A stretch of DNA of 35,902 nucleotides from NCBI GenBank assembly GCA_021108275.1, contig JAIORD010000051.1:1-35902 (forward strand), written 5' to 3'. How positions within the stretch are numbered: the first letter of the stretch is position 1; each line of letters opens with the position of its first letter. The stretch comes from Methanococcoides sp. Lineage in GTDB: Archaea; Halobacteriota; Methanosarcinia; Methanosarcinales; Methanosarcinaceae. Positions 1 through 35,902 of this stretch are shown here, piece by piece. Below the pieces are notes generated by a model. The model searched no databases and was not told the origin of the DNA. It was given only the letters and a program-made list of their open reading frames with translations. A program made the position numbers and the translations under genes.

Positions 1-255
1 TAGTAGGTACGTTACACCCACTACAACCTGATAGACCGCAGATCCATCCTTAGGCAACCGAGGTCTTTTGGCCAAAAAGCATTCCAGCATATTTGACCTA
101 TTCGGAATTATCTCCAGTTTCCCGGAGTTATGCCGAACCTAAGGGCAGGTTATCCACGTGTTACTGAGCAGTCCGCCATGTTCACGAAGAACATTTGACT
201 CGCATGGCTTAGTCGAACACCGATAGCAGTAACCTCTGGCAGGATCAACCAGAGT
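1..255 (-). rRNA. 16S ribosomal RNA, 5' end (partial)
   Basis: Reading the minus strand from about position 255 gives the archaeal SSU rRNA start (TCTGGTTGATCCTGCCAGAG followed by the conserved block ending TGCTATCGGTGTTCGACTAAG). About 255 nt of the 5' domain are present and the gene runs off the left edge. The mature 5' end is placed by similarity at 253-256. The body contains the usual early 16S helices. The sequence type fits Methanosarcinaceae, but genus assignment from memory is only suggestive. The rRNA operon is transcribed leftward from the promoter region at about 500-800. Confidence 0.97.
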
Positions 256-700
256 TTGTTGTTAAAGCACACTTAAAATGGAAGTTAAACTTAAAAATTG
301 TCGGAAAAGAACACTCTAAAGTGAATTAGAGAGTTACTTATTCATGCACAATTTCGATTAGTTCTCGATAGATAGATTTACACTATCAGTCAGAATTAAT
401 CGAACTGCCAAATTCAACGTCAGACCGAAAAAGCTCCGGTCTCCACTAATGATCTTGAATTGAAGGTGATTGAAATTCCACCCATTGAGTGGATTTCCTT
501 AAACTCCTTCATGCTATATATACGTTCCGAATCGGAAAGCATAAACACATTTTTTGAGAATGTGAATCCAGTCATGAAGAGCATAAACGTTTTTGAACCC
601 TCATCCTGATCGTACCAAAAATGGCACCAATCAGCTCAATGAGAGCACCCCTACCACTACGTACTCATATTTATACATAGCGTGATAATGAGTGACATGG
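256..700 (-). other. 16S rRNA leader region
   Basis: No convincing protein gene lies here. It is the transcribed leader of the leftward rRNA operon. It contains potential hairpins: AGACCG at 422-427 pairs with CGGTCT at 437-442 (9-nt loop), and an imperfect stem at about 471-497 pairs AAATTCCAC with GTGGATTT with one bulged base. Such elements are expected in pre-rRNA processing. I could not define the complete 16S processing stem because its 3' partner lies outside the window. Confidence 0.6.
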
Positions 701-800
701 GTTTATATAAAATCCATTTGTGGCACATGACATGGAATATATATTTACAGCAACGCTGCAAACTAATCCACAGCATTACAAGAAAATATATAAACCACAT
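511..800 (-). promoter_or_regulatory. Candidate box A promoters of the rRNA operon
   Basis: Several archaeal TATA-like elements face the 16S gene: CTATATATAC near 515-524, TATTTATACA near 668-677, the symmetric TTTATATAAA at 701-710, and AAATATATAAAC near 783-794. Archaeal initiation is usually about 25 nt downstream of box A, so several start sites are possible. Multiple tandem promoters are usual for rRNA operons. The symmetric or rightward-reading boxes could also serve the small plus-strand ORF at 878. Which box is used cannot be told from sequence alone. Confidence 0.5.
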
Positions 801-877
801 TGAACAAATCTAAAAAAAGTTAGACATATTAATAACAAAAATATTGAAATTGCAGTGATAAAATACAAAAAGACAAA

Positions 878-1063
878 ATGCAACGTATACAAAGAATAGG
901 ATTGTTTTTCGCAGGATTAGGAAGTATCATAGTTGCAGGAACATATGCCCTTCATATCTCAAACAAATTTACCATAATAGGAATAACTTCTTTCTTAATT
1001 AGTGCCTTCTACTTCGGAAGATATGAAACTCCCCGGCATAACCTCACAAAAATCAGCAATTAA
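878..1063 (+). CDS. Small putative two-helix membrane protein
   Basis: The ORF encodes 61 aa with ATG start and TAA stop. Two hydrophobic stretches are visible (about residues 8-25 and 31-47) separated by a short polar turn, with a basic N-terminus and a polar C-terminus. That is consistent with a small two-pass membrane protein. No family is recognised. There is no strong Shine-Dalgarno; a weak GTGAT lies about 20 nt upstream, and an AT-rich box (CATATTAATAA, about 825-835) could drive a near-leaderless transcript. Being next to an rRNA promoter region it could be a chance ORF, but the hydrophobic pattern favours a real small gene. Confidence 0.45.
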   Translation: MQRIQRIGLFFAGLGSIIVAGTYALHISNKFTIIGITSFLISAFYFGRYETPRHNLTKISN

Positions 1064-1141
1064 AAAGATATGAACACTCTACTAATACTAGTATATTGAA
1101 AAATACAAGCCATTCGATGTAATAAACTACTTCAAACGTTT

Positions 1142-1152
1142 TCTATTTATAC
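1142..1152 (+). promoter_or_regulatory. Box A promoter upstream of leuA
   Basis: TCTATTTATAC lies about 25-30 nt upstream of the ATGs at 1172 and 1181. This matches the spacing of an archaeal box A to a leaderless or very short-leader start. It supports translation starting at 1172 or 1181, which is out of frame with the body of leuA. Confidence 0.5.
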
Positions 1153-1180
1153 CATTAATCATGTAGTATTAATGATTATT

Positions 1181-2723
1181 ATGGATACAAATACACAACT
1201 GAGGGATCGATTTTTACGTCGATGAACCCATCCGAAACCGAAAGATAAGCATTTTTGACACTACCCTTCGCGACGGCGAACAAACCCCCGGCGTATCCCT
1301 AACTCCTGAGCAAAAGATTGAGATAGCTCACCAGCTTTCCAAGCTTGGAGTGGATACCATCGAAGCAGGGTTCCCCATAGCCTCCGCCGGAGACATGGAA
1401 TCCGTTCGCAACATCGCAAACGCAGGCCTCACATCAGAAGTATGTGGCCTTGCACGCGTACTAACAAAGGACCTTGATACATGTATAGATGCAGGCGTTG
1501 GAATGATACATACTTTTGTTTCCACATCTGACATCCAGAGAATACATACCATCAAAAAGAGTCGCGAAGAAGTCGTCGAGATGTCAGTAAATGCCGTACA
1601 GTACATAAAGGACCACGGCATGCGCTGCATGTTCTCTGCAATGGATGCAACCCGCACAGACCTTGACTACTTAATAGACGTATACAAGGCAGTTGAAGAC
1701 GCAGGATGTGACATCATCAACGTCCCTGACACAGTGGGAATAATTGCACCCTCCGGTATGTATCGCCTTATCGGCGAGCTGAACAAGGATATAAACATCC
1801 CGATAGACACCCACTGTCACAATGACTTCGGACTTGCCGTTGCAAACAGTCTCATGGCAATAGAAGCCGGTGCAAGTCAGGCACAGGTCACTGTCAACGG
1901 ACTGGGAGAACGTGCTGGAAATGCCGATCTTGCGGAAACAGTAATGAGCTTGCACTCTATATACGGTGCAAAAACGAACATCAACACCGAGTATATCGTA
2001 GAGACCGCACGAATGGTCGAACGTTACACAGGCGTTCAAATACCCCCTCACATGCCTGTCGTAGGAGAGAATGCATTCGCCCATGAATCCGGCATACATA
2101 CCCACGGTGTCCTCGAAAATTCCGATACATTCGAACCAGGCATCATGACCCCTGAAATGGTCGGACATACTCGAAGGATCGTACTCGGTAAACATGCAGG
2201 AAAACATGCCGTACTGAGATCACTGCAATCTGCAAACATCAACCCGACCGAAGATCAGCTCGATGCTATCATCCTAAAGGTCAAAATGCTTGCAGACAAA
2301 GGCAAACGCATAACCGATTCAGACCTTTACACAATAGCATTCGATATCCTCGGCAAACCCGAAGGAATGCCAGCTATCGATCTGAAAGAGGTCAGTGTCA
2401 TGACCGGAAACATAACCACATCTACCGCAGTTGTCAAAGCACTCTTCAACGGAAAAGAATGCGTAACATCCAACGTAGGTATCGGCCCGGTCGATGCAGC
2501 CCTAAAAGCAGTAGAAACTCTCATCGGTCAACACGCAAAAGTAACCATACACGACTTCAGGATAGAAGCCGTCACCGGTGGCTCCGATGCACTTGCAGAA
2601 GTCGTTATCGGCGTGCAGAACGACAAAGGAAGGATAGTGACCGCACGCGCAGCAAACGCTGACATTGTCCTCGCATCGGTCGAAGCTCTCGTAACAGCTA
2701 TTAACATGCTCCTCAAAACATAA
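1181..2723 (+). CDS. leuA: 2-isopropylmalate synthase, apparent 5' frameshift
   Basis: LeuA condenses acetyl-CoA with 2-oxoisovalerate, the first committed step of leucine synthesis. The DRE-TIM motif FDTTLRDGEQTPG is encoded at about 1254-1292, the metal-ligand HCHND and NGLGERAGN motifs follow, and the last ~130 residues form the LeuA regulatory domain. The segment CGLAR...HTFVSTSDI resembles LeuA rather than CimA. The frame encoding all this has TGA at 1200-1202 and no ATG, GTG or TTG before the GTG at 1350, which would delete the catalytic motif. The ATG at 1181 opens another frame that stops at 1223-1225. Removing one T from the T5 run at 1211-1215 joins them into about 513 aa beginning MDTNTQLRDRFYVDEP. 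This is either a homopolymer error or a true frameshift. tatD starts 5 nt after the stop. Confidence 0.85.
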
Positions 2724-2728
2724 GGAGC

Positions 2729-3484
2729 ATGCTAAAGATCATAGACTCACACTGTCACCTTGACTTCCCAAAGTTCAACCGTGACCGTGATGAAACAATA
2801 GAAAGAGCACACAATGCGGGTGTTGTTAAAATGGTCAACTCGGGAATTGACCTGAAAACAAACCAGGCAACACTCGCACTTGCAAGCGAATACGATTTTA
2901 TCTATCCTACAATTGGCCTAAGCCCTCTGGTAGTATCCCACTACGGCAACGAAGTCGCCAATTCGATCCTTCTTCAGCTGGAACTACATGCAGAACAAGC
3001 AGTAGGCATAGGGGAAGCAGGTCTTGACTATCATTACTATAAGGAAGACAAGGAAAGGGAACATCAGAAACAATACTTCCGTAAAGTAATAGAGATAGCA
3101 GAAAAATATGAAAAGACACTCGTAATTCACGGAAGGGAAGCCGAAGAAGACTGTTTTGAAATGGTAAAGGACCTCGACAAGGTCGTCTTCCACTGTTATG
3201 GAGGATCAATAGAAACAGCCATCAGGATAACCGATGCAGGATACTACATATCCATCCCCACAATAGTCTGTTTTTCAGAGCACCATAAGAAAATAGCAGA
3301 GAACGTCCCCCTTGACAAAATGCTCATTGAAACCGACAGCCCATACCTATCCCCTCGCAAAGGAAGGAACGAACCCGCATTCGTACTGGACAACCTCTCA
3401 GTAATAGCAGAAGCAAAAGGCACAGGCCCTGAGACCATTGCAAACGCCACCTTCAGGAACACGAAGAAGATATTTGGTATCTAA
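2729..3484 (+). CDS. TatD family metal-dependent hydrolase/DNase
   Basis: The protein is 251 aa, the usual length of TatD nucleases, which are TIM-barrel metallo-hydrolases of the amidohydrolase superfamily with 3'-5' exonuclease activity in characterised members. Visible metal-site motifs are DSHCHLD (His8, His10), GIGEAGLDY (Glu ligand), VIHGREA, VFHCYGG and the C-terminal ETDSPYL aspartate. The complete motif set argues for an active enzyme. The ATG at 2729 is preceded by AAGGAG at 2722-2727, which overlaps the leuA stop codon, so the two genes are very likely translationally coupled. The cellular substrate in archaea is not known; calling it a DNase is family inference. Confidence 0.9.
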   Translation: MLKIIDSHCHLDFPKFNRDRDETIERAHNAGVVKMVNSGIDLKTNQATLALASEYDFIYPTIGLSPLVVSHYGNEVANSILLQLELHAEQAVGIGEAGLDYHYYKEDKEREHQKQYFRKVIEIAEKYEKTLVIHGREAEEDCFEMVKDLDKVVFHCYGGSIETAIRITDAGYYISIPTIVCFSEHHKKIAENVPLDKMLIETDSPYLSPRKGRNEPAFVLDNLSVIAEAKGTGPETIANATFRNTKKIFGI

Positions 3485-3504
3485 AACACACCCGGAGTCA
3501 AACA

Positions 3505-4140
3505 ATGAAGATCACCAGCATAACCACTTCCCCATACGCATCCAACTCATACCTCATAAACGAAAAGATACTCATCGATCCCGGAATGGATACCGATCAG
3601 CTCATACAAAAAATAAAAGAGCACACACGACCGGAAAACATCGAACTGATAATACTGACCCACTCCCACTTCGACCATTGCGCCGCAGCTAAATCCGTAG
3701 CAGAAATATGCACTGCTCCTATAGCCATACACAAAGATGATGCCCAGGCCCTGAAAAGTAAAGAAGAAAGTGTATCCATACTCTTCTCAGCACCAGCCCC
3801 GGACATCGACCCGGACATCCTCTACGAGAACGGTGACATAATAAAGATAAGCGAAACCGAATCCTTGGAGGTCATTCACACCCCCGGCCACACCCCTGGA
3901 GGAATATCACTCTACGAGCCATCTTCGAAAAGCCTTTTCTCCGGTGACACTGTATTCCCGAACGGAGGAATTGGCCGCACCGATTTTACCGGCGGCTCAT
4001 TGGACAAGCTTTCAGCATCCATAGAAAAACTAACAGAACTGGACGTAATTACACTCTACCCAGGGCACGGCCCAGTTACCAGTGATGACGTGAACAAGCA
4101 GATACGTTTATCACTACAGATGTCAAGAGCATACCGATAA
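3505..4140 (+). CDS. MBL-fold metallo-hydrolase, glyoxalase II-like
   Basis: The protein is 211 aa of the metallo-beta-lactamase fold. The signature THSHFDH is at residues 52-58, followed by the further ligands in HTPGHTPGG, the bridging aspartate in FSGDTVF and the C-terminal YPGHGP histidine, so both metal sites look complete. This arrangement is typical of hydroxyacylglutathione-hydrolase-like proteins, but many archaeal members lack glutathione and their substrates are unknown. It starts 20 nt after tatD and ends 12 nt before the YgiQ gene, so it probably belongs to the same transcript. Confidence 0.88.
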   Translation: MKITSITTSPYASNSYLINEKILIDPGMDTDQLIQKIKEHTRPENIELIILTHSHFDHCAAAKSVAEICTAPIAIHKDDAQALKSKEESVSILFSAPAPDIDPDILYENGDIIKISETESLEVIHTPGHTPGGISLYEPSSKSLFSGDTVFPNGGIGRTDFTGGSLDKLSASIEKLTELDVITLYPGHGPVTSDDVNKQIRLSLQMSRAYR

Positions 4141-4152
4141 AAGGACAAACAC

Positions 4153-6021
4153 ATGTCACAGAAAAAACGTAACCCGAAAAAGATAGATACATCCCGCTTT
4201 CTCCCAATGGATATTAAAGATATCAAGAGTCGCGGATGGGATCAACTTGACATAATCATTGTAACAGGTGACGCCTATGTAGACCACCCCAGCTTTGGAG
4301 CAACCATCATAGGACGCGTCCTGGAAGATGCAGGATTCAAAGTAGGGATAATCTCCCAACCTAACTGGGAAGACACAAAGGATTTCACCAAACTGGGAAA
4401 ACCCCGGCTTTTCTTCGCAGTCACTTCAGGGAACACTGACTCAATGGTCAGCAACTATACCCCTGCACTAAAACCACGTCCAAAGGACACGTACTCCCCT
4501 GGAGGCCAACCAGGACTTCGCCCCAGCCGTGCAGTCGTTGTCTACTCCAACCGCCTAAAACAAACATATCCTGACGTACCCATAATCATCGGCGGAATAG
4601 AAGCATCCCTCAGGCGTTTTGCTGAATTCGACCACTGGTCGGGCAAAGTAAGACAATCCATACTCACCGATGCGCCCGCAGACCTTCTCGTATATGGAAT
4701 GGGAGAGCTGCAAACACCTGAGATCGCCCGAAGGCTCGATTCAGGTGAAGATATCAGGAACATAAATGATATTCCCGGGACCACATGGAAACTTGAAGTG
4801 AAGAAATGGAAGGAAGCGAAAGAGAACGATCAGATACCTTTCCCTTACGTGGAAATGCCTTCCTACAATGAAGTATCAAAGGACAAGCCGACCTATGCAA
4901 AAGCATTCAAGCTAATGTATGACCAACAGGACCCTGTAAGAGGGATCACCCTTGTCCAACCTCACCCAAAAACGACCATCGTCCAGAACCCCCCAATGAG
5001 ACAGCTTTCCCAAAAGGAACTTGATCATGTATATGATCTACCTTACACCCGACGGGAACATCCCTCATACAAAGAGCCAGTACCTGCTCTTGAAACGGTC
5101 AGATTCTCAATAGCAACTCACAGAGGCTGTTTTGGAAGCTGTTCTTTCTGTGCCATCGCACAACATCAGGGAAGAATGATAACAAGCCGTAGTATTGACT
5201 CCATACTGCATGAAGCTGAGCTTCTCACAAGAATGAAAGAATTCAAAGGCAACATAATAGGGGTTGGCGGACCAACTGCTAACATGTATGCCATGAAATG
5301 TAAGAACTGGGAAAAGAAAGGCACCTGCAAGGATAAACTTTGTCTTTACCCTGAACCCTGCCCATCCATGGACACATCCCACAAAGAAAATATCGAAATG
5401 CTGCGCCTGCTTAGGGAAATGCCTGAAGTAAAGCGTGTTTTTGTAAGTTATGGAGTTCGATATGACCTCGCCTTACAAGACCCGGAATATATCACAGAGC
5501 TCTGCCAATATCACGTCAGCGGTCAATTGAAAATTGCACCTGAACATTTTTCAAAATCGGTCACGGACTGTATGAAAAAGCCAGGAAGAGAAGTATTTGA
5601 AAAATTTGCCAAGATATTTAAGGAAACTAACAAGAGACTGAACAAAGACCAGTATCTTGTAACGTTCCTTATGTCAGGTCACCCTGCATGTACAATGGAT
5701 GATATGATAGAACTTGCAGAGTACATCAAAGCAACTGACAGATATACCGAACAGGTACAGGATTTCATACCAACCCCGATGACCGTATCAACCTGTATGT
5801 TCCACACAGGACTCGATCCATTCACAGGAAAACCAGTCTATGTAGCCACTTCTCGTAGAGAAAAGAACATCCAGAGAGCAATGATGCATTATCGTGACCC
5901 GAAAAACCATACCCTCATCTACGAAGGATTGAAAAATGCAGACAGACAGGACCTTGTCGGGAGTACCTGGAATTGCCTGATACCACGAAAAGGCAAGAAT
6001 ATGTTTGCACCAAAAAGATGA
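4153..6021 (+). CDS. YgiQ family radical SAM protein (UPF0313)
   Basis: The protein is 622 aa, matching the YgiQ family. An N-terminal B12-binding-like region (about 30-250, with the conserved IIGGIEASLRRFAE-type block) precedes a radical SAM core whose Fe-S cysteines are C326, C330 and C333 (GCFGSCSFC). The TANMYAM and CLYPEPCP segments are also typical of the family. Radical SAM proteins reductively cleave S-adenosylmethionine using a [4Fe-4S] cluster; the reaction of YgiQ is unknown. It is the last gene of the leuA-tatD-MBL run. TGA stop at 6019-6021. Confidence 0.92.
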   Translation: MSQKKRNPKKIDTSRFLPMDIKDIKSRGWDQLDIIIVTGDAYVDHPSFGATIIGRVLEDAGFKVGIISQPNWEDTKDFTKLGKPRLFFAVTSGNTDSMVSNYTPALKPRPKDTYSPGGQPGLRPSRAVVVYSNRLKQTYPDVPIIIGGIEASLRRFAEFDHWSGKVRQSILTDAPADLLVYGMGELQTPEIARRLDSGEDIRNINDIPGTTWKLEVKKWKEAKENDQIPFPYVEMPSYNEVSKDKPTYAKAFKLMYDQQDPVRGITLVQPHPKTTIVQNPPMRQLSQKELDHVYDLPYTRREHPSYKEPVPALETVRFSIATHRGCFGSCSFCAIAQHQGRMITSRSIDSILHEAELLTRMKEFKGNIIGVGGPTANMYAMKCKNWEKKGTCKDKLCLYPEPCPSMDTSHKENIEMLRLLREMPEVKRVFVSYGVRYDLALQDPEYITELCQYHVSGQLKIAPEHFSKSVTDCMKKPGREVFEKFAKIFKETNKRLNKDQYLVTFLMSGHPACTMDDMIELAEYIKATDRYTEQVQDFIPTPMTVSTCMFHTGLDPFTGKPVYVATSRREKNIQRAMMHYRDPKNHTLIYEGLKNADRQDLVGSTWNCLIPRKGKNMFAPKR

Positions 6022-6025
6022 AATT

Positions 6026-6037
6026 TTTTATAATATG
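6026..6037 (+). promoter_or_regulatory. Box A candidate for the sensor kinase gene
   Basis: TTTTTATAATAT follows the YgiQ stop and lies about 45-55 nt upstream of the kinase ATG at 6081. That would give a transcript with a leader of about 20-30 nt. Confidence 0.4.
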
Positions 6038-6080
6038 AAGATTATCGATATGCTAAATTCCATAACTTCATAGAATAAAC

Positions 6081-7610
6081 ATGACCCAAAAAAGATTGAA
6101 AATATTGATCATTGATAATGAAAATGATAATGTTGAAATGCTGGAAGCCATACTCAGCTCCGACTATGAAGTTATAAAAGCATATTCCGGTTACAAAGGT
6201 CTTGAGATCGCAATTGCTGAAAGTCCTGATATAATCATACTTGACATTATGATGCCGGACATTACAGGTCATGAGCTATGCAGGACATTGAAGAAAGATG
6301 AACGCACAAAGCTCATACCTATCATCATGCTGACATCACTGGCAGAAAAGGAAGAGAAAATAAAAAGCCTTGAAGAAGGTGCAGACGATTTTCTCAACAA
6401 ACCTGTCAGTCATATGGAAATATTAAGCCGTGTGCAATCCCTGTTAAAAATAAAACACTTACAGGAAAACATAATCCAAGAAAGGAACCAGGCATATAAA
6501 TATCTCGATGCAGCAGGCACTATCATTGTTATAATCAACACGGACACGGAAATAGTATTCGCAAATCAGAAGACCTGTGATATCTTTGGTTGGGAGAAAA
6601 AGGATATTCGCGGTAAAAGCTGGATAGATTTTATTCCGGAAAACGGACGTGAAAGCCGAAAACAGGACTTGCACAACATCTTGAGCGGTAAAGCCGAACC
6701 GCCTGAATATTACGAACGTTTAATAGTAACTAAAAATGCGGATGGCACGTTTTCCGAACGCATAATCCTCTGGCATGATGTGATATTAAAAGATAGTGAA
6801 GGCAACATCACAGGGATAATTCGTTCAGGGGAAGACACGACTGAAAGAAAAAATATTGAAGAAGAACTTTCAAAGGCTAACGAAAAGCTCCAGATCTCCC
6901 ACAAGTTGAAAGATGAATTCCTGGCAAACATCAACCATGAACTAAGGACACCATTGATATCAATAAAAGGTTTCAGTGACCTGCTTTACAATGAAAGACT
7001 GGGGGACCTGAACGAGCATCAAAAAAAGACAATGGAATCGGTGGTCCGAAATTCAGAACGCCTGCAACATCTCATAGAATCACTTTTCTATGTAAGTGAA
7101 ATGCAGAACGAGACGATAAAATACACATTCAGTCTTATTAATATCAAAAAAATACTTGAAATTATCAAAAAAGACATGTCCCCCCAGATCGATCAGAAGG
7201 GGATCGAGGTCACTACCGACATTTCCGACTCGCTCTCACCGGTACACGGGAACGCAAAATACATAGAAAGTGTATTGATGCATCTGCTTGGCAATGCTAT
7301 CAAATATACTTCATCAGGAAGGAAGATCTCCATCCTTGCCTCAGAAGAGAACGGGGACATACACATCGTCATAAAAGATACAGGTAAAGGCATTCCAAAA
7401 GAGATGCTTACCCATATATTCAGTGAAGCTCCTGAAGAAGAAACTGAATGTGATATCTGTTACTGTAGTTAGGATTATGGACTGATCATCTGCAAAAAGA
7501 TAATCGAAGCGCATAGAGGCACCATATGGCTAAACAGTGAAGTAGACCAAGGCACCGAGATCCATGTCAAATTGCCTGTATTCGTTGATAAAGGCCCCAT
7601 CTGCAAATAA
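6081..7610 (+). CDS. Receiver-PAS-histidine kinase with in-frame TAG
   Basis: A hybrid sensor kinase. Residues 1-120 are a receiver domain (Asp55 phosphoacceptor in ILDIMMPD, NKP lysine), about 130-255 a PAS/PAC domain, about 270-340 a HisKA dimerisation domain with His286 in NHELRTPL, and about 370-508 the HATPase domain (N-box GNAIKYTSSG, G1 DTGKGIP). TAG at 7470-7472 would end the protein at 463 aa inside the ATP lid. The same frame continues for 45 codons to TAA at 7608-7610 and encodes the rest of a normal HATPase domain (GLIICKKIIEAHRG, then WLNSEVDQGTEIHVKLP). Read through, it is 509 aa with residue 464 as pyrrolysine, the amber meaning known in methylotrophic Methanosarcinaceae. The alternative is a nonsense-truncated kinase. 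The G2 box is degenerate (YGLII for GLGLA). Confidence 0.85.
7470..7472 (+). other. In-frame TAG, candidate pyrrolysine codon (kinase codon 464)
   Basis: This amber codon falls between the G1 and G2 regions of the HATPase domain. Reading frame and homology continue without a shift on both sides (upstream TECDICYCS, downstream DYGLIICKK). Confidence 0.6.
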
Positions 7611-7616
7611 ATGAAC

Positions 7617-8687
7617 TTAGACGGCCTTCAGGACTTCCTTTTGTGCAATATATAAGAGGTCCAGCAGGTCAATGACCGGAACATCACTTGCCTGTTCCAG
7701 ATTCACCCTACACAAAGGACAGCATGTTACAATATTGTCCACACCATCGGGAACATCCATTATCCTCTTTTTAGCAATTGAAGCCGAAAGGTCAGGATAG
7801 CCTTTCCTGACTCCCCCACCCCCTCCACAACATCTGGCATTTTCCCTGTTAGTCTTCATCTCTTTAAGGTCACAGACAGCCATTATCAGTTTTCGGGGAG
7901 CATCAAATATCCTGTTTGCTCTGCCAAGATGACACGGATCATGATAAGTTACCGTAAGATCCAGCCTTCCAAGCCCCAACTCATCCATATGTTCCGCCAA
8001 AAACTCAGTGATGTGAACGACATTGAACCTGTCAGGATAGTCATTCTTGAACGTATTATAACAACCTGCACAACTGGCTATTATGGTATGTGCACCGGTC
8101 TTTTCGATCTGCTCAAGATTATGTCGTATAAGGTCATCCGCATCGAATCCGGTCCTTAGTAGCGGAGAACCACAACATACCTCATCGGAAAGTACGGTCA
8201 CCCCCACATCTCTGATAAGGTCATATGTCCTGAGAGCATCTTCCCTGAACCGATATGAACCAAGGCACCCCACGAAATACACATAGTCTGCAACCTTGGG
8301 AACATCCCTTTGCTCCAGGATAAAACTTGTACCAGACCTCTTTTCGCCAAGGGGATTTCCTGTAAGAAGAGTATTATTATACAATTCCAACTGTGAGCCT
8401 TTGACCTTGCCCATCCTGACAAGGTCGCGACGTAACTCTTCAAAGACATCAGTTGGCTTTGCCCCTGCAGGACACATCTGCTCACACAACCCACATGTGG
8501 TACAGGTATTGATGCTATCGATCATACTTTCATCCACATCCATCCCTTTTGAGATACCCTTTGCAAGAAGCATACGCCCTCTCGTACTGAAAGATTCCCA
8601 GCCAAGTTCTTCAAAGACCGGACATATACTACGGCATGTCCCGCATCGGACACATTTGAGGATCGACCTTTGCTTATCTTCCTGCAT
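7617..8687 (-). CDS. GlcF-like Fe-S oxidoreductase subunit with CCG domains
   Basis: Starting at the ATG at 8685-8687 the protein is 356 aa (MQEDKQRSILKCVRCGTC). An upstream extension to 8732 is possible but would run into glcD. Two [4Fe-4S] ferredoxin motifs are visible near the N-terminus (CVRCGTCRSICP and CTTCGLCEQMCPAG), followed by two cysteine-rich CCG domains (VCCGSPLLRTG and ARCCGGGGGVRKG). This is the architecture of GlcF and of LldE/HdrB-like electron carriers. It starts 1 nt after the stop of the FAD subunit, so the two are co-translated. It likely carries electrons from the FAD subunit to the membrane or to HdrD-like partners. The exact acceptor is not evident. Confidence 0.88.
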   Translation of the reverse strand: MQEDKQRSILKCVRCGTCRSICPVFEELGWESFSTRGRMLLAKGISKGMDVDESMIDSINTCTTCGLCEQMCPAGAKPTDVFEELRRDLVRMGKVKGSQLELYNNTLLTGNPLGEKRSGTSFILEQRDVPKVADYVYFVGCLGSYRFREDALRTYDLIRDVGVTVLSDEVCCGSPLLRTGFDADDLIRHNLEQIEKTGAHTIIASCAGCYNTFKNDYPDRFNVVHITEFLAEHMDELGLGRLDLTVTYHDPCHLGRANRIFDAPRKLIMAVCDLKEMKTNRENARCCGGGGGVRKGYPDLSASIAKKRIMDVPDGVDNIVTCCPLCRVNLEQASDVPVIDLLDLLYIAQKEVLKAV

Positions 8688-8688
8688 A

Positions 8689-10062
8689 TCAAAGCCCCAT
8701 TTTACCCGGATTAAGTATCCCTTTCGGATCAAGGGCCCTTTTTATCTGCCGCATCACCTCAAGAGAAGTTGGGTGTTCCAGTTCCATATACATCGCGCGT
8801 GCCCTCCCCACCCCATGCTCAGCACTCACAGTACCACCCACAGAGATCGCACGCCTGTATATCCTGTCCGCCACAGCATGTGCACTTTCCAGTTCTTCCT
8901 CACTGAGCATATCGATGGCCATCCCGGTATGGAGATTCCCATCGCCGATATGCCCATAGGTCATAATATGAATATCGAACTCTTCTGAAAGCGAACGCAC
9001 GTATTCAAGCATACCCGGTAGTTCTTTTATTGGAACCCCAATGTCTTCTCCTACATAGATACGAGTGCGCTTAACATCGATCTTTGATATGGCAGCACCT
9101 ACCAGCCTGCGTGCCTTCCATAGATTCTCACTTTCAGTTCCACTCTCCGCGACCTTTATGGCAGAAGCCAGCTCCTCACAGGCTTTCCCCACAAGAGCAG
9201 CTTCTTCCCTGACAGCATTCTCCATCCCGTCCACTTCTATCATAAGAATAGCACCCACATCAGGAAGTTCCACAGAAGGATCGAACCTCCTGACCGCCTT
9301 GATGGCAGTACTGTCAAGGATCTCACATGCCGAAGGTATGATCCCGGATGAAAGCACCTTCACCACGGCCTTGCCGGCAAGAGTTGTATTGTCAAAGGAT
9401 GAAAGTATGACACTGCGGGAATGGGGCAGAGGATGTACCTTGAGCACAGCCTTAGTGATGATACCAAGAGTGCCTTCAGAACCTACCATCAGATCGGTCA
9501 GATCATACCCTGAAGCTGTTTTCAAAGTCTTCGAGCCGGTGTGCACTATTCTGCCATCGGCCATCACTACCTCAAGATCGAGAACATAGTTCCTGGTAGT
9601 ACCGTATTTCACACACCTCATACCACTTCCATTGTTCGCCATGAGCCCGCCGATGGTACACATGGCAGTGCTACCGGGGTCAGGGGGGAAGAAGAAACCA
9701 TAAGGCTCCAGTGCCTTGTTAAGTTTTTCGTGAACGACACCGGACTCCACCGTGATCTGAAGATTATCAATATCAATGTCAAGGACGCGGTCCATTGAGC
9801 ACATATCAAGCACAATGCCACCTTCTACCGGAACCGCGCCGCCGCAAAGACCCGAGCCCGCACCCCTTGCAACAACAGGAATGTTAGACATGTCCGCTAA
9901 TTTGACCACATCAGCTACCTGTTCAGTGGTTGCAGGCCTTACAACAAAGTCCGGCAGCCCTTCTACGCCGGAAGCATCAAAGGAATAACAGTAAAGCTCT
10001 GACATTCGGGTAGAAACATTCTCTTTCCCGAGGATCTCCTCAAGTTCTTTAGCGAGCATCAT
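8689..10062 (-). CDS. GlcD-like FAD-linked oxidase (D-lactate/glycolate type)
   Basis: The protein is 457 aa. An N-terminal FAD-binding type 4 (PCMH) domain includes VVARGAGSGLCGGAVP and the PGSTAMCTIGG block; a C-terminal FAD-oxidase domain ends with SAEHGVGRARAMYMELEHP. These are signatures of D-lactate dehydrogenase and glycolate oxidase GlcD proteins, which oxidise 2-hydroxy acids. The pairing with GlcF downstream supports a two-subunit 2-hydroxyacid dehydrogenase; D-lactate is the likelier substrate, by family inference. Two adjacent ATGs (10057-10062) are possible starts. A box A-like stretch (GTTTATTTTTTAAAA on the minus strand, about 10080-10094) suggests a near-leaderless transcript. 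Confidence 0.9.
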   Translation of the reverse strand: MMLAKELEEILGKENVSTRMSELYCYSFDASGVEGLPDFVVRPATTEQVADVVKLADMSNIPVVARGAGSGLCGGAVPVEGGIVLDMCSMDRVLDIDIDNLQITVESGVVHEKLNKALEPYGFFFPPDPGSTAMCTIGGLMANNGSGMRCVKYGTTRNYVLDLEVVMADGRIVHTGSKTLKTASGYDLTDLMVGSEGTLGIITKAVLKVHPLPHSRSVILSSFDNTTLAGKAVVKVLSSGIIPSACEILDSTAIKAVRRFDPSVELPDVGAILMIEVDGMENAVREEAALVGKACEELASAIKVAESGTESENLWKARRLVGAAISKIDVKRTRIYVGEDIGVPIKELPGMLEYVRSLSEEFDIHIMTYGHIGDGNLHTGMAIDMLSEEELESAHAVADRIYRRAISVGGTVSAEHGVGRARAMYMELEHPTSLEVMRQIKRALDPKGILNPGKMGL

Positions 10063-10151
10063 CTTAACCTGAATCCTTTTTAAAAAATAAACGTTTGGGT
10101 ACTTATGTTCAGTAGAAAAGATTTACATCTACTTAAGCATATTAGGGAAAC

Positions 10152-11999
10152 ATGACATCATACTTTGAGGTAGAACAACGGGATGGTGCTGCCCGAATTG
10201 GAAAAATACTATTTCCAACACCAGTAAGAACACCATATATAATTGATACAGCATCCCTTAACGATGCCCATTCCCCCATAACAGATGCAGGCTCCATCTG
10301 GAACATCTCTATTGAAGAAGCAGAAGAGAGGATCAGGAAGATCCGCGAAGAGGTCGGGGATGAGACTATCATCATACTTCCTCATCAGGATCTGACCTTG
10401 GAAGTACCTGAAGATGTGGTAATGAATATCTCGGAGAAGACAGAAGTTGAGTCCACAGGTCCCATAGGTCGCATCTTCCGCAAAGGCTTGGATGTGAAAA
10501 AGGCTGACCTTTACGTAATGGAAGGTGCAGGTTCTTTAGAAGGTAATGCGAGAAAGTTCCTGGAGAGACTTATCGATCTGAAAGATAGTGTTGCCCCTGA
10601 CACCGCTATTTACCTGCCGAACCTCTGTACCCCTGTAAATGCTGCAATGCTTGTTTACCTTGGAATAGATATTGTTGATGATACAAAAGCAATAATAGCC
10701 GGATATAACGATGTCTACATGACAACTGCCGGCAAACATTTCCTTGATTCGATGACAGAGCTGCCATGCAGATGTGAAGCATGCGCACCTATTACGCTCG
10801 AGGAACTAAGAGCAATGCCTAAAGCTGATAGGGCAGAGCTTATCAGCAGACATAACCGCAACATGCTGGAAGCAGAGATAGTCCTAGCAAGGGAAAGGAT
10901 ACGCTCCGGCAACCTTCGTGAATACATTGAAGGACAGTGTAGAACAGAACCGTGGCTTGCAGCACTTTTGAGGCTTTCCGATACCCAATACGACTACATG
11001 GAAAAGCAAACCCCTATTGCCAGGTCCAACCAGATGCTTGCAACGACTTCTGAATCCATGACAAGGCCTGAGGTCGTTAGGTTTGCAAAAAGGATACAGG
11101 AAAGGTATACACCTCCGGAATCCGAAATACTTGTACTTTTTCCCTGTTCGGCAAAGAAACCATATTCAATATCCAATTCCCATAACAAGTTCATAAAATC
11201 ATTGGGAAAGTACAGGAAATTCGTACATGAGGTAATTCTCACTTCCCCACTCGGTATCGTACCCAGGGAGCTTGAAATGACCTATCCTGCAGCACATTAT
11301 GATACTGTTGTGACAGGATACTGGGATGCTGAAGAAATAAAGTGGGTCTCTGCCTGCCTCAGGGATTATCTTTCAAAACACAAATATTCACATGTTGTAG
11401 CACATTTGGAAGGAGCTTACAGGGAAATATGTGAGATAGTCTCAGAACAACTTTCCATCGATTTCATTTATACAAGTACAGGGAACGTGTCATCATACGA
11501 TTCCCTTGATAACCTGAAAAAGACCCTTTCTGAGATAGTGGCAGAAAAGGAGTATAAGCAGAGCAGATCAAGGACCGACATGATGCGTTCTATTGCAGAC
11601 TACCAGTTCGGCTCAGGTGCCGGTAAGCTGGTCGTACCTGACGATGCAAAGATAAAAGCACCATTCCCCAAACATCAGGTATTCATTGGCAAAGAGCAGA
11701 TAGCTACAATGATACCACAGTATGGTACACTCGCACTTACCGTTGCAGGGATACGATTGCTTTCAAATTCCGAAGAGTACTCAGGTTATACTGTGACCAT
11801 AGATGATTTCCTTCCAAGGGGCTCATTGCTTGCACCAGGTGTTGTTGCCGCTGACAAGAACATCAGACCCGGAGATGAGGTTATGATCACCGGAAGTAAA
11901 GCAATAGGTGTCGGACGCGCTATGATGAGTGGAGAAGAGATGGTGGGGTCTTCACGAGGGGTAGCTGTGGACCTCAGACATGTAAAAAAGGCTGAATAA
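10152..11999 (+). CDS. arcS: Archaeosine synthase ArcS (TgtA2)
   Basis: ArcS converts preQ0 at position 15 of tRNA to archaeosine (or its lysine adduct, with RaSEA) after TgtA has inserted preQ0. The 615-aa protein has an N-terminal Tgt-like domain with a zinc-type cysteine cluster (CRCEACAP), the ArcS-specific motif PCSAKKPYSISNSH starting at P331-C332, and a C-terminal PUA RNA-binding domain (about 535-612). Length and order fit euryarchaeal ArcS. It is flanked by the divergent glcD operon and followed by a clear terminator, so it is probably monocistronic. Confidence 0.93.
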   Translation: MTSYFEVEQRDGAARIGKILFPTPVRTPYIIDTASLNDAHSPITDAGSIWNISIEEAEERIRKIREEVGDETIIILPHQDLTLEVPEDVVMNISEKTEVESTGPIGRIFRKGLDVKKADLYVMEGAGSLEGNARKFLERLIDLKDSVAPDTAIYLPNLCTPVNAAMLVYLGIDIVDDTKAIIAGYNDVYMTTAGKHFLDSMTELPCRCEACAPITLEELRAMPKADRAELISRHNRNMLEAEIVLARERIRSGNLREYIEGQCRTEPWLAALLRLSDTQYDYMEKQTPIARSNQMLATTSESMTRPEVVRFAKRIQERYTPPESEILVLFPCSAKKPYSISNSHNKFIKSLGKYRKFVHEVILTSPLGIVPRELEMTYPAAHYDTVVTGYWDAEEIKWVSACLRDYLSKHKYSHVVAHLEGAYREICEIVSEQLSIDFIYTSTGNVSSYDSLDNLKKTLSEIVAEKEYKQSRSRTDMMRSIADYQFGSGAGKLVVPDDAKIKAPFPKHQVFIGKEQIATMIPQYGTLALTVAGIRLLSNSEEYSGYTVTIDDFLPRGSLLAPGVVAADKNIRPGDEVMITGSKAIGVGRAMMSGEEMVGSSRGVAVDLRHVKKAE

Positions 12000-12036
12000 G
12001 GCAACAATTTGCCTTTAAGCCCTTTTTCTTTTTTTC
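11998..12036 (+). terminator. Hairpin plus T-tract terminator of arcS
   Basis: AAGGCAA (11998-12004) pairs perfectly with TTGCCTT (12009-12015) around a 4-nt loop, and the T-rich stretch 12021-12036 follows. The stem overlaps the arcS stop codon. Confidence 0.75.
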
Positions 12037-12055
12037 TTAGTACTTCTTTCAATAT

Positions 12056-12067
12056 TCTTTTTTATAA
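12056..12067 (+). promoter_or_regulatory. Box A of rimI
   Basis: TCTTTTTTATAATG lies about 25 nt upstream of the ATG at 12089, the spacing expected for a leaderless archaeal mRNA. There is no Shine-Dalgarno before the ATG. Confidence 0.5.
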
Positions 12068-12088
12068 TGAGATACCTACTAAAAGACA

Positions 12089-12610
12089 ATGATAGTCAGA
12101 AATTTTATGCCCCAGGATTTTGAGCAGGTTCTGGCCATTGAAATGGAAGCATTTACAGAGCACAATCCTTTCGTTTACATGAACTTCTATGAGATGAACG
12201 ATGAAGGATTTCTTGTTGCAACCACGGGCAATAAGGTAATTGGTTTTGTCATGGGCTATCGGTCTGAGACGAACGAAGGCCGTATATTCTCCCTGGCAGT
12301 AAAAAAGGAATGGCAGAACATGGGAGTTGGAAAAAAGCTCCTTAATTCTATTCTGGACCTGTTCAAAGATGAGGGCATAAGATCTGCGACCCTTGAGGTC
12401 AGGAGCAGCAACGACAATGCTATTCAGATGTACAGGAAAATGGATTTTATAGCTTGCTGGATAGAGCACGATTATTATTCGGATGGAGAAAGTGGGATCA
12501 TTATGAAAAAACAACTTTCTCCAAGGTCATGGACCAATCACTCCAAGAATATCTCTTTTGAAGTGCCTTCACTTCCTGAGACCAAGTTCCAATTGCCTGA
12601 CAATATTTAA
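12089..12610 (+). CDS. rimI: RimI-like GNAT N-terminal acetyltransferase
   Basis: The protein is 173 aa of the GNAT fold. Visible are the N-terminal RNFMPQDFEQVLAIE strand-helix, the acetyl-CoA-binding motif QNMGVGKKLL (Q/R-x-x-G-x-G/A) and the following EVRSSNDNAIQMYRKMDF block, which is characteristic of RimI/archaeal Ard1-type enzymes. In archaea these acetylate N-termini of many proteins. The last ~25 residues are an extra polar tail. The gene converges with the UPF0058 gene and their ends overlap by 4 nt. Confidence 0.87.
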   Translation: MIVRNFMPQDFEQVLAIEMEAFTEHNPFVYMNFYEMNDEGFLVATTGNKVIGFVMGYRSETNEGRIFSLAVKKEWQNMGVGKKLLNSILDLFKDEGIRSATLEVRSSNDNAIQMYRKMDFIACWIEHDYYSDGESGIIMKKQLSPRSWTNHSKNISFEVPSLPETKFQLPDNI

Positions 12611-12894
12611 TTATTGCTGACAGGGGAGTGCCTTCCAGTGCGCTCTGCAAATTCCTGCATTCTTACAGATGTTCTGCCAATGCCAGAAAGCTCATCTTCT
12701 GAGATTACCGAAGCAAGATGGTTTCCAAGTACAAATATGGCATGTTTATGATCTGCTTTACTGCGATGGATATGAACAGGACTTATTGACAGTGATCTAT
12801 ATTCAGAAAAATCATAATCACTGCTCTGAGATTCCAAATGTCTCTTTATCTGAGCTAATAATGTATGCAACTGAATCAATTCATCTTTTTGCAT
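12607..12894 (-). CDS. UPF0058 family protein
   Basis: The protein is 95 aa starting MQKDELIQLHTLLAQIK, with the family's conserved core ISPVHIHRSKADHKHAIFVL; the His-rich segment suggests metal binding. UPF0058 proteins are small and euryarchaeal, with unknown function. Homology is clear from the N-terminal and core motifs. The tail (about 75-95) is not conserved as far as I can judge. It is convergent with rimI and overlaps it by 4 nt. Confidence 0.85.
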   Translation of the reverse strand: MQKDELIQLHTLLAQIKRHLESQSSDYDFSEYRSLSISPVHIHRSKADHKHAIFVLGNHLASVISEDELSGIGRTSVRMQEFAERTGRHSPVSNN

Positions 12895-13078
12895 GGTTTT
12901 AGTCCGTTTTCTTTACAACACACTATTTGTGTGCGTTGCATTACAGTAAACTTAAGACTCAAATAAAACCATTATTCGCGGACGAGCATTTCCTATTTAT
13001 CATATAAATGTTTTTTGATTTATTTTTTATGATTAATAATGCTCTATTGAGGGAAAAAGAGAAAAAGAGAAAAGATTT

Positions 13079-13093
13079 GATCCTTTAAGGATC
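13079..13093 (-). terminator. Hairpin terminator at the dnaG stop
   Basis: On the minus strand a GATCC...GGATC inverted repeat (13079-13093) overlaps the dnaG TGA and is followed by a pyrimidine-rich, T-rich run (revcomp of 13035-13076). It fits an intrinsic-type archaeal terminator. Confidence 0.55.
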
Positions 13094-14669
13094 AAAAATC
13101 AGATGCTGTCAGAACATTGACACTTGCAGGGCTTTTTGCAATATTGCCCTTTTTCACACCAATAAGGTTCTCAATACCCTTGTCAGATGCGATATCCAGT
13201 ATACGCTGAGTTACGACACCATCGAAAATAACGCTCTTGATCCCTTCATCGTTCTCTTTTAGTGTGTTGACCAGATCACGAACTGCAGTTTCCTCAATGA
13301 TCTTGTCCTTTGAATCTAAAAGTCTTGCTCCAAGAGTTCCATTCAGTGCATCAGAGTGTGGTTTGAACCTAAGTGCCTGTGGAGAGAGCACTGCGGGCTT
13401 TGCTTCTTTTGGCGCCCTTGTTTCCCTGGGGGCTCTTGTTTCTCTAGTTGCTGTTGTTTCCCTGGGTGCCCTTGTTGCTCTAGATGCCGTTGTTTCTCTA
13501 GTTGCTGTTGTCTCCCTTGGTACCCTTGTTGCCCTAGATGCCGTTGTTTCTCTAGTTGCTGTTGTTTCCCTGGGTGCCCTTGTTGCTCTAGATGCCGTTG
13601 TTTCTCTAGTTGCTGTTGTTTCCCTTGGTACCCTTGTTGCCCTAGATGCCGTTGTTTCCCTAGGCGCCCTCGTTGCTCTTGATACCCTCGGTTTCTCTTC
13701 GGACATGGAAGGTTTGCTAACAACTTTGGTAGCAACAGGTGCAGAGACCTCACTCGTTGGCCTTTCCTTGCGCTTTGGAATGCGTGTGACCCTGCCACCC
13801 TTAGCAGGTTTTTCTATCTGTTCAGGTTTAACATCTGTTTTGATAGAGTAATTTTCAAGAGCCTGCTCTACAGGGATCTTCTGCCTCAGTGAGCGTACGA
13901 TCTCCCTCTGAACAAGGTCTTCGACACTCTTTCCGTCAGGAGCACGTGCAATGTAATCAATGTCTGCAACCTGTAGAAGCTCCTTTATGATGAGCTTTCC
14001 ACCACGATCACCGTCTGTGAATGCAGTTACGGTCTTCTTCTTTGTGAGCTCTGCAACCTCAGGTGGTACATTGGTGCCGCCTACACAGATAGTGTTCTTA
14101 ATACCATATCTCAAAAGGTTCAGCACATCTGCCCTACCTTCAACAACAACGATCGCATCAGACTCAACCACATTAGGGCCACATGGGATCTTGTTCTTCC
14201 CATAGTACTCCATCTCTTCAATACGTACTGACTGACGAACTTCGTCTGCGATCTCCTGGGATTCCGGAAGGTTCTCATCGAACATGTCGGTAAGAATGTA
14301 CTTTGCACGCTCAATGATATGTTTCCTTTTGGTTGCACGAACATCCTCGATCTGTGTGATCTCGATCTTTGCCGTACATGGACCTACTCTGTCAATAGTC
14401 TCAAGGGATGCTGCAAGAATAGATGTCTCAACCCTATCGAGGCTAGATGGAATAAAGATATTACCTTTGGTCTTACCACCCTTTGCACCTACTGCAACCT
14501 CTATCCTTCCGATACGGCCGGTCTTTTGAAGATCGCGCAGGTCCAGATCTGAACCGAGCAGACCTTCTGTCTGGCCAAAAATAGCTCCTACAATATCAGG
14601 ACGTTCAATTATTCCGTCAGCGCTGATCTTTGAATGAATGATATATTTAGTGGTGTCTGTATTTTGCAT
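13092..14669 (-). CDS. dnaG: Archaeal DnaG primase-like protein with repeat-expanded linker
   Basis: The 525-aa protein has the archaeal DnaG N-terminal domain ([26 protein letters not shown] split over residues 7-32), a TOPRIM domain ([37 protein letters not shown]) and a conserved C-terminal domain (about 430-525). Between them is an Arg/Thr/Glu-rich linker of about 90 residues made of 18-aa units (TTASRATR[A/V]PRETTATRE). Archaeal DnaG is usually shorter (about 400-450 aa). It makes short RNA primers in vitro and associates with the exosome, so an Arg-rich linker could bind RNA; that is inference. ATG at 14667-14669 is preceded by AAGGAG on the minus strand. Confidence 0.92.
13441..13656. 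repeat. Four 54-bp tandem repeats (two 108-bp units) inside dnaG
   Basis: Copies lie at 13441-13494, 13495-13548, 13549-13602 and 13603-13656. Copies 1 and 3 share the GGTGCC (Ala) variant, copies 2 and 4 the GGTACC (Val) variant, so the duplicating unit is 108 bp. I see one base difference between the two dimers (C at about 13511). Degenerate copies continue on both sides (about 13417-13440 and 13657-13690). In frame, it adds 18 aa per copy. Confidence 0.9.
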
Positions 14670-15169
14670 ATTATCTCCTTCTTATACAGTAGTTGCCATA
14701 TTAGGCAGGATCTACGTTTAAACAGACTAACAAAATAGGACCAAATATGCATACTACAAAATAGAATCTCAAGAGTAGAAGAAAGAAGATCTTTCGGCTG
14801 CATGTAATATGCCAGATATTGTCTATTGACCATCAATTCAAACAAATTCCCCATAGTTTGAACTATCAAGTAAGCCATCAACTATCCAGATAATCCACAT
14901 ATATATAAGACATCCCTAAATTCCCTCGTGCATCAATTGCACATGGATGTGTCATCTGTTAATGCGAATAATTCTGTATGCTGATATCGAACCTTTGAAT
15001 AGCTATAGACAATTGACACAAATTATAAAGTGCCGTTTGTCCAATTCCTATAATATGAATAAGCCTGACTCTCTCGACTGTTCCTTCTGCTTGTAATATG
15101 TGATAATGGTGCGCATAAAGTGATGGCGCAACCACAATGATCCAGATTTTATTTTGATAATCTGTTTAT

Positions 15170-15196
15170 TTCCATTGGATAAATCACCCAATGGAA
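15170..15196. other. Perfect 9-bp hairpin TTCCATTGG/CCAATGGAA
   Basis: Arms at 15170-15178 and 15188-15196 enclose a 9-nt loop. A second, shorter one (TGTGAT 15223-15228 with ATCACA 15238-15243) follows with the same loop length. They could be operators or RNA hairpins. Confidence 0.5.
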
Positions 15197-15423
15197 TATT
15201 TGATAAATTAATTAAGTTTTAGTGTGATAGTATTCCAATCACAATAGGTTAATTAGTCCTTACACTTTAATAACTTTGTGGTTTTGGATATTTCTGAAAT
15301 ACCTCTGCACCACGATTTCAAAAATGTGTTCGAAAAACTATTATAAGGATCATTATATTATTATAAATTGGATGTAATTGAATACATCACAGCATCCTCT
15401 TTAAAATATAAAGATCACACCAT

Positions 15424-15466
15424 AAACACGGTATATTCATTAAAATCAAACACGACGACCGTGTTT
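15424..15466 (+). ncRNA. Possible small RNA or operator hairpin
   Basis: AAACACGG (15424-15431) pairs with CCGTGTTT (15459-15466) around a 27-nt loop. A box A-like TTTAAAATATAAA (15400-15412) lies about 20-25 nt upstream of the left arm, so a plus-strand transcript could begin at or near it. No known RNA family is recognised. Confidence 0.25.
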
Positions 15467-15511
15467 AAATTTGTCTGATGTAGAGCCCAAATATCGTAAT
15501 AAATCAACATG

Positions 15512-15520
15512 TTTAAATAC
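15512..15520 (+). promoter_or_regulatory. Box A preceding the small-RNA candidate
   Basis: TTTAAATAC is a near-consensus archaeal box A. Its centre lies about 25 nt before 15541, where a stable stem begins, and no ORF follows. Confidence 0.5.
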
Positions 15521-15540
15521 AATAACATAATAGGGACGCT

Positions 15541-15601
15541 GACGAGCGGGACACATTATTTTTTACTACAATAACCCCCCCACTCCCCAAACTCGCTCGT
15601 C
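15541..15601 (+). ncRNA. Candidate structured small RNA (~61 nt)
   Basis: The predicted transcript starts with GACGAGCGGG (15541-15550), which pairs over 10 bp with CTCGCTCGTC (15592-15601; one G-U pair). The loop is unusual: a T-run, then C7 and C4 blocks. The 5' arm begins at the position expected for initiation from the box A at 15512-15520. The sequence is GC-rich against an AT-rich background. No Rfam-type family is recognised by eye and it is not a C/D or H/ACA RNA as far as I can see. Expression is unproven. Confidence 0.4.
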
Positions 15602-15620
15602 AATTATCTTACTGTTCTAC

Positions 15621-15654
15621 TATCCTCGGTTATTCAACACTATTATCCTCGGTT
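15621..15654. repeat. Two 11-bp direct repeats TATCCTCGGTT
   Basis: Identical copies lie at 15621-15631 and 15644-15654 (23-nt period, about two helical turns). They lie upstream of the FAD oxidoreductase gene and downstream of the small-RNA candidate. They could be a regulator binding site. Confidence 0.6.
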
Positions 15655-15716
15655 CTATCATATACGGGTCTCATCAAATGCCAAAACCCTAATAACATGC
15701 ATTTGAAATTATCTTT

Positions 15717-17078
15717 ATGAAAGATATTAGAAAATACGACCTTGCCATCATAGGCGGAGGTGCTGCCGGACTTACTACTGCTACACATGTAAAGCGGTGC
15801 AGGGACCTTTCCGTCATAGTCATTTCAAAGGATGCTCACATATCGTACAGTGAATGTGGGATACCTTTCAAACTGTCAGGCAAAGTAAATGATTTTGATT
15901 CTCTTATTGTCAAAACTCCTAACTTCTTTGATAAGATGGGGATAGGCATAGAACTTGAAACTGAGGCCCTGTCAATAGATATTCTCAATAGAACGATAGA
16001 GCTTGAGAATTGTGATATCCTGTTCGATAAGCTTGTCATCGCTACCGGTGGAAAACAGCGTATACCTCAGCCGTTACAGAAATATATAGGAATGGAGGGA
16101 GTGTTCACCCTGCAAACACTTGCTGACGGCATGAAAATAGAAAATGCACTTCTTTCCGCTGAGACCATGGTCATCATCGGTGCCGGTGCAATAGGTGTTG
16201 AGACCGCAGCCGGCATAGCAAAAAGAGGGATAGACACAACACTGATCAACCGCGGTCCTGCAATTCTCTCACGTCTGATAGATCCTGATATGGCAGAGAT
16301 AGTTTCAGAATACCTCAGGTCCATAGGTGTAACCCTCATTACAGGCAATATACCGGATAGTATCGAAGGGAAAGAAAAGGTGGAGAACGTTCTAATTTCA
16401 GGAGAACGAATACCAGCGGATATCGTTATAATAAGCACAGGAATATTACCTGATGTCGAGCTTGCAGAAAATGCAGGTATTTCCACAGGAGAACTTGGAG
16501 GCATTATCGTTAACGAACACCTTCAAGCATTTGTGGACGGCAATTTTTCAACCGACATCTTTGCAGGCGGAAATTGTTGTGAAATAACAGATTTTATCAC
16601 CAACAAAAGAACACTTGTCCAACTCGCCCCTGCTGCAAGACATATGGCTACGATAATGGCTAACAACATCTGTGGGAAAGATACCGTACTCAAACCTCTT
16701 CTGGGTCCCAGTATCTACGTTGCAGGTGATCTCCTGATAGGCTCGGTGGGTCTTACAAGTAAAAGAGCAAGGTCAGAAGACATCGACATCATCACAGGTT
16801 ACGCTACAGGAGTGACAAAAGCATCTTACTACCCAGGCAGCAGTGATATCCACATCAAGCTTATTTTCAGTGGAGACCACCTTACAGGTGCACAGATAAT
16901 CGGAAAAAGCGGTGTAAAAGAAAGAATTGACAGCCTTGCTTTCATGATAAAGAAGAAGACAACAATTGAAGAAATGCTTTCAATTGAAACCTGTTACGCA
17001 CCACCGGTATCTACCGTTGTGGACCCCCTTATGTATGCAATTAAAGATGCTTTCAGGAAAATAAAGGCAAGAACATGA
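15717..17078 (+). CDS. FAD-dependent disulfide oxidoreductase, CoA-disulfide reductase/NADH oxidase type
   Basis: The protein is 453 aa. The N-terminal FAD-binding motif is IIGGGAAGLTTA, followed by the family's single active-site Cys47 in YSECGIP, an NAD(P)H-binding motif MVIIGAGAIGVETA, and the second FAD motif (DIFAGGNCCEI). The last ~110 residues are the dimerisation domain. This is the single-cysteine CoADR/Nox/persulfide-reductase group, which reduces CoA disulfides, polysulfide or O2; the physiological substrate cannot be told. Its stop overlaps the rtcA start by 4 nt (ATGA at 17075-17078), implying translational coupling with an RNA-end-modifying enzyme, an unexpected pairing. Confidence 0.88.
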   Translation: MKDIRKYDLAIIGGGAAGLTTATHVKRCRDLSVIVISKDAHISYSECGIPFKLSGKVNDFDSLIVKTPNFFDKMGIGIELETEALSIDILNRTIELENCDILFDKLVIATGGKQRIPQPLQKYIGMEGVFTLQTLADGMKIENALLSAETMVIIGAGAIGVETAAGIAKRGIDTTLINRGPAILSRLIDPDMAEIVSEYLRSIGVTLITGNIPDSIEGKEKVENVLISGERIPADIVIISTGILPDVELAENAGISTGELGGIIVNEHLQAFVDGNFSTDIFAGGNCCEITDFITNKRTLVQLAPAARHMATIMANNICGKDTVLKPLLGPSIYVAGDLLIGSVGLTSKRARSEDIDIITGYATGVTKASYYPGSSDIHIKLIFSGDHLTGAQIIGKSGVKERIDSLAFMIKKKTTIEEMLSIETCYAPPVSTVVDPLMYAIKDAFRKIKART

Positions 17079-18070
17079 TCGATATCGATGGGTCCTATGG
17101 AGAAGGCGGCGGACAGATAGTCAGAAACGCCATAGCACTTTCTGCTGTTACGGGAAAAGCAACATACATAAAGAACATACGTAAAGACCGGCCAAACCCC
17201 GGACTCTCAGCCCAACATGTAAAAGCAATAGGAACAGCGGCCTTATTGTGTGATGCAAAAGTAGAAGGAGTTAAGATAGGCTCCACGGATATTGCATTTT
17301 TTCCACAGGAAATAAGGGGGGGTAACTATACCATTGATATCGGCACTGCGGGAAGCATAGCTTTACTATTACAATGCATAATGCCCATTGCTGCTTATTC
17401 TGACACCAAGGTCAAACTTGACATAAAAGGGGGAACTGATGTTTCATGGTCACCAAGTATCGATTATCTTAATAATGTCACACTCAATGCCCTCTCGAAA
17501 ATGGGCTACCGATGCAACATCGATATTTTAAAAAGAGGATACTACCCGCGTGGTGGAGGTAGTGTTAAGGCAATGATCGAGCCTTCACATTTAGTGCCTC
17601 ATGAACTTTCAGAAGAAAGAGGGACCATTCGTGGAATATCGCATTGCTCCAATCTGCCTGACCATGTTGCACAGAGGCAGGCCGACAAAGCAAAGGCCAT
17701 TCTTGAAGATGCCGGCTATGAATGTTCAATAGAAACATGCCGTACTGACTTTCAATCCACTGGTAGTGGAATAACTTTATATTGTGGAATGAAAGGCTCT
17801 TTCGAGCCCGGTAAAAGAGGAATAACAGCAGAAAAGGTAGGCGGTGATGCTGCTACATCCCTTCTGGATGAACTTTTAACCCCTTCTTCCGTTGACATTC
17901 ATCTTGCAGACCAGCTTATCCCCTATCTCGGACTTGCGGAAGGTGGTTCTTTTACTGTAAAAGAAATAGCACCCCATACAAGGACCAACATCTGGGTCAC
18001 AGAAAAATTCCTTGATGTAAAGTTCAAAACAGAAAAAAGAAAAGGTACAGTGGAAATTTCAATTCAATAA
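17075..18070 (+). CDS. rtcA: RNA 3'-terminal phosphate cyclase RtcA
   Basis: RtcA converts RNA 3'-phosphate ends to 2',3'-cyclic phosphate through an adenylylated histidine. The 331-aa protein starts with the family hallmark IDGSYGEGGGQIVRNA, contains RPNPGLSAQH, the glycine-rich RGYYPRGGGSV, and the C-terminal HLADQLIPYLGLA with the histidine that is adenylylated in characterised homologues. All of it is intact and of normal length. It starts within the end of the upstream oxidoreductase gene and converges with kptA, which also acts on RNA 2'/3' phosphates. Confidence 0.95.
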   Translation: MIDIDGSYGEGGGQIVRNAIALSAVTGKATYIKNIRKDRPNPGLSAQHVKAIGTAALLCDAKVEGVKIGSTDIAFFPQEIRGGNYTIDIGTAGSIALLLQCIMPIAAYSDTKVKLDIKGGTDVSWSPSIDYLNNVTLNALSKMGYRCNIDILKRGYYPRGGGSVKAMIEPSHLVPHELSEERGTIRGISHCSNLPDHVAQRQADKAKAILEDAGYECSIETCRTDFQSTGSGITLYCGMKGSFEPGKRGITAEKVGGDAATSLLDELLTPSSVDIHLADQLIPYLGLAEGGSFTVKEIAPHTRTNIWVTEKFLDVKFKTEKRKGTVEISIQ

Positions 18071-18087
18071 GCTTCAAAAAGCTTATT
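18066..18087. terminator. Shared bidirectional hairpin between rtcA and kptA
   Basis: AATAAGCTT (18066-18074) and AAGCTTATT (18079-18087) form a perfect 9-bp stem with loop CAAA. The stop codons of both convergent genes are inside the stem (TAA at 18068-18070 and its minus-strand counterpart at 18083-18085). Confidence 0.7.
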
Positions 18088-18712
18088 CCTCAGTTTCCAC
18101 AACCCTAAGATATTCCGGTGGAACACCATCTGTTAGCACAATACCCTCATTGACCAACATGAAATGCAATCCATCATTTTGTGCCTCATCCACATCGACC
18201 TCAAGCACTACCGGATTCTTAGTATGGACCGAAGCTGATTCTATCGCCTTCCCATAACTTGTACTAAGATGTACATAACGTTGTCTCATAGGAGCAATAC
18301 CAGTATCAAGAAGCATATCTACCTCTTCCTGACTGACACCATAGTAAAGATATGGAAGCTCAGTTTCAAGATAGTCCAATTCCACATTAACGGAATGACC
18401 GTATCTTGCCCTTATCTTGGAACCCTTTATCTCATACCTAGTTTTCAGGTCAGATTCGATCAGAGAAATAAGCCGTTCCCTTGTCGCCCATTTGTAGCGG
18501 CGGTCCATTATGTCACAGAGCAGGTCCATATTGACCCAACCCTGTTCGTCCATAGTGAGTCCAACATCATCAGGAAAGTGCCTCAATGCGCCTGAAATGA
18601 ACCTTCCGAGACGCTCTTCGCGTTCATCATCCAGTACATACCTTCCGCTCTCACCACAGTCCGGACAAAACTCGCCCCTGAAGTATCCATGCTCATTACA
18701 CTTGCGAATCAT
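18083..18712 (-). CDS. kptA: RNA 2'-phosphotransferase KptA/Tpt1
   Basis: KptA removes an internal RNA 2'-phosphate by transferring it to NAD+. From the ATG at 18710-18712 the protein is 209 aa. It begins with a zinc-finger-like element (CNEHGYFRGEFCPDCG), seen in many archaeal KptA, followed by the KptA fold: ALRHFPDDVGLTMDEQGWV, then IRARYGHSV, the YVHLSTSYGKA NAD-site block and the C-terminal DGVPPEYLR. An upstream ATG (18733) would add 7 residues, but a box A (AAGTATAAAATG, minus strand, about 18730-18741) is spaced for leaderless initiation near 18712. Archaeal tRNA splicing does not obviously leave 2'-phosphates, so its substrate is open. Confidence 0.93.
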   Translation of the reverse strand: MIRKCNEHGYFRGEFCPDCGESGRYVLDDEREERLGRFISGALRHFPDDVGLTMDEQGWVNMDLLCDIMDRRYKWATRERLISLIESDLKTRYEIKGSKIRARYGHSVNVELDYLETELPYLYYGVSQEEVDMLLDTGIAPMRQRYVHLSTSYGKAIESASVHTKNPVVLEVDVDEAQNDGLHFMLVNEGIVLTDGVPPEYLRVVETEE

Positions 18713-18733
18713 GCTATCTAAATGCAAATGCAT

Positions 18734-18967
18734 TTTATACTTAATATATCTTTATCTACATCCACGCATCAGAAAGCGGATAATAGAAAATAAGAACGGA
18801 TTTCTGCAAAATAATGTATGACCTGCCTTTCGTTAGGGTTATATCATATCGAACTAAACTTACCCGAGGCCTATGCTATTACAAAACAAGGAAACAGCCT
18901 ATCTTTTTCCTATAAGTTTTGGATAATTCTTATGGACCCGTTTTAATACTATTTACAGGTGTCATCA
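18734..18967. other. Divergent promoter region kptA / RPA-like gene
   Basis: This region contains the kptA box A (about 18730-18741, minus) and a likely box A for the rightward gene (CCTATAAGTTTT, about 18908-18919). I see no gene or strong repeat between them. Confidence 0.5.
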
Positions 18968-20095
18968 ATGGACGAGATAACTGAGATCTACAATAAGCTT
19001 GGAGGCATTATCAGCGAAGACGATTTTAGAAAGAGGGTCGATGAAAAAGTAGACCAAATGAGCGGTCTTTGTGATATGAAGACAGCAGCAATGCTTGTTG
19101 CTCATGATCTTGGGGTCACAGATACTGTAAAAGATATCATCAAAATAAAAGATATAACTGCTGAGATAGGCAATGTGAGCTTTGTAGCAAAGGTCACCTC
19201 TGTTCTTGATGTACGCGAGTTCAATAGGAACGATGGTACCATTGGCAGAGTAGGAACTGTTAAGGTCGCAGACGAAACAGGCTCCATAAAGCTCACTCTC
19301 TGGGATGACCGTGCAGATATCATCACGAACGGTAGCGTCGATGTAGGGGATTGTCTGGAGATCACAGGTTACGCAAAAGAGGATAGCTATTCCGGAGGAA
19401 CGGTCATAAACATCGGTAAATACGGTCTGATGCGTGAAACCGACCAGAACATAGAGGTCAGAATGCAGTCACACAAGATAGCCGACATAAAGGACGGTAT
19501 GTCCGACATCAACATCTCAGGAAAACTTCTGGATATCTCTGATGTCAGGAACTTCCAGAAAAAGGATGGGAACCCTGGGCGCGTCATGAATATACTGATA
19601 GGTGACGAAACCGGAAAGATACGCGTAACACTGTGGGACGAAAAAGTAGATTCCACCACTTCCCTGAACCTTGATGATGCTGTTGAGATAATCAACGGAT
19701 ATGCAAGAACAAATAACTTCAGCCAGCAGGTTGAGGTACAGATCGGAAACCATGGTGTTCTCAGAAAGACCGAAGCAAATGTCGAGTACAAAGAGAGCTT
19801 TACACCTATCACCGATATCATACCCGGCGAATCCTATTCAATAAAAGGATTTGTTTCCGGTCTTGGAGAACTGAGAGAGTTCGAGAAGGATGACGGAACC
19901 AGCAACATGGTCTCAAACATCTATGTATCTGATGATACCGGCCGTATTCGAGTTGCTCTGTGGGGAGATCATGCCCTTCTTGTGGATGAACTGGACATTG
20001 AGACACCCATCGAAATAATTGATGCATACTCAAAATCCGGATACGAGGATATAGAACTAAGCGCTGGAAACCGTACAAGAATAACAATCAAGTAA
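18968..20095 (+). CDS. RPA-like single-stranded DNA-binding protein, three OB folds
   Basis: From ATG 18968 (preceded by AGGTG at 18957-18961; the GTG at 18959 is part of that site) the protein is 375 aa. After an N-terminal helical segment (1-60) come three OB-fold repeats at about 65-165, 175-270 and 280-372. Each has the pattern EF-(x)-DG...G-x-V...D-(D/E)-TG-x-I-(K/R)-(L/V)-x-LW. This is the replication protein A/RFA1-like family of Methanosarcinales, which bind ssDNA in replication and repair. No C-terminal zinc finger is present, unlike the RPA2/RPA3 type. TAA stop. Confidence 0.9.
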   Translation: MDEITEIYNKLGGIISEDDFRKRVDEKVDQMSGLCDMKTAAMLVAHDLGVTDTVKDIIKIKDITAEIGNVSFVAKVTSVLDVREFNRNDGTIGRVGTVKVADETGSIKLTLWDDRADIITNGSVDVGDCLEITGYAKEDSYSGGTVINIGKYGLMRETDQNIEVRMQSHKIADIKDGMSDINISGKLLDISDVRNFQKKDGNPGRVMNILIGDETGKIRVTLWDEKVDSTTSLNLDDAVEIINGYARTNNFSQQVEVQIGNHGVLRKTEANVEYKESFTPITDIIPGESYSIKGFVSGLGELREFEKDDGTSNMVSNIYVSDDTGRIRVALWGDHALLVDELDIETPIEIIDAYSKSGYEDIELSAGNRTRITIK

Positions 20096-20136
20096 AAACA
20101 AGCACCTATATATGCTATAAAGTAGAACTTTTATGT

Positions 20137-20158
20137 AATTGAATGTGGGAATTCAATT
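20137..20158 (+). promoter_or_regulatory. 8-bp hairpin in the 5' UTR of the CBS array
   Basis: AATTGAAT (20137-20144) pairs with ATTCAATT (20151-20158) across a 6-nt loop, nine nt before a near-perfect Shine-Dalgarno (AGGAGGGTGAT, 20168-20178). A box A candidate (CCTATATATGC, about 20105-20115) would put the transcript start just upstream. It could be a translation control element or a DNA operator. Confidence 0.45.
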
Positions 20159-20181
20159 AGTAGCATAGGAGGGTGATATTT

Positions 20182-20781
20182 ATGGTCATGGTGACCAAAG
20201 GGAACATTGCGGCGGACGGGTCTATCAAAGAGACCCTGAAAGATGTTACCGTTCATGAGATAATGACTAAGGACGTCTTTATCCTTGATGTGACAAGCAC
20301 AGCTCTTGAAGTAGCCAAGGCTATGGATGAACAGAATATTGATAGCGTCATCATAACAAAATATGGTGAAGCTACAGGCATTATAACTGAAAGAGATATG
20401 GTATGTAAGGTAATGGTAAAAGATACCATGCCCCACACCGTAAATGCTGAAGAAATAATGTCATCACCCATTCTAACAGTGAAACCAAATACAGGTGTCA
20501 TAAAAGCATCTGAAATGATGGTGAAATTCCATATTCGAAGGCTTGCGGTCACCAATGGGAAGACGATCGTAGGACTTGTTACCGACAGGGACATCCTTAC
20601 AGTATCTCCGGGTCTGAATACAATTCTGGAAGACCTTATAGAGATAAATAGAGAGCAGGATGCCGTAGAAACTATTGACATTGAAAGGGGGGTATGTCAA
20701 AGGTGTGGATCACATGTGGATGATCTAAATCAATTTAACGGTCTTATACTATGCGAAGATTGTAGAGAAGAAGAAGAATAA
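20182..20781 (+). CDS. CBS-pair protein with C-terminal zinc ribbon
   Basis: From the ATG at 20182, set by the strong Shine-Dalgarno, the protein is 199 aa. It has one Bateman module of two CBS motifs (about 22-78 and 85-140; ending GIITERDM and GLVTDRDIL) and a C-terminal zinc ribbon with CQRCG...CEDC. CBS pairs bind adenosyl ligands such as AMP, ATP or SAM. The zinc ribbon suggests contact with nucleic acid or protein. It is the first of five consecutive CBS genes and is the only one with an extra domain. Its cellular target is unknown. Confidence 0.9.
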   Translation: MVMVTKGNIAADGSIKETLKDVTVHEIMTKDVFILDVTSTALEVAKAMDEQNIDSVIITKYGEATGIITERDMVCKVMVKDTMPHTVNAEEIMSSPILTVKPNTGVIKASEMMVKFHIRRLAVTNGKTIVGLVTDRDILTVSPGLNTILEDLIEINREQDAVETIDIERGVCQRCGSHVDDLNQFNGLILCEDCREEEE

Positions 20782-20831
20782 AAGATGAAGATGAAGCTTC
20801 TTTGTCTGATTCATATGAACGGGGGTTTTAT

Positions 20832-21608
20832 ATGAAAGTCAACGAAATTATGTCCAAGGATGCTGTTAGTGTTAAAGAGCACGACAACATGACATATGCA
20901 CGGCAGTTAATTAGAGACCATTTTCTTAGAGGTCTTGCTGTAACCAATGCCAATGGAAAGATGGTTGGTATCCTTAAAGATAAGGATATTCTCAACATCA
21001 CATCCACACGTTCCAATGTAACCATTGAGGGATTCGTGAATGATTGCCCGCTTATAACGCAAGAAACAGACATTATGGATGCTGCAAAACTTATTATTGC
21101 ATCAGATGTCGGGCTCTGCCCAGTAGTGGCATCTGAAACTGATAAAGAGATAGTTGGAATGGTAAGCAATTCAGATATTCTTGCAAATATCGGATCTCAT
21201 AAGATAAATACCAAAGTTGCAGCTGATGTCATGACAACTGATGTCATTAGCTGTAACCCACAGGACATTCTTACAAAAATATGGCCGATCCTACTTACAT
21301 CGAATTGTTCCGGTCTACCTGTGGTCACCAATTCTCATGAACTTCAGGGAATGATAACTATAAGGGATATCATAAGATCCGGATTTGTCAGGCCAGCCAT
21401 TAGTGAGAAAAATCAAACACAGTCCAAAGACGTTCCTTCAGTTGAACAGATAATGTCAACTCCTGCCTATACAGTGGCTTCTGACACCAGTGTAAAAGAG
21501 TGTATTGAAAAGATGCTCCATTATGATATCGGAAGACTGACGGTTGTTGATGATGGGAAAGTAACAGGAATAGTGGCCCGGACCGATATACTGCGTGCTT
21601 CTTTATGA
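20832..21608 (+). CDS. Four-CBS-domain protein
   Basis: From the ATG at 20832 (preceded by GGGGG at 20821-20825) the protein is 258 aa and consists of four CBS motifs, i.e. two Bateman modules (MKVNEIMSKDAVSV... GILKDKDIL; ...GMVSNSDIL; VMTTDVIS... GMITIRDII; QIMSTPAYTV... GIVARTDIL). No catalytic or DNA-binding domain is attached, so it presumably acts as a ligand-sensing subunit for another protein. A TTG start at 20802 is possible but less likely. The gene is 50 nt downstream of the previous CBS gene. Confidence 0.9.
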   Translation: MKVNEIMSKDAVSVKEHDNMTYARQLIRDHFLRGLAVTNANGKMVGILKDKDILNITSTRSNVTIEGFVNDCPLITQETDIMDAAKLIIASDVGLCPVVASETDKEIVGMVSNSDILANIGSHKINTKVAADVMTTDVISCNPQDILTKIWPILLTSNCSGLPVVTNSHELQGMITIRDIIRSGFVRPAISEKNQTQSKDVPSVEQIMSTPAYTVASDTSVKECIEKMLHYDIGRLTVVDDGKVTGIVARTDILRASL

Positions 21609-21785
21609 GTGTTTGTTCTGCTTTATGACCTAGCATAACTGAGGCGAATCTATCAAGAAATAAAAATTAAACAATTAGGACTGTAACCACAGACCTTTCA
21701 ATATTTTTGGATGGCTTTTTGTTTATTCCAAAATTCGTACAGCCAATGGAATACTTAATTATTGGAAAAAAATAAGGAGGATAAA
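21609..21785. other. 177-nt gap in the CBS array, possible second promoter
   Basis: This is AT-rich and the longest gap within the array. CCAAT (21744-21748) and ATTGG (21760-21764) could pair. No strong box A stands out. AAGGAGGAT at 21774-21782 is the Shine-Dalgarno of the next gene. Confidence 0.35.
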
Positions 21786-22733
21786 ATGAAACTTCAAAAC
21801 AATGGCCCTGTAGGTAGCAAGAAAAAGGATCCTGTTCAGTTTGCTACTAATGAAACAATGGATAAGAGGGCTTTCGATTTCCATGCGAAGATATCAGAGC
21901 ATGAAGGGGATATTATGTCTGTGGCAACTAAGCATGTTATTACAATCCCGCCTACAACAAAGATCATTGATGCCATCAAGATAATGACAGAAAGGAAGTT
22001 CAGGCATATTCCTATCACAAACGCTGGCACAAACAAAATTGAAGGTATCATTACATCTTTTGACATAATCGATTTCCTTGGGGGAGATAAGAGCCAACTT
22101 ATTGAAAATAAATACAAAGGGAACTTGCTGGCTGCTATCAACGCTGATATAAGTTCGATAATGCAACCCCACGTAGTGTCCATTCATAGCACTGGCAATA
22201 TCAAGGAAGCCTTTGAGCTCATGCTGAAGCACAACATAGGAAGCTTGCCTGTAGTTGATAGCACAGATCATGTTTGTGGAATATGCACTGAGAAGGACTT
22301 CTTAACGTTTGCAAGCGGACTTCCCACTAATATGTCAGTTGCCGGTCACATGAGCAAAAATGTGGAAAAGGCGTCTGCTGATATGAAGATCGGAGATGCT
22401 GCTAAAGTGATGGTCAAGAACAACTTTAGGAGACTTCCTGTTGTAAAGAAGGATATACTCATAGGAGTTGTCAATGCATCGGCCATTATGAACTTTTTCG
22501 GGAACGGAGAGGTATTTGAGAATTTGGTCACCGGTAATTTCCATGAAGCAATGGATGTTCATATCAGTTCATTGGTCTCAAAGGATGTAGTATGGACCAC
22601 TTCTGATATAGACCTCGGAGAAGCTAGCAGCCTCATGCTCAAACATGGTGTTGGATCCCTGCCTGTAATCGATAATGAAGAGCTTTGTGGTATAATCACA
22701 GAGAGGGATATCCTAAGAGCAATAGCTGAATGA
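21786..22733 (+). CDS. Four-CBS-domain protein with basic N-terminal extension
   Basis: From the ATG at 21786, preceded by AAGGAGGAT, the protein is 315 aa. Residues 1-40 are a polar, lysine-rich extension (QNNGPVGSKKKDPV). Four CBS motifs follow (DIMSVATKHVITI... GIITSFDII; IMQPHVVSI... GICTEKDFL; HMSKNVEKA... GVVNASAIM; LVSKDVVWT... GIITERDIL). Extra linker residues separate the units. The first extension could bind nucleic acid or a partner. No enzymatic domain is visible. Confidence 0.9.
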   Translation: MKLQNNGPVGSKKKDPVQFATNETMDKRAFDFHAKISEHEGDIMSVATKHVITIPPTTKIIDAIKIMTERKFRHIPITNAGTNKIEGIITSFDIIDFLGGDKSQLIENKYKGNLLAAINADISSIMQPHVVSIHSTGNIKEAFELMLKHNIGSLPVVDSTDHVCGICTEKDFLTFASGLPTNMSVAGHMSKNVEKASADMKIGDAAKVMVKNNFRRLPVVKKDILIGVVNASAIMNFFGNGEVFENLVTGNFHEAMDVHISSLVSKDVVWTTSDIDLGEASSLMLKHGVGSLPVIDNEELCGIITERDILRAIAE

Positions 22734-22778
22734 ATTTTATTTCCACAGGAATAACTAACAAACAAAGGAGGATGAGAT

Positions 22779-23618
22779 ATGAATGTATCAGACATCATGA
22801 GTTCCCCGGTATATGTAATGGAGCCGGAAGAGCCTGTGTCACATGCAAGGAAATTGATGCTTAGACATAAGATAAGCACAATTGTTGTCGCGGAAGGCAA
22901 AAAGATGATAGGTATCGTTACTAAATCCGATCTTGGAAGACGCCTGGCCCAGGCAGAACCAATGTGGAGACGAAGACCTATTGACAAGGTTCCTGTAAAG
23001 ATGATAATGACAGAAGACCCTGTTACGATCTATAAAGATGCATCTGTTCCTCAAGCAACGGCATTGATGGTCGATAACGATATCAATAACATCCCTGTGC
23101 TCAACAATGGAGAACTTGTGGGCATTGTTACAAGAGTGGATATAATTCGCTGCATGTCTGAACTCCCTGTTAAGAAAGATCTGGGTGAGATCATGACAGC
23201 AGATCCTATTTTTGTTCACAGGCATCACACCCTCAACCACGTGATAGATGAAATGGAAAGTAACAATGTCAGCAAGCTTATTGTTACAGATGATTCCGGG
23301 GAAGCGGTCGGAATTATAACTACAAGAGAACTTGCACTGCAGGTACTTGCAGATAATGAGGGAGAACTTCCTTCAAAGAACATAAAGATGGCAAGAAAAT
23401 CAGAACCCAGTGGTGAGAAAATATACAGATATGTCAAGACTGTCCCTCTTGTGGCAGAGGATGTAATGAGCGACATATTTGCTGTACTGGATGTTGGAGA
23501 TGATATCACAAAAGCTGCAAAGATCATGGTAGATAGGAACATTACAGGTATCCCTATTGCTGAAAATGATGAGATCGTCGGTATTGTCAGCAGGACAGAT
23601 ATCATGAGAGCAGCTTGA
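22779..23618 (+). CDS. Four-CBS-domain protein
   Basis: The protein is 279 aa from an ATG preceded by AAAGGAGGAT (22764-22773). Four CBS motifs are visible (MNVSDIMSSPVYV... GIVTKSDLG; MIMTEDPVTI... GIVTRVDII; EIMTADPIFV... GIITTRELA; DVMSDIFAVL... GIVSRTDIM). A basic, polar linker with KMARKSEPSGEKIYRY joins CBS3 and CBS4. It presumably forms a two-Bateman-module sensor binding adenine nucleotides, by family inference. It lies 45 nt after the previous gene. Confidence 0.9.
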   Translation: MNVSDIMSSPVYVMEPEEPVSHARKLMLRHKISTIVVAEGKKMIGIVTKSDLGRRLAQAEPMWRRRPIDKVPVKMIMTEDPVTIYKDASVPQATALMVDNDINNIPVLNNGELVGIVTRVDIIRCMSELPVKKDLGEIMTADPIFVHRHHTLNHVIDEMESNNVSKLIVTDDSGEAVGIITTRELALQVLADNEGELPSKNIKMARKSEPSGEKIYRYVKTVPLVAEDVMSDIFAVLDVGDDITKAAKIMVDRNITGIPIAENDEIVGIVSRTDIMRAA

Positions 23619-23684
23619 TGGATGTTTGAGAGATTTGTGATAGATTAGTGATCTGACGTCACGAAATAAAAGAGGTGAGAAGAT

Positions 23685-24461
23685 ATGCAAGTGAAGGACA
23701 TAATGGTAGAACCGATATCTATTGATAAAGCAGACACGATATCCCATGCGCTTGATGTTATGGAAAAGAAGGATACACGCCGCCTTTTGGTAAAACATGA
23801 CGATAATCTTATCGGCATACTTACAATGAGAGGTATTACTAAAGAACTTGGTACACGAAAGAAAGGGGCTAAACCTGCATCTTCACTCCATGTAGCAACT
23901 GCTGTTTCAGATAAATTCGTAAAGGTCCTTCCTGATATGGATGTGGACGACGCACTTATACTGATGGCAAATGACCGCGGTATTATAATTGTAAGCGAGA
24001 ATGAGAAGATCCTCGGTTGGGTTACACCAAATGAAGTGCTGAACAATAGTCAGATCGATGGTTATGCTGCTGAGATAATGAACAAAGAACCTATAACCGT
24101 ACATCCAGGAGACAGAGTCAGCCATATCAGACACATAATCCTTGATGAAGATATTGGAAGGTTCCCTGTTATTGAGGATGGCAAACTTATAGGTATTGTC
24201 ACTGAGCAGGATATCGCTAAGTCAATGCGTGCTTTCAGGGATATTGTTTCTGGAAATCAGCAAGATTCACGCATTAAGAACCTCATTGTCGAAGATATTA
24301 TGAAAAGAGGTGTCAAGACCGTGAAATCCAACACTCTGATGTCGGATGTTACAGCGATGATGCTCAAGGAAAAGATCGGTGGTTTGCCGGTAATGAACCT
24401 TGAAGGAGATATGGTAGGTTTCATTACAAGAAGAAACATTATTAGTGCGTTTGCACAGTGA
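23685..24461 (+). CDS. Four-CBS-domain protein, last of the array
   Basis: The protein is 258 aa with an ATG preceded by AAAGAGGTGAG (23668-23678). Four CBS motifs are visible ([13 protein letters not shown]... GILTMRGIT; a degenerate second one ending [19 protein letters not shown]... [19 protein letters not shown]... GFITRRNII). Its stop is 4 nt before the ATG of the RNA ligase gene, so ligase translation is probably coupled to it. That makes the ligase the best candidate partner of the CBS array. Confidence 0.9.
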
Positions 24462-24465
24462 AAGA

Positions 24466-25635
24466 ATGAGACCTGATGATGCTGATCGTATCATATTGGA
24501 TGTGAGGGCAGCTGCAGATTATCTGGACCTGCCCGTATCCAAACTCCAGAAATTATTACAAAAGCGTGAGCTTTTGCAGCTCTGGGGAGAACATCAGCAT
24601 CTTTTTCGTTTTGATACATCTATTTCTCATATTGACAGCGGGTCAGTTCTGTAGCAAAAGAACGGCTGTTTTGAACTTATAAGAGGATTTCCAAAGATAC
24701 AGCGAGCCATGCTGTTAAAACCTGCTATAGAAGCTCACTTTTTTGATGTCAAGACAGTATGTGTCGAAGAGAAGATGAACGGTTTTAATGTGCGTATCGT
24801 GACATTTGACGGGAAGATCATTGCCATAACCCGCGGAGGTTACGTCTGCCCTTATTCCACTGAAAGGGCACAGAAGTTTTTGGATATTGACTTTTTTGAA
24901 GAACATCCAGAACTTGTGCTCCACGGCGAGATGGTAGGTCCTGATAATCCTTATATCCCAAAGAAGATCTACAATGTCGAGTCCCTTGAACTTTTTGTTT
25001 TCGATATAAGACATAAGCATACTGGCATTCCCCTTCCGCTTCATGAGCGAAGGCAGCTTGCAGAGGAATATGGATTCACACAGGTCAGGCTCTTTGGCGA
25101 ATTTCCAAAGGAAGAAGCTCCCTTAAGGATAAGTGAGATCATCAGGGAACTTGGGAAGATAGAACACGAAGGCGTTGTTATCAAAGATCCCATGATGGAT
25201 ATAGCACCTTTAAAATATACCTGTTCGCAAAGCAATTGTGCAGACCTGAGACATGCTTTCAAGTTCTACAATGATGTCGGCAGGGATTATCTGTTCTCCA
25301 GGGTGGTGCGCGAAGGTTTTCAGGCAGTTGAATGGGAAGAGACATCTGATGATATAGACAAGCGCTGCCTGCAACTTGGGAGAAGTATACTTTACCCCAT
25401 GATAGATTCGATCAACGATATAGGAAATGGCTCCCTTGTAGCCGATGAAGTTCAGATGAGGGTATCAAGCCTTGAGACCGTTTCAAAGTTCAAGGAATAT
25501 TTAAGACGGCAAGGCATGGCAACCATTTTCAGTGAGCCTGAGGTGGTAGGTGATGAATTTATTGTCAAGATCAGGAAGCTGAGCAAGAGTACCAATGATA
25601 AGACGCTTTCTATGTGGAAGGGAGAAACATGGTAA
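24466..25635 (+). CDS. ATP-dependent RNA ligase (archaeal Rnl3 type) with in-frame TAG
   Basis: The whole frame from ATG 24466 to TAA 25633-25635 is 390 codons; codon 63 is TAG (24652-24654). Reading TAG through gives 389 aa, the normal length of Rnl3 ligases, which join RNA 5'-phosphate and 3'-OH ends or circularise RNA. The N-terminal part (1-62) matches the family's N-domain. After the TAG come ELIRGFPKIQRAM, motif I EEKMNG (Lys103 as the AMP-accepting lysine), RGGYVCPYSTE, motif III HGEMVGP, FDIRHK, motif IV HEGVVIKDP, motif V LKYTC and the C-terminal dimerisation region. Starting at the ATG at 24709 would lose the N-domain and GFPKI block. Pyrrolysine at residue 63 is the simplest reading. 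A GTG at 24445 could be an alternative start. Coupled to the CBS gene. Confidence 0.9.
24652..24654 (+). other. In-frame TAG, candidate pyrrolysine codon (RNA ligase codon 63)
   Basis: The frame and family similarity are continuous on both sides (upstream ISHIDSGSVL, downstream QKNGCFELIRGFPKIQ). A weak stem CAAAA/TTTTG (24655-24673) follows directly. No frame change is needed. Confidence 0.75.
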
Positions 25636-25692
25636 GCTCAAAAAAGCATATATCACAATAAGTATTTGTGTACACAAAAAGTGTGATAATAT

Positions 25693-26730
25693 ATGACAAA
25701 AATAACTATCATCGGAAGCGAAAAAAGCGGAAAGACAACCCTTGCTGCAAAATTAGGGAAGAAGGGAACCGTAGCAGATTTTACAATGTACGATTTTGCC
25801 AAGAGCGGAAAAGTTCTGACAACTATCGATGCAACAGGATATCCTACAGCGATCAAGCCGATGATGGCTGGTTTAAACCTTTCGGACATTGCAGTTCTGT
25901 GCATACCTCCTGAAGGACTTGATCTTTATTCAGGAGAGTGTATCATTGCACTCGACCTTCTGGGCTATAAGCACGGCATCATAGTTCTGACAAAATCAGA
26001 TACAAGCTATCCTTTTGCCATTGATGAACTGAAGGAGAAGGTAACGAAATTAACAACAGGAACAGCTCTTGAGAACTGGGAATATATTTCTGTTTCCACA
26101 ACATCCTTTGAGGGAATGGAAGAGCTCAAGGAAATGATATTCGATCTTGGCGAGGTTGTCGATAAAGAGCTTGAAGAATTGAACGAGCTTCCACCACGTG
26201 TGGTCGTCGACCAGACCTTCAATGTTACCGGTATCGGATGTGTTGTTCTTGGTGTCGTGGACCAGGGAACCATCAACGCAAAGGATAAACTGATAGCTTT
26301 CCCAAGTGATAAGCAGATAGAGATCCGTTCCATTCAGCTGCATGATGTAGATGCAAAGAGTGCACCAGCAGGTGCAAGAGTTGGACTTGCACTCAAGAAC
26401 GTGCAATCAAAGGATGTTGAGAGAGGTTTTGTACTCTCACAAAAGGAAGAAGTTACAGAGGACCTTACACTCAAATGTCATTTCACACCCTTCTCAAAAG
26501 GCTTTGCAGTAGGAGATGTCCCTCATATCTTCGTAGGTTTGCAGTCAGCCCCAATGCGAATTGAAAAGATCCTCGTCAACGGAGAGGAAGTTGAGAGGAC
26601 TGCAACAGATGCTGAATGTGTGCTTACTCTCTCAGGATCGAGATTACTGGCTTACAATGGATCTGACAGGTTCATAATCTGCAATCTGGATGATAAACAG
26701 AGATTTGTGGGGTATGGCTACATAGCTTAA
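25693..26730 (+). CDS. SelB-like elongation-factor GTPase relative
   Basis: The 345-aa protein has the layout of an EF-Tu/SelB relative: G domain (1-180), domain 2 (about 190-265, from QTFNVTGIGCVVLG) and domain 3. The P-loop GSEKSGKTT and the G4-like TKSD are kept. The G3 region reads DATGYPT in place of DTPGH, so the catalytic histidine is missing and GTP hydrolysis may be weak or lost. SelB-like proteins of this type are known across archaea lacking selenocysteine; their role is not established. It follows the TAG-containing RNA ligase by 57 nt, with a box A-like TATATCACAATAAG between. A role in recoding is speculative. Confidence 0.82.
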   Translation: MTKITIIGSEKSGKTTLAAKLGKKGTVADFTMYDFAKSGKVLTTIDATGYPTAIKPMMAGLNLSDIAVLCIPPEGLDLYSGECIIALDLLGYKHGIIVLTKSDTSYPFAIDELKEKVTKLTTGTALENWEYISVSTTSFEGMEELKEMIFDLGEVVDKELEELNELPPRVVVDQTFNVTGIGCVVLGVVDQGTINAKDKLIAFPSDKQIEIRSIQLHDVDAKSAPAGARVGLALKNVQSKDVERGFVLSQKEEVTEDLTLKCHFTPFSKGFAVGDVPHIFVGLQSAPMRIEKILVNGEEVERTATDAECVLTLSGSRLLAYNGSDRFIICNLDDKQRFVGYGYIA

Positions 26731-26778
26731 AGCCACATTTCTTTTTTTAACAACGGTTCTTTCCATTAATTCGCAGTT

Positions 26779-27059
26779 TCAGTTCTTTGGTCTCTTGAAA
26801 CCACAATTGAAACATGTGTAATTATGACAACACATTATTTCACCACATTCCGGACATTTCCATTCGTCCTCCTGTGCTCTTAAAAAAAAGTTCATGCCCT
26901 TCCCTTTGATGGAGATGAGATTGTCTATCAGGCTGATATTGTACCGCTTACGGTAATGCTCATCAAGTATTTTGAGGTGCTCGCAAAACCAAAAAAAGCA
27001 ATGCATGTCCCACAGTTCATGCCACAGGGAGCTATGACGTCTTCTGAAAGATGGGGCAT
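26779..27059 (-). pseudogene. DUF3795-like zinc protein, frameshifted and internally shortened
   Basis: An ATG at 27057-27059 opens a frame with the DUF3795 N-terminal motif IAPCGMNCGTC, then leaves the family and stops. The other frame carries the family's C-terminal half (CEHLKILDEHYRKRYNIS, then WKCPECGEIMCCHNYTCFNC) from 27006 to TGA at 26779-26781. The two join if the A7 run at 26991-26997 has one more A, giving about 93 aa. The usual middle Cys-rich segment of about 40-50 residues would still be missing. So this is a decayed gene, or an odd short variant with a homopolymer error. Confidence 0.6.
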
Positions 27060-27082
27060 AGTTTGTCAGGTCTTTGCAATTT

Positions 27083-27568
27083 TTATTTTTTCAGCCTCAA
27101 TGGCTTAAAACCATCCATATTCGTAGGGCGGTCAATAGCTTTTGTCAAGGAAGTACATTCAGGATTACTAAGGAATTTCGGTCGGTCAACAGGAGCAAAC
27201 AATTCATCATTTGAAGCATCGTCACGACATCCTGTATCAAACTCTTTTTCTGGTCCGGCGATCAGATCTATTGTTATAGAAGGTCCTTCATTATGTGATG
27301 CCTTCTGAAAAGCATCGATCTTAAGCCCTTTCTCTCTGGCAAGAGCCCCTTGCTGTTTACCATAAAAATATTGAGCAGAGATGATATCTCCAAGACCAAG
27401 GCTTTTTGAAAGGGTTTCCAGCTTCACCAGGTTCTCCTTGACCCAGCCGATCTCGGAGTGTTTGTTATAGCCTACCTCTAATCCAAGGTTATAAGATTTA
27501 TCTTCAAGCTCGGCTTTCTTAAGCTCAGCAAGTGTAAGTTTGTCCTTCCTATTTTTTAAAAGATTCAT
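27083..27568 (-). CDS. Unknown protein, partner of RecA-like ATPase
   Basis: From the ATG at 27566-27568 the protein is 161 aa; a GTG at 27577 would add three residues. It is not recognised. Residues 1-40 are charged and probably helical (KNRKDKLTLAELKKAELEDK), the middle part has SEIGWVKENLVKLETLSKS, and the C-terminal 60 residues are acidic to polar and end in a basic tail. No catalytic motif, signal or membrane segment is visible. It starts 3-12 nt after the stop of the ATPase gene, so the two are almost certainly an operon and likely act together. Confidence 0.75.
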   Translation of the reverse strand: MNLLKNRKDKLTLAELKKAELEDKSYNLGLEVGYNKHSEIGWVKENLVKLETLSKSLGLGDIISAQYFYGKQQGALAREKGLKIDAFQKASHNEGPSITIDLIAGPEKEFDTGCRDDASNDELFAPVDRPKFLSNPECTSLTKAIDRPTNMDGFKPLRLKK

Positions 27569-27579
27569 TTTCAGCACTC

Positions 27580-28323
27580 TTACACAAGAACAGATCTTAT
27601 TGCCAGACCCTTATCAGTGAATTCAACTCCCATCATATCACAATGATGTTTTGTACCACGCATCTTAATGACCTGTAATGCCCGGGTCATTTTCTTTCCA
27701 TAAAGGAAATTATGAAGGAATAGCACACCATGCGCTGCAAACTGTTCAGTAGAATAGGCATTAGGATCGGTCATTTCAGAAAGAATGATCGTCGTACACC
27801 CAAGGTTCTTAAGATTCCTGATGAAGCGTCCCATTTCCTTCTCTTCCAAGGAACGATCTTTTGTACTAAAACGTATGGCTGACATTGAATCTATTACAAG
27901 TCTCTTTACATTATACTCTGAAACATATGCTGCAATTTCCTTGAAGACCATGGCTGGTGATGGTGCTTCACCTTCGACTGATGAATAACCTACTTCATAG
28001 TCCGAGTTGATGACCTCATGAAGATCATCAATGTAACCATATTCCATTCTTGGACCAAGGTCAGCGAAAAGCAGCTTTTTCATTTTTATTAAAGTTGCCA
28101 CGTTCATTGCATAATTAGACATATCATTGATGACATTCTGCGGGCTTTCGAGAAGTGTCACATAAAGACCGACTTCTCCAAAGGTAGCTCCTTGTGCAAG
28201 AAATTGCATTCCAAAAGTAGTCTTTCCGCCACCAGGAGGTCCACTCAAAAGATAAACACGATCAGTAACAAGTCCGCCCTGAATTATTTCGTCCAAACCT
28301 TCAATTCCAGATGGTATTCTCAT
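27580..28323 (-). CDS. KaiC/RAD55-family RecA-like ATPase
   Basis: The protein is 247 aa, a single RecA-fold domain. It starts RIPSGIEGLDEIIQGGL, the typical KaiC/RadA-like opening, with Walker A GPPGGGKTT (about 28-36), a Walker-B-like VKRLVIDSMSAIRF (about 139-152) and the C-terminal IKMRGTKH seen in archaeal KaiC-like proteins. These act as regulatory ATPases, related to ArlH/FlaH; the specific role is unknown. A TATA-rich stretch (minus strand, 28338-28356) about 25 nt upstream of the ATG suggests a leaderless mRNA. Its unknown partner follows directly. Confidence 0.88.
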   Translation of the reverse strand: MRIPSGIEGLDEIIQGGLVTDRVYLLSGPPGGGKTTFGMQFLAQGATFGEVGLYVTLLESPQNVINDMSNYAMNVATLIKMKKLLFADLGPRMEYGYIDDLHEVINSDYEVGYSSVEGEAPSPAMVFKEIAAYVSEYNVKRLVIDSMSAIRFSTKDRSLEEKEMGRFIRNLKNLGCTTIILSEMTDPNAYSTEQFAAHGVLFLHNFLYGKKMTRALQVIKMRGTKHHCDMMGVEFTDKGLAIRSVLV

Positions 28324-28383
28324 TAATAAACCCCAATTAATAATAAATTATTATAACCCAAATTGTCAATATGTTAAACTCGT

Positions 28384-28458
28384 AGTTAATTAATAACTAG
28401 ATTAGTATTTAATTACATTAATAAGTTACTGTTTGATTGCATTAATAAGTTACTGTTT
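28384..28458. repeat. Two 19-bp direct repeats plus a palindrome upstream of the KaiC-like gene
   Basis: CATTAATAAGTTACTGTTT occurs identically at 28416-28434 and 28440-28458 (24-nt period). A 17-bp palindrome TAGTTAATTAATAACTA lies at 28383-28399. All sit 60-135 nt upstream of the ATPase start, in a 237-nt region with no gene. They look like regulator sites. Confidence 0.65.
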
Positions 28459-28560
28459 ACAATAGATTGATCAAACAAATAAAAATTGTCAATGAGCTGC
28501 CTTCAATGAAAAGACCAACATTTTTGCAGGCAGCTGTATGCTCCTGCACTTTTTTTCCTT

Positions 28561-29601
28561 TTAAGACAAATGCTTGTTATGGAAAATACTGATACCTTTT
28601 TCAACATTGCTCAGCAACTGACAGGCGATCTCCTGTGTCGGCCATGAGCCAACTCCACAGTCCGGACCAACATATTTTATGCGGTCCCCAAATATGGAAT
28701 GGGTATTCTCAAGGCGTTTTGCAATGATCTCCGGGGTTTCCATTTCTGTTACGATCTCAGGCAGATACTGGGTGTCTTTCCAGACATTGGTATTGTATTT
28801 CTCGTTCAGAACGGAAGCAAGATTGAAAATATCGGTCCTTGCGATACCTACACGAAGGAAAGAATCCGTGTCTTCAAGCACTTTTTTGTCTATAAGGTCA
28901 AGATAGGAAGGATTGGCTGCTGATTCCACGCCTATTACATTGATACTCGGAGTGTCACATGCGATCTTGTAATGCAATGGTGAATGTAAATGGATCTCCA
29001 CATCTACATCCTGTTTGCCTGCATAGGTGGTAGAAAGGCTCAAAGCTTTCACCAATTCAGCATCTTCGAACATTACCTGTGGATTGATACCTATACTTGG
29101 CTCATCGATGGACACCGTTCTGATGTTGAAGTTCTTTGCGGACTTGATGGCCTTACTGATAAAACGATCAATGCTGACTGCAAGCGTATCCAGGATGTCG
29201 GTATATTGGGTTCCCCCGAAATCCTTGAGATAAAGCTCAAGAGGACCTGTCACGCAGACGCGGACATCCGGCTTGTCGCCTGTCTCCTCTTTGTATTGTG
29301 CGGCAGTCTTCTCCAAAATATCAAGCTCGAGGATGCGCGCACTGTCCTCTTTGACCTTGAAAGGTTCTTCCACACATTCCGGGTCCTTGATTATGGACAG
29401 GAACTGTTCGTTCATGTCCTGGAACTGCGGATATGTTGCGACCTGCACACCTGCATCTAATTTCTGTTTGAATGCTGATCCTATGATATTGAAGAGCTGC
29501 TCATCACTATCCCTTTTTGAAAAGGCGTTCGCCATCCACTCTTTCGTTACACCTTCCGGTAACGGAAAACTTCCAATATCATCAAAGATCAGGTCTGTCA
29601 T
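28561..29601 (-). CDS. MetE-like methionine synthase core protein
   Basis: The protein is 346 aa, the size of the single-domain archaeal/bacterial core MetE proteins (UROD/MetE-like fold), which methylate homocysteine using a methyl-corrinoid donor rather than methyltetrahydrofolate. Conserved parts are FDDIGSFPLP at the start, VSIDEPSIG, HLHSPLHYK, GVESAANPSY and VGPDCGVGSW. In classic MetE the zinc ligands are His, Cys, Glu, Cys; here HLH replaces the usual H-x-C while the Glu and last Cys are present. So metal or substrate may differ. A box A (TTATAAATGAT, minus, about 29621-29631) gives a leaderless start. It is divergent from a COG0523 GTPase. Confidence 0.82.
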   Translation of the reverse strand: MTDLIFDDIGSFPLPEGVTKEWMANAFSKRDSDEQLFNIIGSAFKQKLDAGVQVATYPQFQDMNEQFLSIIKDPECVEEPFKVKEDSARILELDILEKTAAQYKEETGDKPDVRVCVTGPLELYLKDFGGTQYTDILDTLAVSIDRFISKAIKSAKNFNIRTVSIDEPSIGINPQVMFEDAELVKALSLSTTYAGKQDVDVEIHLHSPLHYKIACDTPSINVIGVESAANPSYLDLIDKKVLEDTDSFLRVGIARTDIFNLASVLNEKYNTNVWKDTQYLPEIVTEMETPEIIAKRLENTHSIFGDRIKYVGPDCGVGSWPTQEIACQLLSNVEKGISIFHNKHLS

Positions 29602-29761
29602 AGCTACTCTACTGTAAGTATCATTTATAATAGTAGCGAAATGAGAAGATCATCTCTCCAGATATCTGCAAGATTTATAAGTAAAGACTCACAAGTTTAA
29701 AGCCAGTCTTGATCTTAAACAATTATCTTTTAAAAATACCATTCTCTCGCTGGTGAAATAA
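29602..29761. promoter_or_regulatory. Divergent promoters, metE-like / COG0523 GTPase
   Basis: Minus-strand box A at about 29621-29631, and a rightward box A GATTTATAAGTA at 29671-29682. The right-hand transcript would have a leader of about 55-60 nt ending in GGTGA at 29752-29756. Confidence 0.5.
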
Positions 29762-30796
29762 TTGAAAATAATGATAATAGGCGGCTTTCTCGGAAGCGGC
29801 AAAACCACTACTCTGTTGAAGCTTGGAAAATATCTTAGCGATACAGGACACAAGATAGCAATAATAGTGAACGAGATAGGCGAGATAGGCCTTGACGGTG
29901 ATACCCTTTCAAGTACCGGTATCGTTACAGAAGAACTAACAAGCGGGTGTATCTGCTGCACGCTCAAGATAAGCATGGAATACACTTTGAGCAACCTTTC
30001 CGATGAATTCCATCCGGATGTCATTATCATCGAACCTACAGGTATCGCTTTCCCAAGACAGATAAAGGACGATATTGCACTGATGAAGATCGATGACCTG
30101 AGCTTTGCACCTATCGTCAACATTGTGGATGGAACAAGGTTCAATACGGAAATAAAGCAGACACCCAAGTTCATTCAGACACAGATAGAAGATGCCGATA
30201 TCCTCTGTATCAACAAGGTCGATATAGCAGAAAAAGAAAAGGTTGCAGAGGTCAGGAATTTCCTGGAAGGGCTCAATCCCGAAGCAGAGGTTATCGAGTT
30301 CTCTGCAAAGGAAGCCGATGAAAAGTTCCAGAGACTCATAGACCTGCTGGCAGGTCAGAGCAAGGAAAGGGAAGTAAGGGAGAACATAAATTCCATTGAA
30401 GCTTCCGAAGTGAGCTCCTATTCCGGTGAACTCACAATCAAGGACTGCGAACTGGAAGCTCAAAAGGCAGAAAAATATGCCATCGCTGTTCTAACTTCCA
30501 TTGGCGAACAGATCAAAAATCTCAATCCGGATTTTGTAGGTCACATCAAGATGGCACTGGAGTACCCCGAAACCCTCATGAAAGCCAGTATCACATCTTC
30601 CGAAAGTGTGCCCAATGTAGAGTTCTTTGAAACAAAAGGCAAAGAATGCACCCTGAAGTTCCTCTCGGCAGTTACGAACGTAGAAAAGGAAGAACTTGTG
30701 AAGATCGTTGAGACCACGATAAAAGAGCATCTCAAGCAGGAAGGCATACCTTTTAGCAATAAGGTCAAGAATCTTCAGACCATAGATATACTTTAA
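29762..30796 (+). CDS. CobW/COG0523 family GTPase (metallochaperone-like)
   Basis: The 344-aa protein is a G3E P-loop GTPase: Walker A GGFLGSGKTTTLL, the metal-binding SGCICCTLK (CxCC) that defines COG0523, IIEPTGIAFP, and NKVD. The C-terminal 100 residues are family-variable. COG0523 GTPases load zinc, cobalt or other metals into client enzymes. The divergent MetE-like gene is a plausible metal-enzyme client. I prefer the TTG at 29762 as start because GGTGA lies 5 nt before it; the ATG at 29771 would be 14 nt from it. A good terminator follows. Confidence 0.88.
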   Translation: MKIMIIGGFLGSGKTTTLLKLGKYLSDTGHKIAIIVNEIGEIGLDGDTLSSTGIVTEELTSGCICCTLKISMEYTLSNLSDEFHPDVIIIEPTGIAFPRQIKDDIALMKIDDLSFAPIVNIVDGTRFNTEIKQTPKFIQTQIEDADILCINKVDIAEKEKVAEVRNFLEGLNPEAEVIEFSAKEADEKFQRLIDLLAGQSKEREVRENINSIEASEVSSYSGELTIKDCELEAQKAEKYAIAVLTSIGEQIKNLNPDFVGHIKMALEYPETLMKASITSSESVPNVEFFETKGKECTLKFLSAVTNVEKEELVKIVETTIKEHLKQEGIPFSNKVKNLQTIDIL

Positions 30797-30832
30797 GGGG
30801 GAACTTGCTCCCTTAATCTTTTTCACTTTTTT
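30795..30832 (+). terminator. Terminator of the COG0523 GTPase gene
   Basis: AAGGGGG (30795-30801) pairs with CTCCCTT (30808-30814; one G-U pair), followed by T-runs up to 30832. It directly follows the stop codon. Confidence 0.7.
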
Positions 30833-30890
30833 ATACTTCGATATGTTCTTCAGTCTTTACTCATTTTACAGATCGGCATTATCAGTGCTA

Positions 30891-31301
30891 TTAGACCTTA
30901 TCGAACAATTCAATGCCTTCAAATCTGCACTCTGCAAGCCTTCTTTCAAATATCAGATAGCGAAAACGCTTGAACAATGCGTATGTTCTGAAATATGTCC
31001 TGAAAAGCATGGAAGAATATGTACTGCTGCCGTAAAAGAACAGTTTTTTATCATCTCTTAGAGAATCATCCACGAATCTCACAACACCATCTGCATTGTC
31101 CAATCTCACAAGAGTTCCCTGAACAAGAAGTGGACCAAGAACGATGGCGTCTTCCTCCATCCCATCAGCGCCTACTGTACCTTCAATAAATCCATAATTG
31201 AATATCGTAGGTATAGGGGAAAAGAACACTCTTTTGTATTCATCTCCCACTTTGTGGTACTTGAAAAAACTGAACTTGGGGGTCTCTATCCTTATACGCA
31301 T
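30891..31301 (-). CDS. Inorganic-pyrophosphatase-like protein
   Basis: The protein is 136 aa. The core YGFIEGTVGADGMEEDAIVLG resembles, over 21 residues, the soluble type I pyrophosphatase block in which three Asp bind Mg2+; two of the expected Asp are visible (ADG and EED). The protein is shorter than typical PPase (about 165-180 aa) and the C-terminus is rich in aromatic and basic residues (FRTYFRTYALFKRFRYLIFERR). It may be a divergent family member with altered activity. No operon partner is certain; the convergent GTPase ends about 95 nt away. Confidence 0.65.
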   Translation of the reverse strand: MRIRIETPKFSFFKYHKVGDEYKRVFFSPIPTIFNYGFIEGTVGADGMEEDAIVLGPLLVQGTLVRLDNADGVVRFVDDSLRDDKKLFFYGSSTYSSMLFRTYFRTYALFKRFRYLIFERRLAECRFEGIELFDKV

Positions 31302-31351
31302 TCAAATAAAGTAAGCACTCTTTTTTAAAACACTTTTTGGATTACAGAGGC

Positions 31352-31633
31352 TCATGTCAAAAATGGAAGAACATATTCAAAGAAGAGATAGCCTTCCACG
31401 ACAAATATCAGAGGCATCCCGATCCTGAACTTCGAGTGCCTGGTCTTGTGCCTGAACTTCTGCATTCCTGCAATGGAACCTATGCTTCCTCCCAGCAATG
31501 CCCAGGTGAAAAGGGTCTTTTCCGGTATCCTGTACTTGTTCTTAATAGCTTTCTTTTTGTCAGAGAACATAAGCCAGAAAGAATAGATATTTACTAAAAA
31601 AAGATACAGGAGAATGTACAAATATAATTCCAT
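31352..31633 (-). CDS. DUF1294 family membrane protein
   Basis: The protein is 93 aa. Hydrophobic segments at about 3-22, 42-58 and 73-90 predict three membrane helices. The DUF1294 hallmarks are visible: YSFWLMFSDKKKAIKN, RIPEKTL, LLGGSIGSIAGMQKFRHKT. The function of the family is unknown. It lies 40 nt downstream of argS on the same strand and may be co-transcribed with it. Confidence 0.87.
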   Translation of the reverse strand: MELYLYILLYLFLVNIYSFWLMFSDKKKAIKNKYRIPEKTLFTWALLGGSIGSIAGMQKFRHKTRHSKFRIGMPLIFVVEGYLFFEYVLPFLT

Positions 31634-31675
31634 ATTCCATTCTCCTTATTTATGTGAAATGACACTTATTCGAAC

Positions 31676-33379
31676 TTACATGGATTCAGGCGCGCCCAAT
31701 CCAAGGGTATCCAGGGTGTTGGCAAGAACCATTCTTGCACAATCCACCAGAGCAATACGGCTTGAACGTAATTTTTCATCCTCTGCATTCAAGACAGATA
31801 CAAAGCGGTAGAACTGGTTGAACGCATCGGCAAGTTCTCTTGCATAGATAGCGAACGTGTGAGGTCTGAGGTCTTTTGCACATTGATCGAGCATCTTGTC
31901 GAACATTGCCATTTTCTTAATGAGAGAAACTTCAGAATCTTCCACAAGAAGAGCAGCATTGATAGGTTCTTCCGGCTTCCAGATGCCTTCATCCTTAGCT
32001 TTCTGGAGAATGCTACATGCACGTGCATGTGAGTACTGAATAAATGGGCCACCCTGTTTTTCAAAGTCAAGGGCTTCTTTCCAGTCGAACACTGTGGATT
32101 TTTCAGGTGACACTTTTACGATATCGTATCTCACCGCACCAATTCCCACGATCTCAGCTACACCTGCCTTGAAATCATCAGGCATCTCCGGTCGGCGCTT
32201 GTCCACTTCTTTATACGCCTGTGTCTTTATCTGGTCCAGTAGTTCATCAGCACTGATGAACTTACCACTTCTTGTGCTCATTGAGCCTTCTGGAAGGGAT
32301 ACGAATTCAAAGATAACGAATTCAGGTTCTTTCTTGCCTATCGCATTGAGTGTGGCCTTGAGTTGACCGGATATCAATTTATGGTCTGCTCCGAACACAT
32401 CGATGATCCTGTCCGCACGTTCGCCTTTCCATTCATGATATGCAAGATCACGTGTGGTGTAAAGGGATGTGCCGTCCGTACGCTGTATCACCAGTGTCTT
32501 TTCAAATCCGTAGTCCTTAAGATCTACAACAAGTGCACCGTTGTCGATCTCTGTGCGACCTGTAGCCTTTATCTCTTCAACTATCCTTGAAACATCGCCG
32601 GACCTGATGAAACTGGATTCCTTCGGGAACTCGTCATGTGCCACATTCATCTTCTTGAGCGTTTCTTTGATGCCCGAAACTGCCAGACCGACCGCCTTAT
32701 CGAAAGTCTCGATGGTAGCTGGATCTCCTTTTTCAACAAACTGCATGAGCTTGTCGATCTCAGCTACCTTTTCAGGATGAGCATTGAGCTCCGCATTTGC
32801 TTTTATGTAAACATCTGCAATAGCATGGTCAGGCTTGGAGCTCTCATCAAATTCGAAATGCCCAAGGGCCCAGGAAACTATTGCTATCTGTCGACCCATA
32901 TCATTAACGTAGTATTGAAGTTCCACATCATATCCTGCACGTTTAAGGATACGCCCGAGGGTATCACCGATTATGGAATTCCTTATGTGACCCACATGGA
33001 GCGGACCATTAGGATTGGCTGAAGTGTGCTCGAGCAATATCCTGCCCTCAGAGAAATTGCCACCAAAGGCTTCTTTTTGCTCCCTTATGGCCAGAACTGT
33101 GCCCTCAATGAAATTGCGGCTTGCCCAGATATTCAAATAGGGGCCCAATGCCTCAACTTTCTCTACGAAAGAGCCTTTAGGTATCACAATTTCGCCTGCT
33201 ATCTTCTCAGCAACATCCTTCGGGCTCTGCTTTGCAACAGAAGCTAACCTGAATGCTATTCTTGAAGATAGGTCTGCGTGCTGTGAAGGACCAAGCTCCA
33301 TATCGTCCGCTTCAAAACCTGCTGACCTGACAGCATCGTTCAGTATACTTGTAACCTGATCTATAAAATCCAAAAACAA
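31676..33379 (-). CDS. argS: Arginyl-tRNA synthetase
   Basis: ArgRS charges tRNA-Arg. From a TTG at 33377-33379 the protein is 567 aa. It has the N-terminal Add1 domain, the class I HIGH-type motif within HTSANPNGPLHVGHIRNS, GADHKLISGQ, the KMSK-like MSTRSGKFI, and the DALR anticodon-binding domain ending in LADAFNQFYRF. The open frame reaches a GTG at 33388, but that GTG is part of the Shine-Dalgarno AGGTGAT (33384-33390), so a TTG 4 or 10 nt after it (33379 or 33373) is the better start. It follows prf1 by about 20 nt; the two probably share a transcript. Confidence 0.94.
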   Translation of the reverse strand: MFLDFIDQVTSILNDAVRSAGFEADDMELGPSQHADLSSRIAFRLASVAKQSPKDVAEKIAGEIVIPKGSFVEKVEALGPYLNIWASRNFIEGTVLAIREQKEAFGGNFSEGRILLEHTSANPNGPLHVGHIRNSIIGDTLGRILKRAGYDVELQYYVNDMGRQIAIVSWALGHFEFDESSKPDHAIADVYIKANAELNAHPEKVAEIDKLMQFVEKGDPATIETFDKAVGLAVSGIKETLKKMNVAHDEFPKESSFIRSGDVSRIVEEIKATGRTEIDNGALVVDLKDYGFEKTLVIQRTDGTSLYTTRDLAYHEWKGERADRIIDVFGADHKLISGQLKATLNAIGKKEPEFVIFEFVSLPEGSMSTRSGKFISADELLDQIKTQAYKEVDKRRPEMPDDFKAGVAEIVGIGAVRYDIVKVSPEKSTVFDWKEALDFEKQGGPFIQYSHARACSILQKAKDEGIWKPEEPINAALLVEDSEVSLIKKMAMFDKMLDQCAKDLRPHTFAIYARELADAFNQFYRFVSVLNAEDEKLRSSRIALVDCARMVLANTLDTLGLGAPESM

Positions 33380-33399
33380 GATGATCACCTTTAATTAAT

Positions 33400-34644
33400 T
33401 CAGATACCTGTGTTGAAACGCAATACCGCTACAACGCCGCCAAAAGCTTTCAAAAGCTGTGAACCTTCCTCGAAATCAGTGGATATGAACTCCACCCTTG
33501 TGCCCATCTGGTCACACATCTCAGACAGTTGATCAACGACATCCACCTTTTCAGTGATCTCAAGATAAGAACCACATTTCGGACAGTTACCGGTAGCAGG
33601 ACTACTGTCCCCGGGCTTGAACTCGCGGCTGGTCTTCTTCTCATAATCACAAGAAGTGCACTTGACAGTTTCCCTTACAGCTCTGAGGTCCTCGGATATC
33701 AGCAATATGTCCACGGCACCTATTATGAGGTTCTCACGGACATTATCCTCACCATAGGTCGCCTTGCCGGAATCTGATACCAATTCCCTGAAGAACTGTT
33801 GCATCAGCTTCTTCTCGACCATGAGATCAAGGTCTTCAAGTCTCTCGCCCGCAGCATTCACGAGTTCGGGAAGACCAGATTCATCGGTGTATGCAACATC
33901 GAAAAGACCAAGGACCTTCTTCTCGATCTCGTGGTGGAAGAAATTACCTGATTCGAACTCTTCCTTTGTGGGTGACGGACCACCTATAAGCACTCCTTCG
34001 AAATCTTTCTGATCTACTGCAAGGAAGACCTCACTTGCAGCATCTCCAATACGTTTATAGAAATCATGTATGGCAATAAGTCGCAATTGCTGGAATCTGT
34101 GAGCACTCTGACCACCCTTTCTCTGTTTCCCGGGTACAGTGGAAGTAAGTTTACGGAATGCTTCTATCTGTTTACCCGTGAGAAGACCAACCGTAGCTTC
34201 ACGCCTGTCCAATACAAGCAGACCATAGGTCTTTGCTTCCTTTAACATCTCTTCCAATGGAGTAAGGAAAAAAGATGAATCGCAGTGATATCTGTAAGTG
34301 ATGATAGGCTGTGGTGGCTCAACAATGGTGGTCTCCATATTGGTCTTGTTCGCACCAACATCTACCGCACCAGTAAAATATACAATCCCATTCTCCGGAA
34401 CTGTACCATACCTGAGCCTTGACATAATAGAATCGATGGCTCCCTGTACATTAGTCTTGGTAAGCTTGGATTTGATATTGGAAGCCTGGCTATGTTCGTT
34501 CCTAAGCTGTGATACAACATCTGAGATCTGTTTATCAGGAGGTATGTACAGAGAAATAAGTTCGGTACCACGACCTTTTTTTCCCCTTAACGATTCCAGT
34601 TTCTTTTTAAACTCGTATTTCTGATGTGAAGATTGTTCAGCCAT
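33400..34644 (-). CDS. prf1: Archaeal peptide chain release factor aRF1
   Basis: aRF1 recognises stop codons and triggers peptide release. The 414-aa protein has the N-terminal stop-reading NIKS motif (residues 56-59), the YxCxxxF motif (Y119, C121, F125), the GGQ motif at 177-179, and a C-terminal minidomain with a zinc-type cysteine arrangement (CTSCDYE, CPKCGSYL). All stop-decoding motifs are intact, so sequence gives no sign that it is blind to UAG. That matters because the window appears to decode TAG. It lies directly upstream of argS. Confidence 0.95.
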   Translation of the reverse strand: MAEQSSHQKYEFKKKLESLRGKKGRGTELISLYIPPDKQISDVVSQLRNEHSQASNIKSKLTKTNVQGAIDSIMSRLRYGTVPENGIVYFTGAVDVGANKTNMETTIVEPPQPIITYRYHCDSSFFLTPLEEMLKEAKTYGLLVLDRREATVGLLTGKQIEAFRKLTSTVPGKQRKGGQSAHRFQQLRLIAIHDFYKRIGDAASEVFLAVDQKDFEGVLIGGPSPTKEEFESGNFFHHEIEKKVLGLFDVAYTDESGLPELVNAAGERLEDLDLMVEKKLMQQFFRELVSDSGKATYGEDNVRENLIIGAVDILLISEDLRAVRETVKCTSCDYEKKTSREFKPGDSSPATGNCPKCGSYLEITEKVDVVDQLSEMCDQMGTRVEFISTDFEEGSQLLKAFGGVVAVLRFNTGI

Positions 34645-34762
34645 TGTAGGAATACTCCATAATTAGGATCGATCGGAATTATAGTTGCAGCTTGCAACCT
34701 GATGATTATGTTCTGCATTGAACATTGATGCTATTAGCTATACAGGTGTACCTATGTGAACA

Positions 34763-34799
34763 AGGATATAAATATAGGTTATGACTGGTTACATAACCT
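34763..34799 (-). promoter_or_regulatory. Hairpin abutting a box A upstream of prf1
   Basis: AGGTTATG (34776-34783) pairs with CATAACCT (34792-34799) around an 8-nt loop, followed leftward by box A-like CTATATTTATATCC (34763-34776, minus strand). Being 12 nt after the taw1 stop, the hairpin could terminate taw1. It could also be an operator over the prf1 promoter. A prf1 transcript from here would have a leader of about 95 nt. Confidence 0.45.
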
Positions 34800-34810
34800 T
34801 TGTCTGAATT

Positions 34811-35761
34811 TTACTCAAGATCTGAAACTTTTCCGTCTTTCGAGAGCAGAACTATACGACTAACTTCCACATCATCTGCAACACTGTATCCAATGTGACC
34901 AGCAAGCTCTTTTGCAAATTCCAGAACCTCATCGTGTGCAGGCATGGCTTCACGTGGAAGACGGCCTCTAGAATAGCCCAGATGCATATACGCCTTGACC
35001 TCAATGTAATCTGGGTTCGCCTTTTCAATAAGTCGGGCATAACCTGCTGTATCGAACATGTTCAAACCTTTGATCAATGTTATGCGAATAGCCTTTCTGT
35101 TATTTTTCGTACCAAGGATCTCAAGGGACCTGTTGATCTTATCCCACAGTGCAGGAGATTTCGGTAAACAAACTTTTTCATACGTCTCTTTATCAGGTGC
35201 ATCCAGGCTCATATAAAGCTGTGAAGGTTCTATCTTTTCCATCATTTCAGGGACAGTACCGTTACTTACAACAAAAGTACTAAAACCCTGACTTTCATAC
35301 TCTTCTACAAGTTCAGGTAGATACGGATACAATGTAGGTTCACCCGAAAGAGAAATAGCAACATGTTTTGGTTGATTAGCTTCTTCCCAGCGGTCTCTTG
35401 GTGCTGAATGTCCAAAACCTGATATCAATTTTCGCTGAGCTTTGATTGATGACCCCACGATTTCCACTGGAGAATCCCAATTTATTGGAAGAGATACTTC
35501 AACCTCAGTGGGCCTCCAGCAATGTAAACAGCGCTGATTGCATCTCAGAGTTGGTGTCATTTGTAAACAACAATGAGAGGTTATGCCATAGAACTTTGAC
35601 TTATAGCAGTCACCTTGATCTTTTATTGAACGGCTAAGCCAAAGACATGTCTTAACAGCCGAATGAGTGCCTGCAAGACTGTACTTTTGCTTTTTTAGCA
35701 AAGTTTCAAAATCAGTGATCTCAGGAAGGACCATCAGATCTTCCTTATCTTTTAAAGACAT
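34811..35761 (-). CDS. taw1: 4-demethylwyosine synthase Taw1 (TYW1)
   Basis: Taw1 forms the tricyclic imidazopurine of wybutosine precursors on m1G37 of tRNA-Phe from pyruvate and SAM. The 316-aa protein carries the radical SAM cluster C74, C78, C81 (LRCNQRCLHCWRP), and the additional N-terminal cysteines C39, C52 and C64/C65 expected for the second [4Fe-4S] cluster of archaeal TYW1. Further family blocks are HVAISLSGEPTLYP, VSNGT, QLYMSLDAP and EVKAYMHLGYSRGRL. The start ATG (35759-35761) follows AAGGAAGT; a box A (TACTATATATACTG, minus) lies close upstream. Confidence 0.93.
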   Translation of the reverse strand: MSLKDKEDLMVLPEITDFETLLKKQKYSLAGTHSAVKTCLWLSRSIKDQGDCYKSKFYGITSHCCLQMTPTLRCNQRCLHCWRPTEVEVSLPINWDSPVEIVGSSIKAQRKLISGFGHSAPRDRWEEANQPKHVAISLSGEPTLYPYLPELVEEYESQGFSTFVVSNGTVPEMMEKIEPSQLYMSLDAPDKETYEKVCLPKSPALWDKINRSLEILGTKNNRKAIRITLIKGLNMFDTAGYARLIEKANPDYIEVKAYMHLGYSRGRLPREAMPAHDEVLEFAKELAGHIGYSVADDVEVSRIVLLSKDGKVSDLE

Positions 35762-35902
35762 TTGGTGTATACTTCCTTTTTGCAGTATATATAGTAATCG
35801 GAAATCAAAAGATATCTCAAGCTCTTTCTCATACCTGTGATAATATCATTAGAACTGAAGAAGGGTTGTCCTGAGAGTAGATAGGTCCACCACCGGAACC
35901 TT
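35762..35902. other. Right edge, no identified gene
   Basis: The first ~30 nt hold the taw1 promoter. Minus-strand frames entering from the right edge stay open for about 17-23 codons before stopping (TAA near 35851 or TGA at 35829-35831), so the 3' end of another minus-strand gene may be present. There is too little to identify it. Confidence 0.4.

Follow-up and report, generated by a model that had tools for sequence, protein, structure and literature searches.

The locus raises the question of whether a TAG codon inside a histidine kinase gene of Methanococcoides ends the protein or is translated and, if it is translated, whether it makes signalling by this kinase depend on the growth substrate. 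The gene lies in a window of 35,902 nucleotides, the whole stretch of DNA that was analysed, which belongs to a draft genome of 2.67 Mb in 60 contigs. Features of the window and the related loci elsewhere in the genome are listed in Table 1.

Table 1. Features of the window and of other loci discussed in the text.
Feature	Location	Strand	Basis or remark
Sensor kinase gene REC-PAS-HisKA-HATPase, 509 aa via TAG readthrough	6081..7610	+	Domains; ten stop-free orthologues
In-frame TAG, codon 464; CAG (Gln) ancestral; pyrrolysine predicted	7470..7472	+	Orthologue codons CAG (four) and CGG (six)
45-codon tail, end of HATPase domain (G2 remnant DYGLIICKK, last helix, last two strands)	7473..7607	+	PF02518 match; structure model
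Unusual ATP lid	7413-7499
RNA ligase (TIGR01209, Pab1020 type), independent in-frame TAG at 24652-24654	24418..25635	+	Profile match; genus comparison
pylB	L031:14293-15354 (G000 contig C1)		Seems to end at TAG
Rad50	L046:16214-18877 (G000 contig C12)		In-frame TAG
PAS histidine kinase paralogue	L041:14622-16982 (G000 contig C7)		In-frame TAG
PAS histidine kinase paralogue	L093 (contig C1)		In-frame TAG
ABC1/UbiB-like kinase	L057:13782-15410 (G000 contig C7)		In-frame TAA

Structure of the interrupted kinase gene

The frame opens with ATG at 6081, reaches the TAG and then runs on for 45 codons to a TAA at 7608-7610, a same-frame continuation that was re-derived here from the sequence. Read through the TAG, the product comprises a response-regulator receiver domain (residues 8-118), a PAS domain (approximately 142-257), a HisKA domain (277-343) and a HATPase_c domain (392-500). 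Both HisKA and HATPase_c pass the cut-off, and the H, N and G1 motifs are present (HELRTPL, HLLGNAIKYT and DTGKGIP, respectively). In profile searches the HATPase domain scores 72.7 bits with readthrough versus 41.7 bits if the protein ends at the TAG, and the isolated 45-codon tail matches HATPase_c (Pfam PF02518) with E = 2.6e-7. This gain in score and the match of the tail alone exclude a chance origin of the tail and identify it as real coding sequence, in agreement with the first-pass annotation, which had described it as well-formed HATPase sequence. A search of a plasmid collection with the kinase recovered distant bacterial kinases and nothing closer.

A structure model of the kinase assigns a helix to residues 467-477 and strands to residues 481-484 and 492-500. 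Residues 449-465, which form the ATP lid, are modelled at low confidence, and residue 464 is located in this loop, directly ahead of the last helix. According to the model, termination at the TAG would strip the last helix and the last two strands from the ATPase fold and, because of this loss, it is very probable that the 463-residue form would not act as a kinase.

The first-pass annotation had the TAG splitting the HATPase domain between the G1 and G2 regions. The domain is indeed split, but the TAG aligns with the Thr of GTGxG in paralogues and is therefore positioned inside the G2 segment itself. This segment is unusual in the kinase (xxDYGLIICKK). The canonical motif GxGxG(L) is absent from the window sequence and from all ten orthologues found in other Methanococcoides genomes, which share xxDYGL in its place, and residues D465, Y466, G467 and L468 are invariant in all of these sequences (11/11); paralogues at 43-44% identity retain GGTGVGL. 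The degenerate G2 box had also been taken as a possible sign of gene decay. Since DYGL is invariant in the eleven sequences, it is a feature of the kinase family, and decay of the G2 box in this particular strain is ruled out. The lid as a whole departs from the usual arrangement in all 11 Methanococcoides sequences, with one invariant Cys (residue 460) followed by DYGL replacing the G2 motif. This change predates the diversification of the genus and has been retained, and kinases of this family may bind ATP in an atypical manner.

Orthologues and origin of the TAG codon

Full-length orthologues of the kinase occur in ten other Methanococcoides genomes, with 57-98% identity and no internal stops (0/10). 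Alignment at codon 464 revealed CAG (Gln) in the four nearest orthologues (98, 95, 93 and 85% identical), CGG (Arg) in the remaining six (57-62% identical) and TAG in the window alone. The four nearest orthologues are those of the SMBSF15 MAG, M. seepicolus, M. alaskense and one single-contig genome of 2,575,032 bp. Given the codons found in these relatives, the TAG is a private change of this lineage, produced by a single C-to-T transition. The site is thus lineage-specific, falls at a variable position and is separated from a sense codon by a single mutation, as is the case for neutral sites of the Thg1 type. Apparent in-frame TGA or TAA codons in paralogues of the kinase were also considered; in the three paralogues inspected, they are terminal stops overrun by the alignment.

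Compared with the nearest relative, the 45 codons downstream of the TAG contain two synonymous differences and one conservative Ile-to-Leu difference, with neither frameshifts nor second stops, and the tail aligns to the orthologues without internal gaps. Changes unique to the window number three in the 45 codons after the TAG versus ten in the 463 codons before it. The branch leading to the window is so short that, with three changes in the tail, dN/dS on this branch has no power, and ongoing constraint and very recent relaxation are consequently not separable.

Use of TAG in the genome

The genome encodes a complete pylTSBCD set, in which tRNA-Pyl, with anticodon CTA (CUA), adjoins the pylS, pylB, pylC and pylD genes. 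The predicted PylS (728 bits), PylB (583 bits), PylC (577 bits) and PylD (396 bits) all exceed the NCBIfam equivalog cut-offs. A census of stop codons covered 756 kb, or about 28% of the genome, and 520 ORFs with coding-like composition; gene calls were based on codon composition, with homology checks covering the TAG cases and a single TAA case. TGA terminates 260 of these ORFs, TAA 253 and TAG 7, compared with approximately 95 TAG ends expected from raw triplet frequencies. In five of the seven TAG cases (this kinase, a second PAS kinase, MttB, Rad50 and NadC) the frame continues past the TAG, and the continuation matches the protein family of the part before it, and the only apparent true TAG ends are those of pylB and one 98-aa ORF. 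Two further genes, encoding a TIGR00295 HD protein and the TIGR01209 RNA ligase of the window, carry a TAG near the gene start. As a control, coding-like in-frame continuations were scored after TAA and TGA, and occur in 34 of 513 ORFs, versus 5/7 for TAG (Fisher p = 3.5e-5). Upon inspection, nearly all of the 34 proved to be downstream genes in their own right, each with a start codon, and one is a clearly broken gene. The best reading of these counts is that TAG is mostly a sense codon in this genome.

In the sample, interruptions by TAG (five clear cases plus two near gene starts) greatly exceed those by TAA or TGA (one clear case). Ordinary nonsense mutation would produce the opposite pattern, which disfavours the explanation that the kinase TAG is a recent mutation which terminates translation, leaving either a young pseudogene or a 463-residue receiver-PAS-HisKA protein with another role. 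The complete pyl set also speaks against it. Such an explanation can draw on the broken genes that do exist in the genome, e.g. the TAA-interrupted ABC1 gene, on the two TAGs (one of them that of pylB) that do resemble gene ends, and on a branch too short to show persisting constraint on the tail; weighing both sides, it is considered unlikely.

PylB makes a precursor of pyrrolysine. Its gene seems to end at TAG, and readthrough would add 42 codons that overlap pylC. This ending is possibly a feedback on pyrrolysine supply or, alternatively, a leftover stop. In M. mazei, M. acetivorans and M. burtonii, too, pylB is reported to end at TAG (PMC2933860). Elsewhere in the genome, the ABC1/UbiB-like kinase gene with an in-frame TAA is a probable pseudogene or the product of a sequencing error.

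Other genes with an in-frame TAG

The kinase had been counted as the second independent TAG case in the window, the other case being probably the RNA ligase. The RNA-ligase TAG is present in 9/11 Methanococcoides genomes, with CAG in G002 and TGC in G008 at this position; none of the full-length matches from other sampled genera of the family has it. Based on this distribution, it is the best candidate here, better than the kinase, for a long-kept and perhaps selected pyrrolysine residue. Two apparent TAG ORFs (12669-13007 and 30843-31328) were discarded, as their translations are not protein-like.

Rad50, for which one match was found per genome searched, has a private in-frame TAG in the middle of the protein, where its nearest relative has CAG. 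The TAG of NadC is likewise private; the nearest relatives carry CAG or AAG instead, and an intact NadC paralogue occurs in the genome. Two PAS histidine kinase paralogues (L041 and L093), 74% identical to each other, each carry a TAG just ahead of the HATPase G1 region, and the two TAGs align with each other, so that this codon may have survived a duplication. Sensor proteins of two other Methanococcoides species (L105 and L106) have an in-frame TAG elsewhere, in or near their PAS domains. By comparison of these genes, the TAG of the window kinase is one of a scattered set, partly young and partly old.

Proposed fate of the kinase TAG

Translation of the TAG as pyrrolysine, which the first-pass annotation had considered, is probable and is supported by the pyl genes and tRNA-Pyl, the near-absence of TAG as a stop and an intact tail that is near-identical to its CAG-bearing orthologues. 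Since TAG is almost never a stop here and the pyrrolysine machinery is present, a full-length product containing pyrrolysine is likely. The gene would then be an intact one, for a soluble REC-PAS-HisKA-HATPase sensor kinase of a Methanococcoides species, in which a single C-to-T transition turned codon 464 from CAG (Gln) into TAG. With the stop role of TAG largely lost in the genome, tRNA-Pyl would read this codon as pyrrolysine, and the main product would be a kinase of 509 residues with pyrrolysine replacing Gln in the flexible ATP lid. Because relatives have either Gln or Arg at position 464, a sign that this position tolerates substitution, the change was probably near neutral and would have been fixed neutrally, as for Thg1. 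This account as a whole, an intact gene with a CAG-to-TAG change read as pyrrolysine, is regarded as likely. Insertion of pyrrolysine, the efficiency of insertion and the retention of kinase activity are what we infer from sequence comparison; by analogy, efficiency may be partial, given that a UAG reporter in M. acetivorans yielded only 20-30% full-length product (PMC2933860).

A further suggestion of the first-pass annotation, that the TAG could tie kinase signalling to growth on methylamines, has no specific support. Under this explanation pyrrolysine would be plentiful only on methylamines, full-length kinase would be made mainly then, and the TAG would act as a substrate-dependent switch. 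The codon is, however, private and stands for CAG, at a position held by Gln or Arg codons in the orthologues, so that it does not constitute a conserved switch. The RNA context after the TAG is ordinary as well, and no stable RNA structure (PYLIS-like stem) was detected within about 100 nt downstream (fold z-score -0.25). Moreover, Rad50 and the RNA ligase also carry a TAG, so the effect would not be specific to the kinase and would be costly; as Rad50 and NadC had the same exchange in this genome, a shortage of pyrrolysine would strike all these genes alike. Even though the bacterium Acetohalobium arabaticum adjusts pyrrolysine decoding to its growth substrate (Prat et al. 2012, as cited in PMC8211752), and the structure model implies that a kinase lacking the last helix and strands should be unable to bind ATP, a switch is as improbable as a terminating nonsense mutation.

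That the codon is really CAG, and the TAG an error of sequencing or assembly, appears slightly less probable again. It would require a single wrong base, and the kinase TAG is known from one draft assembly of 60 contigs, but other in-frame TAGs occur in the same genome, including that of MttB, where it is expected, the RNA-ligase TAG is common to eight other genomes of the genus, and random errors would interrupt genes with TAA and TGA about as often. Least probable of all is that the kinase serves as a sensor of pyrrolysine supply, full-length only with abundant Pyl-tRNA and with an opposing output from the truncated receiver-PAS-HisKA form.

Comparison with known systems

Taken alone, the kinase TAG would be an ordinary neutral substitution, and its value lies in being one of several cases in a genome where TAG acts as a sense codon. 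Such genes will be labelled as truncated or as pseudogenes by standard annotation, and, besides methylamine use, processes such as DNA repair, RNA ligation and signalling may depend on pyrrolysine. Proteomics by Kivenson et al., in Science in 2025, reportedly showed genome-wide reading of TAG as pyrrolysine in some archaea (a 'Pyl code'). The genome studied here resembles those archaea in that TAG hardly serves as a stop any more and occurs within many genes unrelated to one another; it differs in that the evidence is that of sequence, from about 28% of one genome, rather than proteomics, and in that pylB apparently retains its TAG end.

A close parallel for a single gene is Thg1, the tRNA-His guanylyltransferase of M. 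acetivorans, in which an in-frame UAG arose neutrally outside the methyltransferase genes according to the account in PMC2933860 (original Heinemann et al. 2009). M. acetivorans reads UAG without special context, and the PYLIS element is not strictly required (PMC2933860). In both cases, Thg1 and the kinase, the host is a pyrrolysine-encoding methanogen and the in-frame amber codon is private and lies in a gene other than that of a methyltransferase; the Thg1 residue is dispensable for activity. Thg1 activity, however, was tested in the laboratory, whereas the gene described here encodes a sensor kinase and is known from sequence.

In the methylamine methyltransferases MtmB, MtbB and MttB, the last of which also has a TAG in this genome, the in-frame TAG is likewise read as pyrrolysine, but there the residue is catalytic and its position conserved, unlike the kinase position, which varies between Gln, Arg and TAG. 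Histidine kinase genes with an in-frame UAG had already been predicted in 2013, and the present kinase adds to them. Cluster 16 of Have et al. 2013 groups UAG-interrupted sensory histidine kinases of Methanosarcinaceae, for which pyrrolysine was proposed (PMC3639795). By description, these frames are like the one reported here, in the same family of archaea. Cluster 16, however, covers three species (M. acetivorans, M. mahii and M. barkeri) and selection was thought likely by its authors (PMC3639795), whereas the TAG of the present kinase is private to one lineage.

Follow-up and report, generated by a model that had tools for sequence, protein, structure and literature searches.

Organization of the RNA ligase locus

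The window, i.e., the whole analyzed stretch of 35,902 nucleotides, represents contig C20 of a Methanococcoides sp. genome (2.67 Mb, 60 contigs, 99.4% complete), hereafter the host genome. An RNA ligase gene with an in-frame TAG, a candidate pyrrolysine (Pyl) codon, is located on its forward strand between a CBS-domain gene and a gene for a SelB-like GTPase. The features considered below are as follows.

6081-7610, forward strand, response regulator-PAS-histidine kinase, second TAG candidate; TAG at 7470-7472, read-through completes HATPase_c
23685-24461, forward strand, CBS-domain gene (named by eye); ends 4 bases ahead of the ligase start
24466-25635, forward strand, RNA ligase gene, Rnl3/TIGR01209 type; 389 codons with TAG counted as a residue, TAA stop at 25633-25635
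24466-24651, forward strand, N-terminal part before TAG, 62 codons; less constrained than the rest
24652-24654, forward strand, codon 63, an in-frame TAG predicted to encode pyrrolysine; shared by 9 of 11 genus genomes
24655-24708, forward strand, codons 64-81 with the GFPKI segment (codons 74-78, 24685-24699); untranslated under a restart at 24709
24709-24711, forward strand, first in-frame ATG past TAG, codon 82, rival restart site
24772-24774, forward strand, codon of K103 in EEKMNG; aligned to the EEKMNG lysine of the Methanothermobacter ligase 5d1o
25693-26730, forward strand, EF-Tu/SelB-like GTPase, 57 bases past the ligase stop; selB model 136.7 bits, below the cut-off of 242.25
33400-34644, reverse strand, release factor aRF1; single match over the family cut-off in the host genome

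The contig begins within an archaeal 16S rRNA gene (window 1-255, reverse strand; Rfam SSU_rRNA_archaea), and the assembly thus breaks at the rRNA operon. A primase-like protein, named by eye, is encoded at 13092-14669 on the reverse strand and contains a run of near-repeats mid-protein.

The TAG is the single in-frame stop of the frame 24466-25635, with 26 and 31 stops counted in the remaining two forward frames. The read-through protein of 389 residues, terminated by TAA, matched TIGR01209 with 382.5 bits (cut-off 136.9) over residues 20-389 and profile positions 5-373 of 375, in agreement with the preliminary description, which had proposed one ligase frame split only by this codon. The part from 24709 alone kept 344.7 bits, so the TIGR01209 model by itself makes no demand for the N-terminal part. 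The Pfam domains RNA_ligase and Lig_C were assigned to residues 97-252 and 263-387 (133.1 bits), respectively. Along the protein, TAG63 is followed by GFPKI at 74-78, ATG82, and the lysine K103 of the KMNG motif, and the coordinates agree with the earlier placement of a 62-codon N-terminal part and of a first later ATG located past GFPKI and ahead of the KMNG lysine. Residues G74, F75, P76, and K77 and the lysine K103 of EEKMNG are invariant in 12 aligned rows, and I78 is present in at least 90%. From the alignment with 5d1o and from K97 in the excerpt of PMC3514331, K103 is taken to be the nucleotidyl lysine equivalent to K97 of the literature. Judged from its sequence, 24466-25635 is one archaeal ATP-dependent RNA ligase with the TAG at codon 63 as its sole interruption.

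With the known Rnl3 ligases (MthRnl, 5d1o; Pab1020, 2vug; Palaeococcus, 8uce; TIGR01209) the protein shares the RNA_ligase and Lig_C domains and the catalytic fold. The match to 5d1o reached 299 bits over ligase residues 22-386; in the phmmer alignment, 5d1o has a Tyr opposite residue 63, whereas here the codon is TAG. The AlphaFold model built with the 12 rows was fair (mean pLDDT 74.2, pTM 0.54) and matched the catalytic-domain fold over 220 aligned residues (model 79-307) with a Z score of 22.8 and rmsd of 2.1. Since the model is only fair and the structural matches shown begin at model residue 79 or later, nothing was drawn around residue 63 beyond a predicted strand at 61-65.

Domains and position suggest that the downstream GTPase is aSelBL, for which the name "EF-Pyl" was formerly proposed. 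The order CBS gene, ligase (called DNA ligase there), and aSelBL is given for Methanosarcinales in the excerpt of PMC3037878. A link between aSelBL and Pyl was not adopted as the default, because according to the excerpts of PMC3037878 and PMC4329189 its distribution is unrelated to Pyl and it binds Cys-tRNA; the former EF-Pyl role is disfavored (PMC4329189). In Thermococcus, knockout of the ligase represses the circularization of C/D box sRNA (excerpt of PMC9014305). RtcB is also encoded in the host genome, where a second ligase of the Lig_C type was not found.

Codon 63 in the genus and family

The ligase was found in all 11 Methanococcoides genomes compared, including M. alaskense (G001), sp. 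SMBSF15 (G008), M. seepicolus (G007), and M. vulcani (G010). Codon 63 is TAG in nine of them, CAG in M. alaskense, and TGC in G003, which answers the earlier question of what close relatives carry at this position; in the DNA of the named loci, CAG is present in L045 and TAG in L046, L047, and L048. No further in-frame stop occurs within codons 1-389 in any of the 11 rows. The conservation of TAG at one codon in nine of 11 genomes means that it is not a sequencing error. The genus is divided into two clades of five and six genomes with a protein identity of about 71% between them. Only 36% of the 4-fold degenerate sites in codons 64-389 are identical between the clades, which makes neutral survival of the TAG triplet unlikely.

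Outside the genus, the ligase was matched in 90 of 100 family genomes, 89 of them without a reported stop inside the match; in four of those 89 (G035, G047, G072, and G089) the match arrives in pieces. In the genome G073 (genus g12), the ligase at G073:C1:18288-19435 appears as two overlapping pieces in two frames with several stops, which suggests a broken gene. No match was obtained in 10 of the 111 family genomes, including all eight members of genera g6 and g7 (57-93% complete). A phage origin of the ligase was considered and dropped, as tblastn found nothing similar among 50,697 phage records.

The outgroup alignment comprised 39 of the 90 ligases, i.e., the 19 best-scoring and 20 picked further down the list. 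Site 63 is occupied there by Tyr (20), Val (7), Ile (6), Leu (4), Cys (1), and Asn (1), and TAG was found in none of these 39 ligases of other family genera. With the genus included, the aligned relatives carry Tyr, Val, Ile, Leu, Cys, Asn, or Gln. The 20 Tyr codons are TAT or TAC. Because Tyr is the commonest residue at the outgroup site and is also present in 5d1o, Pyl most likely took the place of Tyr, at a position where other residues are also accepted.

In a tree of 30 ligases, in which the TAG column was kept as X in the TAG rows, three changes of TAG state were counted, and the 5-95% range in 200 bootstrap trees was likewise three. Since M. alaskense is the first branch of its clade (91/77 support), a history of one gain and two losses is as short as one of two gains and one loss; a single gain of TAG was therefore not taken as settled history. 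The CAG of M. alaskense, one step from TAG, favors a loss of TAG in this species and does not prove it.

TAG usage in the host genome

Termination codons were counted in a genome sample of 435,902 bases, consisting of the window and a further 400 kb (about 16% of the genome), using nonoverlapping, mechanically defined ORFs of at least 150 amino acids. Only seven of the 295 ORFs end in TAG, compared to 164 in TGA and 124 in TAA, while TAG accounts for 3,912 of the 19,956 stop trinucleotides in all frames (19.6%). Six of the seven TAG-ended ORFs run on in frame for at least 45 codons (45, 86, 88, 111, 121, and 509); the remaining one has a 20-codon extension and may have a real stop. Among the 288 ORFs ended by TAA or TGA, which served as a control, 51 run on for at least 45 codons to the next TAA or TGA. 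Run-on length proves little for one gene, but six of seven stands out. The host genome mostly treats TAG as sense, and the ligase is one of several TAG-bearing genes.

Pfam domains cross the TAG in MtbB, SfsA (L075:11273-12055), and two histidine kinases, the one in the window and L060:10946-12880; of the six long extensions, the Pfam scan covered all but C1 38393-40279 and the C2 kinase. In the window, one of 30 ORFs taken as likely genes ends in TAG under the standard code, the histidine kinase 6081-7472, whose frame extends 45 codons past the TAG. Its HATPase_c domain scored 41.7 bits without and 72.7 bits with read-through. Among the best matches in the 11 genus genomes, this TAG is present in the host only and the other ten are free of stops, which indicates that it is young.

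Three histidine kinases from two species, L071:15288-17543 (G000:C2), L060:10946-12880 (G000:C1), and L100 (G008:C2), share what appears to be one TAG position, following "LKFTPE.G.I" in the ATPase domain, and a 73% identical copy without a stop is present in G006; together they possibly form a TAG-bearing kinase family. The SfsA homolog (L075:11273-12055, G000:C3) has its in-frame TAG at codon 120, within the Pfam SfsA domain. A kinase paralog (L095, G000:C5:51116-52612) and its kin in G007, G008, G003, G005, and G002 contain one in-frame TGA in five genomes, including the host, and TAA in G002; this may be a stop near the match end or a split gene.

Several further frames were set aside. In L065:15042-17066 (TAG at 195), the domain lies wholly beyond the TAG, and the frame was left uncounted. 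The TAG falls between two domains in the HyuA-HyuB frame (L065:6730-10344; 675/698), where it may separate two genes as a genuine stop, and between domains in a TnpB-like frame (L061). By eye, many of the long frames with a TAG seemed to be antisense frames or extensions at the 5' end. A coding-potential scan for further Pyl genes was too weak, recovering three sites and missing the ligase, and was replaced by the open-frame counts and Pfam.

An archaeal code in which all TAG codons are read as Pyl was reportedly described by Kivenson et al. in Science in 2025. The host genome sample is alike in that TAG is nearly absent as a terminator, and the ligase is probably covered in principle by this proposal.

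Constraint on either side of the TAG

Uncorrected pN/pS pooled over 55 pairs was 0.43 for codons 2-62, the loosest segment, 0.142 for codons 64-81, and 0.19 for codons 82-389. Purifying selection thus acts on both sides of the TAG.

These values bear on the alternative that the TAG is a true stop and that a 308-residue catalytic fragment restarts at the ATG at 24709, perhaps together with a separate 62-residue peptide. Such a fragment retains K103 and Lig_C along with its high TIGR01209 score, its start codon ATG82 is present in all 11 genus genomes, and aRF1 is encoded in the host genome. Codons 64-81, however, would be left untranslated after a restart at ATG82, yet they are constrained and include the near-invariant GFPKI segment, which argues against stop and restart. 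M82 does not mark a start, since it is also frequent in relatives without TAG. An in-frame ATG at codon 73, just ahead of GFPKI, occurs in three of the nine TAG genomes, so that a restart upstream of GFPKI would be possible in those three only. The ligase frame is complete in both congeners with a sense codon, and TAG is seldom a real stop in the sampled genome. Termination with restart is therefore considered very unlikely.

Pyl machinery and decoding of UAG

The pyl genes that the preliminary description had looked to are all present in the host genome. On contig C1, tRNA-Pyl with the anticodon CTA is followed by PylS (728 bits), PylB, PylC, and PylD and then by MtbA, with PylS, PylB, PylC, PylD, and MtbA each above the curated cut-off. 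PylS is encoded in all 11 genus genomes and in 99 of the 111 family genomes. Together with the conservation in the genus, these genes support the proposed reading of the TAG as a pyrrolysine codon.

Read-through by a near-cognate or other suppressor tRNA (e.g., Gln, Tyr, or Lys) instead of Pyl-tRNA would fit the CAG (Gln) codon of M. alaskense and the Tyr in 20 of the 39 aligned relatives outside the genus. Against it stands the dedicated tRNA with the CTA anticodon adjoining pylSBCD; a scan of 400 kb, covering no more than a fifth of the host genome, recovered 10 tRNAs, all with other anticodons, and the window contains no tRNA at all. Insertion of another amino acid at residue 63 appears highly improbable. 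A decaying ligase gene or an assembly error, to which one in-frame stop in a protein that the family may be able to lack (10 of 111 genomes gave no match) might point, is scarcely credible, as it is already largely refuted by the same TAG in nine genome assemblies, three of them named records (L046-L048), by the absence of a second stop or frameshift across the genus, and by pN/pS well below 1.

The NIKS and YxCxxxF motifs of the host aRF1 look ordinary. With aRF1 present and its motifs ordinary, termination at UAG should compete with read-through. The excerpt of PMC9499178 describes a likely competition between Pyl-tRNA(Pyl) and the release factor for UAG, in which no mRNA signal is needed. 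Folding energies 3' of the TAG were within 2 SD of codon shuffles in all 11 genomes (z -1.69 to 0.95; single-sequence folds, judged by eye), and a PYLIS-like hairpin after the TAG receives no support from these folds, which are no stronger than those of the shuffles.

Discussion

The comparative evidence supports the identity of residue 63 as Pyl. Very probably, the full-length 389-residue ligase is made by reading UAG63 with Pyl-tRNA(Pyl), and residue 63 would be a pyrrolysine without a chemical role. The two of 11 genus genomes that do without TAG count against this reading, as do the loose constraint on the N-terminal part and the high TIGR01209 score of the catalytic part by itself. The ribosome would make one 389-residue ligase. 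Its TAG presumably goes back to a TAC or TAT codon for Tyr that was changed in the Methanococcoides ancestor or close to it; efficient decoding by Pyl-tRNA would have made the TAG tolerable, and M. alaskense (CAG) and one other species (TGC) would have lost it later. The ligation chemistry is expected to be independent of Pyl: as seven residues occur at site 63 in the aligned relatives, a dependence on Pyl would be one of chain completion. If Pyl-tRNA were lacking, the chain would end at residue 62, ahead of the catalytic lysine, and little ligase would be formed. We infer that RNA end joining may depend on the supply of Pyl, as the preliminary description had suggested.

The methyltransferases MtmB, MtbB, and MttB likewise have UAG at a fixed codon and rely on the same pyl system, and a TAG-bearing MtbB is encoded in the host genome. 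The Pyl of these enzymes lies in the active site (excerpt of PMC8211752), whereas site 63 of the ligase holds seven other residues in relatives. The closer parallel is Thg1 of Methanosarcina acetivorans, likewise an RNA-processing enzyme outside the methyltransferases that acquired an in-frame amber codon. As far as the literature excerpts go, the Thg1 amber codon occurs in M. acetivorans only, in contrast to the ligase TAG, which is present in nine of 11 species of the genus. The ligase is most likely a Pyl protein outside the methyltransferases that is conserved in the genus, and such proteins are already known. In the excerpt of a 2021 review, the known Pyl proteins beyond the methylamine methyltransferases are limited to Thg1 and some transposases (PMC8211752), and older scans gave further Pyl candidates such as TetR-like regulators (excerpt of PMC1914089). 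No paper on a Pyl RNA ligase was among the matches listed, going by titles and the beginnings of abstracts, with supplements and most subscription papers outside the search. The word "ligase" is absent from the main texts of PMC1242214, PMC3639795, and PMC1914089, "RNA ligase" is absent from PMC11363022 and PMC9499178, and in PMC5378194 it denotes the T4 reagent.

It is conceivable, though unlikely, that the Pyl codon is kept by selection as a supply switch, with the ligase and the coupled SelB-like GTPase completed only when enough Pyl-tRNA is available. The effect on the GTPase, 57 bases downstream, would then be routed through translational coupling. In Acetohalobium, the carbon source switches UAG between Pyl and stop (excerpt of PMC8211752), which makes a supply effect possible for the ligase. 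If such a switch existed, RNA repair or sRNA circularization would be tied to the methylotrophic state, i.e., growth on methylamines, throughout the genus.

For annotation, reading UAG63 as Pyl matters in that gene calling with table 11 opens the ligase frame only from 24709 and loses the first 81 residues; standard callers cut such genes. The best part of the finding is the natural series of Tyr, Pyl, and Gln or Cys at one site of an RNA enzyme. With a Pyl codon that has lasted through the radiation of the genus, two relatives with a sense codon, and Tyr in half of the aligned outgroup, the site would be a clean natural experiment for asking if a noncatalytic Pyl is neutral, a cost, or a means of regulation.
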